From: Clostridia bacterium
GTDB lineage: Bacteria; Bacillota; Clostridia; Christensenellales; CAG-138
Assembly: GCA_017619735.1 (NCBI GenBank)
Contig: JAFZRT010000040.1
Location: forward strand, 1-64,000
DNA length: 64,000 nucleotides
Direction: 5' to 3'
Below, piece by piece: positions 1 to 64,000 of the stretch. Both the position numbers and the translations under genes were made by a program. Every line of letters starts with the position of its first letter. Position 1 is the stretch's first letter. The notes beneath the pieces are model-generated. The model was given only the letters and a program-made list of their open reading frames with translations, had not been told where the DNA came from and ran no database searches.

Positions 1-655
1 GCTGTGCCTGGGAGAGAGAGGGGGTATTCTGCGAATAGTCCATCGCGTCAAGAAACTGCCTCTGCTCGTCATGGGTGAGATATGACAGCTCCACGGCGGG
101 GCTGAACGCGATCTCCTTGTTTTCCACCTTTTCCTGCACTTCGGGCAAAAGCTCGGTGAGGCGGATATAGCGGCGCACTTGGTCTCTGCTTGTCCCTGCT
201 TCTTCTGCGACTTTTTCGACAGATAACTTCTGTGCAATTCGCGTAGAAGTTGATTTACCCTCTAAATCCACGCGTTTCCCCTGATGTTTCAGCGCTTCCA
301 GCTTCATTTTGTACGCCTGCGCCCGTTCCATGGGGCTGATCGTTTCACGTTGCAGGTTGCTGTCCACCATAAGGATCACCGCCTCGTCGTCGGTAAGATT
401 GCGGACGATTGCCGGGATGGTTTTCAGCCCTGCAAGGTCTGCGGCGTAAAGCCGCCTGTGACCGGCTACCATTTCATATCCGCCCTCCGGGTCGGGACGG
501 ATGATGGCGGGGTTGAGAATCCCCACCTGCATGATGCTGTCTATCGTCTGCTGCATCAGCTCATCGTCCAGCACCTTGAATGGGTGGTTTCTGAATGGGT
601 GGATCTCAGACATCGGTATCTGCTGTACCTGTTCCCGGGGTTCCTGTTTTGGCAC
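1..655 (-). CDS. ParB/Spo0J-family partition protein (3' end off window)
   Basis: ParB-type DNA-binding/CTPase protein that would act in segregation or regulation of the mobile element. I translated it directly: a GTG start at 655 follows an AGGAGG ribosome-binding site, and the reading frame is open to the window edge (about 218 residues). The N-terminus has the ParB domain signature, with IHPFRNHPF near residue 18, then VAGHRRLYAA (the GHRR box of the CTP-binding ParB fold) and NLQRETISPMERA. A helix-turn-helix (KVAEEAGTSRDQVRRYIRL) follows. No parA lies between it and repA, which is unusual; it may lie downstream outside the window. The family assignment is firm, the exact role inferred. 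Confidence 0.85.
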   Translation of the reverse strand, partial: MPKQEPREQVQQIPMSEIHPFRNHPFKVLDDELMQQTIDSIMQVGILNPAIIRPDPEGGYEMVAGHRRLYAADLAGLKTIPAIVRNLTDDEAVILMVDSNLQRETISPMERAQAYKMKLEALKHQGKRVDLEGKSTSTRIAQKLSVEKVAEEAGTSRDQVRRYIRLTELLPEVQEKVENKEIAFSPAVELSYLTHDEQRQFLDAMDYSQNTPSLSQAQ

Positions 656-676
656 TGTTATCACCTCCTCGAAATG

Positions 677-703
677 ACAAAAGCCGCAGGCATTGCCTAC
701 GGC
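677..703 (-). terminator. Intrinsic terminator between repA and parB
   Basis: Immediately after the repA stop, the minus strand carries a hairpin with 9-bp arms (GCCGTAGGC / GCCTGCGGC, one G-U pair) and a 3-nt loop, followed by TTTTGT. The parB ribosome-binding site starts only about 10 nt further on. ParB is therefore either expressed by partial read-through or from a weak local promoter. Confidence 0.6.
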
Positions 704-1603
704 TTAGATGAATCCCTCCGACATATCGTGACTGACGAGACTTCGGTAGTAGTTCCCGATGGTCAGAGGGGCGTTATACAGGGTGGCTAAGAGATACTGG
801 CGCATATTGCGGATGCGGGTGGTGTTGTCCTTCAGACCGTCCATGACAAAGCGGATATGCTCACTGTCCAGCTTCAGGAACTGGCTCTTTACGACCTCCG
901 CGGGCTTGTCATCTCCGGAGATACGGACGGTGCTTCTGGTTGTACAGACCGTATCGACCATGAGCTCCAGTATTTCCGTGAGAATATCCCGGTCAAGCGG
1001 ATAGTCCTGCAAGAGAATCCCATACGAGATATTCTCCGAAATGATCTCTCTGTATCGGTCTCTCTGATTCACATCGCTTCTTTTCGATTCCCGTCCGTGA
1101 TCCTCTCTGAACGAAGTGAAGGGAAAAGAATCAGTATCACTACGTTCAGTATTATTATTCTCAGTATTATTAGATCGTGATTTTAACGGTTCTTGATCCG
1201 TGATTTTCACTTCTCCAGAATCGTGATTTTCACGATTCAAGAAACGTGATTCCGATGGGGTAACGAAGTTCTTTACATAGATGAGATTGGGCTTGCCGAG
1301 GCCCTGCCGTTTTCGCTCGATAAGACCGCACTTGCTTTCCAGCTCATACAGGAGCTTTCCGGCTTTCTGATCGGCACAGCCCATGGCCTCCATGATGTCC
1401 TCAATGGTAAAGATGATATACACCCGGTTTTCTTTATCCTGCCAGCCGTTCTTTGCCGAAAGGCTCATGCGGTCAAGCAGAAGTCCGTAGAGCACTTTGG
1501 CTTCTGCGGAGATAGCCTTAAACCGTTCCTCTGTGAACAGCACCTTGGGGATGCGATAGAAAGAGAACTGTTCAGACTCCGCGCCATAGAAGTAATCATA
1601 CAT
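704..1603 (-). CDS. repA: Replication initiator protein A (RepA_N family)
   Basis: Initiator for replication of the mobile element. Residues about 1-110 match the RepA_N domain: FYRIPKVLFTEERF, AKVLYGLLLDRMSLS, then IIFTIEDIMEAM (winged-helix region) and GLIERKRQGLGKPNLIYV. A polar, low-complexity linker (about 118-165, rich in N, T, S, E) leads to a C-terminal helical domain like that of ICE-encoded RepA proteins. I chose the ATG at 1603 because homologues start near MYDYFYG; a GTG at 1615 would add four residues but sits only one base after AAGGAG. Its start overlaps the end of the cysteine-rich gene. The linker-coding DNA carries four iterons (1176-1251), as expected for RepA_N replicons whose origin lies inside rep. 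Confidence 0.85.
   Translation of the reverse strand: MYDYFYGAESEQFSFYRIPKVLFTEERFKAISAEAKVLYGLLLDRMSLSAKNGWQDKENRVYIIFTIEDIMEAMGCADQKAGKLLYELESKCGLIERKRQGLGKPNLIYVKNFVTPSESRFLNRENHDSGEVKITDQEPLKSRSNNTENNNTERSDTDSFPFTSFREDHGRESKRSDVNQRDRYREIISENISYGILLQDYPLDRDILTEILELMVDTVCTTRSTVRISGDDKPAEVVKSQFLKLDSEHIRFVMDGLKDNTTRIRNMRQYLLATLYNAPLTIGNYYRSLVSHDMSEGFI
1176..1251. repeat. Four iterons at exact 23-bp spacing inside repA
   Basis: The plus strand has CGTGATT at 1176, 1199, 1222 and 1245, each exactly 23 bp apart. The first three extend to CGTGATTTT, and copies 2 and 3 to CGTGATTTTCAC. Copy 3 is also part of a palindrome, GAATCGTGA/TCACGATTC. Because 23 is not a multiple of 3, the repeats fall in different reading frames of repA, so selection acts on DNA rather than protein. 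The position in the centre of a RepA_N gene matches the known location of oriV in this plasmid family. Confidence 0.75.
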
Positions 1604-1883
1604 CGGGACCGTCACGCTCCTTCAGCAATCCCACGGCGCGCATGACCTCCTTGGTACACCACCCGATACAGGGAGAATCGCGTCCGTAGGGACAATTCCT
1701 GCACTCCGAAGCAGGTGCGGTATTCTCTTTATCTTCATCGTCGCGGAACTGAAATGCGGCCCTTTGATCTATTGGACAGCAGCAGCCGTCAGGGTAGACG
1801 CAGCCTTGTTTCTTTCCTTTCCAGTACAGACAGTACCGGCAGTCATATATGTTGTAGTCCCACGACTTGCCATACGCTCTCAC
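1596..1883 (-). CDS. Small cysteine-rich protein of the mobile element
   Basis: 95-residue protein of unknown function, first gene of the repA-parB unit. The GTG at 1883 is preceded by AAGGAGG with 7-nt spacing; upstream in-frame codons lack such a site. It contains ten cysteines (residues 15, 18, 28, 34, 35, 36, 61, 64, 72, 76), with CRYC, CCC, CRNC and CIGWC motifs and no signal peptide or membrane segment. This suggests one or two zinc or Fe-S sites in a cytoplasmic protein (inference). Its 3' end overlaps the repA start. Similar small Cys-rich genes accompany repA in gut Firmicute ICEs, but I know no assigned function. Confidence 0.65.
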   Translation of the reverse strand: MRAYGKSWDYNIYDCRYCLYWKGKKQGCVYPDGCCCPIDQRAAFQFRDDEDKENTAPASECRNCPYGRDSPCIGWCTKEVMRAVGLLKERDGPDV

Positions 1884-1913
1884 GCTTACACCTCCTTCCG
1901 CCCGCGTCGGGGC

Positions 1914-1966
1914 AAAAAAAAGCGCGCCTGCCAACCCATGCGTCACTTTGGGTAACAGACGCGCTA
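1914..1966 (-). terminator. Leader terminator upstream of the Cys-rich/repA operon
   Basis: On the minus strand, AGCGCGTCTGTTACCC pairs with GGGTTGGCAGGCGCGCT (small internal mismatches) around a loop of about 12 nt, followed directly by eight T residues. It lies 30 nt before the first gene of the rep operon, in the transcribed leader direction, so it would act as an attenuator rather than an end-of-gene terminator. Rep genes of this type are often controlled by transcriptional attenuation with an antisense RNA; that mechanism here is inferred. Confidence 0.6.
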
Positions 1967-2099
1967 TGTACGATAAACCATATTCGGATGTGCCAGATTA
2001 GGACAAATTCAGACATCTCCGTCAAACAATTTCGGGGAAAGAAAACACGGAAAGCGAGCACCAATCACAGCTCCATTTTACATGCTCAAAAGGCCTCAA

Positions 2100-2164
2100 T
2101 TTTCCCCCATTTTTTAACTCAAAACCACCTCAAAAATGAGTTTTCCCCCATTTTTAACTCAAAA
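2100..2164. repeat. Two near-identical 24-25 bp direct repeats, about 41 bp apart
   Basis: TTTTCCCCCAT followed by a T-run and AACTCAAAA occurs at 2100-2124 and 2141-2164 (one T different). Each copy is preceded by CCTCAA. They lie in the AT-rich, otherwise gene-free 1947-2296 stretch, between the leader terminator and the rpsI terminator. They could be integrase arm-type sites, replication-control sites or transcription-factor sites near the element end. I see no coding potential in this gap. Confidence 0.55.
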
Positions 2165-2231
2165 AAACAGGTTCAAAACCGGATAAATCAGGACAAAAAA
2201 CGCCAAACCAAAACAAAAGAATTTATATAGC

Positions 2232-2265
2232 AAAACCCCGGAAAACCTTGATTTTCCGGGGTTTT
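2232..2265 (-). terminator. Terminator after rpsI (bidirectional)
   Basis: Perfect 14-bp inverted repeat, AAAACCCCGGAAAA / TTTTCCGGGGTTTT, with a 6-nt loop. T-runs in both directions make it work for rpsI on the minus strand and for anything read from the element side. Confidence 0.85.
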
Positions 2266-2296
2266 TGAAGCATTTTGATACGGTTTGTACAGCAAT

Positions 2297-2692
2297 TTAT
2301 CTCTTGCTGAACTGAGGTGCGCGACGAGCGGCTTTGAGGCCGTACTTCTTGCGCTCCTTCATGCGAGGATCGCGGGTAAGGAAACCGGCCTTCTTAAGCT
2401 GACCGCGGAGCTCCGGATCAACGTTCAGGAGCGCGCGGGAGATGCCGTGACGGATAGCACCGGCCTGACCGGTGAAGCCGCCGCCGTATACGTTAACGAT
2501 AACGTCGTACTTGCCGAGGGTGTCGGTAAGCTTCATGGGATCGCGGACGATCATCTTGAGGGTCTCATAACCGAAATACTCGTCGATGTCCCTCTTGTTG
2601 ATGGTGATGACGCCGGTGCCGGGAACGAGGCGGACCCTGGCAACGGACTTTTTACGCCTGCCTGTACCGAGATACTGAGTAACGTTTGCCAT
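2297..2692 (-). CDS. rpsI: 30S ribosomal protein S9
   Basis: Small-subunit ribosomal protein whose C-terminal tail reaches the P-site tRNA. 131 residues, normal for the family. Signature features are [14 protein letters not shown] near the N-terminus, [15 protein letters not shown] in the middle, and a basic C-terminus ending in QFSKR. It is second in the rplM-rpsI operon, 19 nt after rplM. Its 3' end marks the border with the mobile element; the final codons are intact, so any insertion left a functional gene end. Confidence 0.97.
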
Positions 2693-2711
2693 AATCTAAT
2701 CCTCCTCCCGA

Positions 2712-3143
2712 TTATTTGAGCACGAGAACCTCGGGCTTCTGGGCGGCCTGCTTATGCTCGGCGCCGCGATAAATGCGGACCTTCGTAAGCATCTGCCTGC
2801 CAAGGGGACCCTTGGGCATCATGCAGCGGATTGCTTCGTAAACGGCGAATTCGGGCTTCTTGGCCATGAGATCACGGTACTTGACTTCCTTCAGTCCGCC
2901 GGGATAGCTGCTGTGATGACGATAAAGCTTCTCATCAAGCTTCCTGCCGGTCAGAACGACCTTATCGGCGTTGATGATGATAACGTGATCGCCGCAGTCA
3001 ACGTGCGGGGTATAGATCGGCTTATGCTTGCCGCGGAGAATGGCGGCTACCTGAGACGCGAGACGGCCGAGCACCATGCCCTCCGCATCCACGAGATACC
3101 ACTTGCGTTCCACGGTCTCTGCCTTTGCCATATAGCTCTTCAT
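2712..3143 (-). CDS. rplM: 50S ribosomal protein L13
   Basis: Early-assembly large-subunit ribosomal protein, 143 residues. The family landmarks are all present: [46 protein letters not shown] and MLPKG-type [11 protein letters not shown]. It is first in the rplM-rpsI operon, preceded by a perfect sigma-A promoter and a leader of about 100 nt that probably carries the autoregulatory L13 RNA element. The start codon follows GGAGGTC. Confidence 0.97.
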
Positions 3144-3243
3144 GCAATGACCTCCAATAGGTTGTACAAATTGATTCTGCGCTTATAATGGATCACCACG
3201 TTCGGGGCTAGTGACCGTGCTACTCCACCATAAACAAAGCACA
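3144..3243 (-). promoter_or_regulatory. Probable L13 leader RNA
   Basis: The transcript from the rplM promoter has a leader of about 100 nt that can fold: for example UCACUA pairs with UGGUGA around GCCCCGAACG, within an outer AUGG/CCAU helix. Firmicute rplM leaders often carry the autogenous L13 leader motif. I recognise the position and the presence of a stem, not a full covariance match. Confidence 0.5.
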
Positions 3244-3249
3244 GCGGCT

Positions 3250-3278
3250 ATTATATCTCCAAATAAAGCCGCTGTCAA
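3250..3278 (-). promoter_or_regulatory. Consensus sigma-A promoter of rplM-rpsI
   Basis: TTGACA (3278-3273) and TATAAT (3255-3250) with exactly 17 bp between them, a perfect consensus on the minus strand. This fits strong ribosomal-protein expression. Confidence 0.92.
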
Positions 3279-3309
3279 GCACTAAATAGCCGAAAAAGCT
3301 ATATTTTAA

Positions 3310-4797
3310 CTATATATTTTTGATGGAGAACTCGTCGGGACGAAGCAGCGGATCGGGCCTCGGTTCTATCCTCAGGGAGCCGAACCCGGGGGTAAGCGCC
3401 TTCTCCTCCGCGATGCAGCGCTCCGCGAGCTTGAGCACCTCCGGATGGGCGGCGACGGAGAACGATGTCTCGCTCCGGTCGTACTCGATGCGGGACATTA
3501 TCTCGTTTACGAGCTTCATCGCGGCGCTCTTATATGAGAGCACCTTCCCCGTCCCCCCGCAGTACGGGCAATCCTGCTGCAGCGCGGCGGAGATGTTCAT
3601 GCCGAGCTTCTTGCGGGTGACCTCAACGAGGCCGAGATGCGTCATGCCGAGCACGACGGTCTTCGTGCTGTCGCAGCGCAGCGCGTCGCCGAGTGCGGAA
3701 ATGACCTCCGCGCGGTCCTGCTCGTCGTTCATGTCGATAAAGTCGATAATGACTATGCCGCCGATATCCCTCAGACGCAGCTGCCTCGCTATTTCGAAAG
3801 CCGCTTCCTTGTTGGTCTCCACGATGGTCCTGTCGAGACTGACGCTGCCGACGTATTTGCCCGTATTAACATCAATGCTCGTCAGGGCTTCCGTCTGATC
3901 GATGACGATGTATGCGCCGCTCTTCAGCCACACGCGTCTCGAAAGCGCGGCGTCGATAGCCTCCTCCGCTCCGTATTTGTCGAATAGGCCGACGCCGTCA
4001 TAGTATTCGATCTTTTCCCGATCGTCTGGAGCGACGAGCGAGGATATGAGCTCGAACTGCTTTTTGTCGTTCACGACGAGCTTTTTCACGTTGCCGGTGA
4101 AGAGATCGCGCATCGTCCTGAACACGAGGGAATCGTCCCTGTGTATGAGGCAGGGGGCCTTTACCTCGTTATAGCGGCGCTTGATCTGCTCCCAGTCCCT
4201 TACGAGGGCGTCGAGATCCTGCTTTATCGTATCCTCGTCGAGGCCTTCGGCGGCGGTCCTGACGATCACGCCGGCGCCGGCGGGGAGCGCCTCGCCCACT
4301 ATCCTCTTGAGGCGTTTGCGCTCATGCTCGGACAGTATCCTTTTGCTTATGCCGATAAACTCGACCGTGGGCAGGAACACGAGGTTCCTTCCCGGGAGGG
4401 AGATATGGGTGCTTGCCCTAGCTCCCTTCGTGCCCATTGGCTCCTTGACGATCTGGATCATTATGTCCTGGCCGTTCCTGATGATGTCGCAGATCATGGA
4501 CGGAGTGAGTTTTTCCTCGAGCTGATCCTCATCGGCGAATGGCCCCTCCGGCTTAATGTCGCCCGCGTAGAGGAAGGCGTTCTTCTCCTCGTTTATGTTT
4601 ATGAACGCGGCGAACATGCCGGGAAGCACGTTCTGCACCTTGCCCTTATAGATATTGCCGACCAGTCTTTCCCTGTCGCGGCGTTCGATGTAGAACTCCA
4701 CGGGAACGCCGTCCTCAAGAAGCATCACCCGCGTGCGGTAGCGGTTGACGTCAACAAGTATCGTCTTTTCGGCGTTGTCGTTGAGGCGGGTCTTCAT
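3310..4797 (-). CDS. rng: Ribonuclease E/G family endoribonuclease
   Basis: Single-strand endoribonuclease for rRNA and mRNA processing. 495 residues, about the size of RNase G, with no long RNase E-type C-terminal scaffold. An S1 domain (about 37-120, GNIYKGKVQNVLPGMFAAFI) is followed by the RNase H-like and DNase I-like regions. The catalytic Asp motifs are SIDVNTGKYVG and IIDFIDM, and the zinc-link CPYCGGTGKV is present. It is the last gene of a three-gene unit with TIGR03936 and TIGR03960 and starts 17 nt after them, behind GGAGAA. The 3' flank to the rplM promoter has only a weak stem. Confidence 0.93.
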   Translation of the reverse strand: MKTRLNDNAEKTILVDVNRYRTRVMLLEDGVPVEFYIERRDRERLVGNIYKGKVQNVLPGMFAAFININEEKNAFLYAGDIKPEGPFADEDQLEEKLTPSMICDIIRNGQDIMIQIVKEPMGTKGARASTHISLPGRNLVFLPTVEFIGISKRILSEHERKRLKRIVGEALPAGAGVIVRTAAEGLDEDTIKQDLDALVRDWEQIKRRYNEVKAPCLIHRDDSLVFRTMRDLFTGNVKKLVVNDKKQFELISSLVAPDDREKIEYYDGVGLFDKYGAEEAIDAALSRRVWLKSGAYIVIDQTEALTSIDVNTGKYVGSVSLDRTIVETNKEAAFEIARQLRLRDIGGIVIIDFIDMNDEQDRAEVISALGDALRCDSTKTVVLGMTHLGLVEVTRKKLGMNISAALQQDCPYCGGTGKVLSYKSAAMKLVNEIMSRIEYDRSETSFSVAAHPEVLKLAERCIAEEKALTPGFGSLRIEPRPDPLLRPDEFSIKNI

Positions 4798-4814
4798 ATC
4801 GTTCTCCGAATAGG

Positions 4815-5480
4815 TTATTTGAGCGCTTCCCTGTCGAGCTCGATCCTTACGCGTTCGATCCGGGCGGCGCCGCTTGTCCCGAGTTTTTCATACAGCTCGC
4901 CCAGCAGGGTTTCGGGGTTCAGTCCTCCCTCTGCCGTGAGCTTGCCTGTCATGGAGAAGAACGCCGTGTTCCCCTCCGTTTTCACGAGCTCCATGCTTAT
5001 CACCATGGGCCTTATGTCGACGGGCTTTATTCCGCCCTTTGTCTTTTTCATCACGACTATTTCGGAGGCGAGCAGATCCGCGATCGCTTGTTTTATGCCG
5101 TCCGCGTCCGCCGGGCCCGGGAACGCGACCTCTGCAAAGTAATCGGCAGACCTCATTGCGGAGGTCAGGCTTTTTCTCGATTCGCCGAGGTCGAACACCT
5201 CCGCTATGCGCACGCCGTCGGGAAGTACGCTTTCGACCGCGCTCCTGAACGCATCCGTGGTCATCGGCTCGGTCAGCATTACGTCCAGATACTCTCCCCT
5301 GCTGGTCATGCCGACGGAGAGCGCAGTGGCGAACGATACGAGCGGATGGGGATTGAAGCCCTGCGAGTACGCAAGGGGCAGCTTCGCCCTGCGGAAAGCG
5401 CGCTGGAACAGCCTCTGCACGTCGAGGTGAGAGACGAACCTGACCGGATCTTCCTTTGTGAATACGACCGCAAGTCTCAT
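4815..5480 (-). CDS. TIGR03936 family radical-SAM-associated protein (DUF2344)
   Basis: Conserved 221-residue partner of the radical SAM protein encoded just upstream. The N-terminus has the family signature VRFVSHLDVQRLFQRAFRR and YSQGFNPHPLVSFATALSVG. It has no cysteine cluster of its own. Its ATG overlaps the stop of the upstream gene (ATGA), and in several lineages the two proteins are fused, which argues for a physical or functional complex. The function is unknown; involvement in tRNA or rRNA modification next to RNase G is only a guess from context. Confidence 0.88.
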   Translation of the reverse strand: MRLAVVFTKEDPVRFVSHLDVQRLFQRAFRRAKLPLAYSQGFNPHPLVSFATALSVGMTSRGEYLDVMLTEPMTTDAFRSAVESVLPDGVRIAEVFDLGESRKSLTSAMRSADYFAEVAFPGPADADGIKQAIADLLASEIVVMKKTKGGIKPVDIRPMVISMELVKTEGNTAFFSMTGKLTAEGGLNPETLLGELYEKLGTSGAARIERVRIELDREALK

Positions 5481-7348
5481 TCCGATACCTCCGTGCGCCC
5501 GCGGCAGATCACAGCGGAGCGTCTGCCGAAACAGCCGTTGCAGCCCTTTCTGCAGTCGCGGGTCGTGACCTCGTCATATGCCTTCTCATGCTCGCGCTTC
5601 AGGTAATCCATGCAGACTATCGCGTCCATGTGCTGCCAAGCGAGCGGCTCGTCCGTGCCGATACGGCGATTGGCATACTGCTCCACGGTCAAGCCGTTCT
5701 CCGCGAACGCGGCTTCCCATGCGGGCTTGTTGAAATGCTCGTCCCAGGAATCGAGCCGCGCGCCGTGCTCATAAGCGGATATCAGCACCTCCGAAAGCCG
5801 TCTGTCGCCGCGTGCGAAGGCGGCTTCGAGGCGGCTCGTCTCGGAGAAGTGGCAGGAGAACTCGACGCCCCTTATGCCCTTCAGCGCCTGTCTTAACAGC
5901 GCCTGACGCCTCAGCACCTCGGATACCTCTATCTGCGGCTCCCATTGGAACGGCGTGAAGGGCTTCGGTACGAAAGTGGATGCGGAGACTGTGCAGCGCA
6001 GGCCCTTGCCGCGGAGCTCCTTCGGCATGGAATAGAACTCTCGGCTGACCTTTCGCGCGAGCTCCGCTATTCCGAGCACGTCCTCGTCGGTCTCGGTGGG
6101 AAGGCCTATCATGAAATAGAGCTTTACCCCGTGCCAGCCCGCGACGAAAGCGTCGTGCACCGACCTCAAAAGATCCTCCTCCGTAACGCCCTTGTTTATG
6201 ACGTCCCTCAGCCGCTGCGTTCCGGCCTCCGGCGCGAATGTCAAACCGGTCTTGCGGACCTTCTGTATCTTTTCGAGATCGTCCTTCAGGAATGAATCTA
6301 TGCGCAGAGAGGGCAGCGAGACGCTGACCCTGTCCTTTTCGTAGCGGTCGAGTATAAGGGGAACGAGCTCGTGGATGTGTGAATAGTCGCCGCTCGAAAG
6401 CGAGAACAGCGATATCTCGTCATAGCCGGTGCAGTCGAGCGATTCGTCGGTCTGCTTTATCACTGTGGACATCTCGCGCTCGCGGACGGGGCGGTAGATG
6501 AATCCCGCCTGGCAGAACCTGCATCCTCTGGTGCATCCGCGGAATATCTCGAGAGCGACGCGGTCGTGGACTATGCTCATGTAGGGCACGACGAGCTTGC
6601 CCGTGTACTGTGCGGCGTCGAGGTCTTCGACAATACGGCGCTCGATGCTGTCCGGCGCGTCGGGATCGAGCTTGACCAGGCGGCCGAAATTGCCGTTGTC
6701 GTCATACTCGGCGGAGTAATAACCCGGCACGTATACGCCCTTAATGCGGGAAAGTCGCTTCAAAAGCTCCGCCTTTTTGCCGCCCGTGCGCTTCCAGTCC
6801 GTATAGACGTCCATGAACTCGTTCATGACCTCTTCGCCGTCGCCGAAAACGAGAGCGTCCATTATGTCGGCGACCGGCTCCGGATTGCAGACGCAGGGAC
6901 CGCCCGCGATTATGAGGGGGGCCTCCTCCCGCCTGTCGCGGCTCCTGAAGGGGACGCCGGCAAGATCGAGCACGGTGAGGATATTCGTATAGCACATCTC
7001 GTACAGGAGCGAAAAGCCGATGACGTCGAATTCGCCGAGAGGGGTGCCCGTCTCGAGAGAATAGATCGGCAGGCCGTTTTTGCGGAGCTCGTCCTCCATG
7101 TCGAACCACGGAGCGTACGCGCGTTCGCAGTAGGTGTCGTCCCTCTCGTTGAGGACGTTGTAGATGATTCGGGAGCCCAGATGGCTCATGCCTATCTCGT
7201 ACACGTCGGGGAAACAGAGGGCAAAACGGCAGAGCTTTCCGCCGTCCGGCGCGGAAAGATCCTTCACGCGCATGTTAAGCTCCCCGCCCGTGTAGCGGGA
7301 GGGCTTTTCGACTTTCTTCAATATGCTGTTCAGCAGGGTCCTGTCCAA
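5477..7348 (-). CDS. TIGR03960 family B12-binding-domain radical SAM protein
   Basis: 623-residue radical SAM enzyme. The N-terminal half (to about residue 250) resembles a cobalamin-binding Rossmann region, with YEIGMSHLGSRIIYNVLNER and a GFSLLYEMCYTNIL stretch. The radical SAM core follows with FRGCTRGCRFCQAGF, giving the CxxxCxxC [4Fe-4S] site. The C-terminus carries two more cysteines in RKGCNGCFGRR. It leads the operon with TIGR03936 and rng, behind a TTGCCA-17-TATAAT promoter. Substrate and reaction are not known; the family is widespread in Firmicutes. Confidence 0.9.
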   Translation of the reverse strand: MDRTLLNSILKKVEKPSRYTGGELNMRVKDLSAPDGGKLCRFALCFPDVYEIGMSHLGSRIIYNVLNERDDTYCERAYAPWFDMEDELRKNGLPIYSLETGTPLGEFDVIGFSLLYEMCYTNILTVLDLAGVPFRSRDRREEAPLIIAGGPCVCNPEPVADIMDALVFGDGEEVMNEFMDVYTDWKRTGGKKAELLKRLSRIKGVYVPGYYSAEYDDNGNFGRLVKLDPDAPDSIERRIVEDLDAAQYTGKLVVPYMSIVHDRVALEIFRGCTRGCRFCQAGFIYRPVREREMSTVIKQTDESLDCTGYDEISLFSLSSGDYSHIHELVPLILDRYEKDRVSVSLPSLRIDSFLKDDLEKIQKVRKTGLTFAPEAGTQRLRDVINKGVTEEDLLRSVHDAFVAGWHGVKLYFMIGLPTETDEDVLGIAELARKVSREFYSMPKELRGKGLRCTVSASTFVPKPFTPFQWEPQIEVSEVLRRQALLRQALKGIRGVEFSCHFSETSRLEAAFARGDRRLSEVLISAYEHGARLDSWDEHFNKPAWEAAFAENGLTVEQYANRRIGTDEPLAWQHMDAIVCMDYLKREHEKAYDEVTTRDCRKGCNGCFGRRSAVICRGRTEVSE

Positions 7349-7386
7349 AGCTTCCTCCGATGTCAGAACATACTTTTCATCATCTC

Positions 7387-7415
7387 ATTATAATACAAAA
7401 AGACGTTTGTGGCAA
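7387..7415 (-). promoter_or_regulatory. Promoter of the TIGR03960-TIGR03936-rng operon
   Basis: TTGCCA (7415-7410) and TATAAT (7392-7387) with a 17-bp spacer on the minus strand, 39 nt before the first start codon. Confidence 0.85.
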
Positions 7416-7493
7416 CAAAAGAAACCGCCTTGGCGATAATTATTGTCATGCCGTGCGAATAGTAAATAGTAGACTGTATTTCGGAGGAGACCC

Positions 7494-8633
7494 ATGAAAA
7501 AAGCTCTGTGCATAATAATATCGCTCTGCGTGATGCTTTGCGCCGCGCCGGCCGTATCCCGCGCGGACGCCGTCGACATGACGAAAGCTTCCGCGGCGCT
7601 GCTTATCGACGCGGATTCGGGAAGGATACTGCTTGAGAAGGACGCCGACGCCCCGACGGAAACAGCGGGGCTCGTGCGGCTGCCCGCGCTGCTGACGGTC
7701 TGCAAGGCGTTCGACAGGGGCGACATAGACGACGGCACGCCCGTCACGGTATCATCGGCAGCGGCGGCCGAAAAGGGTGTCACCGCATTCCTCGCCCCCA
7801 ACGAGCGGATCAGCGCAGGAGACCTTCTGAAGGCCGCAGTGATGCTGAACCCCGGCGACGCGATACGCGCGCTGCTGGAGGCGCTGTACGGAAGCGAGAG
7901 CTCGGCGTTGGACGCTGTGAACGAAGAGCTTAACAAGCTCGGGGTCGGCTCGATCTCCGAGGGCGCGATGGGCCGCGGTCACCCGTTCACGGCGAAGGAG
8001 CTCGCCGCGGTCTGCAGGGAGCTGACAGGATGCGGATCGTTCCTGCGATATTCGTCGGTCTACCTCGACACGCTGTATCACGAAAACGCCTCCCCCACTC
8101 AGCTCACGAATCCGAACCGCCTCGTCCGGTTCTATTCGGGCTGCTTCGGACTGGCGACGGGTTCTGTCGGCTCGTCGGAATACGCGGGCGCATTCGCCGC
8201 GCGGCGCGGGACGACGACCTTCATTGCGATAGTCGCGGGGATGCCCGATTCGGCTTCACGATTCAAGCTCGCATCGGATATGCTCGACTACGGCTTTGCT
8301 TCGTTTCGCTCGGTCTCCTTGGGCGAGGAGGGCGAATCCTTGGGCAGCGTACCGGTAAAGGGCGGGACAGCCGCCCTCGTCGAGGCGGTGACGGGCGGGC
8401 GGATGACTGCGCTCGTTCCGGTGAGCTCCGCAAAGCTCACGACGCGCACTCTGCTGCCGGGATCTCTCGATGCGCCTGTTGAAAAGGGAGCCGTGATAGG
8501 CACGCTCGAGATACTCGACGCTTCATCGAACGTCATCTGCGAGGTGCCGCTGATCGCCGCCTCGTCCATTGACAGGGCGGCGTTCGCCGACTGCTTCAGG
8601 ATGCTGCTCCTGTCATGGCTCAGGATAAAATGA
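7494..8633 (+). CDS. DacF-like secreted protein with all active-site motifs lost
   Basis: 379-residue exported protein with an N-terminal signal peptide (about 1-25). Residues about 32-250 align with the D-Ala-D-Ala carboxypeptidase S11 fold, for example SAALLIDADSGRILLEKDAD, and a C-terminal beta-rich domain follows. Unlike the intact paralogue at 53964-55091, the catalytic SxxK is GLVR (Gly59, Arg62), SGN is PGD (120-122) and KTG is ATG (221-223). The nucleophile and general base are absent, so it should not hydrolyse peptidoglycan. It may bind muropeptide or act as a regulator (inference). It is a single gene behind GGAGGAG. The frame is uninterrupted and codon use matches neighbours, so it is not a decaying pseudogene. 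Confidence 0.85.
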   Translation: MKKALCIIISLCVMLCAAPAVSRADAVDMTKASAALLIDADSGRILLEKDADAPTETAGLVRLPALLTVCKAFDRGDIDDGTPVTVSSAAAAEKGVTAFLAPNERISAGDLLKAAVMLNPGDAIRALLEALYGSESSALDAVNEELNKLGVGSISEGAMGRGHPFTAKELAAVCRELTGCGSFLRYSSVYLDTLYHENASPTQLTNPNRLVRFYSGCFGLATGSVGSSEYAGAFAARRGTTTFIAIVAGMPDSASRFKLASDMLDYGFASFRSVSLGEEGESLGSVPVKGGTAALVEAVTGGRMTALVPVSSAKLTTRTLLPGSLDAPVEKGAVIGTLEILDASSNVICEVPLIAASSIDRAAFADCFRMLLLSWLRIK

Positions 8634-8654
8634 AAAAAGCGGCGCCCAAGCCGC
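8634..8654 (-). terminator. Terminator of the yicC-gmk-rpoZ-priA operon
   Basis: On the minus strand GCGGC TTGGGC GCCGC is followed by TTTTTTC. It lies between the convergent priA and DacF-like genes. Confidence 0.7.
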
Positions 8655-8671
8655 AGTTATAATTCGCATCG

Positions 8672-10948
8672 TCACAGCATGTCGTTGGGATTGATCTCGA
8701 CCCCGCGGAAGCCGTCCGTATTGCAGTTGTCGGAAAGCGCCCACAGCGCGGAAACCGCGTCGGAGGTGTGCTTTGTCCTCGCAAGCTTCAATATGACCGC
8801 GTACCTGAAAAGGTTGTCCCTCTTCCTTATCGGCGCGGCTCCGTATGAGACGAAGAGCAGTTCGTTTTCGGCGCCGTGCTTTTTCAATGCGCCGGCGACG
8901 GTCTCCTCCGCCTTGCGCGCGAACTCCTCCGCAAGGGCGGCGGCCCTTTTCTCATCCGCGCATTCGAACAGTGCCCGCGCGAACACGGCGAAGGGCGGGA
9001 AAAGCGTCCTGAGTCTGTCGTTTATCTCAAGATCGAAAAATGTCCTGTAATCGTGCTCCGCGGCGAGCCGCACAGCTCTGTGCTCCGGCGCGTTGGTCTG
9101 CACGACGACGCGGCCCTTCTTCGGGCCGTCATCCGACACCGCCCTGCCTGCCCTGCCCGCGACCTGGGTCAGGAGTTGGAAAGTCCTTTCGCCGCTGCGG
9201 TAATCGGAATGGAAGAGCGACGCGTCCGCGAACACCACTCCGACGAGGGTAACGTCGGGGATATCGAGGCCCTTTGCGACCATCTGCGTACCGATAAGAA
9301 CGTCGGCCTCGCCCCTTGCGAAGCTGTCGAGTATATCGCGGTGAGAGGTCTTGCCGCCGGTGGTATCGGTGTCCATCCTCAGACATCTGACGCCTGGGAT
9401 GAGCTTTTTCAGCTGTTCCTCGACCTGCTGCGTGCCAACACCGGAATACTTGATGTACTTCGATCCGCAGGACGGACATACCGCGGGCACCTTTGTAGAA
9501 TAGCCGCAGTAGTGGCAGCGAAGACTGCCGTCGAACTTGTGATACGTCATGGCGACGTCGCAGTGCGGGCAGGTGAATACGAAGCCGCAGGCGCGGCATT
9601 CGCCGTGATAGGAGTAGCCGCGGCGGTTCAGGAAGAGTATCGCCTGTTCTCCCTCCGCGACGCATTTGGTGAGTTTTTTGGCGAGCTCGCGCGAGAAAAT
9701 GCTCGTATTGCCGGACATGAACTCGCTCCGCATATCGACTATCTCGACCTCCGGCATGGGGATTCCGTTGATCCTTTCGGGCAGGGTCAACAGCTTGTAC
9801 GCGCCCTGCTTCGCCCGCAGATACGATATGAGCTGAGGCGTCGCGCTGCCAAGCACAAGCTTGGCTCCCGTCAGCCGGACGCGGCGTATCGCGACCTCGT
9901 CCGTGGAGTAGGTCGGCACACTCTCCGAGCGGTACGAGGGCTCGTGCTCCTCGTCGATAATTATCAGCTTCAGATCCTCTATCGGCGCGAACACGGCCGA
10001 TCTCGCGCCGACTACGACGCGCGCCTTGCCCAAACGCAGTCTGCGCCATTCGTCATAACGCTCGCCCACGCTCAAATGGCTGTGCATGACGGCGACAGTA
10101 TCGCCGAAGCGCCTGCGGAACCTGTCGGTGGTCTGCGGTGTGAGCGATATCTCCGGGACGAGGACTATTGCTCCGCCGCCGGCGTCAAGCGCGCGCTGTA
10201 TGGCGTTGAGGTAGACCTCCGTCTTGCCGCTCCCGGTAACGCCGTGAAGGAGGAACACTTCCCCCGCCTTCCCCTCGTTGATGCTGTCGACGGCCTTCCG
10301 CTGATCGGCAGTGAGCTCCGGGGCCGTGTCCCTTTCGACATTGTTGGTGAAGGGGCTGCGGAAGGTCACGAAGCCCTGCTCAGTGACGCAGCCCTTTTTG
10401 ATGAGCGCCGCGACCGCGGCGGAGGCCATGGGTATATACGAGTTGAGATCGGAGACGGACATCGGCGTTCCGACCTTGGTCAGCAGATCGAACACCTCGA
10501 GCTGCTTGGGCGACCGAGCGGAACCGTCCTTTTTGAGGAGGGAGGCCCTGATCCTTTCGGTATCGGCGCCCTCCGCTATACAGACCGTTCTGACCGTCTT
10601 TTCCTTGACCCTCGATCCCCTCAGCTGGGCGGGAAGCATCAGCCGCAGCGCGTCGCAGAGCGTGCAGTGATACGCACGTGCGATCCACTTGGCGAGCTCC
10701 ACCTGATCGGGGAGCAGCGCGGGATACGGCTCCATGGTGCGAATGACGTCTTTGACCTCGAAGCCGGTATCGTACTCGGCGCAGATCTCGACGACGAAGC
10801 CCTCCGTGGGCTTGTTCGACCTTCCAAAAGGCACAAGAACCCGATGCCCTTCACGGACATCGAGTTCCTCGGGTATCGAGTAAGTGAAAAGCCTGTCGAC
10901 ATTCGAATTCGCGATATCAACGATCAGCTTTGCAAACAAGCCTTTCAC
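8672..10948 (-). CDS. priA: Primosomal protein N' (replication restart helicase PriA)
   Basis: 3'-to-5' helicase that reloads the replisome at stalled forks. 758 residues, normal length. An N-terminal DNA-binding domain precedes the helicase core with Walker A HGVTGSGKTEVYL and Walker B IIIDEEHEPSY. The zinc-binding insertion has four CxxC pairs (CRACGFVFTCPHC, CHYC, CPSC). VAGRAGR gives helicase motif VI. The annotated start is GTG at 10948; a TTG at 10939 has a better-placed GAGGTG and is a credible alternative. It is last in the yicC-gmk-rpoZ-priA order that is common in Firmicutes. Confidence 0.95.
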   Translation of the reverse strand: MKGLFAKLIVDIANSNVDRLFTYSIPEELDVREGHRVLVPFGRSNKPTEGFVVEICAEYDTGFEVKDVIRTMEPYPALLPDQVELAKWIARAYHCTLCDALRLMLPAQLRGSRVKEKTVRTVCIAEGADTERIRASLLKKDGSARSPKQLEVFDLLTKVGTPMSVSDLNSYIPMASAAVAALIKKGCVTEQGFVTFRSPFTNNVERDTAPELTADQRKAVDSINEGKAGEVFLLHGVTGSGKTEVYLNAIQRALDAGGGAIVLVPEISLTPQTTDRFRRRFGDTVAVMHSHLSVGERYDEWRRLRLGKARVVVGARSAVFAPIEDLKLIIIDEEHEPSYRSESVPTYSTDEVAIRRVRLTGAKLVLGSATPQLISYLRAKQGAYKLLTLPERINGIPMPEVEIVDMRSEFMSGNTSIFSRELAKKLTKCVAEGEQAILFLNRRGYSYHGECRACGFVFTCPHCDVAMTYHKFDGSLRCHYCGYSTKVPAVCPSCGSKYIKYSGVGTQQVEEQLKKLIPGVRCLRMDTDTTGGKTSHRDILDSFARGEADVLIGTQMVAKGLDIPDVTLVGVVFADASLFHSDYRSGERTFQLLTQVAGRAGRAVSDDGPKKGRVVVQTNAPEHRAVRLAAEHDYRTFFDLEINDRLRTLFPPFAVFARALFECADEKRAAALAEEFARKAEETVAGALKKHGAENELLFVSYGAAPIRKRDNLFRYAVILKLARTKHTSDAVSALWALSDNCNTDGFRGVEINPNDML

Positions 10949-10967
10949 CTCACAGTTCCGGCAGCGT

Positions 10968-11180
10968 TCAATACTCGGAAGTCTTCTTGTATTCGTCGGG
11001 GTACTGGATCTTCAGCTTGCCCTCGTTCAGCTCCTCAACGGCAAGGGAAACCGGCTTCTCGTTGCCGATGTCCTCGCCCGAGCGCATGATCTGCCTTGCG
11101 CGCCTCGCAACGGAGGTCACAAGCATGTAGCGGCATCCGGCCTTTACCTCGATCTCGTTTACCGGCGGTTGATTCATCAT
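10968..11180 (-). CDS. rpoZ: DNA-directed RNA polymerase subunit omega
   Basis: Small accessory subunit that helps fold beta-prime and assemble RNA polymerase. 70 residues from the ATG at 11180, placed 10 nt after GGGAGG; a TTG six codons upstream lies on top of this site and is unlikely. The omega signature is CRYMLVTSVARRARQI, followed by KPVSLAVEELNEGKL. It lies between gmk and priA, as is usual. Confidence 0.93.
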   Translation of the reverse strand: MMNQPPVNEIEVKAGCRYMLVTSVARRARQIMRSGEDIGNEKPVSLAVEELNEGKLKIQYPDEYKKTSEY

Positions 11181-11213
11181 AGTGGTATATCCTCCCAAAT
11201 TGTATTCAGATGT

Positions 11214-11831
11214 TTAAAAATCTTCGTTGATGAGCTCGTTAACGAACTCGGTGCAGTACTCGGGCGTGTGCTTCGCGCTCTCGATTATCTGGCGGCACTG
11301 ACAGATGGCGGTGTTGAGATCGTCGTTGACGACGACGTAATCGTATTCCGCCATGCGGGACAGCTCGGACTTGGCCTCGGCGAGACGGCGTTCGATGACC
11401 TCCTGTACCTCGGTGCCCCTGGTCTCAAGACGGCGGCGCAGCTCCTTCATGCTGGGCGGCGCGAGCATTATGGCGACCGCCTCGGGGCAGTTCTCCTTGA
11501 CCTTCATCGCGCCGTTAACGTCGATGTCGAGGAGCACGTCGCGGCCGAGCATGAGCTGTTCCTCGACGTATTTCCTCGGCGTGCCGTAATAATTCCTGCC
11601 GAAGACGTTCATGTATTCGAGGAACTCGCCGTCCTCTATCATGCGGTCGAACTCCTCACGGCTGACGAAGAAGTATTCCCTGCCGTTCTCCTCGCCCGGT
11701 CTCGGTGCGCGGGTGGTCGCGGAAACGGAGAAGACCATTCCTCCGCTGCTGCCTTCGAGAAGAGCCTTTGCGACGGTCCCCTTGCCGACGCCGGAGGGGC
11801 CGGAGATGATAAACAGAATGCCCTTTTGCAT
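11214..11831 (-). CDS. gmk: Guanylate kinase
   Basis: Phosphorylates GMP to GDP with ATP. 205 residues from the ATG at 11831, where the protein begins MQKGILFIISGPSG; a longer frame upstream adds a non-conserved basic stretch and is rejected. The P-loop is SGPSGVGKGT, and the GMP-binding region contains SVSATTRAPRPGE and YFFVSREEF. It directly follows yicC with only a 69-nt gap, so there is no remA gene between them, although remA is often found there in Clostridia and Bacilli. Confidence 0.95.
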   Translation of the reverse strand: MQKGILFIISGPSGVGKGTVAKALLEGSSGGMVFSVSATTRAPRPGEENGREYFFVSREEFDRMIEDGEFLEYMNVFGRNYYGTPRKYVEEQLMLGRDVLLDIDVNGAMKVKENCPEAVAIMLAPPSMKELRRRLETRGTEVQEVIERRLAEAKSELSRMAEYDYVVVNDDLNTAICQCRQIIESAKHTPEYCTEFVNELINEDF

Positions 11832-11900
11832 GTTTGAGCGCCTTTCTCGGCTCATGCCGGATCGATGGTATTCGTCAAGCCGCGTCTGCGGCATGGATGC

Positions 11901-12779
11901 TTATTCGAGGTTCTGTACCTGCTCCCTGATCTTTTCGATCTCCGCCTTGCCCTCTATGACGAGCGCGGTGATCTCCTTGTCGTTGGCCTTCGAGCCGATG
12001 GTGTTGAACTCCCTGTTCATCTCCTGAACTATGAAGTCCATCTTCCTTCCGACGGCGGAGCCGTTCTCGAGCAGATCGCGCGCGGCGGCGACGTGGCTCT
12101 GGAGCCTGACGAGCTCCTCGTCGATATTCGCCTTGTCGGCGAACAGCGCGACCTCGGTCGCAAGGCGTGCGGCGTCGATCTCCGCTCCGGAGAGCACGGA
12201 CGCTATCCTTTCGTTGAGCTTGTTCCTGTAATCCTCGACAACGAAGGGGGCCCTCTCCGCTATGCGGGCGCGGAGCCCGAGCACGGTGTCGAGTCTTGCG
12301 AGCAGGTCGAGGCAGAGGCGTTCGCCCTCTATCCTGCGCATGCCCGTAAGCTCCTCTATCGCCTTTTCAAGCGCCTGCCTCATGAGCTCCAGCACGGCGT
12401 CACGGTCCTCCTCCGCCTCACAAACGTCCGCAACGTCGGGAAGACGCAGCGCGCTGACGACGGAAAGATCGTTCCTGAGACCGTATTTTTCGGCGCATTC
12501 CTCGGCCGCCTTCAGATACGCGCCCAACAGAGCGGAATCGAGTACGACCGTCCTCGCGTCGTTCCTCGTATTGCGGTACGTCACGAAAACGTCGACATGG
12601 CCCCTTGTGAGCTTATCCGTGAGAATGCGGCGCATATCGTCCTCCATAAAGGAGATATGCCGCGGCATCCTGAAGGCAAGATCGAGATATCTGTGGTTTA
12701 CGCTTTTGAGCTCGACGGTCATTTCCCTGCCGTCGATGAGCAGGTTCGCCCTGCCGAAACCGGTCATGCTGTTTGCCAT
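11901..12779 (-). CDS. yicC: YicC/YloC family endoribonuclease
   Basis: 292-residue protein of the YicC family, recently recognised as an endoribonuclease involved in RNA turnover. It begins with the diagnostic MANSMTGFGRA and VELKSVNHRYLDL, and has EMNREFNTIGSKAND and the charged C-terminal IEKIREQVQNLE. It opens the yicC-gmk-rpoZ-priA unit. A TATAAT box with a poor -35 lies 29 nt upstream. Confidence 0.92.
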   Translation of the reverse strand: MANSMTGFGRANLLIDGREMTVELKSVNHRYLDLAFRMPRHISFMEDDMRRILTDKLTRGHVDVFVTYRNTRNDARTVVLDSALLGAYLKAAEECAEKYGLRNDLSVVSALRLPDVADVCEAEEDRDAVLELMRQALEKAIEELTGMRRIEGERLCLDLLARLDTVLGLRARIAERAPFVVEDYRNKLNERIASVLSGAEIDAARLATEVALFADKANIDEELVRLQSHVAAARDLLENGSAVGRKMDFIVQEMNREFNTIGSKANDKEITALVIEGKAEIEKIREQVQNLE

Positions 12780-12807
12780 AAAATACCCCCACTCATTTAA
12801 CCTTTAG

Positions 12808-12836
12808 ATTATAACACGTTCGCCGCGAAAATGGAA
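12808..12836 (-). promoter_or_regulatory. Candidate promoter of yicC operon
   Basis: TATAAT at 12813-12808 with a weak TTCCAT at 12836-12831, 17-bp spacer, minus strand. Only the -10 box is convincing. Confidence 0.6.
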
Positions 12837-12876
12837 GGGTTTTCGAAAACTCTTTTTGACGCGGGGCATGCGAAAG

Positions 12877-12898
12877 GAGCGGCGAAAACGCCGCTCCG
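12877..12898 (-). terminator. Terminator of the GNAT gene
   Basis: GGAGCGGCG and CGCCGCTCC form a perfect 9-bp stem with a 4-nt loop, followed on the minus strand by TTTC. It is six nt past the acetyltransferase stop. Confidence 0.7.
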
Positions 12899-12903
12899 TA
12901 TCA

Positions 12904-13428
12904 TCACAGTCTGACTATGTACCTGTTCACCGGGACGACGTCGTTTTTCATGGGGCGCGGATCGGCTTCCGTGCCTATGTATTCGCCTCCGCACTTGAGT
13001 ATGACCCTGTTGGAGCCGACGTTCTCCGTCATGGCGTCGATCCTGACCTCGGAATATCCCCTCTCGCGCAGCAGCGCCAGCACGCGCATGCACGCCTCCG
13101 TCATATAGCCCCTGTTCCAGTGCTTTCTCGACAGGCAGTAGCCGATGACGGGCGTGCCTCCGACGCCGCCGAGATAGCCAACGACGTCGATGCCGCCGAT
13201 GAGCTCGCCGCTCTCCTTAAGAGTGATCGCGAAGTTGAGCCGTTCCGGCTTCTCGTATTCCGAGATCCAGACACCGATTATATGCCTTGACTGCTCGACG
13301 CTCGTGTGCGGGTTCCACGTCAGATATTTCGTGACCTCGGGATCGCTCGCCCACGCGTGAAACATCGTTTCCGCGTCGTCCTCTCTGAAGGGCCTCAATA
13401 TCAATCTTTCGGTTTCAAGCGTTACCAT
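12904..13428 (-). CDS. GNAT family N-acetyltransferase (RimJ/RimL-like)
   Basis: 174-residue acetyl-CoA-dependent acetyltransferase. The start at 13428 (MVTLETERLILRPF) matches the RimJ/RimL N-terminus; the longer frame upstream adds an unrelated tail. Recognisable elements are LRPFREDDAETMF, IGGIDVVGYLG, and the acetyl-CoA region YCLSRKHWNRGYMTEA. The NRV residues in the last helix (ENVGSNRVILKCG) are also family-typical. The substrate could be a ribosomal protein N-terminus, an antibiotic or a small amine and cannot be told from sequence. It is transcribed alone, with its own terminator. Confidence 0.85.
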   Translation of the reverse strand: MVTLETERLILRPFREDDAETMFHAWASDPEVTKYLTWNPHTSVEQSRHIIGVWISEYEKPERLNFAITLKESGELIGGIDVVGYLGGVGGTPVIGYCLSRKHWNRGYMTEACMRVLALLRERGYSEVRIDAMTENVGSNRVILKCGGEYIGTEADPRPMKNDVVPVNRYIVRL

Positions 13429-13538
13429 ACCCAGATAATAATATAGAAACGATGAAAAATCAAGCGTCAAAGCGCGCGATCGAACCGGACGCGCTTCATT
13501 CGCCGAAGGCGGATATCTTTCATGCCGAAGCTAACCGT

Positions 13539-13635
13539 ATTCAGAACCCCCGCTTCGCAGTTTCTCTGTTTTTTCCCGGCTTGCGTGAGCGAAGCTCTGT
13601 GAGAATTTGCCGGGCAAATTCTCGCGGTCCTGAAT
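13539..13635. repeat. Palindromic module downstream of tRNA-Ala
   Basis: A 97-bp segment bounded by an imperfect 10-bp inverted repeat (ATTCAGAACC at 13539, GGTCCTGAAT at 13626). It contains a perfect 10-bp hairpin, GAGAATTTGC/GCAAATTCTC with a 3-nt loop, at 13601-13623. It lies just past the tRNA terminator. A module of the same design follows the tRNA-Arg gene (63349-63465). It has no coding potential. Confidence 0.55.
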
Positions 13636-13649
13636 CTCCTGCTTCTTTA

Positions 13650-13689
13650 CCAAAGAAAAAGCACGCCTTTCGGTGTGCTTTTTCTTTGG
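13650..13689 (-). terminator. Terminator of tRNA-Ala
   Basis: Long hairpin immediately past the tRNA 3' end: on the minus strand GCACACC GAAA GGCGTGC, extended by flanking AAAGAAAAA/TTTTTCTTT, ending in a T-rich tail. Confidence 0.85.
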
Positions 13690-13763
13690 TGGAGCTTACC
13701 GGATTCGAACCGGTGATCTCTACACTGCCAGTGTAGCGCGATAGCCAACTTCGCTAAAGCCCC
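13687..13763 (-). tRNA. tRNA-Ala (anticodon GGC)
   Basis: The minus strand folds into a full cloverleaf with acceptor GGGGCTT/AAGCTCC, discriminator A and encoded CCA. The acceptor has a G-U pair at position 3-70, the identity element for alanyl-tRNA synthetase. The anticodon loop is CTGGCAG (GGC, reads GCC/GCU), and the T arm has GGTTCGAATCC. Confidence 0.95.
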
Positions 13764-13789
13764 AAGCGCTTTATTCAAGCTGCTTTGCT

Positions 13790-13818
13790 ATTATACTTCA
13801 GCAAATGCGGTTTGTAAA
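13790..13818 (-). promoter_or_regulatory. Promoter of tRNA-Ala
   Basis: TTTACA (13818-13813), 17-bp spacer, TATAAT (13795-13790), about 27 nt before the tRNA. Confidence 0.85.
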
Positions 13819-13836
13819 GCACCAAATCAAAGTATA

Positions 13837-16263
13837 TTATTCTGCGCTGACGACCACGTCGTCGAGTATCACCATTACGAAAAGCTGGCCCTTGCCGTTG
13901 CGGGATTCGATCTTGACCTCCTCGGAATTGACGGTCGTCCTTGTCCCGCTCTTCTGGGTCACGACGATGTCGCGCGGCTCCATTACATGTATGGCGGCGA
14001 CGAGCTCCGTGCCGTTGGATCCGTTCTTCTTGAAGCCGAAGGAGATCGCTCCCCTGCCGTTCCTGCCCTGCAGATCGTGATCGAATACGAAGCTGCGCTT
14101 CATGTAGCCCCTGTCGCTGACGGTGAGTATCTCGCCCTCCTCCGTCACGGTATGCGCGTAGACTACGCTGTCGCCCTCGTCGAGCTTCATGCCGTGTACA
14201 CCGCCGGTCTGCCTGCCCGTAACGGGGACGGCGGAAGCTTCGTACCTTATGCCCATGCCGCGCTTCGTCAGCATCAGTATCGAAAGGTCGGTCTCGTCGA
14301 GCACGTATTCGTACCCGATGAGCTTATCGTCCTTCAGATTGATCGCGGCGACGCGCTTCGTCCTCGTGACGTATTCGGACGCGGCGGTGGATTTGACCAT
14401 GCCCGTTTCCGTGAAGAAGATGTAGCGGCCGTCGTTGTTGTCGCCAATGAAGGAGCCGATGACCTTTTCTCCGTTTTCCACGGGGATCAGCGCGGAGAGG
14501 TTGGTCGGCTTCGCGGCGGGCTTGATCTCCGGGATATCCTCTACGTTGAGCGAGAGCATGAATCCGGAATCGGTGAACATCCTGAGCGTCGCGCCGGTCA
14601 TGGTCTTGTAGACCGCAAGCGCCTTGTCCGACTCTATGAGCTCGTCGTTCAGGAGCTTGAGGGGGATCCTGCGAAGCTTGTTGTCGGGCAGCACCATTAC
14701 GGCGGCGGGCTCGTCGACCGAGTCGTTCTCCTCCTCTTCCGCCTCCGTCCCGTCGTCGGATATAAGGGTCGTCCTGCGGGGATCGGCATACCTTGCGGAG
14801 ATCTCCTCAAGCTCGTCTATTATGAGCTTGTCGAGCTTTTTCTTCGAAGCGAGAAGCCCCTTGAGGCGCGCTATCTCCTTTACGAGATCGTCGTGCTCGC
14901 GCTCGATTGCGATCTGTTCGAGATTGGTCAGTCTCTGGAGTCGCAGATCGAGTATCGCGTCCGCCTGGACCGCGGTGAGGTCGAATGTCTCCATCAAGCC
15001 CTGCTTGGCGATCTTCGGGGATTTGGACGCCCTGATGAGCTTAATGACCTCGTCGATGTTCAGGAGCGCAATGAGAAGGCCGTCCAGTATGTGCGCGCGG
15101 TGCTCGGCGGCTTCCAGTTCGTGCCTGGTGCGCCTTGTGACGAGCTCCTCCTGATACCTTATATAGTAGTCGATGAGCTCGAGCAGCGAGAGCTGGCGAG
15201 GCTTGCCGTCCGCTATCGCGACCATGATCACGCCGAACGTCCTCTGCAGATCGGAGTACTTGAAGAGCTGGCGCAGTATCTTCTGCTCGTCGGCGTCCTT
15301 TTTGAGCTCTATTATCGCCCTTATGCCGTGCCTGTCGGACTCGTCCCTTATGTCGGTGACGTTGGCGAATGCGGACTTCTTCTCCTGAACGAGCTTCAGT
15401 ATCCCTTCGAGCGCCCTCGCCTTGTTGACCTGATACGGGAACTCGGTGACGACGATGAGCTTTTTGCCGTTCTTCAGGGTTTCGATATGGGTCTTCGCGC
15501 GGTTCAGGAGCTTGCCGCGGCCGGTCGCGTAGGCGTTCCTGATCTCATCGGACTTTATTATGTATCCGCCCGTAGGGAAATCGGGGCAGGGCATGATCTT
15601 CATTATCTCGTCGAGCGAGATCTTCGGATTCCTTATCCTTGCGACGACGGCGTCTATCGCCTCCTTCGGGTTATGCGTCGGAATGGAGGTCGTAAGGCCG
15701 ACCGCGATGCCGTTTGCTCCGTTTATCAGAAGATTCGGGAAGCGGCCTGGCAGCATCTGCGGCTCCTTGAGCGTGTCGGAGAAGTTCAGCGTGAAATTGA
15801 CGGTGTCCTTCTCTATATCGCGGACCATGTCCATCGCCGCGGGCGCCATCCTGACCTCCGTATAACGCATTGCCGCCGCGGAGTCGCCGTCGATCGAGCC
15901 GAAATTGCCGTGACCGTCGACAAGGGGCAGGCGCATATTGAAGTCCTGCGCCATCCTGACCATGGCGTCGTACACGGAGCTGTCGCCGTGGGGATGGAAC
16001 TTACCCAGACAGTCGCCGACGATACGCGCCGATTTCCTGTGCGGCTTGTCGGGAGTATTGCCGAGCTCCAGCATGGTGTACAGTATCCTGCGCTGAACGG
16101 GCTTCAAGCCGTCCTCCACCCTCGGGAGCGCCCTTTCCAGAATGACGTGCTCCGCATAGGGCAGCATGGAGTTGTGCATAACGTCGTCCATGCTGACGAC
16201 GTTGAACACCTCCGCCGCGTCGCCGAAGCTGAGCTGATCGTTGTCCTTGCCTCTTCTTGCCAT
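13837..16263 (-). CDS. DNA gyrase/topoisomerase IV subunit A
   Basis: 808-residue breakage-reunion subunit of a type IIA topoisomerase. The N-terminal domain has the typical [24 protein letters not shown] and [17 protein letters not shown]. The catalytic tyrosine is in [10 protein letters not shown] (near residue 120), and the C-terminal half has beta-propeller repeats. A GyrA-box-like heptad QGRNGRG (consensus QRRGGKG) is degenerate, so GyrA versus ParC cannot be settled. No subunit B gene is in the window. Its ATG overlaps the rpe stop by one base (TGATG), making it the last gene of the def-to-rpe operon, an unusual place for a topoisomerase. Confidence 0.92.
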
Positions 16264-16919
16264 CAGTTACCCCTTATAATGCTAACCATTTCTTTCCTGT
16301 CCGCCGCCTTGAAAACGGCGTTGCCGGCGACGAGCACGTTTGCCCCCGCGTCGCGGCAGAGCTTTGCGGTCTCGGCGTTGACGCCGCCGTCGACCTCTAT
16401 GTCGATATCAAGGCCGCGCCTGACCGCCGTTTCCCTTATCGCCTCTATCTTTTTGAGCACGGCGGGAATGAACTTCTGTCCGCCGAAGCCGGGATTGACG
16501 CTCATGACGAGCACCATGTCCGCGCTGTCAAGAAGGTATTCGGCCGCGCTGTGATGGGTCGCGGGATTGAGCGCGATGCCCGCCTTTTTGCCGCAGGCCC
16601 TGATGAGCTGCAGCGTTCTGTGGGCGTGGATATCGGCCTCCGCGTGGATGGTGATGATATCCGCTCCCGCATCGGCGAAATCCTTTACCCATTTGGCGGG
16701 CTCGGCGACCATGAGGTGCGCGTCGAAAACGAGGTCGGATCTGGGCCTGAGCGCTCTGCACATGGGCGCGCCGAACGTGATGTTGGGCACGAAGTTCCCG
16801 TCCATGACGTCGAGATGCACGTAATCCGCTCCGTAGGAGGACAGCGCCTCCACCTCATCCCCGAGCCTTGTAAAATCCGCCGAAAGTATGGACGGCGCCA
16901 CGAGTATCCTGTCAGTCAT
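16263..16919 (-). CDS. rpe: Ribulose-phosphate 3-epimerase
   Basis: Interconverts ribulose-5-phosphate and xylulose-5-phosphate in the pentose phosphate pathway. 218 residues, standard length. TIM-barrel metal site motifs are present: [17 protein letters not shown] (His and Asp), [18 protein letters not shown] and the final EVDGGVN and AGNAVF phosphate loop. It overlaps rsgA by 8 nt in the common prkC-rsgA-rpe order of Firmicutes. Confidence 0.96.
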
Positions 16920-17817
16920 ATTTATGCCTCCTTGATTCTATCGCTTCGTTTACGATCTTGACGTATCTTGAATAACGTTCCTTATCGACGCGGCCTTCCG
17001 CGACCGCCTGTTTTACTGCGCAGTCCGGCTCCGAGATATGCATGCACCCGATGAACCGGCACATGCCCCCGTACTCCCCGAACTCGCGGTACATGCGGGG
17101 GATCTCCTCCGGCTCCGCCGGCACGGTCTCCAGCATGCTGAAGCCGGGCGTATCGGCGATGAGCCCGCCCCCCGGCATGGGGATCAGCTCCGCATGCCTC
17201 GTGGTGTGGCGGCCGCGCTCGGTCTTTTGGGAGAGCTCGCCAGTTTTGAGCTCGAGCCCGAGGAGGGTATTGAGCAGCGACGATTTGCCGACCGCAGACT
17301 GCCCTGCGAGGCATATCGTCTTTCCGGACAGCAGCTCGCGGAGCTCGTCCATGCCGTATCCTGTCTCGGCCGAAACGGCGACGATATCGTCGAGCGCGCC
17401 GGCGTACTGCTTCATGATATCGGCGCAGGCGCCGTTTGCGCCTTCGTCGCATTTGTTTATAACGAGCACGGGCCTTATATGCTGCTTCGCGCAGTAGAGC
17501 AGGAGCTTGTCGGCAAGCTCCGGATCGGGCTCCGGCTCCCTTGCCGAGAGCACGATGAGGAGCATATCGACGTTCGCTATCGCGGGACGCAGGAGCTCGT
17601 TCTCACGCGGGGAGATGGCTTTGAGATACCCTTCGCCCTTTTTGTCGACGGTGAGCTCCACCATGTCTCCCGGGAGCGGGGTCTCCCCGTGTTTGCGGAA
17701 AAGGCCCCTCGCCTTGCAGACGTATCTTTTGCCGTCGCCGCAGAGCACCGTGTAGAAGCCCCCGACGCCCTTTATTATCCTGCCGTGCCTGATCTGCTCC
17801 AATCGTTCCTCCGTCAT
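16912..17817 (-). CDS. rsgA: Ribosome small-subunit-dependent GTPase A
   Basis: Circularly permuted GTPase for 30S maturation. 301 residues from the ATG at 17817, which overlaps the prkC stop as ATGA; a longer frame upstream is rejected. An OB-fold N-terminus precedes the permuted GTPase, with G4 VINKCD, then G1 [12 protein letters not shown] and G3 DTPGF. The C-terminal zinc finger has [14 protein letters not shown]. It lies between prkC and rpe. Confidence 0.95.
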
Positions 17818-19685
17818 TCGAAACTGCGGGTAAAGCTCGTATAGATCTTGCCGTTTACGTAGATCTTGCAGGTGAAATTGCCGCTCTTCCAATAGCGGCC
17901 GGTGAACGGGATCGAATACGTCCCGCTCTCATAATCGCCGCGGTAAAGCACGATCTCGCCTATGTCGGTGACTATCGTGAACACCACGTCGTTGGTCTCG
18001 TCGCTCAATATCACGTTTTCGGAAAACTCCGCCTTGTAGCCGCCCTTGTTGGTCATCTGCATCTTGAGCTCCACGGTGACGGTATCGAATATGATATCCA
18101 TGCCGCCGGAGGGGCTCTGGTCGACTATGACGTAGTCCGAATAGACGATGTTCCCGTCGGAATAATTGCCGACTGTGATGCGGTAATCCGTGATGCCGGC
18201 TTCCTCGAGAAGGTCTATCGCCTCGTTCACGTCCCTGCCTGTGAGCTCGGGCATCTTTACCGCTTCGTAGGACGCCTCGCGGCAGACGGTTATCGCGACG
18301 GTGTCGCCCATCATGACCGTCTCATTGGGATCGACGGACTGGTGTATTACCGTGCCGACCGGCTCCGAGGACGCCTGATACTCGATCTGTTTCGAGAGCT
18401 GAAGGCCGACCGCCTCGAGCGCGCGCTTGGCCTCCTCGACCGTCATGCCGTAAAGGCTCGGCACGGTGGTCGTCTCCATGCCGGAGCTCACCGTGACATA
18501 TACGACGGAGCCGGGCTTGGCCTTTGTCTGCGCCTCGGGTTCCTGTCCGCAGACGACGCCCGCGCTGTATTCGTCGGACGCCTCGTAGCCGGAGACCTCG
18601 AGCTGGAAGCCCCTGTTCTCGGCGTACACGCGCGCCGCCTGCTCGGTGTAGCCGAGGAAGCTCGGGACCTTGCTGTAGTCGGTCTTGCTCTTCGACATGG
18701 AGATTATGAACATTATGAGGAACACGGCGATGATGCCGACGACACTGCCGATAACGGCGATGAGCGGCAGATGCTCCTGCAGGAAGCCCCGCTTTTCGTC
18801 CTCGGACAGGGTCTGACCGTCGGAGTGCGCGCCGGACTTTTTCACCCTTGCGAAACGGGAATGCGGGTTTTTGAGCGCGTGCATGAGATCGTCGCACATC
18901 TCGGCGGCGCTCGAGTATCTGACGCTCCTGTCCTTCGCGGTGGCCTTTGCCACGACGTCGCTCAGAGCGACGGAGATATGGCTGTCCGCCTCGTGCAGGG
19001 GGACTATCTCCTCGTTTATGTGCTTCAGCGCGACCTGCACCGCGTTCTCGCCGGAGAAGGGCGGCTCGCCCGTAAGCATCTCGTAGAGCATTATGCCCGC
19101 GGAATAGAGGTCGGTCTGCTCGTCGACCGTCTCGCCCTTCGCCTGTTCGGGGGAGATGTAATAGACGGAGCCCATGGCCTCCTTGCCGTCGTAGGTCTTG
19201 GTCGCGTTGCCGGCGAACTTGGCTATGCCGAAGTCGGTGAGCTTTATGCAGCCGTCATCGGTTATCATGATGTTCTGGGGCTTTACGTCGCGGTGTATGA
19301 GCCCCTTCTTATGCGCGTGGTCGAGACCTTCCAGCACGTCGGCGACTATGCCCACGGCCTCCTCCGGATCGAACCTGCCGCGCTCGTCCATGAGGTCGCG
19401 GAGCGTCTTTCCGTCGACGTATTCGAGCACGAGATAGTGGACGTCGCCGTCGCTGCCCATATCGTAGAGGGTCACGACGTGTTCGTTTTTGAGGGAGACC
19501 ATGGCCTGCGCCTCGCGGGTGAGCCTTCTCAGATATAGCGGGTCGCCGCTGTATTCCTGCTTGAGGACCTTTATTGCGACAATGCGGTTTTCCTGCAGGT
19601 CTATCGCCTTATAGACGTCGGCCATGCCGCCGCTGCCAACCTTGTTGAGTATCCTGTATCTGCCGTTAAGAATGCGTTCGGTCAT
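17814..19685 (-). CDS. prkC: Ser/Thr protein kinase with PASTA domains (PrkC type)
   Basis: Membrane kinase that senses peptidoglycan fragments and regulates cell wall, division or germination. 623 residues: kinase domain (about 1-270) with KVGSGGMADVYKA, HRDVKPQNIM and DFGIAKF; one transmembrane helix (about 310-335); three PASTA repeats (about 345-545), each with a YxxGxVxxQxP-like turn; and a C-terminal beta-rich region. All catalytic residues are intact. Its start overlaps the stop of the phosphatase gene, and the pair forms a reversible phosphorylation module. Confidence 0.95.
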   Translation of the reverse strand: MTERILNGRYRILNKVGSGGMADVYKAIDLQENRIVAIKVLKQEYSGDPLYLRRLTREAQAMVSLKNEHVVTLYDMGSDGDVHYLVLEYVDGKTLRDLMDERGRFDPEEAVGIVADVLEGLDHAHKKGLIHRDVKPQNIMITDDGCIKLTDFGIAKFAGNATKTYDGKEAMGSVYYISPEQAKGETVDEQTDLYSAGIMLYEMLTGEPPFSGENAVQVALKHINEEIVPLHEADSHISVALSDVVAKATAKDRSVRYSSAAEMCDDLMHALKNPHSRFARVKKSGAHSDGQTLSEDEKRGFLQEHLPLIAVIGSVVGIIAVFLIMFIISMSKSKTDYSKVPSFLGYTEQAARVYAENRGFQLEVSGYEASDEYSAGVVCGQEPEAQTKAKPGSVVYVTVSSGMETTTVPSLYGMTVEEAKRALEAVGLQLSKQIEYQASSEPVGTVIHQSVDPNETVMMGDTVAITVCREASYEAVKMPELTGRDVNEAIDLLEEAGITDYRITVGNYSDGNIVYSDYVIVDQSPSGGMDIIFDTVTVELKMQMTNKGGYKAEFSENVILSDETNDVVFTIVTDIGEIVLYRGDYESGTYSIPFTGRYWKSGNFTCKIYVNGKIYTSFTRSFE

Positions 19686-20410
19686 GCCCCGACCTCCTCA
19701 TTCTTCACCAGTACGACGGTGATGTTATCGGTCGAGCCGTTCTCCATTGCAAGGTCGAAGAGCCTGTCGCAGCACTCCAGAAGATCGCCGGTCGTCCTGA
19801 ATATCTGTTCGGCCTCGGCGTCGTCGACGGAGCCGCAGAGCCCGTCCGAGCAGAGCATGAGCACGTCGCCGCGTTTCCAGCTCCTGACGCCGGCGTCCGC
19901 CTTTTCGAAGCGGGAGGTGCCGACCGCCCTCGTTACGAGGTTGCGCTGGGGATGGTCCTTCGCCTGCTCCTCGGTGATGAGGCCGGAGGAAATGAGCTCC
20001 TGCACGTAGGAATGGTCCCTCGTGATCCTGCGAAGCTTCCTGCCGTCGAAATGATAGAGCCGGCTGTCGCCTATGTTTGCGACCGTGTATTTGTCGGGGG
20101 CGAGCAGCGCCATAACGACGGTGGTGCCCATGCCCGTGTATTCGTCATGGGTCATCGCCATTTCGAAAACGGTGCGGTTGGCCTCGTTCATGGCCTGACG
20201 GAGCAGAGTGATGGTGCTCATGCCGCACTCGGCGGAGTTCACGTAATCGGCTATCTTGCCGATCGCGGTGGAGCTTGCCACCTCGCCCGCTATATGGCCG
20301 CCCATTCCGTCGGCTACTATAACGATCGGCCTCGCGCCGTCCTGCGGCACGAAGAACGAATCTTCATTGTTGTTGCGGAGACCTTTGTCCGAACGATAGG
20401 CATATATCAT
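19682..20410 (-). CDS. prpC: PP2C-family Ser/Thr phosphatase (Stp/PrpC)
   Basis: Mn-dependent protein phosphatase that reverses PrkC phosphorylation. 242 residues, normal length. The PP2C metal-binding motifs are VADGMGGHIAGEVAS, NIGDSRLYHFDG, SDGLCGSVDD and STDNITVVLV. It overlaps rlmN and prkC by 4 nt each (ATGA), giving tight translational coupling. Confidence 0.95.
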   Translation of the reverse strand: MIYAYRSDKGLRNNNEDSFFVPQDGARPIVIVADGMGGHIAGEVASSTAIGKIADYVNSAECGMSTITLLRQAMNEANRTVFEMAMTHDEYTGMGTTVVMALLAPDKYTVANIGDSRLYHFDGRKLRRITRDHSYVQELISSGLITEEQAKDHPQRNLVTRAVGTSRFEKADAGVRSWKRGDVLMLCSDGLCGSVDDAEAEQIFRTTGDLLECCDRLFDLAMENGSTDNITVVLVKNEEVGA

Positions 20411-21465
20411 ACGCCTTCCTCCTTTTGGGATCCTATATGTTTATTGCGCAGCTGACCGCATGCGCCGTCAATGTCCGTGCCGAGTTCCCTTCTGACCGTG
20501 GCGGAGACGTGCAGTCTCTCCAGCAGCGCCGCGAACTGCGCCGCTCTGCCGCGCGTGACGCCGTTTAAGCTGCGTTCCTTGACGCTGTTTAGGGGGATGA
20601 GGTTCACATGGCAGTTGATGCCGCGAAGGAGCTTCGCGAGCTCGTGCGCATCGTCGTCGCTCGAATTGACGCCCTCGATCAGAGCGTATTCGAATATCAC
20701 CCTTCGCCCGGTAACGTCGGCGTAATGCTTCGCCGCGGGGATGAGCTCCGAGAGCGAATACGCGTTGGCGATGGGCATCGTCTTCCTGCGGAGCTCGTCG
20801 TTGGGCGCGTGCAGCGATATGCAGAGCGTGATATGCGGCGCATCCTCCGTAAAGCTGTAAATGCGCGGGACTATGCCGCAGGTGGAGACGGAGATGTTCC
20901 TGGGGCTGATGCCGAGCCCGTCGGCCGCGGTCGCCCTTTTAAGGAACTTGATCGTATTGTCGTAATTGTCGAGCGGTTCGCCGCAGCCCATCATGACTAT
21001 ATTGGTCACCGTGCGCTTTTTGTCGGCGGCGGTCGGGATATGCCTTTCGACGGCGGTCACCTCGGAAAGCATCTCCCCCGCTGTTAAGTCCCTCACCTTT
21101 CCGTTCAGCGTGGAGGCGCAGAACGCGCAGCCCATGCGGCAGCCGACCTGGCTAGATATGCAGAGCGTTTTGCCGTAGGAATAGCTCATGAGCACGCCCT
21201 CGACGATGTTGCCGTCGTCGAGCTTGAAGAGGAACTTGAGCGTATCGTCCTTCTGCGAGCGGCGCTCGTCGATTATCTCAGCTCCGCCGAACGGGTATGC
21301 GGAGAGCTTTTCGCGCAGGGAAAGCGGAATATTCGTCATCTCGTCGGGGCGGTATCCGCGCGCGAGCCAGGAGAGCACCTGCTTTGCGCGGAACGCGGGT
21401 TCGCCGAGTTCCGCAAGCAGAGCTTTCAGCTCGTCGTATTCGATCGAAGCAAGTTCAGCTGGCAT
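20407..21465 (-). CDS. rlmN: 23S rRNA (adenine-2503-C2)/tRNA-A37 methyltransferase RlmN
   Basis: Radical SAM methyltransferase acting on A2503 of 23S rRNA and A37 of some tRNAs. 352 residues. The [4Fe-4S] motif is SSQVGCRMGCAFCAS, and the methyl-carrying C-terminal cysteine lies in GTDIDGACGQL. MGCGEPLDNYDN is the family's GEP region. It starts one base after the rsmB stop in the Firmicute rsmB-rlmN-prpC-prkC order. Confidence 0.95.
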   Translation of the reverse strand: MPAELASIEYDELKALLAELGEPAFRAKQVLSWLARGYRPDEMTNIPLSLREKLSAYPFGGAEIIDERRSQKDDTLKFLFKLDDGNIVEGVLMSYSYGKTLCISSQVGCRMGCAFCASTLNGKVRDLTAGEMLSEVTAVERHIPTAADKKRTVTNIVMMGCGEPLDNYDNTIKFLKRATAADGLGISPRNISVSTCGIVPRIYSFTEDAPHITLCISLHAPNDELRRKTMPIANAYSLSELIPAAKHYADVTGRRVIFEYALIEGVNSSDDDAHELAKLLRGINCHVNLIPLNSVKERSLNGVTRGRAAQFAALLERLHVSATVRRELGTDIDGACGQLRNKHIGSQKEEGV

Positions 21466-21466
21466 C

Positions 21467-22780
21467 TCACACCGTCCTTATGAGTCTTGCGATAAAGAAT
21501 CCTTCCGTCCCGTCGACGTTCGGGAACAGCTGGAGCATCCCGTCCCTTCCGCGCTCCGCGAGCGTCTCCGGCAGGTACGGTGCGAGCGATCCCAACGAAA
21601 AACCTTCGTTTTCATTGAGGAATCTTTCTATCACGCGCTCGTTCTCGCGCTCGGAGACGGTGCAGGTCGAATAGACCAGCGCGCCGCCGGGCTTTAAGCA
21701 GCGGGAACAGGCGCGGAGTATATTCAGCTGGAGCGAGGAAAGCTCCTCTACGGAACTCTCCGTCCTCCTGTAGCGGGCGTCGGGCTTGGAGCCGCCGCCC
21801 AATCCCGAGCAAGGCACGTCGCACAGCACCGCGTCGAAGCTGCCGAAGAGGCCCTCGTCGGGGACCGAAGCGTCGCGTACGCTGCATTCGGCGTTCGTCA
21901 CGCGGAGGCGTTCGAGCGTATTGCGGATCAGCTCGACCCTGTGGGGATGGACGTCCCAGGCGGAGATGCTGCCCGTGCGCTCCATGAGATCCGCCATGTA
22001 CGCGGTCTTGCCGCCGGGAGCGGCGCAGGCATCGAGCACCCTCATCCCCTTTGAAAGGCCGAGGCAGCGGCAGGCGAGCATCGCGCTCTCCGACTGGACG
22101 GTCATGCGGCCGTCGGCAAAGAGTTCGTCAGCGGCGATATTTCCGCTGAAGCTCTCCGCTACTACGGCGTCGGGGACCAGCGAGCTTTCGCGGAAAGCCG
22201 CGCCCATCGCGTCGAGGTGCTTCCTTAGCTCGTCCGCGCCATGGGGATAAACCGCGCGAAGGGAAATGCCCTCCGCCTTTTTGAGGAGCAGCGCCTCGGT
22301 AAAGGTCTCTCCGTATCTTGCGGCGTATTCGCGGATCATGAAATCGGGATACCCGCTGAGTATCGCCATCCTTGCCGTGAAATCGTCGGGCAGAGCCGGG
22401 AGCGTCCCCGCCTGCCTGTCGCGGGCGACGGAGCGCATCACCGCGTTCACAAAGCCCGTGAGCTTGGATTTCCCTATCTCGCGCGAGAGCGCGGCCGTCC
22501 TGTTGCAGACGGCGTGATCCGGCGCGTCCATGAACATCAGCTCCGCTATGCCGAGCCGGAGCACGTTCCTGATCGAGGTGTGCACCCTGCCCTTTGAATA
22601 GCTGTCGATGAGAAAATCGCAGTAATTGAGGTTCTCCACCGCGGTATAGACCAGCGCGGTCAATCGGCCGACGTCGCTCGTACGAACGTCCGAAAGCCCC
22701 TCCTTAAGGGCGAGGTTGGCGTACGCGCCTTCCTGCGTGATCCTTGTCAGTATGTTGAATGCTGTCCTCTCGGCCGTCAT
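21467..22780 (-). CDS. rsmB: 16S rRNA (cytosine-967-C5)-methyltransferase
   Basis: 437 residues from the ATG at 22780, which overlaps the fmt stop (ATGA). A longer open frame upstream is only the antisense extension into fmt. The N-terminal NusB-like RNA-binding domain (ERTAFNILTRI onward) is followed by a SAM methyltransferase domain with CAAPGGKTAYM (motif I), catalytic cysteine in DVPCSGLGGG (motif IV) and the second cysteine in YSTCTVSEREN (motif VI). It is part of the def-fmt-rsmB chain. Confidence 0.94.
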   Translation of the reverse strand: MTAERTAFNILTRITQEGAYANLALKEGLSDVRTSDVGRLTALVYTAVENLNYCDFLIDSYSKGRVHTSIRNVLRLGIAELMFMDAPDHAVCNRTAALSREIGKSKLTGFVNAVMRSVARDRQAGTLPALPDDFTARMAILSGYPDFMIREYAARYGETFTEALLLKKAEGISLRAVYPHGADELRKHLDAMGAAFRESSLVPDAVVAESFSGNIAADELFADGRMTVQSESAMLACRCLGLSKGMRVLDACAAPGGKTAYMADLMERTGSISAWDVHPHRVELIRNTLERLRVTNAECSVRDASVPDEGLFGSFDAVLCDVPCSGLGGGSKPDARYRRTESSVEELSSLQLNILRACSRCLKPGGALVYSTCTVSERENERVIERFLNENEGFSLGSLAPYLPETLAERGRDGMLQLFPNVDGTEGFFIARLIRTV

Positions 22781-23718
22781 TGCCCGAGGACCTTTCCAAG
22801 CATGTTCCTGCTGTTGAGCGCCGCGCGCGCCTCCATGCGCCTTGAGCCGGCGAACTGGAGCTCGCGTATCTCTATCAGCCCGTCCGAGCATTTGACGAAC
22901 AGGCCCCGCTTGCTGTCGGCGATAACGCACTCGCCGATCCGGGCGCAGGAATGATCGCATTCGATATCGGGGCATTTCGCCGTTTCGTAGACCTTGACGG
23001 GCATGCCGTCCAGCAGTGTGAACGCCGTCGGCGCGGGGTTCATGCCCCTGACGAGATCGTGCACCTGCGCAGCGGTCTTTGAAAAATCTATCTGCGCCAT
23101 GAACTTTTTGATCATACCGCACCTGGTCGCGTCCTCTTCGCGCTGGGGCGTGCGGGTCAGAGTGCCGTCCTCAAGCGCGGCTATGGTCTCGCGCAGGAGG
23201 GCGGCGCCCATAACGGACAGACGCATATAAAGCTCCCCCGCGGTCTCGTTTTCGCCTATCTCGGTCTCCCGCTGCATGAGGATATCGCCGGTATCGAGGC
23301 CGATATCCGTCATCATGGTCGTAACGCCGGTGATCTTTTCGCCGTTGACGACCGACCACTGGATGGGCGCGGCGCCGCGGTATTTCGGAAGCAGACTGCC
23401 GTGTACGTTGATGCAGCCGTACTTGGGGATGGAGAGGTTTTCGGCGGAGAGTATCTGCCCGAAAGCGGCGGTGACCATGAGATCCGGCGCGAACCCGCGC
23501 AGAGCGGCGACGCCTTCCGCGTCCCTTATGCGGCTGAATTGATACACGGGAAGCCCGTTCGCAATCGCTATGAGCTTCACCGGAGGCATGGCAAGGCCGT
23601 GCCCCCTGTCCTTGGGACGGTCGGGCTGGGTGAAAACCGCTATATCGTGCCCGTCTGCCGCAAGCATTTCAAGCGAGGGCAGAGCGAATTCGGGCGTTCC
23701 CAGAAAAGCTATCTTCAT
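22777..23718 (-). CDS. fmt: Methionyl-tRNA formyltransferase
   Basis: Formylates initiator Met-tRNA using 10-formyl-THF. 313 residues, standard. MKIAFLGTPEFALPSLEML starts the hydrolase fold. The catalytic region reads INVHGSLLPKYRGAAPIQW and TDIGLDTGDI, and the C-terminal OB-like domain is complete. It is nine nt from def and overlaps rsmB. Confidence 0.96.
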   Translation of the reverse strand: MKIAFLGTPEFALPSLEMLAADGHDIAVFTQPDRPKDRGHGLAMPPVKLIAIANGLPVYQFSRIRDAEGVAALRGFAPDLMVTAAFGQILSAENLSIPKYGCINVHGSLLPKYRGAAPIQWSVVNGEKITGVTTMMTDIGLDTGDILMQRETEIGENETAGELYMRLSVMGAALLRETIAALEDGTLTRTPQREEDATRCGMIKKFMAQIDFSKTAAQVHDLVRGMNPAPTAFTLLDGMPVKVYETAKCPDIECDHSCARIGECVIADSKRGLFVKCSDGLIEIRELQFAGSRRMEARAALNSRNMLGKVLGQ

Positions 23719-23727
23719 CTTATCGGA

Positions 23728-24201
23728 TCAATCCTCTTTCGCTTCGTCGGGAGTGGGTATCACGAGGGTCTTGTAGACCCTGCCGTCGAGATGGTCGCAC
23801 TCGTGGAGCATGGCCCTTGCAAGGAGGCCTTCGCCGCGGCGCTCGAACACCTCGCCGTTCCTGTCAAGGGCGCGCATGACCGCGACGCGCGGCCTTACGA
23901 CGTAGCCCTGCTCGTCCGGGAAGGACAGGCAGCCCTCCATGCCGCCCTGTTCGCCCTCGGTATAGATTATCTCGGGATTTATCGCCTCGATGAGGTCGTT
24001 CCTGTCCTCGCTGCAGTCGATGACGACAACGCGGCGGAGTATCCCCACCTGGGGCGCGGCAAGACCGCAGCCGTCCGCATCGTACATGGTCTCGGCCATG
24101 TCGTCGAGCAGCTGCCACAGTTTTTCATCAAAGCCCTTCACGGGTTTCGAGACCTTATAGAGGCAGGCGGCGTCGCCTGTCTGTATCTTTCTGATAGCCA
24201 T
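23728..24201 (-). CDS. def: Peptide deformylase
   Basis: Removes the N-formyl group from nascent proteins. 157 residues from the ATG at 24201 (MAIRKIQTG); the longer frame is not conserved. All three motifs are intact: GCGLAAPQVG, EGCLSFP and the metal-binding HECDHLDG. It is the first gene of the nine-gene operon that ends with the topoisomerase subunit. Confidence 0.96.
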   Translation of the reverse strand: MAIRKIQTGDAACLYKVSKPVKGFDEKLWQLLDDMAETMYDADGCGLAAPQVGILRRVVVIDCSEDRNDLIEAINPEIIYTEGEQGGMEGCLSFPDEQGYVVRPRVAVMRALDRNGEVFERRGEGLLARAMLHECDHLDGRVYKTLVIPTPDEAKED

Positions 24202-24274
24202 TACGCACCTCCTGATAATGCCCCGCTGGCGTTTTTTGCCGGGTGGGCATATTATCCACATATTAAATCATTTT

Positions 24275-24303
24275 ATTATAACACAAAAACAGTGAATGTT
24301 AAA
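24275..24303 (-). promoter_or_regulatory. Promoter of the def operon
   Basis: TTTAAC (24303-24298), 17-bp spacer, TATAAT (24280-24275), about 75 nt before def. Confidence 0.75.
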
Positions 24304-24386
24304 ATATATAAGTCGATTTTCTTCGGTTTTCAGCCGACAATTTTGCACGGCGCCGCAATTTCCAGACATTGTGCGCCGGGGCGTTA

Positions 24387-24415
24387 TTGCTAAATCGACA
24401 AAAATCCTGTATAAT
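24387..24415 (+). promoter_or_regulatory. Promoter of lon
   Basis: TTGCTA (24387-24392), 17-bp spacer, TATAAT (24410-24415). I looked for a CIRCE element or other heat-shock operator around it and found none. Confidence 0.75.
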
Positions 24416-24453
24416 CCACCTTACAGAGATATCATCGAAAGGAGCGAGACCGA

Positions 24454-26856
24454 TTGAGCGCATTATTTACAGGCCGTCTGCCCGTGGTGCCGCTTCGCAG
24501 CATCGTCGCGATGCCCTATGTGCTTTTGAGCTTTGATATCGGAAAAGCCAGCAACGTCGCGGCGATAGACGCCGCCGTCGGGAACGACAAGAGGATAATC
24601 ATAGTCTGTCAGCGGGATCCCAAGTCCAACGACACGAGCAGGAGCAATCTGTTCGATCACGGCTGTATCTGCCGCATCAACAAGATAATAAAACTTCCCG
24701 AGGGGAATACGAGGATATTCGTGGAGGGCCAGACCCGCGCCCGCATCGACGATTATCTGCAGGAATCCCCGTACCTTATGGCGACCTTCACGGAGCTGGG
24801 CGACTACCCCTGCCCCTATGAGGAGGCGACGACCCTGCGTCAGATGATCTCGCGCAGGTTCCGCGATTTCTCCTTCGGCAACGGCAAAGCGCCGATAAAG
24901 AGCGTGATAGACTCCATCGAGGCGATACCCGACGACATCAGGTATACCTACAGCGTCGCCAATATCGTCATGCAGAGCTATGACGACAGGGAGAACTTCA
25001 TAGAGCAGGAGGACCAGTCGGCGAGATGTCTGAACCTCCTGACCGTTATGGCGAGAGAGGCCGAGTTCGCCAAGCTCACCCATAAGATCGAGGACGACGT
25101 CCGCCGCCAGATTGAAAAGAATCAGAAGGAATACTTCCTGCGCGAGCAGATACGCGCCATCCGAAAGGAGCTGGGCGAGAACGAGCAGACCGAGGCGGAC
25201 GAGTTCCGCGACAAGCTCGCCGCAAAGAAGCTCCCCGACGAGATACGCGACCGTATTTCCAGGGAAATAGAGCGTTTTTCGACATTGCCCGCGGGCTCTC
25301 ACGAGATGCCCTCCATGCGCACCTTCATCGAGTGCATGCTGGATCTGCCCTTCACCGAGACGAGCGAGGACAATCTCGACGTGAAGAACGCGCGCGCGAT
25401 ACTCGACCGCGACCATTACGGCCTCGAGAAGGTCAAGGAAAGGGTGCTCGAGCATCTCGCCGTTGCGCAGCTCACAGGCAAGGTCAACGGTCAGATAATC
25501 TGCTTCGTCGGCCCTCCCGGCGTCGGCAAGACCTCCATCTCCTCCTCCATCGCGGAGGCGCTCGGACGCAGATTCGTCCGAATGAGCCTCGGCGGAATCA
25601 AGGACGAGGCGGAGATCCGCGGCCACAGGCGCACCTATATCGGCGCTATGCCCGGCAGGATAATCGCCGCTATGCGCACAGCTGGGACGATCAATCCCGT
25701 GCTGCTCTTCGACGAGATAGACAAGCTCGCGAAGGACTATCAGGGCGATCCCTCCGCCGCGATGCTGGAGGTGCTTGACAGCGCGCAGAACTTCGCTTTC
25801 CGCGACCACTTCCTTGAAATGCCCTACGACCTTTCGAAGGTCATGTTCATCACCACGGCGAACAGTCTTTACGACATACCGGGCCCCCTGCGCGACCGCA
25901 TGGAGATAATCGAGGTGCCGAGCTATCTTGCGACGGAAAAGGTGCAGATCGCCATGCGCCACCTCATCCCCAAACAGCTTGAAAAGCACGGCCTTAAGAA
26001 GTCCATGCTGACCATACCCGAGCCGATAGTCGCGGATATCGTCGCCAAGTACACGCAGGAGGCGGGCGTCCGCTCGCTCGAAAGATGCATCGCGTCCGTA
26101 TGCCGCAAGGCCGCGTGCGAGATCGCCGAGGGCAGGACCCGGATAAGGATGACGAAGGCGAAGCTCGAGGAATACCTCGGCGTGCCCAAATACATAGAGG
26201 ACGTCATCGAGAAGGAACCCGCGATCGGCCTTGTAAACGGGCTCGCGTGGACCTCCGTCGGCGGCTCCACAATGGAGATCGAAGTCGAGGTGCTTCCCGG
26301 CACTGGCCAGATACAGCTCACGGGAAAGCTCGGCGACGTCATGCAGGAGAGCGCGAAAGCCGCTATCACCTGCATAAGGGCGCACGCAGACGAGCTCGAT
26401 ATCCCCGCCGATTTCATGAAGACAACGGATATCCACATACACGTTCCGGAAGGCGCGGTGCCCAAGGACGGTCCCTCCGCAGGTATCGCCCTGCTCACCG
26501 CCGTCGCGAGCGCGCTGACGCATATACCCGTCCGGGCGAAGCTTGCCATGACCGGCGAGATCACGCTCCGCGGAAGGGTGCTGCCCATCGGAGGTCTGCG
26601 TGAAAAGCTGCTCGCGGCAGTCCGCGCCGGCGTCACCGACGTGCTCCTGCCCGAGTCCAACCGCAAGGATCTTGAGGACGTGCCCGACGATATCCTTGCG
26701 AAGCTGCGCATAGTCCACGTGAAGAACGCGGGCGAAGTGCTGAAAAACGCGCTCGTGCGGCTCCCCGAAAGGAAGTCCGCCGCGGCCGCGAAGGAAGGCG
26801 AACACATAGTCCTGCCAAAGGTCGGCACTGCGCAGCCGCCCGCCGTCAGAGTCTGA
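24454..26856 (+). CDS. lon: ATP-dependent protease Lon
   Basis: AAA+ serine protease that degrades misfolded and regulatory proteins. 800 residues: Lon N-terminal substrate domain (about 7-205), coiled-coil linker, AAA+ core with FVGPPGVGKTSISSS and LLFDEIDKL, and the protease domain with catalytic Ser in PKDGPSAGIA and Lys in LPIGGLREKLLA. The start is TTG at 24454, nine nt after AAGGAG, which fits the N-terminal alignment. It is followed by a strong terminator and is a single-gene transcript. Confidence 0.96.
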   Translation: MSALFTGRLPVVPLRSIVAMPYVLLSFDIGKASNVAAIDAAVGNDKRIIIVCQRDPKSNDTSRSNLFDHGCICRINKIIKLPEGNTRIFVEGQTRARIDDYLQESPYLMATFTELGDYPCPYEEATTLRQMISRRFRDFSFGNGKAPIKSVIDSIEAIPDDIRYTYSVANIVMQSYDDRENFIEQEDQSARCLNLLTVMAREAEFAKLTHKIEDDVRRQIEKNQKEYFLREQIRAIRKELGENEQTEADEFRDKLAAKKLPDEIRDRISREIERFSTLPAGSHEMPSMRTFIECMLDLPFTETSEDNLDVKNARAILDRDHYGLEKVKERVLEHLAVAQLTGKVNGQIICFVGPPGVGKTSISSSIAEALGRRFVRMSLGGIKDEAEIRGHRRTYIGAMPGRIIAAMRTAGTINPVLLFDEIDKLAKDYQGDPSAAMLEVLDSAQNFAFRDHFLEMPYDLSKVMFITTANSLYDIPGPLRDRMEIIEVPSYLATEKVQIAMRHLIPKQLEKHGLKKSMLTIPEPIVADIVAKYTQEAGVRSLERCIASVCRKAACEIAEGRTRIRMTKAKLEEYLGVPKYIEDVIEKEPAIGLVNGLAWTSVGGSTMEIEVEVLPGTGQIQLTGKLGDVMQESAKAAITCIRAHADELDIPADFMKTTDIHIHVPEGAVPKDGPSAGIALLTAVASALTHIPVRAKLAMTGEITLRGRVLPIGGLREKLLAAVRAGVTDVLLPESNRKDLEDVPDDILAKLRIVHVKNAGEVLKNALVRLPERKSAAAAKEGEHIVLPKVGTAQPPAVRV

Positions 26857-26870
26857 TCCCATACTCCCCC

Positions 26871-26896
26871 GCCCGCCCGAAAAGGCGGGCTTTTTC
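26871..26896 (+). terminator. Terminator of lon
   Basis: GCCCGCC / GGCGGGC stem with a short GAAAA-containing loop and a TTTTTCTT tail. Confidence 0.85.
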
Positions 26897-26910
26897 TTGC
26901 GGAAAATATA

Positions 26911-26929
26911 TCCGAGTATTTAGGTCGGA
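26911..26929. promoter_or_regulatory. Candidate Rrf2/IscR operator
   Basis: Inverted repeat TCCGA-N9-TCGGA ending 4 bp upstream of the iscR -35 box. A TAGGAATT at 26983-26990 repeats its right-hand flank. The position suits autorepression by the Rrf2 protein; binding itself is inferred. Confidence 0.45.
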
Positions 26930-26933
26930 ATTG

Positions 26934-26962
26934 TTGACAATACTGTTTTCGGGTGCTAAAAT
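26934..26962 (+). promoter_or_regulatory. Promoter of iscR-iscS-iscU
   Basis: TTGACA (26934-26939), 17-bp spacer, TAAAAT (26957-26962). Confidence 0.85.
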
Positions 26963-26995
26963 GGCAATACCAAGTGAAACGGTAGGAATTGTTCT

Positions 26996-27430
26996 GTGAA
27001 ACTGTCAACGAAAGGAAGATACGGCATCAAGGCGATGGTCGACATCGCTTTGGAGTACGGCAGGGGCCGGTTGTCCGTCAATCAGCTCGCCGAGCGTCAG
27101 GGCGTCAGCGTCCCCTACCTCGAACAGCTCATCGCCTCGCTGAAGAAGGCCGGCCTCGTCGAGTCGGCGAGGGGCGCTTCCGGCGGGTACACCCTTGCGC
27201 GGCCGCCCGAATCGATCAGCGTGGGCGAGGTGCTGCGGGCTCTTGAAGGCACTACGGCGATACTCGACTGCGTCGGCATTGACGGCACTGGTTGCACCAA
27301 CGCCTGCACCTGCTCCGCAAGGCCGCTGTGGCTGAAGCTTCAGCAGCGCATAGACGACGTTTTGAACACTACGACGATAAAGGATATGGCGGACGATTAC
27401 GCAGTCCAGCTGGAAAGGATGAATAAATGA
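26996..27430 (+). CDS. iscR: Rrf2 family transcriptional regulator (IscR-like)
   Basis: 144-residue winged-helix regulator, probable Fe-S sensor and repressor of its own operon. The start is GTG at 26996 with a TAGGA site upstream. The N-terminus MKLSTKGRYGIKAMVDIAL and the DNA-recognition stretch VSVPYLEQLIASLKKAGLV are Rrf2 hallmarks. Four cysteines lie close together (ILDCVGIDGTGCTNACTC), consistent with an Fe-S ligand loop; CymR-type Rrf2 proteins lack it. It overlaps iscS by ATGA. Confidence 0.92.
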   Translation: MKLSTKGRYGIKAMVDIALEYGRGRLSVNQLAERQGVSVPYLEQLIASLKKAGLVESARGASGGYTLARPPESISVGEVLRALEGTTAILDCVGIDGTGCTNACTCSARPLWLKLQQRIDDVLNTTTIKDMADDYAVQLERMNK

Positions 27431-28587
27431 AGAGAGTCTATCTTGACAATGCAGCCACCACAAAGCTCATTCCCGAGGTGCTCAGCGAGATGATGCCCTA
27501 CATGACGGATATCTACGGCAATCCGTCCAGCCCCCATTACTTCGGCCAGCAGGCCGGCATGGCGGTCGACAAGGCGAGGCTCAGGGTCGCTTCGGCGATC
27601 AACGCGGAACCCGGCGAGATCATTTTCACGAGCGGCGGCTCCGAAGCGGACAACACCGCGATAAGGGGTATAGCGGAGCGTTATTCCAAGCGCGGCAAGC
27701 ATATAATCACCACCGCGGTCGAACACCACGCTGTGCTGCACACCTGTCAGCTGCTCGAAAAGCAGGGCTATGAGGTCACCTATCTGCCCGTCGACGAATA
27801 CGGCATGGTGACCGCGGATCAGGTCAGGGAGGCCATGCGAAGCGACACCGTGCTCGTCACGATAATGTTCGCGAACAACGAGGTCGGCACGATCATGCCC
27901 ATAGCCGAGATCGGGAAGCTCTGCCGCGAGAGGGGCGTGTTCTTCCACACCGACGCAGTGCAGGCGGTGGGTCACGTCGCGATCGACGTAAAGGCCATGA
28001 ATATCGACATGCTCTCCATGTCCGCGCATAAGTTCCACGGGCCGAAGGGCGTCGGCGCTCTCTACGTCAGGAAGGGCATAATCGTTCCCGCCCTGATAGT
28101 CGGCGGCGCGCAGGAGCGCAACCGCAGGGCCGGCACCGAGAACGTCCCCGGCATAGTGGGCATGGGCAAGGCGATAGAGCTCGCCTGCGAGGATCTCGAT
28201 GAGAAGGGCAAAAAGATGGCCGCCCTGCGCGACAAGCTCATCCGCGAGATACCGAGACTCATACCCGAGGTGAAGCTCAACGGTCATCCCACGACGAGGC
28301 TGCCCAACAACGTCAATTTCTCCATCAAATATATAGAGGGCGAGTCCATACTTCTCATGCTCGACCTCAACGGCATAGCCGCCTCCAGCGGCTCCGCCTG
28401 CACGAGCGGATCCCTGGATCCCAGTCACGTGCTGCTCGCGATGGGCCTCACGCACGAGGTCGCCCACGGCTCGCTCCGCATGACGCTCAGCGACGAGACC
28501 ACGGAAGAAGATATCGATTATGTATTGGAGGTTCTCCCCAAGGTCGCGGAGAGACTTCGCAAAATGTCACCTTTGTATCACGGTTAA
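27427..28587 (+). CDS. iscS: Cysteine desulfurase (NifS/IscS)
   Basis: PLP enzyme that moves sulfur from cysteine onto the IscU scaffold. 386 residues. YLDNAATTKLIPEV begins the protein. The PLP lysine is in SAHKFHGPKG, and the active-site cysteine is in SGSACTSGSLDPSH. It lies between an IscR-like regulator and IscU, so Fe-S assembly is its clear role rather than thiolation alone. Confidence 0.96.
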   Translation: MKRVYLDNAATTKLIPEVLSEMMPYMTDIYGNPSSPHYFGQQAGMAVDKARLRVASAINAEPGEIIFTSGGSEADNTAIRGIAERYSKRGKHIITTAVEHHAVLHTCQLLEKQGYEVTYLPVDEYGMVTADQVREAMRSDTVLVTIMFANNEVGTIMPIAEIGKLCRERGVFFHTDAVQAVGHVAIDVKAMNIDMLSMSAHKFHGPKGVGALYVRKGIIVPALIVGGAQERNRRAGTENVPGIVGMGKAIELACEDLDEKGKKMAALRDKLIREIPRLIPEVKLNGHPTTRLPNNVNFSIKYIEGESILLMLDLNGIAASSGSACTSGSLDPSHVLLAMGLTHEVAHGSLRMTLSDETTEEDIDYVLEVLPKVAERLRKMSPLYHG

Positions 28588-28600
28588 GGAGGAAACAACA

Positions 28601-29002
28601 ATGTACACCGAAAAAGTCCTGGATCATTTTCAGAATCCCCGCAATATGGGCGAGATCGAAAACTATAACGGAATGGGCATGGTCGGCAACGCGAAATGCG
28701 GCGACATAATGCAGATGTTCATCAGGGTCAACGACGAAGGCATCATCGAGGACGTAGGCTTCAAGACCTTCGGCTGCGGCGCGGCCGTAGCGACGAGCTC
28801 CATGGCTACCGAGATGATCAAGGGCAAGTCCGTCGACGAGGCGCTCCAGCTCTCCAACGCCGCCGTCGTAGAGGCGCTCGAGGGTCTGCCCCCCGTAAAG
28901 ATCCACTGCTCCGTCCTCGCCGAGGAAGCCGTCAAGGCGGCCGTCGACGATTACCACAAGAGGATGGAAGAGAAGAAGGAACAGGAACAGAAGGAAAACT
29001 GA
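28601..29002 (+). CDS. iscU: Fe-S cluster assembly scaffold IscU/NifU-like
   Basis: 133 residues from the ATG at 28601, seven nt after AAGGAGG. Upstream in-frame codons lie within iscS and are rejected. MYTEKVLDHFQNPRNMG opens the protein. The three scaffold cysteines are in GNAKCGD, TFGCGAA and IHCSVL, so it can hold a [2Fe-2S] or [4Fe-4S] cluster. A lysine/glutamate-rich tail ends it. Confidence 0.95.
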   Translation: MYTEKVLDHFQNPRNMGEIENYNGMGMVGNAKCGDIMQMFIRVNDEGIIEDVGFKTFGCGAAVATSSMATEMIKGKSVDEALQLSNAAVVEALEGLPPVKIHCSVLAEEAVKAAVDDYHKRMEEKKEQEQKEN

Positions 29003-29008
29003 GCCGTT

Positions 29009-29899
29009 ATGCTTGAATACAAACCTTTTACCGATCAAGCAATGGCCGAGATAAGGCCATTGCTTGATTTGCAGAGCTTCAGGACCTGCGACTACACAGT
29101 CGGAGGGCTGTACATGTGGCGCGAGTATTTCAGGCAATACTATACCGTGACGGACGGCATGCTCGTCTGCAGCGCGGAATACCTCGACAAGGGCGTCTGC
29201 TTCTCCGTCCCCGTCGGCGGCGGGAGCATGGAAAAGGCGCTCGGGTCGATCAGGCGCGACTGCGCGGAAAGGGGTATCCCTCTCCGCTTCTGCTGCGTAA
29301 CGGAGGAAGGAAAGAAGCTGCTCACCGACGTTCTGGGCGAGCCCGAAGAGGTCACGGAATACCGGAACTGGGCAGATTATCTGTACCCCTATGAAAACTT
29401 CCTCGGCTACCGCGGCAAAAAGCTCGTCACGCCGCGCAATCACTGCAACCGGTTCATGAGGGACAACCCGCAATACGTATACATGCCGGTCGACGCTTCC
29501 CTCATCGGCGAGGCGAAGGCGTTCCTCCTCGGCAACGCTCCCGCCTTCGACAAGGAGGCGCCGCTTGCGAAGGAGGAGTTCAAAAGAGCCGTCGAGGTGC
29601 TGGATCACTTCGTGAGCTTCGGCTTTACGGGCGGGCTGCTGTACGTCGACGGCAGACCCGTCGGGCTCAGCATAGGCGAGGCCGTCGGCGACACGCTCTA
29701 CGTCCATATCGAAAAGGCGCTCACCGAGTACAGCGGCGTCTACCCCATGCTCGCCTCCCTCTACGCGAAGCAGAACGCGGACGAAAAGCTCCGCTTCATC
29801 AACCGCGAGGACGACTCCGGCGACGAGGGGCTGCGCCGTTCGAAGATGGAATACCGCCCCTGCGAGATAATAAACAAGTACGTGGTAAGTTTCGGCTGA
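29009..29899 (+). CDS. DUF2156 protein (phosphatidylglycerol lysyltransferase-like domain)
   Basis: 296-residue protein of the DUF2156 family, which has two GNAT-like subdomains. Recognisable parts are YTVGGLYMWREYF (N-terminal), YRGKKLVTPRNHCNRF in the centre, and FINREDDSGDEGLRRSK near the C-terminus. It lacks the membrane helices of MprF, so it is likely a soluble acyl- or aminoacyl-transferase. It begins six nt after iscU and is probably co-transcribed, though a link to Fe-S biology is not evident. A terminator follows. Confidence 0.85.
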   Translation: MLEYKPFTDQAMAEIRPLLDLQSFRTCDYTVGGLYMWREYFRQYYTVTDGMLVCSAEYLDKGVCFSVPVGGGSMEKALGSIRRDCAERGIPLRFCCVTEEGKKLLTDVLGEPEEVTEYRNWADYLYPYENFLGYRGKKLVTPRNHCNRFMRDNPQYVYMPVDASLIGEAKAFLLGNAPAFDKEAPLAKEEFKRAVEVLDHFVSFGFTGGLLYVDGRPVGLSIGEAVGDTLYVHIEKALTEYSGVYPMLASLYAKQNADEKLRFINREDDSGDEGLRRSKMEYRPCEIINKYVVSFG

Positions 29900-29902
29900 A
29901 CG

Positions 29903-29934
29903 AAAAAAGCCCGAAGCTCGGCCGCTTCGGGGCT
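29903..29934. terminator. Bidirectional terminator
   Basis: AGCCCGAAG / CTTCGGGGCT stem around a CTCGGCCG-type loop, between convergent DUF2156 and peptidoglycan-binding genes. The A-run at 29903 gives the minus strand its T tail. Confidence 0.8.
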
Positions 29935-29949
29935 TGATATTCTCCGGCG

Positions 29950-30738
29950 TCAGTGCTGGCCGGCCGCCTTATAGATGTTTTCGGTATGCTCGACGTCGGG
30001 CAGATGGCCGACGTTGGAATAGCTCCCGTCGAAGAACAGGCAGACGTGGCCGTCCACGCCGTTGCCCGGCACGGTATCCGCGCCGTGCGGCCAGCACTGT
30101 ATGGACGCGGCGATGGTCTGACCGTCGATCACTACGACCACGGGGCGCTTGAGGAAATTGTATTCCCGCCCGCAGATCTCCTTGAAATCGGCGAGCGCTT
30201 CCTCGGAGGCGGGCTCCATCTCGGCGTGGTTCTCACCGCCCGTGTACTGGAGCTTGAACTCCTTGCCGGTGTAGCAGTCGATAATGTTGTAGCTCCTGCC
30301 GGCGAGCATCATGGTCTTGACCGTTTCCCACGGGATAAGACTGCCGGTTGTCACGAGGGTATCGGACGCGTGCTTCGGCCCCGACGGGATAGAGATCCCG
30401 CCCAGGCTGACGCGCATGGCGTCGTACTTGAACAGCAGCTCCATCGACTGCGGCCCCATCCTTCCGTCGACCTGCATCTCGTACCCGCTTTCGCGGTAGT
30501 TGACCTGAAAATCCTTGACGGCATTGACCGTCATGGACTTATACGAGCCGGTCGGCTTGAAGTTGAGATATCCGAGCTCGCGCAGGCGCAGCTGGATGCG
30601 GACCACCATGGGGCCCGTGGAGGTCTTGTCGTAGATACGGCCGTTCGAACCGCTCATCGCGAGGGCGCCGCCGTCGGGCGAAACGCATATCGCGATGGCG
30701 ATGACCGCCGTCATCAGCAATGCGAGAAGCTTTTTCAT
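29950..30738 (-). CDS. Secreted protein with peptidoglycan-binding domain
   Basis: 262-residue exported protein. The start at 30738 gives a clean signal peptide (MKKLLALLMTAVIAIAICV). Residues about 35-95 are a PG_binding_1 three-helix domain (VRIQLRLRELGYLNF and AVKDFQVNYRE). The C-terminal 130 residues form a conserved-looking domain with GGENHAEMEP, RPVVVVIDG, WPHGAD and NGVDGHVCLFF. I cannot assign it to a known hydrolase or L,D-transpeptidase (there is no SHGC box). It likely acts at the cell wall or spore cortex (inference). Confidence 0.8.
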   Translation of the reverse strand: MKKLLALLMTAVIAIAICVSPDGGALAMSGSNGRIYDKTSTGPMVVRIQLRLRELGYLNFKPTGSYKSMTVNAVKDFQVNYRESGYEMQVDGRMGPQSMELLFKYDAMRVSLGGISIPSGPKHASDTLVTTGSLIPWETVKTMMLAGRSYNIIDCYTGKEFKLQYTGGENHAEMEPASEEALADFKEICGREYNFLKRPVVVVIDGQTIAASIQCWPHGADTVPGNGVDGHVCLFFDGSYSNVGHLPDVEHTENIYKAAGQH

Positions 30739-30852
30739 ATATACAGTATAGCACCGTTTTCGCGAAAAGTCACCTTTTTTTGAAAAAAACCGCAAAACGG
30801 CCGCCCTTTCTTAAATAAGCCCTTCGTTATGGCGTTGGGAAGCAAAACGTAG

Positions 30853-30858
30853 TATAAT
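30853..30858 (+). promoter_or_regulatory. Candidate -10 box of pgsA
   Basis: TATAAT 29 nt upstream of the pgsA start. No good -35 box is seen at 16-18 bp. Confidence 0.5.
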
Positions 30859-30886
30859 AGCATGACTGCAGCAGGAGGTTTTTCTT

Positions 30887-31462
30887 ATGAGGCATATCCC
30901 CAACATACTCAGCTGTTTGAGGGTCGCGATGGTGATCGCTTTCATCATCCTCTTCACGAAGCAGCAATACTTAGTATGCCTGATCCTTTACGTCGCGGCG
31001 TTCCTGACCGACGTTCTCGACGGGTATCTCGCAAGGAGATTCAACTGGGTCTCCGATTTCGGCAAGCTCGTCGATCCCTTTGCCGACAAGTTCATGCTCA
31101 TAGCGGCGCTCGCATGCCTGCTCTCCATCGGCAAGTTCCCCTGGTATCTGCTCGCGGTGCTCGTCGTGAAGGAGCTTCTGATGGTCGTCGGCGGATTGAT
31201 AATGCTGCGCAAAAAGAAGGTCGCGGTATACGCGGATATCTGGGGCAAGGCGGCTACTTTCCTGTTCTTCGCTTCCATCACTCTGACGCTCGTAAATCTC
31301 GCCTTCAACGGGTTCATACCCGAATGGGTGCTGATAATACTCTATTTCGCGGCGATAGCGGTAAGCATATTCTCGATGTTCCATTACGCCTACAAGGCGG
31401 GCTTCATCGGCAGGAAGTACCGCGTCCGCACCGCCTATGACGAGCCCCCCGCGGACGAGTAA
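30887..31462 (+). CDS. pgsA: CDP-diacylglycerol-glycerol-3-phosphate 3-phosphatidyltransferase
   Basis: Membrane enzyme making phosphatidylglycerol phosphate. 191 residues, several transmembrane helices. The CDP-alcohol phosphotransferase motif is complete: DGYLARRFNWVSDFGKLVDP followed by FADK. The N-terminus RHIPNILSCLRV is typical of PgsA. Start after AGGAGG. It stands alone between a convergent terminator upstream and an ABC substrate-binding gene. Confidence 0.93.
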   Translation: MRHIPNILSCLRVAMVIAFIILFTKQQYLVCLILYVAAFLTDVLDGYLARRFNWVSDFGKLVDPFADKFMLIAALACLLSIGKFPWYLLAVLVVKELLMVVGGLIMLRKKKVAVYADIWGKAATFLFFASITLTLVNLAFNGFIPEWVLIILYFAAIAVSIFSMFHYAYKAGFIGRKYRVRTAYDEPPADE

Positions 31463-31517
31463 ACATTTTCGACGGCAAAGAATAATATAGAGCAGCAAAT
31501 CTTTTTGGAGGTACCAG

Positions 31518-32531
31518 ATGAAAAGAGTTGTTGCTCTTATTTTATGCATTCTTACGGCGTGCGCGCTCGTTCTTTTCCCCGCCGGCTGTAAGAAGAAGGA
31601 CGAAGCGCTGCTGAAGATCGTGCTGAACGAGGTCACAAGATCCGTCTTCTACGCGCCGCTGTACGTCGCGGCGAGCAAGGGTCTCTTTGAGGAGGAGGGC
31701 CTTGACATCGAGATCGTCACGGGCGGCGGGAGCGACGCCAGCATGACGGCTCTCCTCGCGGGGGAGGCGGATTTCGCGCTGATGGGTCCGGAAACGGGAG
31801 TTTACGTCGTCAACGAGGGCAAGGCCGACCATCCGATGATAATCGGCCAGCTCACCAAGCGCGACGGCTCGTTCCTGCTCGGGCGGGAGGAAACGGCCGA
31901 GTTCTCATGGGATATGCTGAGGGGCAGATCGGTCATCGCCGGCAGGGTCGGCGGCATGCCCTATATGACGCTCATGTACGTGCTCGACAGGCACGGGCTC
32001 ACCCCGGGCGAGGACGTCGAGGTCATAAGCAATATCCAGTTCAACCTTATGGGCGGCGCCTTCCAGAGCGGGACGGGCGATTTCGTGACGCTGTTCGAGC
32101 CGACCGCGACGCAGTTTCAGAACAACGGCTCGGGGTACATCGTCGCCAACATAGGTCTGGAATCCGGCGAGGTCCCCTATACGGCCTTCATGACCTCGAA
32201 GGAGACGATAAAGAACGATCCGGAGCTTGTGAAAAGCTTTATCCGCGCCGTCGCCAAAGCGCAGAAATGGGTGCGTACGGCAAGCGACAACGAGATCGCG
32301 AAGGCCATGCAGCCGTTCTTCCCCGATACCGACATACCCACGCTCGAGATAGTCGCAAAGAGCTACCGCGAGACCGATTCGTGGATGCAGACCCCCGTTA
32401 TGACGGAGGAGGCGTTCGCGAGGCTGCTCGACATAATCGACCTCAACGGGCAGCTGAAGGCAAGGGTGGATTTCGGCGAGCTGGTCGACAACAGCTTTGC
32501 CGAGGAGGTCCTGAAGGAGATCGGCGAATAA
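31518..32531 (+). CDS. ABC transporter substrate-binding lipoprotein (NitT/TauT/SsuA type)
   Basis: 337-residue lipoprotein. The signal peptide ends in the lipobox LFPAGC, followed by KKKDE. The periplasmic-binding fold (NMT1/SsuA-like) starts with LKIVLNEVTRSVFYAPLYVA, has a GGGSDASMTALLAGEADFAL stretch and continues through FTSKE-like FMTSKETIKNDP. Ligands of relatives include nitrate, sulfonates, thiamine precursors and riboflavin; the ligand here is unknown. No permease or ATPase gene is adjacent, so it is an orphan subunit. Terminator follows. Confidence 0.85.
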   Translation: MKRVVALILCILTACALVLFPAGCKKKDEALLKIVLNEVTRSVFYAPLYVAASKGLFEEEGLDIEIVTGGGSDASMTALLAGEADFALMGPETGVYVVNEGKADHPMIIGQLTKRDGSFLLGREETAEFSWDMLRGRSVIAGRVGGMPYMTLMYVLDRHGLTPGEDVEVISNIQFNLMGGAFQSGTGDFVTLFEPTATQFQNNGSGYIVANIGLESGEVPYTAFMTSKETIKNDPELVKSFIRAVAKAQKWVRTASDNEIAKAMQPFFPDTDIPTLEIVAKSYRETDSWMQTPVMTEEAFARLLDIIDLNGQLKARVDFGELVDNSFAEEVLKEIGE

Positions 32532-32543
32532 AAAGGCATGACA

Positions 32544-32567
32544 AAAGGCGGGGTCTCCCCCGCCTTT
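32544..32567. terminator. Terminator between substrate-binding protein and Cys-rich gene
   Basis: AAAGGCGGGG-TCT-CCCCCGCCTTT, serving the convergent genes on both sides. Confidence 0.8.
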
Positions 32568-32577
32568 ATGCTTTTCC

Positions 32578-33000
32578 TCAGTGCCTGTGCTTTCTGCGGC
32601 GCTCGGAGACCTTGCGCTTTCCCGAAACGGGGATGCGCGTGTTTACCGCGATCTCGCCGAAGCCGTCGTCGGCGGGCGCCTCGCCGTATTCCAGGAGCTT
32701 GCTCTCCCAGTAGGCGACGAGCTCGGGCGTGAGCTCCGTCGGCTCATCGCCGGGGTAACCTTCGGGGATCACCGGCTGTTCCGCTCGGGTGGTGTATGGC
32801 GCGGCGGAGCCGCGGGCGGCGCCGATAACGTCGTCCTTCCCTATCACCCTGCTCCTGTACTCCCTGCCCTCGTCCTCCATGGCGATACATTTGCAGCAGT
32901 TATCGCATATCTTGTTCGGATCGAGATCGCAGCGGTCGCATTCGCCGCAGTCGTCGCAGACCTTCGTCTCGTCCAGCAGGCACATCCTTTTCTCTTCCAT
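32578..33000 (-). CDS. Cysteine-rich protein divergent from lexA
   Basis: 140-residue protein of unknown function. The ATG at 33000 follows GGAGAG; upstream codons are inside the lexA regulatory region. The first 40 residues hold nine cysteines (7, 15, 18, 21, 24, 32, 35, 36, 38) in a ferredoxin/zinc-finger-like pattern, CDDCGECDRC and CDNCCKC. A charged, flexible middle follows, then a short acidic helix (ELTPELVAYWESKL) and a basic tail (RKVSERRRKHRH). It shares a 147-bp intergenic region with lexA. A metal-binding role, perhaps DNA-damage linked, is inferred only from this layout. Confidence 0.75.
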   Translation of the reverse strand: MEEKRMCLLDETKVCDDCGECDRCDLDPNKICDNCCKCIAMEDEGREYRSRVIGKDDVIGAARGSAAPYTTRAEQPVIPEGYPGDEPTELTPELVAYWESKLLEYGEAPADDGFGEIAVNTRIPVSGKRKVSERRRKHRH

Positions 33001-33020
33001 AAAAAAACTCTCCGAATTTT

Positions 33021-33034
33021 GGTACATACGTTTG
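33021..33034. promoter_or_regulatory. Candidate LexA operator
   Basis: GGTACATACGTTTG matches the Firmicute SOS box CGAACATATGTTCG at 10 of 14 positions and overlaps the lexA -35 box, between the divergent genes. The match is imperfect, so autoregulation is plausible, not shown. Confidence 0.4.
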
Positions 33035-33060
33035 CATTTTCGAAAAAACTGTGATATACT
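33032..33060 (+). promoter_or_regulatory. Promoter of lexA
   Basis: TTGCAT (33032-33037), 17-bp spacer, TATACT (33055-33060). Confidence 0.75.
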
Positions 33061-33147
33061 GTGTGCACCGGATGCCACGATGGTATTATATCACATTCTT
33101 CGGAGCAGTAAAAGTCTCTGTCGGGACTTTTTCCGGAAGGAGGGAAC

Positions 33148-33822
33148 ATGAGCAAAAACGGCGAAACGAGGATGGCTGTTTACGATTTCATCTACGACCG
33201 CATAACGAGCGGGATGCCCGCGCCCACGGTGCGCGAGATCTGCAGCGCGCTGCGGCTGAAATCGACTTCCACCGCGCATCTCCATCTCACGAATCTGCAG
33301 AAGGAGGGCTTCGTCGATTTCGACCGCAATCTGCAGAGGACGGTCCGCCTTACGGAGAACATCCCCGCCTCGTCGAAGGCGTTCAAGAAGAACGCCGCCG
33401 CCGAAAAGGAGAGGAAAAAGCTTTCCGCCGCCTCCGCGAGAATACCGCTCGTCGGCAAGGTCGCCGCGGGCATACCGATACTCGCCTTTGACGAGCGTAC
33501 GGACAGCTACACCCTCCCCCGCGAGATACTGCGCAGCGCCGAGCCGGAGGAGACCTTCCTTCTCACCATCGACGGCGAGAGCATGATCGACGCGGGCATA
33601 CTTACGGGCGACCTTATAATAGTCACACGCTCCTTCGAATCGCGCGACGGGGATATAGTCGTCGCGAGGATAAACGGCGAGACCGCGACCGTAAAGCGCA
33701 TTTTCCGCGAGGGCAGGAACGTCCGCCTGCAGCCGGAGAACTCCGCCATGGATCCCATTATCGTCCCGGGCGAGGACGTCGAACTCGTCGGAAAGGTCAT
33801 CGGCCTTCTCCGTTCCTACTGA
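33148..33822 (+). CDS. lexA: LexA repressor
   Basis: SOS-response repressor with self-cleavage. 224 residues. The winged-helix domain (about 1-70) contains MPAPTVREICSALRLKSTST. The linker is longer and more basic than usual (about 80-100). The peptidase domain has the Ala-Gly cleavage bond in VGKVAAGIPI, catalytic Ser in DGESMIDAGI and Lys in TATVKRIF. All needed residues are present, so it should be cleavable. Start after AAGGAGGG. Confidence 0.94.
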   Translation: MSKNGETRMAVYDFIYDRITSGMPAPTVREICSALRLKSTSTAHLHLTNLQKEGFVDFDRNLQRTVRLTENIPASSKAFKKNAAAEKERKKLSAASARIPLVGKVAAGIPILAFDERTDSYTLPREILRSAEPEETFLLTIDGESMIDAGILTGDLIIVTRSFESRDGDIVVARINGETATVKRIFREGRNVRLQPENSAMDPIIVPGEDVELVGKVIGLLRSY

Positions 33823-33839
33823 AAAAAAGCATAAAAACA

Positions 33840-33862
33840 GGGCTGCATTGGGCAGCCCTTTT
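33840..33862. terminator. Bidirectional terminator of lexA and ynbB
   Basis: GGGCTGC-ATTGG-GCAGCCC with TTTTCTTTT on the plus side and a T-run on the minus side. Confidence 0.85.
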
Positions 33863-33873
33863 CTTTTGCTCGA

Positions 33874-35097
33874 TCACATTTTCAAGGAATCCAGCACAGT
33901 CTCGACGGCGATACGGCCGTGGGAATAGGTGAGCCCGCCCTGTATGTAGCCGGTGTAGGGCTCCCTTATGGGGGCGTCAGCGGTGAGCTCTATCGACGCG
34001 CCCTGTATGAAGGTGCCGGCGGCCATTATGACCTCGTCGGTGTAGCCGGGCATTGCCCAGGGCTCCGGAGCCACGAAGCTGTCGACGGGCGAGACGGACT
34101 GTATGACGCGGCAGAACCCGATGAGCTGTTCCTTGGTATTGAACCTCAGCGCCTGTACTATGTCGCTCCTCTCGGCGGTCGACGAGGGCATGCTCATAAG
34201 CCCGAGCTTTTCGAATACTCCGGCAAAGAGCGCCGCGGTCTTCAGCGCCTGGCAGACGACGTGCGGAGCAAGGAAAATGCCTTGATAGTACGGGAGATAC
34301 CCGCCGGGGAAGCATCCCGCCTCGCGGCCGATGCCGGGGACGGTGACGCGGTTGGCGGCCATTTCCACAAGGTCTCTCCGGCCGGCGATGTAGCCGCCGG
34401 TGTGCGCGATCCCGCCGCCGGGGTTCTTTATGAGCGAGCCCACTATAACGTCTGCGCCGTAATGGGTCGGCTCGTCCTTCTGCGTGAACTCGCCGTAGCA
34501 GTTATCGACCATAATGACGCTCTCCGGCGAGAGCTCCTTTACAAGGTCGAAAGCGGGCTTCATATCGGAGGGCAGGAGCGAATTGCGCCAGGCGTAGCCG
34601 CGCGACCTTTGGAAATAGACGAGCTTCGGCTTTGCCGCAAGCTCCTTTTCGAGCGCTTTTAGGTCTATGCCGTCATCGTTCAAGCCAATCTCGCGGTATT
34701 CTATCCCGAATTCGCGGAGCGAGCCCGGGGCGTTCCCCTCAATGCCGATCGCCTCAACGAGCGTGTCGTAAGGTCTGCCCGCGGCCGAGAGCAGTATGTC
34801 TCCCGGGCGGAGCAGCGCGGACAGCGCAGTGAACAGCGCGTGCGTGCCGGATGAGAGCTGCGGGACGACGACAGCCGCCTCCGCCTGCATAACGTGGGCG
34901 AATATCCTGTCGAGGGTATCCCTGCCCTCGTCGTCGTAGCCGTAGCCGGTGGTCGGGTTGAAGTGCCTCGCCGCAACGCGATTTAGGCGGAACGCGTCGA
35001 GCACGCGCCTCTGGCAGACGAGCTCCGTCTCCTCCATCCGCGCGAATACGGGAGCGAGCTCCTTTTCGGTCTCTCTGATGAGTTCCTTACTGTTCAT
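33874..35097 (-). CDS. ynbB: Methionine gamma-lyase family protein (YnbB / aluminium-resistance type)
   Basis: 407-residue PLP-dependent protein of the Cys/Met metabolism fold. HFNPTTGYGYDDEGRDTL near the N-terminus and PQLSSGTHALFTAL (PLP phosphate loop) are typical. VDNCYGEFT marks the PLP-ring region and SLIKNPGGGIAHTGGY holds the Schiff-base lysine. The family's true reaction is unsettled; C-S lyase activity is inferred. It follows hfq, as in many Firmicutes (miaA-hfq-ynbB), overlapping it by 11 nt. Confidence 0.9.
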   Translation of the reverse strand: MNSKELIRETEKELAPVFARMEETELVCQRRVLDAFRLNRVAARHFNPTTGYGYDDEGRDTLDRIFAHVMQAEAAVVVPQLSSGTHALFTALSALLRPGDILLSAAGRPYDTLVEAIGIEGNAPGSLREFGIEYREIGLNDDGIDLKALEKELAAKPKLVYFQRSRGYAWRNSLLPSDMKPAFDLVKELSPESVIMVDNCYGEFTQKDEPTHYGADVIVGSLIKNPGGGIAHTGGYIAGRRDLVEMAANRVTVPGIGREAGCFPGGYLPYYQGIFLAPHVVCQALKTAALFAGVFEKLGLMSMPSSTAERSDIVQALRFNTKEQLIGFCRVIQSVSPVDSFVAPEPWAMPGYTDEVIMAAGTFIQGASIELTADAPIREPYTGYIQGGLTYSHGRIAVETVLDSLKM

Positions 35098-35335
35098 GCT
35101 TTTCCTCCACCTTCGGGAATACGGGCGACTGCGGAGTGATGGTCGAGATGGCGTGCTTGTAGATCAGCATCTGATTGCCGCCCGCCTCGACCAGAACGGA
35201 AAAGTTGTCGAAGCTCAGTATCTTCGCCCCGTTTATCAGATACCCGTTCGTGACGTAGATCGAAACGGGGATATCGGCTTTTCTTGCCGCGTTCAGGAAC
35301 GCGTCCTGTATGTTAGGTCTCGTCTGTTCGCTCAA
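35087..35335 (-). CDS. hfq: RNA-binding protein Hfq
   Basis: Sm-like hexameric RNA chaperone for sRNA-mRNA pairing. I prefer the TTG at 35335 (82 residues, N-terminus SEQTRPNIQDAFLN), eight nt after AGGAGAG. An ATG at 35356 would add seven basic residues encoded by the ribosome-binding site itself. Sm1 and Sm2 are present, the latter as the hallmark YKHAIST. It overlaps the end of miaA by about 23 nt. Confidence 0.93.
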   Translation of the reverse strand: MSEQTRPNIQDAFLNAARKADIPVSIYVTNGYLINGAKILSFDNFSVLVEAGGNQMLIYKHAISTITPQSPVFPKVEEKHEQ

Positions 35336-36290
35336 TTCTTTCCCTCTCCTCTTCAAAATAACGGATGATCGCCGCGGCGAGCGCGTCCCTGTCGGGGTAG
35401 TCCCCGCGGTCGAACCATCTGATCCTCTTGTCGCGCTTGAACCACGATATCTGCCGCTTCGCGAAGCGCCGCGTCTCGCGCTTTATGAGTTCGACGGTCT
35501 CGTCATAGGTCGCCTCGCCCTCGAAATAGGCGATGAACTGCTTGTAACCTATTGCCTGCAGCGAGAGCGGCGGCCTTTTCCCGCACTTCTCATACAGGCG
35601 GCGCGCCTCCTCCTCGAGGCCGTTTTCGAGCATGATATCGACCCTTCTGTTGATGCGGCCGTACAGCTCCGCGCGGTCCATCCTGATACCCGCGGCGATC
35701 GGCTCGAAGGGTATCTCCCTTTCGCGGGCGTTCATGAAATCGCCGCCCTGCTCCGTCAGCGTGCTGCCTGTCGCGGCATAGACCTCCAGCGCGCGGATGA
35801 TGCGCTTCAGGTCGTTCGGATGGAGGCGTTCAGCCGATACGGGATCGACGCTCTGCAGCTTCCGGTAAAGCGATCCGGGGGCTTCCCGCTCCTTTGCTGC
35901 GAGCTCCTCCCTTATGCGTCTGTCGGGCTTGACCTCCGTGAAGTCGAGCGGGAACAGCAGCGAGTTGACGTAAAGGCCGGTCCCTCCCGCGACTATCGGG
36001 ATCCTGCCCCGTTCGGTGATATCCCGTATGCAGAGGGTCGCGTCGCGCATGAAGCACGCGACGTTGTAATCCGGGTCATCGAAATCGACAATGTCGATGA
36101 GGTGATGCGGAACTCCGCGCTTCTCCTCCTCGGTCGGCTTTGCCGAGCCCTTGTCGAGCCCGCGGTAGATCTGTATCGCGTCGGCGGAAATGACCTCGCC
36201 GTTAAGGGCGAGGGCGGCGCTCACCGCCGCGTCGGTCTTTCCGCTCGCTGTCGGGCCCACTATGAAAAATACCGGCGGTTTTTTCATCAA
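35313..36290 (-). CDS. miaA: tRNA dimethylallyltransferase
   Basis: Adds a dimethylallyl group to A37 of tRNAs reading UNN codons; MiaB in the same operon then methylthiolates it. 325 residues. P-loop VGPTASGKTDAAV, then SADAIQIYRGLDKGSAKPT and VGGTGLYVNSLL. ATGA overlap with mutL. Confidence 0.95.
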   Translation of the reverse strand: MMKKPPVFFIVGPTASGKTDAAVSAALALNGEVISADAIQIYRGLDKGSAKPTEEEKRGVPHHLIDIVDFDDPDYNVACFMRDATLCIRDITERGRIPIVAGGTGLYVNSLLFPLDFTEVKPDRRIREELAAKEREAPGSLYRKLQSVDPVSAERLHPNDLKRIIRALEVYAATGSTLTEQGGDFMNAREREIPFEPIAAGIRMDRAELYGRINRRVDIMLENGLEEEARRLYEKCGKRPPLSLQAIGYKQFIAYFEGEATYDETVELIKRETRRFAKRQISWFKRDKRIRWFDRGDYPDRDALAAAIIRYFEEERERIERTDET

Positions 36291-38191
36291 AGGACCCTCT
36301 TGAACATCTTTTCGAAATCGCGCTTCGATACGCGCACCATGACCGGGCGCCCGTGCGGGCAGGTCATCGGCGTCGAGCCGTCGGCATAGTGGCTCAGTAT
36401 CTCCTCAATGCCGCGCTTGTCGAGCGCCTGCCCCGCCTTTATTGCGTGCTTGCAGGCGGACTGTATGAGCGAGCCGCGGACGAGATCGAGCTCCGTCACG
36501 CCGCCCTGCTTCTTTATAACGGCTATCATGTCGCGCACGAGCTTTTCGACCGACTCCTTCTTTATTCCGAAGGGGATCGAATGGACGTTGACGCTCATTG
36601 CGCCGAAATCCTCTATCTCAAAGCCGAGCTCGCGGAAGCGCTCGATATTCTCCATGAGCAGCGCATGCTCCGTGGGCGAGAGCTTAATGACCCTCGAGGT
36701 CAGGAGTATCTGCGAATCGAACTTCAATTCGTCCTTTATGAGCTTTTCGTAGAGTATGCGCTCGTGAGCGGCGTGCTGGTCGATATAGAATACGGAATCG
36801 CCCTGCTCGACGATTATGTACGTGTCGAACGCCACGCCTATCACCGTGTAGGGGCTGACGTCGAAAGCGATGGCTTCCTCGCGCTCCTCCTGCTTTTCGG
36901 GGGCGAAGCTGTAATGCATTATTCCGTTGACGTCCGCCTGTTCGGTAACGCCGCCCGCGGAGCCGCTGTCGCGCACGTAGTACACCTGCTCGTCCTTTCG
37001 GGGGTCCGGAGGCGCTGCGGGCGTCTTCACAGCTGGGCCGTGGGTATAGGGCTCGGGCCGGCCGGCGACGATCTCCGCGATCACGGGATCCGCGGCCTTG
37101 ACGGCCTCCGTCTCCTCCTTCGCGTTATGGAACACGGCATAGACATCCGCGGGACCGCTTTGGGCGTGAGCGGGCTCGGTCTCCTCCTCCTCGGGCTGTC
37201 GGCCCTCCAGAGCGTCCCTCACGGCGAGCAGCACGGCGGAACCGACCCTGTCCTCGTCGCGGAAGCGGACCGTCAGCTTGTTGGGATGCACGTTGACGTC
37301 GACCTCCCGCGGGGAGATCCTTATCTTCAGCACGAGGAACGGGAAGCGGCCGACCATGAGCCGCGTGGTATAGGCGCGCTGCGCTGCGTAGCTAAGCTGC
37401 TGCGACCTTATGTATCTGCCGTTGACGTATATGCTCTGCTGGACGCGGTTGCTCCGCGCGACGTACTCGTCGCCGCAGAAGCCGTCGATGAGCACATATC
37501 CGTCGTCATAATGGACGCGCCTTATGTGCTCCGCTATATCCGGCCCGTAGACGCAGATGAGCGCATTCTCCAGAGAGCCGTCGCCCGCGCTGTGATAGAC
37601 GGGCTTGCCGTTGTTGATGAACTTGAACGAAACGTCGGTAAATCCGAGTATGAGCCGGAGCATGTAATCGCCGACCGCCGCCGCCTCCGCCCTTGCGGAG
37701 CGCAGGAACTTGAGCCTTGCCGGTACGTTATAAAAGAGCTCCCTAACCTCCGTGTTCGTGCCGACGGGACAGCCGCAGGGCATGCATTCGCCGACATTGC
37801 CGCCGTCGATGGATATGAGCGTGCCGTACTCGTCGTCCTCCGTCCTCGTGCGCATGGCGACGCGCGACACGGCGGCTATCGAGGCGAGCGCCTCGCCGCG
37901 GAAGCCGAGCGTTTCTATGGCGTCGAGACCCTCGACGGAGCGGAGCTTGCTCGTGGCATGGCGCAGGAACGCCGTCTTGACGTCCCCGGCGGGTATGCCG
38001 CAGCCGTTGTCGGTGACCCTAATGTATTCGGTGCCTCCCTCCTTTATCTCGACCGTGACGGCGGTGGCTCCGGCGTCAAGGGAGTTTTCGACGAGCTCCT
38101 TTACTACGGAGGCGGGCCTTTCAACGACCTCGCCCGCGGCGATCTTGTTCGCAAGTTGGGGATCGAGCACCTCTATCTTTCTTATGATCAT
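36287..38191 (-). CDS. mutL: DNA mismatch repair protein MutL
   Basis: GHKL-ATPase that couples MutS to strand removal. 634 residues. The N-terminal ATPase has ELVENSLDAGAT, DNGCGIP and GFRGEALASI. A long variable linker (about 335-440) leads to the C-terminal domain, which has the endonuclease motif DQHAAHERILYEKL plus ACKHAIKAG and CPHGRP. It should therefore nick DNA itself, as in bacteria without MutH. It overlaps mutS and miaA by ATGA. Confidence 0.96.
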   Translation of the reverse strand: MIIRKIEVLDPQLANKIAAGEVVERPASVVKELVENSLDAGATAVTVEIKEGGTEYIRVTDNGCGIPAGDVKTAFLRHATSKLRSVEGLDAIETLGFRGEALASIAAVSRVAMRTRTEDDEYGTLISIDGGNVGECMPCGCPVGTNTEVRELFYNVPARLKFLRSARAEAAAVGDYMLRLILGFTDVSFKFINNGKPVYHSAGDGSLENALICVYGPDIAEHIRRVHYDDGYVLIDGFCGDEYVARSNRVQQSIYVNGRYIRSQQLSYAAQRAYTTRLMVGRFPFLVLKIRISPREVDVNVHPNKLTVRFRDEDRVGSAVLLAVRDALEGRQPEEEETEPAHAQSGPADVYAVFHNAKEETEAVKAADPVIAEIVAGRPEPYTHGPAVKTPAAPPDPRKDEQVYYVRDSGSAGGVTEQADVNGIMHYSFAPEKQEEREEAIAFDVSPYTVIGVAFDTYIIVEQGDSVFYIDQHAAHERILYEKLIKDELKFDSQILLTSRVIKLSPTEHALLMENIERFRELGFEIEDFGAMSVNVHSIPFGIKKESVEKLVRDMIAVIKKQGGVTELDLVRGSLIQSACKHAIKAGQALDKRGIEEILSHYADGSTPMTCPHGRPVMVRVSKRDFEKMFKRVL

Positions 38192-40791
38192 AGCTTTGCC
38201 CTCATGCTAAGTTCGTAAAGCTTGCTCAGCGCCTCCATGGGCGTGAGCCGGTTGACGTCGATCGAGCGGAGCTCGTCGACGATGTCCTTGTCCTCGGTGG
38301 AGCCGAGAAGGTTCACCTGCTCGGCAAGCGACTCCTTCACCCTCGACGCGGCGTTGTTGATGTCGGAGTCCTCGAGCTGCTGAAGTATCTCCTTCGCGCG
38401 CTCTATGAGACTGTACGGCAGCCCTGCGAGCCGCGCGACCTGTATGCCGAAGCTCTTGTCCGCGCCGCCGCGCATTATCCTGCGCAGGAATATTATGTCG
38501 TCGCCGTGCTCCTTGACCGTGATCCTGTAGTTCCTGACCCCGTCGAGCTTGCCTTCGAGCTCCGTGAGCTCGTGGTAATGGGTCGCGAAGAGCGTCTTTG
38601 CGCCGCATTTGCGCTTGTCGGAGATATGCTCGATGACCGCCCATGCAATGCTCAGTCCGTCGAAGGTGCTGGTGCCCCTGCCTATCTCGTCGATGACAAG
38701 CAGGCTCTTCGACGTGGCGTTGTTCAGTATGTTCGCCATTTCGCTCATCTCGACCATGAACGTCGACTGGCCGGTGGACAGACTGTCGGAGGCGCCGACC
38801 CTTGTGAATATCTTGTCGGTAAGGGTGATGAACGCCTGCTTAGCGGGGACGAAAGAGCCCATATGCGCCATGAGCGTGATAAGCGCGACCTGCCGCATAT
38901 AGGTACTCTTGCCGGCCATGTTGGGGCCGGTCAGTATGATTATCCTCTCGTCCTTGTCGTCGAGCTCCGTGGAGTTGGGGATGAACGCGTCCTTTACGCT
39001 GCGCTCGACGATGGGATGGCGGCCGTCGACTATCTTCAGCTTGCCGCTCCTGCTCATGCGCGGGCGGCAGTAATCGTTGTTCGAAGCGCATTCCGCGAGC
39101 GAGCAGAAGCAGTCGAGCTCCGCTATCATCACGGAATCGGATTTGAGTCTTTCTATGCAGTCGAGCAGGAGCGCCCTTATATCGCAGAACAGCGAGTATT
39201 CGAGACTGATGCTCTTCTCCTCCGCGCCGATTATCCTCTCCTCGAGCTGCTTGAGCTCCGGCGTGACGTATCGCTCCGCGTTGGCGAGCGTCTGCTTGCG
39301 CTGATACTCGAGGGGCACGAGCTGCTTGTTGGAGTTGGTGACCTCGATATAGTAGCCGAAAACGCGGTTGTAGCCGATCTTGAGGTTCTTTATGCCGGTA
39401 CGCTCGCGCTCGCGGTTTTCAAGCTGGGAAAGCGTGCTCCTTCCGCCGTGGGAAAGGCTGCGCAGCTCGTCGACCTCCTCGCTGTAGCCCTCCCTTATTA
39501 TGCCGCCGTCCTTTACGGAAAGCGGGGGCTCGTCCACTATCGCCTTTTCGAGGAGTGTCCTTACGTCCTCCATCGGGTCGACTGCTTCCGCGATGCCGGA
39601 GATGGCTTCGCTCCCCTTGACGGAGGCAAGTATGAACTTGAGCGCGGGGATGCGCGTCAGGGTCTTCCTCAGCGCGTCGCAGTCCCTTGCGTTAACGGTG
39701 CCGTAAGCTATGCGGCTGCAGAGTCTTTCTATGTCGTAAACGCCGTCGAGGGCGTCCTTCAGCTGACCGCGCTCCTTGGCGTGGCAGAGCAGGGCTTCGA
39801 CCGCGTCGAGCCTCCGGTTTATGGCCTCCACGGACTGCAGGGGCTGATCTATCCACGAGCGCAGGAGTCTTGCGCCCATGGAGGTCTTCGTCCTGTCGAG
39901 CACGCCGAGGAGGGTGTTCTTTTTGCTGCCGTCGTAGCGCAGCGGTGCGGTCAATTCCAGATTGCGCCGCGTCGCCGCATCGATGCCCATGTACTCCTTC
40001 GGCTGAAGGAGGGTTATCCTTCTAATATGGGAGAGCGCGTTCTTTTGCGTATCCTCAAGGTAGCGGATGAGCGCGCCCGCGGCCGCAGCCGCCATAGAGC
40101 GGTCGCTCAGGCCGTAGCCGGAGAGCGTATTGACCTTGAAATGCTCGCACAGCGTCCTCTGCGCGCGGTCGATATCGAAGAAGCGCTGTTCCTTCTTTTC
40201 GAGATAGTACTTCGACGATATCCACTTCGTTATGAACTCCTTTGTGAAGAGGTACTCGTTTGCGATTATCTCCCGCGGCTCTATCCTCGTCAGCTGATCC
40301 ATGAGCTCCTGCTGCGCCTTGTCGCCGAGAAGCTCCGCGGAATAGAAATCGCCTGTCGAGACGTCGCAGTATGCGAGCTCGAACACGCCGTTCGCGGCGA
40401 AGAGCGAGAGTATGTAGTTGTTGGCGTTCTCGGGAAGCATCTGCTCCTCGATCACAGTGCCGGGGGTTATGACCCTTATCACGTCGCGCTCGACGAGGCC
40501 CTTTGCGAGGGCGGGATCCTCCAGCTGTTCGCAAATGGCGACCTTGTAGCCCTTTTCGATGAGTCTGTTGATATAGCTGTTTACGGAGTGATACGGCACG
40601 CCGCACATCGGCGCGCGCTCGGCCATACCGCAGTCGCGGCCGGTAAGGACTATCTCGAGCTCCCGCGAGGCCGTGAGGGCGTCGTCGAAGAACATCTCGT
40701 AGAAGTCGCCGAGCCGGAAAAACAGCAGGCAGTCGCTGTATTTTTCCTTGAGCTCAAGGTATTGCTGCATCATCGGGGTCAGTGAAGCCAT
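38188..40791 (-). CDS. mutS: DNA mismatch repair protein MutS
   Basis: Mismatch-recognition ATPase. 867 residues. The mismatch-binding Phe-x-Glu is in GDFYEMFFDD near the N-terminus. The ATPase domain has GPNMAGKSTYMRQ (Walker A), SLLVIDEIGRGTSTFDG (Walker B and signature) and FATHYHELTELE. Domain order is complete through the C-terminal dimerisation helices. Confidence 0.97.
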   Translation of the reverse strand: MASLTPMMQQYLELKEKYSDCLLFFRLGDFYEMFFDDALTASRELEIVLTGRDCGMAERAPMCGVPYHSVNSYINRLIEKGYKVAICEQLEDPALAKGLVERDVIRVITPGTVIEEQMLPENANNYILSLFAANGVFELAYCDVSTGDFYSAELLGDKAQQELMDQLTRIEPREIIANEYLFTKEFITKWISSKYYLEKKEQRFFDIDRAQRTLCEHFKVNTLSGYGLSDRSMAAAAAGALIRYLEDTQKNALSHIRRITLLQPKEYMGIDAATRRNLELTAPLRYDGSKKNTLLGVLDRTKTSMGARLLRSWIDQPLQSVEAINRRLDAVEALLCHAKERGQLKDALDGVYDIERLCSRIAYGTVNARDCDALRKTLTRIPALKFILASVKGSEAISGIAEAVDPMEDVRTLLEKAIVDEPPLSVKDGGIIREGYSEEVDELRSLSHGGRSTLSQLENRERERTGIKNLKIGYNRVFGYYIEVTNSNKQLVPLEYQRKQTLANAERYVTPELKQLEERIIGAEEKSISLEYSLFCDIRALLLDCIERLKSDSVMIAELDCFCSLAECASNNDYCRPRMSRSGKLKIVDGRHPIVERSVKDAFIPNSTELDDKDERIIILTGPNMAGKSTYMRQVALITLMAHMGSFVPAKQAFITLTDKIFTRVGASDSLSTGQSTFMVEMSEMANILNNATSKSLLVIDEIGRGTSTFDGLSIAWAVIEHISDKRKCGAKTLFATHYHELTELEGKLDGVRNYRITVKEHGDDIIFLRRIMRGGADKSFGIQVARLAGLPYSLIERAKEILQQLEDSDINNAASRVKESLAEQVNLLGSTEDKDIVDELRSIDVNRLTPMEALSKLYELSMRAKL

Positions 40792-40808
40792 TTTCCCACC
40801 ATTTATCC

Positions 40809-42200
40809 TCAGTCGATTATTTCTCCGACGAGCGAGTTGAACCTCGTGCCGGTTATCCTCACGTTATAATACCTGCCGATCATGGATTCGTCGCCGCGGA
40901 CGTAGACCATTTTGAGGCTGCCGAGCTTGCCGAACATCATCGGCTCGCCGCGCATATCGCGGCCCTCGATAAGAATCTCGCCCTCGCGGCCGATGTACTT
41001 GTCGTTTGCGCCGACGACGGACTGCGCTATCACGGCGTTGAGCCGCGCAAGCCGCTCCTTCTTCACGCTCTCGGGTATCTGTCCCTCCATTGCGGCGGCC
41101 TTCGTGCCCTCCCTTACGGAATAGGCGAAGGAATACGCCGCGGAGAAGCCGACCTCCCTGACGAGGGAGAGCGTATCCTCCAGATCCTCCTCCGTCTCCG
41201 TCGGGAAGCCGACGATTATATCGGTCGTGATCTCCACGCCCTTCACGTTTTCCCTCAGGTCGCGTACAAGATCGAGATAGTGCTCCCGCGTGTAGCGCCT
41301 GTTCATGAGCGCGAGTATGCGGTCGCTGCCCGACTGCACCGGCAGATGGATATGCTCGCAGACCTTGTCACATTCGGCCATGGCCATCACGAGCTCGTGC
41401 GAAAGGTCCTTCGGGTGCGAGGTCATGAAGCGGAGGCGCTTCAGGCCCTCGACCTCGTTGACCATGCGAAGCAGCTCCGGGAACCGCATGCCGTTGTCGT
41501 TATAGGAATTGACGTTCTGCCCGAGGAGCGTGACCTCGGTGAAGCCCTCCCGGACCACGGCGCGGACCTCATCGACTATGTCCCCCGCCCTTCTCGAACG
41601 CTCCCTGCCTCTGACGTAGGGAACGATGCAGTAGGAGCAGAAATTGTTGCAGCCGTACATTATGTTGACGAAGGTCGAAAAGCCCTCGCTGCGCTTTATG
41701 GGAAGGCCCTCCGCTATCTCGCCGTCGGTGTCCCTGATCTCGAAAATGCGGCCGCCGTCCATGACCTTTTCGAGCATCTGCGGGAATATGTGCAGTTCGT
41801 TCGTGCCGAATATCATGTCGACGAAGGGGAAGCGGGCCGCGAGCTTTTTGGCGACCTCCTTCTGCTGCATCATGCAGCCGCAGACGGCGGTGATGAGCGC
41901 CGGGTTCTGCTCCTTTATCTCCTTTATGAAGCCGACGTTGCCGAAAGTCCTCTTCTCCGCGTGCTCCCTTATGCAGCAGGTGTTGAAGAGTATTAGATCG
42001 GCCTTCGAGCGGTCGTCGGTCTTTACGTAGCCGATCGCCTCCAGCATGCCCGCGAGCTTTTCGGAATCGTGCTCGTTCATCTGGCAGCCGTAGGTCTCGA
42101 TGAAGTAATAGGGCTTCGCGCCGGAAAGCCTCGCCCTCAGTCTTTCGATGGCGGCGTAGGACTCGGCGACGACCTCTTTGTCAACGAATTTTGGTTCCAT
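40809..42200 (-). CDS. miaB: tRNA-2-methylthio-N6-dimethylallyladenosine synthase
   Basis: Radical SAM methylthiotransferase acting on i6A37 of tRNA. 463 residues. The N-terminal UPF0004 domain has three cluster cysteines (YGCQMNEHD, NTCCIREHA, CGCMMQ). The radical SAM site is YGCNNFCSYCIVPYVRGRE, and a TRAM domain ends the protein. It is the first gene of miaB-mutS-mutL-miaA-hfq-ynbB, a frequent Clostridia order. Confidence 0.95.
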   Translation of the reverse strand: MEPKFVDKEVVAESYAAIERLRARLSGAKPYYFIETYGCQMNEHDSEKLAGMLEAIGYVKTDDRSKADLILFNTCCIREHAEKRTFGNVGFIKEIKEQNPALITAVCGCMMQQKEVAKKLAARFPFVDMIFGTNELHIFPQMLEKVMDGGRIFEIRDTDGEIAEGLPIKRSEGFSTFVNIMYGCNNFCSYCIVPYVRGRERSRRAGDIVDEVRAVVREGFTEVTLLGQNVNSYNDNGMRFPELLRMVNEVEGLKRLRFMTSHPKDLSHELVMAMAECDKVCEHIHLPVQSGSDRILALMNRRYTREHYLDLVRDLRENVKGVEITTDIIVGFPTETEEDLEDTLSLVREVGFSAAYSFAYSVREGTKAAAMEGQIPESVKKERLARLNAVIAQSVVGANDKYIGREGEILIEGRDMRGEPMMFGKLGSLKMVYVRGDESMIGRYYNVRITGTRFNSLVGEIID

Positions 42201-42230
42201 CAGAACCTCCGTACATATTTATTCATTATG

Positions 42231-42259
42231 ATTATACATCAAAAACGCGGTGCTTTCAA
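42231..42259 (-). promoter_or_regulatory. Promoter of the miaB-mutSL operon
   Basis: TTGAAA (42259-42254), 17-bp spacer, TATAAT (42236-42231), minus strand. Confidence 0.85.
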
Positions 42260-42291
42260 TAAGCGAATGGAGCGCCCGTCCAACAAAAAGC

Positions 42292-42319
42292 TTGAATTGG
42301 ATGAAAGCTTTGGTATAAT
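42292..42319 (+). promoter_or_regulatory. Promoter of the PrsA-like lipoprotein gene
   Basis: TTGAAT (42292-42297), 16-bp spacer, TATAAT (42314-42319). Transcription would begin near 42326, which favours the ATG at 42350 over that at 42329. Confidence 0.8.
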
Positions 42320-42349
42320 AGATTCAATATGAACCAAGGAGCGATCCCG

Positions 42350-43702
42350 ATGATCCAGATACTCAAAAACAAGAAACGCATCGCTGCGCTGATGCTTGCG
42401 GCGCTGCTCGTATCCGGCCTTTTCACGGCGTGCAGGCTGGACGGCAAGGACCCCGAGGTCACCGCAGCGCCTACCGCTCACGCGCAGGAGGATCCGCCCG
42501 CCGTTTCGACCGTGGTGATGCGCTCGAAGAACGTCGACCTGACCCTTTACGATTTCGGTCAGGGCTTCTACAACAGCCAGTATTTCCAGTACTACATGTA
42601 CGGCCTCATCGATCCCGGCCAGTTCTGCGACGCCGTGGTCGAGGAGCTTTCGGGCCTCATGTACGCTCTGAACGCGGCAATAGACGACGGTATGAAGCTC
42701 ACGCAGGAGGAGACCGACGAGATAAGCGAAATGTTCTCCGACCAGCTCGAGGAGCTTTTGGACAGGTATGAGACCGAAGTACCCGAGGACGCCGCCGACA
42801 GGCGCGCCGCCGCTAAGGCGCTGCTCGAGGAGGATCTTGCGGAGGACGGCATAGATTTCGAGCAGTTCATCGAGCTAGCCGAAAACAACATGAAGCTCTA
42901 CAAGCTCGTGACGAAGTTCTACGAGAAGCTCGAAAGCAATATCGACGTGCAGGAGGACGAGATCCGGGACTATATCGCGGAGCAGCTTGAGTCCACCGCG
43001 GAGGCGTCGATGTCCGACATAGCGCAGCTTTACAGCGCCTTCAGCGAGGGGAGCGGCGCCTACCCCGTCAGCTTCAGCGACGACTGCTTCAGCGTTGACC
43101 ACATTTATCTTGAGCTCGAAGCGCAGGCCGACGAGGAGGGCAACGTCGAATACATCAAGGACAGCCGCGCCGCGGACGAAGCGCGCATCGAGGAGCTGCT
43201 GCCCACGCTTGCGGATTACGACGCGTTCATGGCGCTCGAGGAGGAGCTCGGCGAGGATCCCGGCATGGATATCGCGGGCTACCGCGAGAACGGGTACCTC
43301 ATGCACCCCGACCTTGAGAACGATTATTTCGACGGCTTCGTGTACGCCGCTATGAACCTCCGCCTCGGCGAATGGCATTCCCCGCGCGAAACGAGCGAGG
43401 AGGATCCCTACACTCCCCCGGAGATCGAGTTCTTCACTCTGCTCGACGGTACAAGGGTCGTCAAGGTCTTTACCGACAGCGGGATACACTACATCATCGT
43501 CAACAAGGAGATAAAGAAGGGCCCCGTCGAATACAGCGTGGGCGACGAGCATTGGAATTCCTGGAAGTCCGTCGTTGTCAGCGAGAAGCTCGGCGAGCTC
43601 AACAAAGAGCTGATGGCCTCCTGGAAGGAGACTTACGAGATCGAGACCGATATCTACTCGATAAAGCTCAAATACGCGCCTGACAGCGCCGATCAGAAGT
43701 AA
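42350..43702 (+). CDS. PrsA/SurA-like lipoprotein (extracytoplasmic folding factor)
   Basis: 450-residue lipoprotein. The start at 42350 has AAGGAG eight nt upstream; an ATG at 42329 is too close to the transcription start. The signal peptide ends in a SGLFTAC lipobox. A SurA-N-like helical region (about 50-215, with DAVVEELSGLMYALN and DEIRDYIAEQLE) is followed by a parvulin-like stretch, FSVDHIYLELEAQ through GIHYIIVNK. The parvulin core is interrupted by an insert, so isomerase activity is uncertain. It probably helps fold exported proteins. Confidence 0.75.
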   Translation: MIQILKNKKRIAALMLAALLVSGLFTACRLDGKDPEVTAAPTAHAQEDPPAVSTVVMRSKNVDLTLYDFGQGFYNSQYFQYYMYGLIDPGQFCDAVVEELSGLMYALNAAIDDGMKLTQEETDEISEMFSDQLEELLDRYETEVPEDAADRRAAAKALLEEDLAEDGIDFEQFIELAENNMKLYKLVTKFYEKLESNIDVQEDEIRDYIAEQLESTAEASMSDIAQLYSAFSEGSGAYPVSFSDDCFSVDHIYLELEAQADEEGNVEYIKDSRAADEARIEELLPTLADYDAFMALEEELGEDPGMDIAGYRENGYLMHPDLENDYFDGFVYAAMNLRLGEWHSPRETSEEDPYTPPEIEFFTLLDGTRVVKVFTDSGIHYIIVNKEIKKGPVEYSVGDEHWNSWKSVVVSEKLGELNKELMASWKETYEIETDIYSIKLKYAPDSADQK

Positions 43703-43710
43703 TAACATAA

Positions 43711-43756
43711 GCCCGCGGCGGCGCATCCGGATATGAATGCGCCGCGCGGGCTTTTT
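43711..43756 (+). terminator. Terminator of the lipoprotein gene
   Basis: GCCCGCGGCGGCGCAT / ATGCGCCGCGCGGGC stem, 10-nt loop, TTTTTC tail. Confidence 0.9.
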
Positions 43757-43766
43757 CATACGCGTA

Positions 43767-43796
43767 CAAAAAAACCGGGCCCCATTCGGAGCCCGG
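43767..43796 (-). terminator. Terminator of the surE-to-ispH/S1 operon
   Basis: On the minus strand CCGGGC / GCCCGG around a CTCCGAATGG-type loop, followed by TTTTTTT. Confidence 0.85.
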
Positions 43797-43809
43797 AGTT
43801 TTATGCTTT

Positions 43810-46158
43810 TCAGTTGTTCTCCTCTTCGGTGGCGATGGCGGAGAGATCACCGAACAGGTTGGCAAGCGAAGTCGTGGAGGACTGTACAGGGGGAAGCTCA
43901 TAATCGGCATCCTCACGACGGCGCCTCTCGGGACGCTGCTCGCCGCGCTCACGGCGCTTCTCCTCACGCTGCTGAGCCTGCTGCTGGCGGTTCTGCTCCT
44001 CCTGGGCGCGCTTCTCTGCACGCTCGGCACGCTCACGCTCGCGCTCCTGCTTTTCCTTGGCGATCTCCTCTGCGATCTCGGGGTTTTCCTCAAGGATGAC
44101 TTCCTTGCGGCTGAGGCTGATGCGGCGCTGCTCGGGGTTGACCTCGAGGACCTTGCAGCGAACGATGTCGCCGACCTTGAGCTCATCCTCGACCTTGGTC
44201 ACGCGCCTGGGACCGACCTGGGAAATGTGGATCAGACCGTCGATCGTGGGCTCCAGAGCGACAAACGCGCCGAAGGTCACGATGCGGACTACCTTGCCCT
44301 CTACGATGGAACCGACGGGATACTTCTCGGCGGCCATGGTCCAGGGCTTGGGCTGCAGCTGCTTGTAGCCGAGGGAGACCCTCTGCTTCTCGGCGTCGAC
44401 GTTGAGGATGAGGACCTCGATCTCCTGACCGACCTTCAGGACCTCATTGACGTGCTTTACACGGCCCCAAGCGGCGTCGGTCACATGGACGAGACCGTCG
44501 ATGCCGCCGATGTCGACGAACGCGCCGAAATCGGTAAGACGGCGGACGATGCCCTTGACCTTCGCGCCGACCTCGAGCTCCGCCCACTTCTGGCGCTTTG
44601 CTTCTTCGGCCTCGGCGATGAGAACAGCCTTGCGGGAAGCGACGACGCGCTTCCTCTGCTTGTCGACCTCGATGATCTTGACCTTCATGGGCTGGCCGAC
44701 GAACTCATCGAGCTTCTCGATGTACTTGGTGGATACCTGGGATGCGGGGATGAATGCCCTGATGCCGTCGATGGTGGCGATCAGACCGCCCTTGACGACC
44801 TCTTTACCGACTGCCTCAACGACCTTGCCCTCGGACTCGGCGTCGGTAGAGAACTGCTCCCATACCTTCTTGCTCTCGACGTTCTTGCGGGAGAGCAGGA
44901 CGTTGCCTTCACCGTCGTTGACCTTGAGAACCTCAACCTCGATCGTATCGCCTACGGAAACAACGGTTGCAGGGTCAACATCGGGATCGCTGGAAAACTC
45001 GTCACGGGGAATAAAGCCGTCGGACTTGTATCCAATGTTAACACAAACCTCTCCATCGACGATCTGAACGACGGAACCGGTAAGTATCTGACCATTACGG
45101 ATGCGTACCAGCGTCTTTTCGAAAGCCTCCTCAAAGGTGGTTTCGCCCTCTTCAACGACGGGCTCCTCAGCAGCGACCTCGCTGACAGCGGCCTCAACGG
45201 CCTCTGCGGCCTCGGCGGCCTCTTCCACAACGGGCGCTACGGTTTCTGCGGCCACTTCGGCCACGGTCTCAGTGTTTTCGGCTGTGCAGGTTTCTTCTAC
45301 GTTAGCCTTATCCAGTTCGCTCATTCTTGTAATAACCTCCCTAATCAGCGAATCCGGTGTCGATGCACCGGCAACAACTCCTGCTATTATACCATTTATC
45401 TTGGAAATATCAATAGGAAAATCTTTTATATTTGCAATTCTTTTTACTATTTTGCACCGATTTGAGCAAATATCGGCCAGTTTTTGGGTGTTGGAGCTGT
45501 GTCTGTCGCCCAAAACAAGCATAACGTCACATTTGGCGCTGAGTTCCGCCGCTTCCTTCTGCCTTTCCTCGGTGGTGCTGCAGACGGTGTTGAACACCCT
45601 TGCGTCTGGGAAAAGCTCCGATACGGTGCGCTCTATGCGCTTGAACTCCGCAAGGTCGAATGTCGTCTGCGATACGAGGCAGATCTTCTCGTCCTCCCCG
45701 ACCTTCGCCTTCAGCGCGGCGGCGTCCTCCGCGCTCTTTACGAACAGCGCGCTGTTCCCGCAGTATCCGTTTATGCCCACCGTTTCCGGGTGGTCGGGAT
45801 TGCCGGATATCACGATCCTGCGGCCCTCGGAGTACTGCTCGCGGACTATGTTGTGGATCTTCTTCACGAACGGGCAGGTGCAGTCGATGAGCTCTATCCC
45901 GCGTTTGCCGCATTCCTCGTAGATGCGGGGAGGCACGCCGTGCGACCTTATCACGAGGGCGCAGCCGTCTGGCAGATCCCCGAGCGAGTCTATCGGGATC
46001 ACGCCCCTGTTTTCAAGGTCCTCCACGACCTCCCTGTTATGGATGAGCTCGCCGAAGGAGCAGACCCTCCCCCGCTTTTCCGCCTCGGAGAGCGCCATGT
46101 CGACGGCGCGTCTCACGCCGAAGCAGAAGCCCATGTTTTCGGCAAGTATCAGCTGCAT
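43810..46158 (-). CDS. ispH: Bifunctional IspH reductase / 30S ribosomal protein S1 fusion
   Basis: 782-residue fusion. Residues about 1-285 are 4-hydroxy-3-methylbut-2-enyl diphosphate reductase, the last MEP-pathway step, with its three [4Fe-4S] cysteines in GFCFGVRRA, CTCPFVKKIH and NTVCSTTEER. An Ala/Glu/Val-rich linker (about 300-350) leads to four S1 RNA-binding repeats (about 360-700), for example GSVVQIVDGEVCVNIGYKSD and GIVRRLTDFGAFVDIGGIDG. The tail is Arg/Gln-rich. This fusion is known from Clostridia. It is last in surE-baiN-cmk-plsC-ispH and overlaps plsC by 10 nt. Confidence 0.94.
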   Translation of the reverse strand: MQLILAENMGFCFGVRRAVDMALSEAEKRGRVCSFGELIHNREVVEDLENRGVIPIDSLGDLPDGCALVIRSHGVPPRIYEECGKRGIELIDCTCPFVKKIHNIVREQYSEGRRIVISGNPDHPETVGINGYCGNSALFVKSAEDAAALKAKVGEDEKICLVSQTTFDLAEFKRIERTVSELFPDARVFNTVCSTTEERQKEAAELSAKCDVMLVLGDRHSSNTQKLADICSNRCKIVKRIANIKDFPIDISKINGIIAGVVAGASTPDSLIREVITRMSELDKANVEETCTAENTETVAEVAAETVAPVVEEAAEAAEAVEAAVSEVAAEEPVVEEGETTFEEAFEKTLVRIRNGQILTGSVVQIVDGEVCVNIGYKSDGFIPRDEFSSDPDVDPATVVSVGDTIEVEVLKVNDGEGNVLLSRKNVESKKVWEQFSTDAESEGKVVEAVGKEVVKGGLIATIDGIRAFIPASQVSTKYIEKLDEFVGQPMKVKIIEVDKQRKRVVASRKAVLIAEAEEAKRQKWAELEVGAKVKGIVRRLTDFGAFVDIGGIDGLVHVTDAAWGRVKHVNEVLKVGQEIEVLILNVDAEKQRVSLGYKQLQPKPWTMAAEKYPVGSIVEGKVVRIVTFGAFVALEPTIDGLIHISQVGPRRVTKVEDELKVGDIVRCKVLEVNPEQRRISLSRKEVILEENPEIAEEIAKEKQERERERAERAEKRAQEEQNRQQQAQQREEKRRERGEQRPERRRREDADYELPPVQSSTTSLANLFGDLSAIATEEENN

Positions 46159-46748
46159 TTATCCTCCAGCTCCCTCTTCAGGGCGTTCATGGTGTTCCTC
46201 ATGCGCTGCATGAATATCACCTCGTTCTCGCGGCGGGAGACCTGCATGGAGGATTCGGAGGCGAATATCGGTTCGCCGACTATCATCCTGACCCGCTTTT
46301 TGCCGTAGCTGTCGTTCCTTATGTAGATAGGGACGACGGGCGCGCCGGAGCGCATGGCGATAAAGGCAGTGCCGAGCTCGAACTCGTCCATGCGGTCAGC
46401 GACCATGCGTCTGCCCTCCGGGAAAATGCCGAAGGCCTTGCCCTCGTCGAGCAGGCGGAGAGCGTTCTTCAGGGACTTAAGGTCCGCGGTGCCCCTGTCG
46501 ACGGGGAAAACGTAGGTGAGCTTGAAGAAGAGCCGGCCGAGCCTGGACTCGAAGAGCTCCTTTTTGGCCATGAAATGCACTATCCTGGACGATACGAGAG
46601 CGATCGCGATGGGATCGAGCAGATTGATATGGTTGCAGATGAATATCACCTTGCCCTTCGTGCCGAGGGCCTTTTTGTTCCCGTAAACCTTCGGCCGCAG
46701 GAAAAGCCACACGAGCGGCTTGAAGAGGCAGATAAGAATGTAGAGCAT
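46149..46748 (-). CDS. plsC: 1-acyl-sn-glycerol-3-phosphate acyltransferase
   Basis: Makes phosphatidic acid from lysophosphatidic acid at the membrane. 199 residues. HX4D motif in CNHINLLDPIAIA, FPVDRGTADLKSLKNAL, and FPEGRR for glycerol-phosphate binding. An N-terminal hydrophobic segment anchors it. It lies one base after cmk, in the cmk-plsC-ispH/S1 order common in Clostridia. Confidence 0.93.
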   Translation of the reverse strand: MLYILICLFKPLVWLFLRPKVYGNKKALGTKGKVIFICNHINLLDPIAIALVSSRIVHFMAKKELFESRLGRLFFKLTYVFPVDRGTADLKSLKNALRLLDEGKAFGIFPEGRRMVADRMDEFELGTAFIAMRSGAPVVPIYIRNDSYGKKRVRMIVGEPIFASESSMQVSRRENEVIFMQRMRNTMNALKRELEDKCS

Positions 46749-46749
46749 G

Positions 46750-47424
46750 TTAACCCCTTATATAGCGCATTACCGCTTCGATGGATCCTTCGATATCGAG
46801 ATAGGTCGTGTCGATCAGCACCGCGTCGGGCGCCTTCTTCAGCGGCATGCAGTCGCGGCCGGAATCGCGCTTGTCGCGCTCCGCCATCTCGACCAGAAGC
46901 TCGTTGAACGTCATGCCGCCGAGGGTCCCCTTTTCGGAGAGCTCCTTGTAGCGGCGAAGCGTGCGCGCGTCGGGCGAAGCGGTGACGAAGAACTTGTACT
47001 CCGCGTCGGGAAGCACGTACTGGCAGATATCCCTGCCGTCCATGGTGAGGGACGTGTTCTTCGCGAGCTTCTGCTGGAGCTCGACCATTTTGAAGCGCAC
47101 CGCGGGTATCGCGCTGACCTTCGACGCGGCGTTCGACACCTCCTGCGTGCGGATGAGGCCGGAGACGTCCTCGCCGTCGAGGAATACGTGCTGCACTCCG
47201 TCGATGAAGCCGAGCGTGACCTCCGTCCCGTCCAGTATCGCGCCGACCTTTTCGGCGTCGTCGGAGGGGATGCCGGCACGGATCGTCTTGAGCCCGATCG
47301 CGCGGTACATCGCGCCGGTGTCGACGTACACTATGCCGAGGCGCTTCGCGACTCCCTTTGCGACGGTGCTCTTGCCCGCGCCCGCGGGACCGTCGATAGC
47401 TATCGAATAGATCTTCTCTTCCAT
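46750..47424 (-). CDS. cmk: Cytidylate kinase
   Basis: Phosphorylates CMP and dCMP. 224 residues. P-loop AIDGPAGAGKSTVAKGVAKR, then YVDTGAMYRAIGL, RDICQYVLPDAEYKFFVTAS and the lid-region RYKELSEKG. Standard length. It follows baiN by 48 nt. Confidence 0.95.
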   Translation of the reverse strand: MEEKIYSIAIDGPAGAGKSTVAKGVAKRLGIVYVDTGAMYRAIGLKTIRAGIPSDDAEKVGAILDGTEVTLGFIDGVQHVFLDGEDVSGLIRTQEVSNAASKVSAIPAVRFKMVELQQKLAKNTSLTMDGRDICQYVLPDAEYKFFVTASPDARTLRRYKELSEKGTLGGMTFNELLVEMAERDKRDSGRDCMPLKKAPDAVLIDTTYLDIEGSIEAVMRYIRG

Positions 47425-47472
47425 GTTGCTGACCTCCCGCCCGAATCCGGGCGGCCTTTCATATCGTTTTCG

Positions 47473-48699
47473 TTATTGCTCCGCCGCGGCGCGTCCTGCC
47501 GCAGCGCCTGTCGAATACGCTATCTGCAGATTGAATCCGCCCGTATAGGCGTCCACGTCGATCACCTCTCCCGCGAAATACAGGCCGGGCACGAGCTTCG
47601 ACTCCATAGTGCCGGGATCGATCTCCTTCACGCTGACGCCGCCCCTCGTGATGATGGCCTCGTCGATGGGGGCCGTGTCCCTTACGGTCAGCGGTATCGC
47701 CTTCAGAGTCTCCACGAGGCGTTTGCGCTCGGCTTTGGTGAAGCTGTCGGTGGTCTTTTCCGGGTCTATGCCCGCCTCCATGAGCACGATGGGCACCATG
47801 CGCGAGGGCAGCAGGCCCATTATCGCGTTCTTCATCTGCCTGTGCTTGTTCTGCTCGAGATCCCGCATAACGCGCGCTTCGAGCGTCTGTTCGTCGAGCG
47901 CGGGCTTCATGTCGATAGAGAGCCGTACTCCCGCCGGGTCGTCCGCGATGCGGGCGCTTGCGCTCAATACGAGCGGGCCGCTGACGCCGGTATGCGTGAA
48001 CAGCATCTCGCCCAGCTCGGAGAAAAGCTGCTTTTTGCCCCTCGTCACGGTGAGCGTGACGTTCTTAAGCGAAAGGCCGGCGAGCTCGCCCGTCCAGCCC
48101 TCCTCGGTTACGAGGGATACGAGCGAGGGACGGAGCGCGGTGACGGTATGGCCGAACGACCTTGCGAAGGCGTAGCCGTCGCCCGTGGAGCCGGTCGAGG
48201 GATAGCTCATGCCGCCGGTCGCAACGATGACCGCGTCGAAAGCGGCCTCCGCGCCGCCGCGGAACCCGAGTATGAACTCCTCCCCTTCCTTCCTGACGCT
48301 CTGCACTCTGGAATCGAGGCGTATCGCGACGCCCTTCCTTGCGGCAAAGCTCTGCAGGGCGCGGATGACGTCGCTCGATCGGTCGCTCTCGGGGAATACC
48401 CTTCCTCCGCGTTCGACCTTCGTCCTGACGCCTTCGCCCTCGATCAGTTCGATTATGTCGTCGTTGAAAAAGCCGTCGAAGGCGCTGAAAAGGAAGCGCG
48501 GATTGCGCGGGATGTTCCTCATGAAGCCGTCCCTGTCCGCGATATTGGTGATGTTGCACCGGCCCTTCCCCGTGAGGTAGAGCTTTTTGCCCGTCTTCTC
48601 GTTCCTGTCGAAAACGGTGACGCTCGTGTCGGCCGTTTTCGCGAAGGCGGCCGCGATCATGCCCGCGGGGCCGGCGCCTATGACTGCTATCCTTTTCAT
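47473..48699 (-). CDS. NAD(P)/FAD-dependent oxidoreductase (HI0933/BaiN family)
   Basis: 408-residue flavoprotein. The ATG at 48699 (MKRIAVIGAGPAGM) begins directly with the dinucleotide-binding loop; a longer frame is rejected. GRCNITN and FFNDDIIELIEGEG are family-typical. The C-terminal TRGGVSVKEIDPGTMESK and GEVIDVDAYTGGFNLQ close the FAD site. BaiN in gut clostridia takes part in bile-acid 7-dehydroxylation, but this family is broad and the gene sits in a housekeeping operon, so that role should not be assumed. Confidence 0.9.
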   Translation of the reverse strand: MKRIAVIGAGPAGMIAAAFAKTADTSVTVFDRNEKTGKKLYLTGKGRCNITNIADRDGFMRNIPRNPRFLFSAFDGFFNDDIIELIEGEGVRTKVERGGRVFPESDRSSDVIRALQSFAARKGVAIRLDSRVQSVRKEGEEFILGFRGGAEAAFDAVIVATGGMSYPSTGSTGDGYAFARSFGHTVTALRPSLVSLVTEEGWTGELAGLSLKNVTLTVTRGKKQLFSELGEMLFTHTGVSGPLVLSASARIADDPAGVRLSIDMKPALDEQTLEARVMRDLEQNKHRQMKNAIMGLLPSRMVPIVLMEAGIDPEKTTDSFTKAERKRLVETLKAIPLTVRDTAPIDEAIITRGGVSVKEIDPGTMESKLVPGLYFAGEVIDVDAYTGGFNLQIAYSTGAAAGRAAAEQ

Positions 48700-48709
48700 A
48701 TCGGTTCTT

Positions 48710-49483
48710 TCAGTTGGTAAAGTCCTTTTCAAACAGGGCCTTCGCCCTGGCGAAACGCCTGTACTCGGTGATGTCGTAGGTGAGCGGCGTCACTACCGCG
48801 TAGCCGTCGCGCATCATCTTTTCGTCGGTGTCGTCGTCCTCCGCGCACTCGGTGAGCTTCACGCTCTGCATGCGGTACGCCGTGCGGCCGTTTTCGGGGA
48901 TCTCCGCATATTCGAGCAGATAGCTCTGCAGGCCTATCCTCGCGACCCTGACGCCCCTGTATTCCGTGCGCTTTTTGGAGGGGAGATTGACGCTCAAGAC
49001 CGTGTCGCCGTCCTCGAAGAAATCCATGAGACCGGGCAGCATTTCGGTGAAGAACGCCGCCGCCTCGTCCATGAACTCGGCATCGAAGGTGTCCTTCGAT
49101 ACGGCGATTGACGGTATCCCGAGCATGGCTCCCTCCATGGCGGCGGAGACAGTGCCCGAATAGAGCGCGTCCGTGCCGAGGTTCGGGGCGTGGTTGATGC
49201 CCGAAACGATCACGTCGGGGGCCGCGCCGAGATTGCCTATGCTGAGCCGCACGCAGTCGGCGGGCGTTCCCGTAATGGAGTATGCCGGGACGTCCTCCAG
49301 CCCGGGGAGCTTGACCTTATCGGCGTAGAGCGGCTTCCTTAGCGTCAGCCCGTGGCTCACGCAGCTCTGGTTCTCCGCAGGCGCGCCGATGAACAGCTCC
49401 TGCCCCGCCCTCTTCAGGGCGAGCGCGAGCTCCGAAAGCCCCTCGGCAAATATCCCGTCGTCATTTGTAAGCAGTATCCGCAT
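48710..49483 (-). CDS. surE: 5'/3'-nucleotidase SurE
   Basis: Metal-dependent survival-protein phosphatase for nucleoside monophosphates. 257 residues from the ATG at 49483, where MRILLTNDDGIFAEGL gives the catalytic DD pair; a longer frame is not conserved. Also GAPAENQSCVSHGLT and SGINHAPNLGTDALYSGTV. It is the first gene of its operon, with a clear promoter. Confidence 0.95.
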   Translation of the reverse strand: MRILLTNDDGIFAEGLSELALALKRAGQELFIGAPAENQSCVSHGLTLRKPLYADKVKLPGLEDVPAYSITGTPADCVRLSIGNLGAAPDVIVSGINHAPNLGTDALYSGTVSAAMEGAMLGIPSIAVSKDTFDAEFMDEAAAFFTEMLPGLMDFFEDGDTVLSVNLPSKKRTEYRGVRVARIGLQSYLLEYAEIPENGRTAYRMQSVKLTECAEDDDTDEKMMRDGYAVVTPLTYDITEYRRFARAKALFEKDFTN

Positions 49484-49519
49484 GGTTTCTCCTGATGGTG
49501 TTTGTCCGTTAACCTTAAT

Positions 49520-49548
49520 ATTATAGCAGATACTTCCGTTCAATTCAA
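49520..49548 (-). promoter_or_regulatory. Promoter of the surE operon
   Basis: TTGAAT (49548-49543), 17-bp spacer, TATAAT (49525-49520), minus strand. Confidence 0.85.
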
Positions 49549-49561
49549 TTCCGAAATAAGA

Positions 49562-49583
49562 AAAGCCCCGCATGAGCGGGGCT
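49562..49583 (-). terminator. Terminator of the oad operon
   Basis: AGCCCCGC / GCGGGGCT with a 4-nt loop and TTTTCTTA on the minus strand. Confidence 0.85.
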
Positions 49584-49597
49584 CGGGATATCGATCA

Positions 49598-51049
49598 TCA
49601 GAGGTTCTCGGTAAGGTCCTCGACGTAGAGCACCTTCACGCCGTTATCGGCGGGAGCGGGCTTCGCGGGCTCGGGAGCGGGCTTGGGCTCCTCCGCCTTT
49701 TCGGGCGCCTTGTCCCTGTTCTCGAAGAACTTCATGGCGACCTGGGGGAAGAGCGCGTAGCTCAATACGTCCTCTTCGGACTTGGCTATGCCCTTCAGCT
49801 CCTCGGTGTACTTATCGAGCTCCGGCTCGAGAAGATCCGCGGGGCGGCAGGTGATGACCTTTCCGTCCTCGCCGATGGCCTTGCGGCGGACTTCCTCGTT
49901 GACCTGACCGGGAAGGCGGCCGTATTCGCCGGCGAGAAGGCCCTTCGACTCCTTGGTGAACATCTTGTAGCGCTCGCCGGAAATGACGTTGAGCACCGCC
50001 TGGGAGCCGACGATCTGGCTCGTGGGGGTGACGAGGGGCGGATAGCCGAAATCCTCACGCACGCGGGGGATCTCCGCGAGCACGTCGTAGTATTTATCCT
50101 CCGCGTTGGCCTGCTTCAGCTGGGAGATGAGGTTCGACAGCATGCCGCCGGGCACCTGATACATGAGCGTATTCGTGTCGACGGAGAGCACCTTCGGATC
50201 GAGTATGCCCTCCTTCTTGAGCTTCGCCGCGACGGTGCGGAAATGCTTCGCCGCCTCGGCCATCTTGTTGAGATCGAGGCCGGTATCGCGATCGGTGCCC
50301 TTGAGAGTCGCAACGAGGGGCTCGGTCGCGGGCTGGCTCGTGCCGTTGCCGAGGGGCGAGAGCGCGGTGTCGACGATATCGACGCCCGCCTCGACCGCCT
50401 TCAGTATGGTCATGTCGCCGGTGCCGGTGGTGTTGTGGGTGTGCAGATGGATGGGAACGTCGACCTCCGCCTTCAGCCTCTTGACGAGGGAGTATGCCGA
50501 ATACGGCAGCAGCAGGTTCGCCATGTCCTTGATGCAGATGGAGTCGGCGCCCATCTGGACGAGCTCCTTGGCGAGCTTGACGAAATAGTCCTCCGAATGG
50601 ACGGGGCTGATGGTATAGCTGAGCGCGGGTTCGCACCAGCCGCCGTATTTCTTGGTGTACTTGATGGCGGCTTCGAGGTTGCGGACGTCGTTCAGCGCGT
50701 CGAATATCCTTATGACGTCGATGCCGTTCTCGATCGCCTTGCGGCAGAACTGCTCGACGACGTCGTCGGCGTAATGCTTGTAGCCCAGTATGTTCTGACC
50801 GCGGAACAGCATCTGGAGCTTGGTGTTGGGGAGCGCCTTCCTGAGCGTGCGCAGTCTCTCCCACGGATCCTCGTTGAGGAAGCGGAGGCACGCGTCGAAA
50901 GTCGCGCCGCCCCAGCATTCCAGAGACCAGTAGCCGATGGAATCGAGTATCTCGCAGGCGGGGAGCATATCCTCTATGCGCATCCTCGTCGCGGCCTGCG
51001 ACTGATGCGCGTCGCGCAGAATGGTATCGGTTATCAACAGTTTAGCCAT
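49598..51049 (-). CDS. oadA: Oxaloacetate decarboxylase alpha subunit (carboxyltransferase, no biotin domain)
   Basis: Transfers the carboxyl group of oxaloacetate to biotin. 483 residues. The DRE-TIM-like barrel starts ITDTILRDAHQSQAATRMR. Metal-binding histidines are in PIHLHTHNTTGTGD, and the conserved carboxylase domain continues to about 440. A Pro/Ala/Lys-rich tail (about 445-475) follows, but there is no C-terminal biotinyl domain; the carrier is the separate gene at 52259. An HMGL-type alpha subunit argues for oxaloacetate rather than methylmalonyl-CoA. It is last of four genes in the complex. Confidence 0.92.
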   Translation of the reverse strand: MAKLLITDTILRDAHQSQAATRMRIEDMLPACEILDSIGYWSLECWGGATFDACLRFLNEDPWERLRTLRKALPNTKLQMLFRGQNILGYKHYADDVVEQFCRKAIENGIDVIRIFDALNDVRNLEAAIKYTKKYGGWCEPALSYTISPVHSEDYFVKLAKELVQMGADSICIKDMANLLLPYSAYSLVKRLKAEVDVPIHLHTHNTTGTGDMTILKAVEAGVDIVDTALSPLGNGTSQPATEPLVATLKGTDRDTGLDLNKMAEAAKHFRTVAAKLKKEGILDPKVLSVDTNTLMYQVPGGMLSNLISQLKQANAEDKYYDVLAEIPRVREDFGYPPLVTPTSQIVGSQAVLNVISGERYKMFTKESKGLLAGEYGRLPGQVNEEVRRKAIGEDGKVITCRPADLLEPELDKYTEELKGIAKSEEDVLSYALFPQVAMKFFENRDKAPEKAEEPKPAPEPAKPAPADNGVKVLYVEDLTENL

Positions 51050-51064
51050 ATCGCAATTCCTTTC

Positions 51065-52243
51065 TTAATTGAACAGAGCGAGAAACACGCCCGCCGCGAT
51101 GGCGGAGCCGATGACGCCCGCTACGTTCGGACCCATGGCATGCATGAGCAGGAAGTTCGAGGGATTCTCCTTCTGACCGACGACCTGGGAAACGCGCGCC
51201 GCCATGGGGACGGCGGAGACGCCCGCGGAGCCGATGAGAGGATTGATCTTGCCCTTGGTGAGCCAGCACATGAGCTTGCCGAGCAGTATGCCGCCGGCGG
51301 TGCCGAACAGGAACGCCGAGATGCCCATGGCGAATATGCCGAGGGTATCGAGCCGCAGGAACATCTGTGCGGTCGCGGTCGCGCCGACGCTGATGCCCAG
51401 GAATATCGTGACGATGTTCATTAGCTCGTTCTGCGCCGTCTTGGAAAGGCGGTCGACGACGCCGCTCTCCCTAAGGAGATTGCCGAGCATGAGCATACCT
51501 ACGAGGCTCGCCGCGGAGGGCACGAGCAGCGCAGTGAATATCGTGACGACTATCGGGAACACGATCTTTTCCGTTTTGGAAACGGGACGCAGCTGCTGCA
51601 TGATTATACGGCGCTCCTTCCTTGTGGTGAGGAGCTTCATGACCGGGGGCTGTATGAGCGGGACCAGCGCCATGTAGGAATAGGCCGCGATGGCGATGGA
51701 GCCCAGGTATTCGGGAGCGAGCTTCGACGTGACGAATATCGCCGTGGGGCCGTCCGCGCCGCCGATAATACCGATGGACGCCGCGACTCCGTCGGTAAAG
51801 CCCAGAAGCTTCGCGCCGATGAAAGCAACGAAAATACCCACCTGCGCCGCCGCTCCGAGGAGCAGGCTCTTGGGGTTGGCGATCAGCGGGCCGAAATCCG
51901 TCATAGCGCCGACGCCCAGGAATATAAGGCAGGGGTATATGCCGAGCTTAACGCCCAGATACAGATAATCGATCAGGCCCGCGGCGGATGAGAACTCCTG
52001 CCAATGGACGTGCCCGCCCTCGAACAGCGCCGGATGATACATCCCCGCGCCGGGAAGGTTGGAAAGCAGCATACCGAAAGCGATCGGCAGAAGGAGCATC
52101 GGCTCGAACTTCTTGACGATGGCAAGGTACAGCAGCAGGCACGCGAGCGCGATCATTATCAGCGTAGTCCACCACTGGCTGTCGCCGGAGGTGAACAGCT
52201 GGTAAAAGCCCGACTGTTTCAAAAATGTCAGAATCGATTCCAT
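51065..52243 (-). CDS. oadB: Na+-translocating decarboxylase beta subunit
   Basis: Integral membrane subunit that decarboxylates carboxybiotin and exports Na+. 392 residues with roughly nine to eleven hydrophobic segments. The conserved ion-path signatures include [17 protein letters not shown] and [13 protein letters not shown]. The C-terminus contains a [20 protein letters not shown] segment. It lies between the biotin carrier and alpha genes. The substrate specificity is set by alpha, not by this subunit. Confidence 0.93.
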
Positions 52244-52258
52244 GCAGATACGATATTA

Positions 52259-52600
52259 TTATTCGAAAGCGATGAGAACGTCGCCGGAGTTTACGTTCGA
52301 ACCCTTCTGAGTGTTGATATTGACTACGCGGCCGTCGTGGGGAGCGAGTATCTCGTTCTCCATCTTCATTGCCTCGAGAACGATCAGTACTTGTCCGCGC
52401 TTGAAGCTGTCGCCGACCTTGACGTTGATGCCGACTATGGTGCCGGGCATGGGCGCGCAGATGGTCTCCGCGGCGCCGCCGGGAGCGGGAGCGGCGGGCT
52501 TGGGTGCGGGCGCGGGAGCCGCGGGCTTGACTTCGCCCTTGAGTTCCTCGACCTCGACTTCATAAGAGGTGCCGTTGACATTGACTAAAAACTTACGCAT
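52259..52600 (-). CDS. Biotin carboxyl carrier subunit of the decarboxylase
   Basis: 113 residues from the ATG at 52600, after GGAGGTC. It has a short N-terminal segment (MRKFLVNVNGTSYEVEV), a Pro/Ala hinge (about 26-46) that lets the carrier swing, and a biotinyl domain with the biotinylation lysine (Lys79) in EAMKMEN. As a separate carrier it resembles MmdC/GcdC, although the alpha subunit here is OadA-like, a mixed arrangement. Confidence 0.92.
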   Translation of the reverse strand: MRKFLVNVNGTSYEVEVEELKGEVKPAAPAPAPKPAAPAPGGAAETICAPMPGTIVGINVKVGDSFKRGQVLIVLEAMKMENEILAPHDGRVVNINTQKGSNVNSGDVLIAFE

Positions 52601-52661
52601 ATTGACCTCCAAACGGCTTTATGCCGATGTATTACTGAATATGAATATGGGACGCGCCTTA

Positions 52662-53102
52662 TCAGGCGGCTTTGCGGATGGAAAGGATGCGGATGCCGGT
52701 GACGTCGGTGCCGAGCTCCGTCGCTATTGCGGCGGATATCACGGCGATAAGCTCGCGTCTGTCGGCGGCGGGGATCTCGCTTTCGGCTCCGACCCGCTTT
52801 ATCGAATGGATGCGGATGCCCTCCGGCTCCGTGCCCATGTATTCCGCGATGGCGGCGGAAACGGCGGCGACCGTCTCCCTGCGCTTCTCGCCGGTCAGGC
52901 GGGTCCCGGAGCTGTCGGCGAGCACGGGGCTGTGATGGTATTCGGGAAGCACGGTCTCATGATGGGTGCGGACGGACGGCTTCTCCCTCCTGACGAGCCG
53001 GACTATGAAGCTCATAAGGTAGATTATGCCGATGAGGCTCAAAAGGCCGAAGAACACGACCGAGAACCCCAGACCCAATACTGTCAACGAATCCTTAAGC
53101 AT
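52662..53102 (-). CDS. OadG-family small membrane subunit with duplicated C-terminal motif
   Basis: 146-residue membrane anchor of the decarboxylase. The ATG at 53102 follows AGGAGG. One transmembrane helix (about 8-35, LGLGFSVVFFGLLSLIGI) is typical of gamma/delta subunits. The cytosolic tail contains two copies of about 32 residues (73-104 and 115-146), both running (V/L)-AAVSAAIA-like helix, G-T, then GIRI-SI-(K/R). The duplication is unusual; it might bind partner subunits. First gene of the oad operon. Confidence 0.8.
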   Translation of the reverse strand: MLKDSLTVLGLGFSVVFFGLLSLIGIIYLMSFIVRLVRREKPSVRTHHETVLPEYHHSPVLADSSGTRLTGEKRRETVAAVSAAIAEYMGTEPEGIRIHSIKRVGAESEIPAADRRELIAVISAAIATELGTDVTGIRILSIRKAA

Positions 53103-53227
53103 TACGGAAACCTCCTGATAAACGACGAAAAACCGGGGCACAGTGTCTGCCTCAATCTTTCCCAATTTCCATTATTCGACGCGTATCCCTTTTCTCCTGC
53201 ACGGAAAGCGCGCCCAAACGGAATATA

Positions 53228-53974
53228 TTATTCCTTCCCGCCCGCGTCCGTAAGGCCGGCGATCTCCTCCGCGGTCAGGAGCCGCTTTTCGCCCGGCTTG
53301 AGCCCGTCAATGCGGACGTCGCCTATCGCGATCCTCACGAGTTTGAGCGTATCGTGACCGAGGGCCGCCATCATGCGCCTGACCTGGCGGTTGCGCCCCT
53401 CGTGGATGGAGAGCAGCAGTTCGCTCTTCTCCTGCCCGTTTTTCAGCACGCGCACGGCTGCCGGCGCGGTCGGGCCGTCGTCGAGCGTCACGCCGTTTGA
53501 AAGTCTGCGGACGTCGCTTTTCTTTATCTCGCCCGTGCAGAGCACGCGGTAGAGCTTGGATTTCATGTAGCGGGGATGGGTGAGCTTGTCCGCGAAGTCT
53601 CCGTCGTTGGTGACGAAGATGAGGCCCTCCGAATCGTAATCGAGGCGGCCGACGGTATAGACGCGGTACGGGACGTCCTTGAAGAAATCGACTACCTTCA
53701 CCCTGTCCTCCTCCGCGGAGGAGGTGCAGATGACGTTCTTCGGCTTGTAAAAGGCGTAAACGACCCTCTGGGGCGCGGCTTTCAGGGGCCTGCCGTCGAG
53801 CGTGACGGAGTCCCCCTCCTCCACGGTCGCTCCGATCCCGGCGGTGATGCCGTTGATCTTAACGCGCCCCTCTTTTATTATCTCCTCGCATTTCCTGCGG
53901 GAGGCGACTCCGGCGTCCGCCATGTACTTTTGAAGTCTCAATTCGATAAGCTCCGGCTTGGTATTAGGCCGCAA
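53228..53974 (-). CDS. rluB: Ribosomal pseudouridine synthase (RluB/RsuA family)
   Basis: Isomerises uridine to pseudouridine in rRNA. 248 residues. An N-terminal S4 domain (LRLQKYMADAGVASRRKCEE) precedes the catalytic domain, with the active Asp in VGRLDYDSEGLIFVTNDGD. GRNRQVRRMMAALGH is the conserved basic loop. It overlaps the dac gene by 11 nt. Whether the target is 23S (RluB) or 16S (RsuA) is not certain. Confidence 0.92.
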   Translation of the reverse strand: MRPNTKPELIELRLQKYMADAGVASRRKCEEIIKEGRVKINGITAGIGATVEEGDSVTLDGRPLKAAPQRVVYAFYKPKNVICTSSAEEDRVKVVDFFKDVPYRVYTVGRLDYDSEGLIFVTNDGDFADKLTHPRYMKSKLYRVLCTGEIKKSDVRRLSNGVTLDDGPTAPAAVRVLKNGQEKSELLLSIHEGRNRQVRRMMAALGHDTLKLVRIAIGDVRIDGLKPGEKRLLTAEEIAGLTDAGGKE

Positions 53975-55091
53975 AGCGTTTTATGAGGAGCTGCCACCAG
54001 TATCGGAGGTCCTTCCTGCCCACGTCGTACGCCGCGACGAGATCCGCGCGGCCGACGAGGACGTCCCCGTCCCAGACCGACAGCTCGCCGACGACTTCCC
54101 CGCGCGATATCGGGGCGGCAAGTCCGTCCCGTATAAGCGCGCTCGTGGTATAGGCATGCTCCGCGCCGCTTTGCGCCACGTCTATTATACTATCTTTTGC
54201 GCGAACTTCCAATATGCTTTCGGTCCCGTTTTCGATAAAAACTCCGCCTATTTGCTGATCCCGCGAAACGAGCGTCCGCTTTTCCCAGCTTTCGAACGCG
54301 CCGTCCATGAGCTCCACGGCGGTCTCGAACATCGGCCTGCAGTTGAGCAGCGCGCCGATGACGGTCATGCCGTCCCTCTCCGCGCCGAACACGAGGCATC
54401 TGCCCGCGGCCATCGTGTAGCCGGTCTTGACGCCGAAAGCGCCGTCGTATTCCCAAAGAAGGCTGTTCTTGTTCTTGAAGGTCCTCGGTCTGCTCCCGCT
54501 TTGAGCTGTATGATACTTGGTCGAGACTATCTCCCTGAACTCAGGCACCTTGAGCGCCTCCCGCGTGATGAGGCAGAGCTCGCGCGCGGTGGTCAGGTGC
54601 CTTTCGTCGTGGAGCCCGTTGGGGGTGATGAAATGCGTCCTCGTAAGGCCCATGTCCTCCGCTCTGCTGTTCATCATGTCCGCAAATGCGGATACGCTGC
54701 CCGCGGTATGCACGGCGAGCGCGACCGCCGCGTCGTTGCCCGAGGCGAGCATGAGCCCGTAGAGGAGGTCTCCGACGCTGATCTCCTCCCCCTCCTCGAG
54801 ATATACGGACGAGCCCTCGACGCCGACCGCCTCGGCGGGCACCTTGACGATATCGTCCGCGGAGCAGTTCTCGAGCACCACGAGCGCCGTCATTATCTTG
54901 GTCGTGCTGGCCATGGGCAGCATAAGGTCCTCGTTTTTCGCCGCGAGGAGCCGCCCCGTCTCGCTCTCGATGAGCGCGGCGGCGGAGGCCCGGGTCATGA
55001 GCGCGGGCGAGGCCTTGGCCGCGAAAGCCATGAACGCCGTCCCGACCGCCGCGAGCAGAGCCGCGAGCAGCCGCAGCCTTCTGCCGTTCAT
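53964..55091 (-). CDS. D-alanyl-D-alanine carboxypeptidase (DacF/S11 family)
   Basis: Penicillin-binding protein that trims the terminal D-Ala of peptidoglycan stem peptides. 375 residues from the ATG at 55091, which overlaps the ytfJ stop (TGATG). A signal peptide (about 1-27) leads to the catalytic domain, with ASTTKIM (SxxK), ASGNDAA (SxN) and VKTGYTMA (KTG), all intact. A C-terminal beta domain (about 265-375) follows. Its place beside ytfJ suggests a role in sporulation or cortex formation. It is a useful contrast to the inactive homologue at 7494. Confidence 0.94.
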   Translation of the reverse strand: MNGRRLRLLAALLAAVGTAFMAFAAKASPALMTRASAAALIESETGRLLAAKNEDLMLPMASTTKIMTALVVLENCSADDIVKVPAEAVGVEGSSVYLEEGEEISVGDLLYGLMLASGNDAAVALAVHTAGSVSAFADMMNSRAEDMGLTRTHFITPNGLHDERHLTTARELCLITREALKVPEFREIVSTKYHTAQSGSRPRTFKNKNSLLWEYDGAFGVKTGYTMAAGRCLVFGAERDGMTVIGALLNCRPMFETAVELMDGAFESWEKRTLVSRDQQIGGVFIENGTESILEVRAKDSIIDVAQSGAEHAYTTSALIRDGLAAPISRGEVVGELSVWDGDVLVGRADLVAAYDVGRKDLRYWWQLLIKRFAA

Positions 55092-55621
55092 CAGTCGCAT
55101 TCCCCGCAGTCGGGGTCCTCCGTCCTTTCGCCGCGGTCCTTCAGGTCGATACTGATGTAATCCCCGGAACGCCCGCGCTTTTTGGTTCCGCAGCCGCATT
55201 TGCCTTCGCCGTTTTTGTCGGTCCCGCACAGCTCGGTGATGAGCCGCTCGGCGGTCTCCATTATCTGCGGCATGAGATCCATGAGCCGGTCGGAGGGGCA
55301 GTCCTGCTTCGCGGGGAGCACGCGCACGTTCCCGTCCTGCACCGCAACGAACGCGAGCGGGGTCAGCGCCATGCCGACCGTCGACGCGCCTATGAACGGA
55401 TAGTTCCCGTCGCAGGTGATGTCCACCGCGGTCTTCCTGCCGGCGGCGACGCCTATGTATTCCCCGCCGCCAACGAGCATGCCGAGACTGACCTTGGACA
55501 CGGGCAGTATCAGTGTGTCGCCGTCCGCGGTGATAGGCGCGCCTATGACCGTATTGACGTCAGCGAGCCTCTTGATATGCTCCATCGACGACTGCATTAT
55601 GTTTTCTATCGGATGACTCAT
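55091..55621 (-). CDS. ytfJ: Sporulation protein YtfJ (GerW family)
   Basis: 176-residue protein of the GerW/YtfJ family, needed for germination in Bacillus. ADVNTVIGAPITADGDTLILPVSKVSLG and GGGEYIGVAAG are the family core. The C-terminal third is charged and has a CGCGTKKRG segment plus a final CGECD. The ATG at 55621 has AGGAGG upstream, so the 62-nt overlap with the upstream DUF2953 gene is real. The gene implies that the organism or its ancestor forms spores. Confidence 0.9.
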   Translation of the reverse strand: MSHPIENIMQSSMEHIKRLADVNTVIGAPITADGDTLILPVSKVSLGMLVGGGEYIGVAAGRKTAVDITCDGNYPFIGASTVGMALTPLAFVAVQDGNVRVLPAKQDCPSDRLMDLMPQIMETAERLITELCGTDKNGEGKCGCGTKKRGRSGDYISIDLKDRGERTEDPDCGECD

Positions 55622-56183
55622 TTGCTTTCTTCCTCCTGAGCTTTATTGCTTCGATTATCATTCTTCCCGCGCTGACGCAGAATATCCCTTCCACATTAAG
55701 GACGAACGCCGCGCGGTCGAAGCGCGGGGCGACGCGTACCGCCGCCCGTTCCCGTACGAGCGCGGCGGCGGCCTGCGAGAGTAACGTCTGCAGTATCCCC
55801 GCGAGTATCACGCTAACGTCCGGCGCGCCGTCGAGGCCGACCTCGCCCGTGACGGAGAGTTCCTTCACCGCGACGGCCCTCATGAGCCGCATGCCGCCCT
55901 TCCGCTTCTCCCTCGGCGGGAGCCGCACGGGCCTGCCGTTCACGCTCAGCCGCGCTCCTCCGGGGATGCGGATCGAGGCGCGCGCCTCCGCGCTTATCCC
56001 GACGAGCCCGAACAGCAGGCGCAGCGTGATGATCGCCTCGGTATACATCCCCGTTGTTTTTGCCGAAACGCATACCTTTTTGGGGATCAGCACGAACAGC
56101 GCGGCGAGTAAAAAAAGGACGATGGGTATTGCCGCCGTACGCTCCGCCTCCTTTTGTTTCGCTTTGAAGATAGTTTTGCCCAT
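55560..56183 (-). CDS. DUF2953 domain-containing protein
   Basis: 207-residue protein with an N-terminal hydrophobic segment (about 18-36, AAIPIVLFLLAALFVLIP) that anchors it in the membrane. The rest has a beta-rich DUF2953 core (VSVILAGILQTLL and RVAPRFD) and a basic C-terminus. DUF2953 genes often precede ytfJ in sporulating Firmicutes. Function unknown. Its last 62 nt overlap ytfJ in another frame. Confidence 0.8.
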   Translation of the reverse strand: MGKTIFKAKQKEAERTAAIPIVLFLLAALFVLIPKKVCVSAKTTGMYTEAIITLRLLFGLVGISAEARASIRIPGGARLSVNGRPVRLPPREKRKGGMRLMRAVAVKELSVTGEVGLDGAPDVSVILAGILQTLLSQAAAALVRERAAVRVAPRFDRAAFVLNVEGIFCVSAGRMIIEAIKLRRKKANESSDRKHNAVVDGAYQEAR

Positions 56184-56187
56184 ACGC

Positions 56188-56216
56188 TTGTAAATTATCA
56201 GATTTCGTGGTAAGAT
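56188..56216 (+). promoter_or_regulatory. Promoter of ruvC-ruvA-ruvB
   Basis: TTGTAA (56188-56193), 17-bp spacer, TAAGAT (56211-56216). No LexA-type operator is visible in the 50-bp gap. Confidence 0.65.
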
Positions 56217-56233
56217 AATGAATGGATTAAAAT

Positions 56234-56749
56234 GTGAGCACGGAGACTGCTTTGGTTATTCTCGGCATAGATCCCGGATACGCGATACTCGGCTACGGTC
56301 TTTTGAAATACGACCGCGGCGCGTTTACGGTGCTCGATTACGGCGTGATCGAGACCAAGGCCGACCGCACGTTTCCCGAAAGGCTGGAGATACTTCACCG
56401 CGGCATGACCCTGCTCATAGAAAAGTACACGCCCGACCACATCGCGTTCGAGGAGCTGTTCTTCTACCACAATGCGAAGACGGCGATACAGGTCGCGGCG
56501 GGCCGCGGAGTGGCGCTGCTCGCGGCGCAGCAGGCGGGTCTCCCCCTTTACGAGTACACGCCCATGCAGATAAAGCTGTCCGTCACGGGCGACGGTCACG
56601 CGGACAAGCTCCAGGTGCAGACGATGGTTAAGCTGCTCCTTAAGCTCAGCACCGTCCCCAAGCCCGACGACGCCGCCGACGCTTTGGGCGCGGCGATCTG
56701 CCACGCGAGCGCGATAGGACCTTCATTGGAGGAATACAGGATTAAATAA
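56234..56749 (+). CDS. ruvC: Holliday junction resolvase RuvC
   Basis: Cuts Holliday junctions symmetrically. 171 residues, GTG start at 56234. The four acidic catalytic residues lie in ILGIDPGYAILGYG, AFEELFFYHN, and PDDAADALGAAICHA. It overlaps ruvA by one base (TAATG). Confidence 0.95.
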   Translation: MSTETALVILGIDPGYAILGYGLLKYDRGAFTVLDYGVIETKADRTFPERLEILHRGMTLLIEKYTPDHIAFEELFFYHNAKTAIQVAAGRGVALLAAQQAGLPLYEYTPMQIKLSVTGDGHADKLQVQTMVKLLLKLSTVPKPDDAADALGAAICHASAIGPSLEEYRIK

Positions 56750-57336
56750 TGTACGCGCATATAAAAGGAACAGTCGATACGGTGCTTGCGGACCGCGCCG
56801 TGATAGAGGCCGCGGGGGTCGGATATGAGCTCTTCTGCAGCTCCAACACCCTTCGCTCTCTCCTGCCCGGCCGCACGGCAAAGCTCTTCACCCATTTTCA
56901 TCTTGCGCAGGACGCCGTCGCGCTGTACGGCTTCGGGACCGAATCCGAAAGGTCGATGTTCCGCAAGCTCATCAGCGTCTCGCGCATCGGCCCCAAGGTG
57001 GCGCTGAGCGTATTGTCCGTGCTGACGCCGGAGGACGTGGCGCTTGCCGTCGTCACGGACAACGCCGCCGCTTTCGACCGCGTGCCCGGCATGGGCCGCA
57101 AGACCGCGGCGAGGGTGATACTCGAGCTCAAGGAAAAGGTCGGCGCGTCGGAGGGAGTGCCCTCCGTGAAGAGCGCCGATAACGCTTCCGCGTCCATGCG
57201 GGCGGAGGCGATAGAAGCGCTGGTCGCGCTCGGCTACGACGGAGCGATGGCGGGCAGGGTCGTCGCTGACCTTCCCGAATGCGGATCCGTCGAGGAAATG
57301 ATCAAATCGGCTCTGAGGGAGATTTCTAAAAGATAA
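56749..57336 (+). CDS. ruvA: Holliday junction branch-migration protein RuvA
   Basis: Tetrameric junction-binding subunit. 195 residues: an OB fold (MYAHIKGTVDTVLADRAVIE), helix-hairpin-helix pair (LISVSRIGPKVALSVLS and RVPGMGRKTAARVILELK), and the C-terminal RuvB-binding three-helix domain (RAEAIEALVALGYD). Standard length. Confidence 0.96.
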   Translation: MYAHIKGTVDTVLADRAVIEAAGVGYELFCSSNTLRSLLPGRTAKLFTHFHLAQDAVALYGFGTESERSMFRKLISVSRIGPKVALSVLSVLTPEDVALAVVTDNAAAFDRVPGMGRKTAARVILELKEKVGASEGVPSVKSADNASASMRAEAIEALVALGYDGAMAGRVVADLPECGSVEEMIKSALREISKR

Positions 57337-57339
57337 GCT

Positions 57340-58365
57340 ATGGATTTTGACGAGAGGATTATCTCCTCTTCCTTCCAGGAGGAGGACGGAAAGATCGAAT
57401 ACAGCCTTCGCCCGAGGTTCCTGAACGAATACATCGGTCAGTCCTCCGCGAAGGAGCATATCAGCGTCTACATGCGGGCGGCCAAGCTGCGCGGCGAGGC
57501 GCTGGATCACGTTCTGCTCTACGGCCCTCCCGGCCTGGGCAAGACCACGCTCGCCTCCATCATCTCCAACGAGATGGGCGGCAAGCTCTCCGTTACCAGC
57601 GGCCCGGCTATCACGCACAGCCGCGATCTTGCCGCGATACTGTCGAACATCAACGAGGGCGACATACTCTTCATCGACGAGATACACCGCCTCAACGCGA
57701 GCGTCGAGGAGATACTCTACCCCGCCATGGAGGACTTCGCCTACGATATCGTGATAGGCAAGGGCCCCTCCGCGAGGTCGCTGCGCATGGAGCTGCCGAA
57801 GTTCACGCTCGTCGGCGCGACTACGAGACTGGGCCTGCTGACCTCCCCCCTGCGCGACAGGTTCGGGATAAAGGAGCAGCTCCAGCTCTACACGCCGGAG
57901 GAGCTGAAGGAGATCATCGTCAGGAGCGCCGGCATACTCGAGGTCGAGATAACCGACGACGGCGCGCTTGAGATCGCCTCCCGTTCGAGGGGCACTCCCC
58001 GCGTCGCGAACCGTCTTCTGAAGCGCGTGCGCGATTTCGCGCAGGTCAGGGGCAGCGGCGTCATCGACTGCGAAACGGCAATGCGCGGGCTCGACATGCT
58101 CGGCGTGGACGAGCTCGGGCTCGACTCCGTCGACCGCCGCATGCTGGAGGCGATGATAGTCAAGTTCCGCGGGCGCCCCGTCGGCCTCGACACGATCGCC
58201 GCCTCGACAGGCGAGGACGCGACCACCATAGAGGACGTGTACGAGCCGTACCTTATACAGCTGGGCTTCATAGCCCGCACACCGCGGGGGCGCATACTGC
58301 TCCCCAACGCCTACGAGCATATGGGATATCCCGTGCCCGCCGACGGCGATCAGCTGCATTTTTGA
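57340..58365 (+). CDS. ruvB: Holliday junction DNA helicase RuvB
   Basis: AAA+ motor for branch migration. 341 residues. [19 protein letters not shown], Walker [14 protein letters not shown], Walker [10 protein letters not shown], then [18 protein letters not shown] (sensor 1 and arginine finger), and a C-terminal winged helix ending [12 protein letters not shown]. It is three nt after ruvA. Confidence 0.97.
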
Positions 58366-58392
58366 TCAATTCACATATACAGGAGGTTCAGT

Positions 58393-59376
58393 ATGTTTGG
58401 GAAGAAAGCCAGGGAGCTCGGGCTTCAGTTGAGCCAAAGCATCGAGGAGAACGCCAAGCTAAAGGAGCGCATATCGGAGCTTGAGGCGGAGGTCAAGCGC
58501 CTGAAGGATCAGGAGGAGCTTGTGGTCCGCTCCATCACCGACGCCAACAGGACGGCAAAGCGCATCGAGGACGAGGCCAACGAGCAGCGCGACAAGCTCC
58601 TTGCCGACGCGGATCAGCAGGTTAAGGACGCCGAGGAGAAGATCAGCAGCATGCTCGCGCAGGCCGACGAGGATGCGGCGAACGTCCGCAAGGATGCGGA
58701 CGATTATTCCGAAAACATTCGCACGGACGCGAACATCTACGTCGAGCGGACGATTATCGCCTCCCAGATGGAGGTCAGGAAGCGCAAGGACGTCATGGCC
58801 GAGCTCAACGAGCTTCTGAAGAAGACCACCGATTACCTCTCCGAGCAGACCGAGACCTTCTCCGCCATGCTGAAGTCCGTAATAGAGGACAACGAGGAAA
58901 AGACCGAGGAGCTCTGCCGCGACGTGGATAAATGCGACTGCAGCTGCGAGGAGTGCGAGCACCCCTGCAAGGCGCAGGCGGCGAGACCCCCCAAGAAGCC
59001 CAAGTCCGAGGACGGCGAGGACGAGGATGAGGACGAGGAATGCGAAGAGGGCGAAGAAGAGCCCGCGGCCGAGGAGGAGCCCGTTGAGGAGCCCGAATCC
59101 GCCGACGAAGCGGCCCATGCCGAGCCGGATATAGCGGCGCGCGCAGCCGAGCTTCCCGAAGCGAACGGCGACCCCGCTCAGGTGATGAAGAACATCTATT
59201 ACCTGCAGCAGCGCGTGATCCCCGTCACGGAGCCGAAGCGCGTGTTCAGCGACGCCTCCCCCGCCGGCGGAGTCACATTCCCCGACGAGATCGGCGGCGA
59301 GACACCCGCGGACAGCGAGCTTCCCCACGACAGGAAGCTCGGCGACATCGTTTCCGTCGTGGTATCCGCCTCCTGA
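58393..59376 (+). CDS. DivIVA-like coiled-coil protein with a cysteine cluster
   Basis: 327-residue cytoplasmic protein. Residues about 12-170 are strongly coiled-coil, with a DivIVA/V-type-ATPase-subunit-E look (ANRTAKRIEDEANEQRDKLL). Then comes a tight cysteine cluster (175, 181, 183, 185, 188, 192), read as CDCSCEEC, followed by an acidic low-complexity stretch (about 205-240) and a Pro/Gly-rich tail. There is no membrane segment. It follows ruvB by 27 nt behind AGGAGG. A scaffold at the division site that also binds metal is possible, but the function is unknown. Confidence 0.7.
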   Translation: MFGKKARELGLQLSQSIEENAKLKERISELEAEVKRLKDQEELVVRSITDANRTAKRIEDEANEQRDKLLADADQQVKDAEEKISSMLAQADEDAANVRKDADDYSENIRTDANIYVERTIIASQMEVRKRKDVMAELNELLKKTTDYLSEQTETFSAMLKSVIEDNEEKTEELCRDVDKCDCSCEECEHPCKAQAARPPKKPKSEDGEDEDEDEECEEGEEEPAAEEEPVEEPESADEAAHAEPDIAARAAELPEANGDPAQVMKNIYYLQQRVIPVTEPKRVFSDASPAGGVTFPDEIGGETPADSELPHDRKLGDIVSVVVSAS

Positions 59377-59409
59377 CGCAAAGGAATGCAACATATACCG
59401 TTTTAGAAG

Positions 59410-59438
59410 TTGACACGGTAAAAAAATGAGATTATAAT
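59410..59438 (+). promoter_or_regulatory. Promoter of proS
   Basis: TTGACA (59410-59415), 17-bp spacer, TATAAT (59433-59438), a perfect consensus. Confidence 0.9.
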
Positions 59439-59459
59439 GCCATTTGGCTTTCAAAAGGT

Positions 59460-59509
59460 CGGGAGTCCCGCCGGCATTCTGTCCGGGCGGCTCCCGAGGC
59501 TTTTTATCA
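59460..59509 (+). terminator. Leader terminator (attenuator) of proS
   Basis: Between the proS promoter and its start, CGGGAG-TCCCGCCGG pairs with CCGGGCGG-CTCCCG (one bulge), followed by AGGCTTTTTAT. It lies downstream of the promoter, so it can only stop proS transcription early. The leader (about 80 nt) is too short for a normal T-box and I see no T-box sequence. Confidence 0.6.
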
Positions 59510-59528
59510 GGATAATTGGAGGAACAAT

Positions 59529-61268
59529 ATGAAGGTTCGCAACATTCTCGGCGAAAGGTTCAAGGAGCGCGCTTTCGATATCGAAAGCCAGAACCTTATG
59601 ACCCGCGGCGGCTACATGAAGCAGGTCGGCAACGGCATCTACTCCCTTTTCACCCCCGCAAAGCGCATACAGAACAAGATCGAAGCCATTCTCCGTGAGG
59701 AGATGGACGCGATAGACGGGCAGGAGGTGCTCTTCCCCGTCGTTATGCCCGCAACGCTTTGGCAGTCCTCCGGCAGGTTCGATTCCATCGGCAAGGAGCT
59801 GCTGCGCTTCAAGGACCGCAGCGGCGCCGATATGGTGCTCGGCATGACCCATGAGGAGGCGGCCGTGCAGATGGCGATGAACGTTGCCGGCACTTATCAG
59901 AAGTACCCGTTCATGATCTATCAGATCCAGACGAAGTTCCGCGACGAGCCCCGTGCGAGGGGCGGTCTGATCCGCGTGCGCGAGTTCACGATGAAGGACG
60001 GCTACTCCTTCCACACCTCCCAGGAGGATCTGGAGAGATACTACGAGCGCGCATACCGCGCTTACGAGCGCATCTACGCGAGGGCGGGCGTGCCCGAGGT
60101 CATCGCCGTCAAGTCCGATTCCGGCATGATGGGCGGCAAGGTGAGCCACGAGTTCATGCTGCTCACCGACATCGGCGAGGATTCCATCGTCATCTGCCCC
60201 GAATGCGGCTTCCGCGCCAACATGGACGCCTGCGAGGCCATCACCGAGAACGCTGCCGATGCGGAGCCCGAGGAGCTCAAGGAGGTCTTCACCGGCGACG
60301 CCAAGACCATCGAAGAGGTCGCGGCTTTCCTCGGCGTGACCGCCGAGAAGACCTGCAAGGCGATAGTCTATCAGAAGAACGACGACGACAGCTATATCCT
60401 CGTGTTCTGCCGCGGCGACCGCGAGCTCAACGAGACCAAGCTGACGAATTACCTGAAGGCGAAGATACATCCCGCCGTCGATATCGAGAACGCCAATCTT
60501 GCCGCGGGCAATATCGGCCCCGTCGGGCTCGAGACCGCCGCGACGGTGCTCTTCGACAAGTCCCTTGTCGGAGCTTCGAACCTCGTCTGCGGCGCGAACA
60601 GGGCCGAATACCATCTCACCGGCTTCGATCCCGCCCGCGATCTTCCCGAGGGCACTCAGTTCATCGACCTCACCAAGGCCGTTGAAGGCGGCATCTGCCC
60701 CGTATGCGGCAAGCATGCCCTGACGATAAAGAACGGCATCGAGGTCGGCAACATATTCCAGCTCGGCAGGCGCTACACCGAGGCGATGGGCATGACCTAC
60801 GACGACGAGAACGGCGCCCGCGTGAGCCCCATAATGGGCTGCTACGGCATCGGCGTCGGCCGCCTCATGGCCTCCGTCTGCGAAGCGCATCACGACGATT
60901 ACGGCCCCATCTGGCCCATCACGATCGCCCCCTGGCAGGTCGAGATCTGCGCTCTGCGCTCCGACGACGAGAACGTCCGCGCCGCCGCCGACAAGCTCTA
61001 TGAGGAGCTTGAGGACGCCGGCGTAGAGGTGCTCTACGACGATCGCAACGTCTCCGCGGGCTTCATGTTCTCCGACGCGGATCTCTTCGGAGCTCCCGTC
61101 CGCGTGGTCATCAGCCCCAAGACCGTTTCGAGGAACGCCTTCGAGCTCAGCGCGAGGGATAAGTCCTTCCGTGAGGACATCGATCCCGAGACCGCCTGCG
61201 AGACCGTCGCTAACAAGGTCAGGGAGCTCATCGCCGCCGTCAACGCGAAGGTCCCCGAAAGGATTTAA
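59529..61268 (+). CDS. proS: Prolyl-tRNA synthetase (bacterial type with editing domain)
   Basis: Charges tRNA-Pro. 579 residues, bacterial ProS length. The class II core has motif 1-2 elements (GNGIYSLFTPAKRIQNK, KFRDEPRARGGLIRVREF) and motif 3 GCYGIGVGRLMAS. The insertion domain (about 235-390) resembles YbaK/INS editing (VYQKNDDDSYILVFCRGDR), with CPECGF upstream. The C-terminal anticodon-binding domain contains LYDDRNVSAGFMFSDADLFG. Its own promoter and leader terminator suggest regulation by charging or another signal. Confidence 0.96.
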   Translation: MKVRNILGERFKERAFDIESQNLMTRGGYMKQVGNGIYSLFTPAKRIQNKIEAILREEMDAIDGQEVLFPVVMPATLWQSSGRFDSIGKELLRFKDRSGADMVLGMTHEEAAVQMAMNVAGTYQKYPFMIYQIQTKFRDEPRARGGLIRVREFTMKDGYSFHTSQEDLERYYERAYRAYERIYARAGVPEVIAVKSDSGMMGGKVSHEFMLLTDIGEDSIVICPECGFRANMDACEAITENAADAEPEELKEVFTGDAKTIEEVAAFLGVTAEKTCKAIVYQKNDDDSYILVFCRGDRELNETKLTNYLKAKIHPAVDIENANLAAGNIGPVGLETAATVLFDKSLVGASNLVCGANRAEYHLTGFDPARDLPEGTQFIDLTKAVEGGICPVCGKHALTIKNGIEVGNIFQLGRRYTEAMGMTYDDENGARVSPIMGCYGIGVGRLMASVCEAHHDDYGPIWPITIAPWQVEICALRSDDENVRAAADKLYEELEDAGVEVLYDDRNVSAGFMFSDADLFGAPVRVVISPKTVSRNAFELSARDKSFREDIDPETACETVANKVRELIAAVNAKVPERI

Positions 61269-61283
61269 GACCCTAAACAATAA

Positions 61284-61316
61284 AGCCCTCCGAAGTTCAT
61301 TCGGGGGGCTTTTTTC
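61284..61316. terminator. Bidirectional terminator of proS / DUF4358 gene
   Basis: AGCCCTCCGAA / TTCGGGGGGCT stem with a 5-nt loop and TTTTTT, between convergent genes. Confidence 0.85.
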
Positions 61317-61324
61317 GATCCTGT

Positions 61325-61816
61325 TTATTTGTTGATGAAGTCCTTGAACGCGCGGCTGACGTCCGCCTCGTTCGCGCTCACCACGAGCACGGCGTACTGC
61401 GCCTCGGTGAACACCCTTGCCGAATCGAGCGCGGGCACGAGCTGCGGCGCATAGGAAGCGTACAGCGAGCGGCGCTTTTCGACGTGGGCCCTGAGCGATT
61501 CCGCGGCGGCCTTCACGTCGGCGGCGTCCTTGACCGCTATTACGGCGATCTCGTCCGTGCTGGCGCTGCCGTCGGACGCGTATAGAAGGAAGAACGATCC
61601 GACCTTGGAATAGTCGAGATCCGACAGATGGGCGAACTCCGCTTCCGCGTCGGAGTCGGACGAGCTTGCGTAGCTCAGTTCCGCCTCGCCTTTGTGCGCG
61701 GCGCGCATGGCCTCGGAAAGGTCGAACATGCTGACCGTCGCCTTTTGGGGCGCGGCGGTGCAGGCGCAGAGCAGCAGCGACGCCGCGGCAAGTATAACGG
61801 CTATGGTCCTTTTCAT
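61325..61816 (-). CDS. DUF4358 lipoprotein
   Basis: 163-residue lipoprotein. The start at 61816 gives MKRTIAVILAAASLLLCACT, where LLCAC is a lipobox. The mature part fits the DUF4358 pattern: DEIAVIAVKDAADVKAAAESL, then a long helix (AHVEKRRSLYASYAPQLV) and VLVVSANE near the end. Function unknown. It starts two nt after the transglutaminase gene and is surely co-transcribed with it. Confidence 0.85.
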   Translation of the reverse strand: MKRTIAVILAAASLLLCACTAAPQKATVSMFDLSEAMRAAHKGEAELSYASSSDSDAEAEFAHLSDLDYSKVGSFFLLYASDGSASTDEIAVIAVKDAADVKAAAESLRAHVEKRRSLYASYAPQLVPALDSARVFTEAQYAVLVVSANEADVSRAFKDFINK

Positions 61817-61818
61817 AT

Positions 61819-62922
61819 TCAGCCGCCTATCTCGCCGTTCATGACGTCGTCGTACCATTCGCCGCCGGGCACGTACATATCGCCGAACGCGTCTTCCATG
61901 GCCTCGTCGACCTTGCTCTCCTGCTCTTCGTCGAGCACGGGGCCGTAGGACTCGTAGTCGTTCGCGAACATGCAGAGTACGTAATCTCCGCCGCCGAGAT
62001 CCGCCCAGTAGTACTCGAAGCCCTTGTTGTCGTAGCCCTGCATTACGGTCTCCGCGATCTTGCTCGCTATGGCGGAGGCGACGGGCTCATCCTCCCTCGC
62101 TATGCCGCCCTCGACCCTGCAGGAGAAGCTGGTCTCGCCCTCGTCGAGCTTGGCCTTCGCGAAAGCGGGAATGGCGTAGACGTCCTCGACCGTCTCGGCG
62201 GACTGCACCGCGGGATTGTATTTGAGGCCCTCCGCCTTGGGGAAGAAGCTGCGGTCCCATTCGTGATCGCCGGCCATTATGGCGTCGGAGAGGTTGAAAT
62301 GCCTGTATGTGCCCTCGTCGGAGTCGAAATAGCAGTCGGTGTGATACCATTCGCCGTCGAGCTTGACGATGTCCCAGGAGTGGGAAAGGCTCGTATCGTG
62401 CACGACCATGCACTCTATGCCGAGCATATGCATAAACAGACGGAAAGTGGTGGCGTAGCCGACGCAAACGGCGCTGCGGTACTTGAGCACGCCGTAGGGA
62501 TTGTCGCTGTCCTCCGACGTGGTGGGGATGACGGTGAGCATGCCGGTCTCGCTCTTGAGCCTGGTAGTGAGCCAGAGATAGACCGCCCGCTCCTTTTCAA
62601 AGGGAGTCATGTCATCCTTGACGACCGACTCGAGGACGTCCTTCGCCATCTTCATGGTCTCCTTCTGCCTGTCGTCGAGGGATGTGCTGTCGCCCGAGAT
62701 GTAGGCGTCGGAGATGGGCTGAGTGGAGCGGATCCAGTATTCGTCGCCTATGCAGACGTCGTTTTCACGCGCGTCGTCTTCGGGCTCGTCACTGGTCTCA
62801 AGAGCGGTGATGATCCTCGCCGTGTTTTTATAGGCAAACGCGCTTGCAGCCGCGCAGAAGAGCACGACGAGCGAAAGAAGCGCCGCAAGAACGATGATAA
62901 TGGCTTTTGAAGATTTTTTCAT
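61819..62922 (-). CDS. Transglutaminase-like domain protein, membrane-anchored
   Basis: 367-residue exported protein with an N-terminal hydrophobic anchor (about 7-30). The transglutaminase-like cysteine-protease fold has the triad Cys in SAVCVGYATTFRLFM, His in SHSWDIVKLDGEW and Asp in YHTDCYFD. Such domains cleave or crosslink cell-surface peptides or proteins. The C-terminal 120 residues are acidic. Its 170-nt leader is discussed with its promoter. Confidence 0.82.
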   Translation of the reverse strand: MKKSSKAIIIVLAALLSLVVLFCAAASAFAYKNTARIITALETSDEPEDDARENDVCIGDEYWIRSTQPISDAYISGDSTSLDDRQKETMKMAKDVLESVVKDDMTPFEKERAVYLWLTTRLKSETGMLTVIPTTSEDSDNPYGVLKYRSAVCVGYATTFRLFMHMLGIECMVVHDTSLSHSWDIVKLDGEWYHTDCYFDSDEGTYRHFNLSDAIMAGDHEWDRSFFPKAEGLKYNPAVQSAETVEDVYAIPAFAKAKLDEGETSFSCRVEGGIAREDEPVASAIASKIAETVMQGYDNKGFEYYWADLGGGDYVLCMFANDYESYGPVLDEEQESKVDEAMEDAFGDMYVPGGEWYDDVMNGEIGG

Positions 62923-63098
62923 TGTTTAATACTTTTCCTTTGCATCGCAAAGGGATCCTTTCTTGATTGTATTCGACGGATCGGCGTCGGAAAAACCGCC
63001 GCGCCGTCTGCATAAAAGCCGGATCAAAGGGGTTTGAAAACGCAGTTTCCGAACCCGATCTCCTCCGATTTTTTACGGCCCCGTTCGGGCCAAACGAG

Positions 63099-63127
63099 AT
63101 TATATTTCAGCGAGGCCGCATTGTCAA
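63099..63127 (-). promoter_or_regulatory. Promoter of the transglutaminase operon, with long leader
   Basis: TTGACA (63127-63122), 17-bp spacer, TATAAT (63104-63099). The leader to the start codon at 62922 is about 170 nt and has a GGCCC/GGGGCC hairpin at about 63076-63091 and a CTTTGCATCGCAAAG stem at about 62938-62952. The rest of 62923-63224 shows no gene. Confidence 0.85.
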
Positions 63128-63185
63128 CCCCCGAAAACGGGTTTTCGAAAGTATAATCGCGGCCTCATTTCGGCAGCATTATCTG

Positions 63186-63214
63186 TTGCCAAATCCGTTG
63201 CGCGGTGTTATAAT
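63186..63214 (+). promoter_or_regulatory. Promoter of tRNA-Arg
   Basis: TTGCCA (63186-63191), 17-bp spacer, TATAAT (63209-63214), 11 nt before the tRNA. Confidence 0.85.
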
Positions 63215-63224
63215 GACATTCGAT

Positions 63225-63301
63225 GCAACCGTAGCTCACCTGGATAGAGCGTATGCCTCCGGAGCATAAGGCAGTGGGTTCGAGTCCCGCCGGTTGCGCC
63301 A
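63225..63301 (+). tRNA. tRNA-Arg (anticodon CCG)
   Basis: Full cloverleaf: acceptor GCAACCG/CGGTTGC, discriminator G and encoded CCA. The anticodon stem is TATGC/GCATA with loop CTCCGGA, giving anticodon CCG (reads CGG). T arm GGTTCGAGTCC. Confidence 0.95.
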
Positions 63302-63333
63302 ACAAAAAGAGGGCTTCACGCCCTTTTTTTGTT
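63301..63333 (+). terminator. Terminator of tRNA-Arg
   Basis: AGGGC-TTCAC-GCCCT followed by TTTTTTGTT, with A/T-rich flanks that extend the stem. Confidence 0.85.
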
Positions 63334-63348
63334 GGCAATACAGTTGAA

Positions 63349-63465
63349 GGGACTCGAAGGGCGGAAAGAAAATGCGAAGCATTTTCCCGCCCCGGGATTT
63401 TGTCACGGCCGAGCTGCGCCGCGCGGAGCGCAGGCAGCGAGAGCCAATGTGCAAAATCGAGTCCC
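63349..63465. repeat. Palindromic module downstream of tRNA-Arg
   Basis: 117-bp segment bounded by a perfect 9-bp inverted repeat, GGGACTCGA (63349) / TCGAGTCCC (63457). It contains a hairpin GAAAATGC-GAA-GCATTTTC (63368-63386) inside GGCGG/CCGCC arms, and a second pair GATTTTG/CAAAATC (63396, 63452). The right end TCGAGTCCCGC equals 11 nt of the T arm of the preceding tRNA-Arg. Confidence 0.6.
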
Positions 63466-63489
63466 GCATGCTCAAATATCCCGTCCCTG

Positions 63490-63518
63490 TTGTCAGCCAG
63501 TTCCTCCTATAGTATAAT
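63490..63518 (+). promoter_or_regulatory. Promoter of the terminal GNAT gene
   Basis: TTGTCA (63490-63495), 17-bp spacer, TATAAT (63513-63518). Confidence 0.85.
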
Positions 63519-63551
63519 GATCATAACGATACGCATTTCACGGAGGGGCGC

Positions 63552-64000
63552 ATGATCGACACAGCGGGACTCAGCACTTGCTTTCGGGTGCGCAGGCTGA
63601 ACGACGCCGACGCGGACGGGATACTATTCCTCTGCGAGGGGAACCCGCAGTATTATCTTTACTGCAATTCCGAGCCGTCCATGGAGCAGGTGCTGCACGA
63701 CCTGCGTACGGCTCCGCCGGGCGTCGGCGCGGACGACAAGTATTTCGTCGGCTTTTTCCGCGGGGACGAGCTCGTCGCCGTCATGGACCTTATCGACGGC
63801 TATCCCGGAAAGGGCTGCTGCTATATCGGGTTCTTCATGATGAACGAGGCGTATCAGGGAAAGCTGATCGGCAGCGCGATCATCGACGAGGTATGCGCTT
63901 ATCTGACGCGCATCGGGAAACGGACGATCCGTCTTGCGTTTGCGGAGGACAATCCGCAGGCATCGCACTTCTGGAAAAAGAACGGTTTTATTGTAAAGGC
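63552..64000 (+). CDS. GNAT family N-acetyltransferase (3' end off window)
   Basis: First 149 residues of a GNAT protein, starting at the ATG at 63552 after CGGAGGGG. The core has VGFFRGDELVAVMDLIDGYP, then YIGFFMMNEAYQGKLIGSAI (acetyl-CoA-binding region) and ASHFWKKNGF near the right edge, the typical end of the fold. Only a few residues are probably missing. Substrate unknown; it is unrelated to the other GNAT gene in the window. Confidence 0.85.
   Translation, partial: MIDTAGLSTCFRVRRLNDADADGILFLCEGNPQYYLYCNSEPSMEQVLHDLRTAPPGVGADDKYFVGFFRGDELVAVMDLIDGYPGKGCCYIGFFMMNEAYQGKLIGSAIIDEVCAYLTRIGKRTIRLAFAEDNPQASHFWKKNGFIVK

Follow-up and report, generated by a model that had tools for sequence, protein, structure and literature searches.

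A probable replication origin of phased 23-bp boxes within the repA gene of an rpsI-integrated element from Clostridia

The closest described counterpart of the locus analyzed here is the replication origin of the Staphylococcus plasmid pSK41. This origin lies within the rep gene and is experimentally established: Rep binds four boxes located centrally in rep, and the protein linker encoded by the box region is dispensable (PMC5703833). DnaA boxes were not reported for the staphylococcal plasmids (PMC5703833). The iterons of RepA_N initiators are semi-palindromes that converge on an A-tract, with arms of 8-9 bp in pSK41 and pTZ2162 (PMC7145576). A related arrangement is found in pPR9, whose Rep is described as an HTH_36-type N-domain joined to the pSK41 C-domain and whose rep region supports replication (PMC5703833). 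The PLE replicon, a Vibrio cholerae satellite, is an integrating element with a RepA_N initiator and semi-palindromic A-tract iterons like those considered here, but its origin is non-coding and depends on a helper phage (PMC7145576). The RepA_N ICEs of the TnGBS1/2, Tn5252 and Tn1549 families are also integrated conjugative elements with a RepA_N gene; replication is involved in TnGBS maintenance before integration (PMC4701971), and the text read describes no in-rep origin for these families.

The window analyzed here is the whole 64,000-nt stretch (positions 1-64,000, forward strand) of contig JAFZRT010000040.1 in assembly GCA_017619735.1, from a Clostridia bacterium (GTDB lineage Bacteria; Bacillota; Clostridia; Christensenellales; CAG-138). 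A sequence-only reading of the window had proposed that four phased repeats inside a RepA_N initiator gene form a replication origin.

Results

repA encodes a RepA_N initiator with a DUF6017 C-terminal domain

The repA gene (704-1615, minus strand) encodes a protein of 303 residues. Its RepA_N domain (PF06970; residues 18-92, encoded by 1340-1564, minus strand) scored 103 bits against a Pfam cut-off of 30 (7.1e-30), which places the protein in the RepA_N initiator family. The N-domain model superimposes on the pSK41 and pTZ2162 RepA structures (4pql/5kbj) with Z = 11.5-13.6, and its winged-helix, DNA-binding fold agrees with the Rep-DNA complex 5kbj. The C-terminal part matches DUF6017 (3.5e-56; residues 163-301, encoded by 713-1129, minus strand), a domain shared with the HTH_36 initiators described below. 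The DUF6017 model has a pLDDT of 82 and gave no PDB match at E ≤ 0.001 and no VIA row at Z ≥ 5; a profile comparison with the pSK41 Rep C-domain was not significant. Linker residues 118-179 are predicted to be disordered (pLDDT about 30), and part of this linker is encoded by the 23-bp repeats.

The parB gene (2-664, minus strand; ParB_N 3e-21, HTH_ParB 2e-9) lies next to repA and is truncated by the contig start. On the other side, a conserved Cys-rich ORF of 116 residues (1596-1946, minus strand) with CxxC and CCC motifs lies upstream of repA and overlaps its start. No Pfam match was found for this ORF; similar ORFs occupy the same place in L063, L064 and L065, and counterparts occur in genomes G052, G030 and G046.

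A phased array resembles the pSK41 origin

The motif CGTGATT occurs on the plus strand at 1176, 1199, 1222 and 1245, and a sequence count confirmed the exact 23-bp steps first seen in the sequence-only reading. These are the only four copies on either strand of the 64 kb. The number of copies alone is not unusual, with 8 expected in the window; the regular spacing is. No other 7-mer in the 64 kb recurs exactly at least four times with a single fixed spacing in the range 10-40 bp, and a run of four never arose in codon shuffles of repA (0/2000).

The motif belongs to a longer semi-palindromic unit, of which it makes up one arm; on the coding strand the arms meet on an A-tract. All four 23-bp units are read on the minus strand: unit 1 (1231-1253, CGTGATT at 1245-1251) is without its left palindrome arm, units 2 (1208-1230, CGTGATT at 1222-1228) and 3 (1185-1207, CGTGATT at 1199-1205) follow, and unit 4 (1162-1184, CGTGATT at 1176-1182) merges into the first of a set of AT-rich repeats. 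Counted by palindrome centers, the array consists of three boxes and one half box. The best candidate RepA box is the perfect 21-bp inverted repeat GAATCGTGATTTTCACGATTC at 1218-1238, which has 9-bp arms and reads GAATCGTGA-AAA-TCACGATTC on the coding strand and GAATCGTGA-TTT-TCACGATTC on its complement; arm complementarity exceeds the between-gene null. Conserved DNA extends past the boxes through three AT-rich 15-bp repeats (TCTAATAATACTGAG, AATAATAATACTGAA and CGTAGTGATACTGAT; 1130-1174, minus strand), making the segment larger than first reported. These repeats are conserved in Clostridia and Staphylococcus and are the probable strand-opening part. The boxes thus lie centrally in rep, in the linker-coding stretch between RepA_N and DUF6017.

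In the pSK41 sequence, four boxes spaced 23 bp apart precede three AT-rich 15-bp repeats, and alignment with the window requires no gap. The same register and tail are found in pTZ2162 and pWBG753, where the palindromes lie on A- or T-tracts. In a DNA search the window segment matched about 107 Staphylococcus plasmids, at about 70% identity over about 122 bp, most of its length, in the best of those listed. The locus therefore shares with pSK41 four semi-palindromic boxes with an A-tract, exact 23-bp steps, a position in the linker of a RepA_N gene and an AT-rich tail. The arms differ, being GTGTC/GACAC in pSK41 and CGTGA/TCACG here, and the pSK41 C-domain is not detectably related to DUF6017. 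In addition, the present copy is integrated in a chromosome of a Clostridia host and has parB beside repA, whereas pSK41 has parM. pTZ2162 and pWBG753 also have other arms and are free staphylococcal plasmids. In pTZ2162 (L170) the RepA_N frame is interrupted just past the boxes, with no damage to the boxes or the tail. Strong support for the in-gene origin reading comes from the layout in the window, which is that of the experimentally defined pSK41 origin (PMC5703833), and from the favorable phase test in homologues described below.

No DnaA box with up to one mismatch was found in positions 1-2400 of the window. Exact DnaA boxes (TGTGGATAA) lie directly 5' of the arrays, between N-domain and array, in L005, L006 and L054, and near-consensus boxes were seen in L060/L092. 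Exact boxes number 5 in 109 genes compared to 1.05 expected and a shuffle maximum of 4, and those before the arrays of L005, L006 and L054 are taken as a lead only.

The element is probably integrated at the 3' end of rpsI

The element had been described as apparently integrated, a view now supported by a 50-bp duplication of the rpsI 3' end beside two tyrosine integrases. The chromosomal neighbor and integration target, rpsI, occupies 2297-2692 (minus strand), and in same-genus genomes without the element homology to the window starts at rpsI. The last 50 bp of the gene (2297-2346, attR) recur on contig C50 of the same genome (24083-24134) beside two Phage_integrase genes, and on its other flank the C50 copy has the genes found after rpsI in the empty relatives. 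A direct target repeat and an integrase are therefore present, and we infer that the two contigs join. The two tyrosine integrases stand in tandem at the distal end of the element (L171:14244-16879). The 19-bp motif TTTCCCCCATTTTTTAACT is found near both element ends (2101-2119 and 2141-2159, plus strand, and L171 14195) and may be an integrase arm site. Compared to the RepA_N ICEs, the element is distinguished by its position in rpsI, its tandem tyrosine integrases and its DUF6017 initiator.

Genome G022 contains a near-identical element with a RepA that is 97% identical, the same integrase pair at a second copy of the rpsI end, and PcfB-like and VirD4 genes after parB. In G052, both rpsI-end copies are on one contig and flank a 9.7-kb remnant with an intact repA. 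Searches of the bin that contains the window (92% complete) detected neither VirD4 nor VirB4 homologues; the contig start truncates the element. The term ICE is for this reason drawn from the relatives, with VirD4 in the G022 element and VirB4 and a relaxase in others. A search of viral contigs returned one relative.

These gene inventories bear on whether the array is a genuine but vestigial origin, a decayed and passively inherited remnant that never self-replicates in this host. We consider this unlikely, while giving it some weight. The missing VirD4 and VirB4 genes and the G052 remnant at the same site would fit such decay. Against it, repA, the boxes and the tail are all intact with silent change suppressed, and the near-identical G022 element keeps its PcfB-like and VirD4 genes and both integrases. 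Mobile elements are also often lost from bins.

Array type follows the initiator N-domain

In other plasmids, arrays bound by RepA often have a further role in copy-number control. The boxes could by this precedent be RepA sites for control only, acting in autoregulation, incompatibility or handcuffing while replication starts elsewhere on the element. This is improbable given that the array lies inside the coding region and not at the repA promoter, and that in class I homologues, as in pSK41 with its proven ori in this region (PMC5703833), it adjoins the conserved AT-rich block.

Most of the DUF6017 proteins found do not carry RepA_N, and those tested have an N-terminal HTH_36 domain. Arrays in the HTH_36 + DUF6017 initiators have a period of 15 in 27 of 28 non-redundant cases and 30 in one; a period of 23 never occurs. 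The 15-bp units (nnnGGAAAAnCCnnn) are GG-5-CC semi-palindromes with arms that match within a gene (0/1000 shuffles) and an AT-rich tail; as 15 is divisible by three, it is more difficult to dismiss a coding explanation for this class. pPR9 has a period of 15 and its multiple 45. The pPR9-type HTH_36 initiators resemble the present one in their in-gene array, AT-rich tail and modular swap of the N-domain along with the origin, and differ in having a 15-bp rather than a 23-bp period. The N-domain class thus appears to predict the box period across both C-domains, as expected if the N-domain reads the boxes. Arm sequence tracks the N-domain (Mantel r = 0.45, 19/5000; partial r = 0.62) and not the C-domain (-0.22).

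HTH_36 + DUF6017 arrays of Tn1549-type elements were seen in L093-L165 and others and in pMG2200 (L199:4905-6104), where the initiator adjoins Tn1549-type transfer genes. In one homologue, L053 (MT836145.1), the reading frame spans 392 codons and the array is expanded to about eight units of 23 bp. Proteins of about 130-140 residues with RepA_N alone and no C-domain occur in L030, L043, L049 and L177, the last adjoining a relaxase-like ORF.

The location of parB directly downstream of repA raises the possibility that the repeats serve this ParB as its centromere (parS) and are not RepA sites. The array also has TTTCAC/GTGAAA-like palindromic halves, which we take to resemble generic parS in part. 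A parS role is nevertheless very improbable: array type follows the Rep N-domain class and the arms covary with that domain, the annotated stretch of pMG2200 has the rep array and no parB nearby, and the same layout serves as Rep boxes in pSK41.

The array is conserved as DNA

As the four units occupy different reading frames, the sequence-only reading had argued that the DNA itself is conserved and that the 23-bp phase should persist in homologues as the linker diverges. Both expectations were borne out. Of 17 representative RepA_N homologues, 16 had a lag of 23 above the null from codon shuffling (p ≤ 0.002); L056 has a weak array (lag-23 p = 0.068). The right arms within one gene have a likeness of 0.81 compared to 0.59 when shuffled between genes (0/2000), despite their different frames. 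The phase therefore persists in divergent homologues and the arms change in concert.

Silent change is depleted over the same segment. Fourfold sites changed at 1 of 10 positions in the array and tail and at 44 of 94 in the flanks in the comparison with L088, and at 3 of 13 and 50 of 83, respectively, with L003. Very close pairs show depletion in the same direction that is not significant alone (p = 0.08-0.14). Synonymous codons in the AT-rich tail are skewed to ACT, AAT and GAT, and ACT encodes 46 of 53 Thr residues there compared to 52 of 240 in the rest of the same genes (p = 5e-19). Finally, the whole 129-bp box array and AT-rich tail is found without an open reading frame in the Subdoligranulum record OY725877.1 (220373-220501; L178:10012-10140).

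In this stand-alone copy two A-tracts are flipped to T-tracts. The only RepA_N match in OY725877.1, a short protein, lies at a distance of about 190 kb. The record (L052) is labeled a plasmid, and its DNA-methylase-like and transporter-like neighbors look chromosomal by eye.

The idea that a repetitive protein linker yields the DNA repeats by chance draws on the low complexity of the encoded linker (NNTENNNTERSDTD) and was rejected as scarcely credible, because the four units lie in shifted frames, silent sites are depleted of change, the arms change together across frames, and the DNA is kept in OY725877.1 where no frame is open.

Discussion

Positions 1130-1253 are very likely the vegetative replication origin of a mobile element and, as in RepA_N plasmids, lie within the linker-coding stretch of the element's initiator gene. 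Sequence comparison shows that the phased 23-bp boxes and three AT-rich repeats are conserved at the DNA level between Clostridia elements and Staphylococcus plasmids and are tied to the class and sequence of the N-domain.

A working model for initiation can be drawn by analogy with pSK41 and from general knowledge of origins, covering binding, array assembly, opening and replisome recruitment. RepA would bind the boxes through its RepA_N winged-helix domain, in keeping with the covariation of arms and N-domain. The constant 23-bp step corresponds to about 2.2 turns and would let RepA build an ordered array, and the AT-rich repeats beside the boxes would then open. Like the C-domain of pSK41 Rep, which binds DnaG, DUF6017 may recruit host replication factors, a step that stands as analogy only because DUF6017 has no detectable structural match or relation to the pSK41 C-domain. 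Once excised or transferred, the element in the rpsI 3' end would be maintained as a circle by this origin and ParB. Replication of the excised circle is plausible and is supported by the intact module, and the element is probably a latent plasmid.

The arrangement itself is already known, and what seems new is the host group, gut Clostridia, and the type of element. Also new is that initiators with the same C-domain and an HTH_36 N-domain, one of them on a Tn1549-type module, bear 15-bp arrays instead. A broader proposal, which we favor by a little, is that a large group of conjugative elements in Firmicutes, among them the Tn1549-type modules found on enterococcal plasmids, are hidden theta replicons with the origin inside the initiator gene. 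The N-domain class would set the period (23 bp for RepA_N, 15 bp for HTH_36) whatever the C-domain, the AT-rich 15-bp tail and the C-domain would be exchangeable, and some origin copies would survive as stand-alone DNA without a rep gene.

The present locus would widen the range of the pSK41-type intragenic origin beyond staphylococcal plasmids to elements integrated in the chromosomes of gut Clostridia, and the DNA of the two is still recognizably alike, at about 70%. Whether conjugative transposons with a RepA_N gene can self-replicate is an old question that is now directly testable on a 130-bp segment. If the class of N-domain sets the box period as a rule, origins could be recognized from initiator gene sequences in many elements, including Tn1549-type modules.
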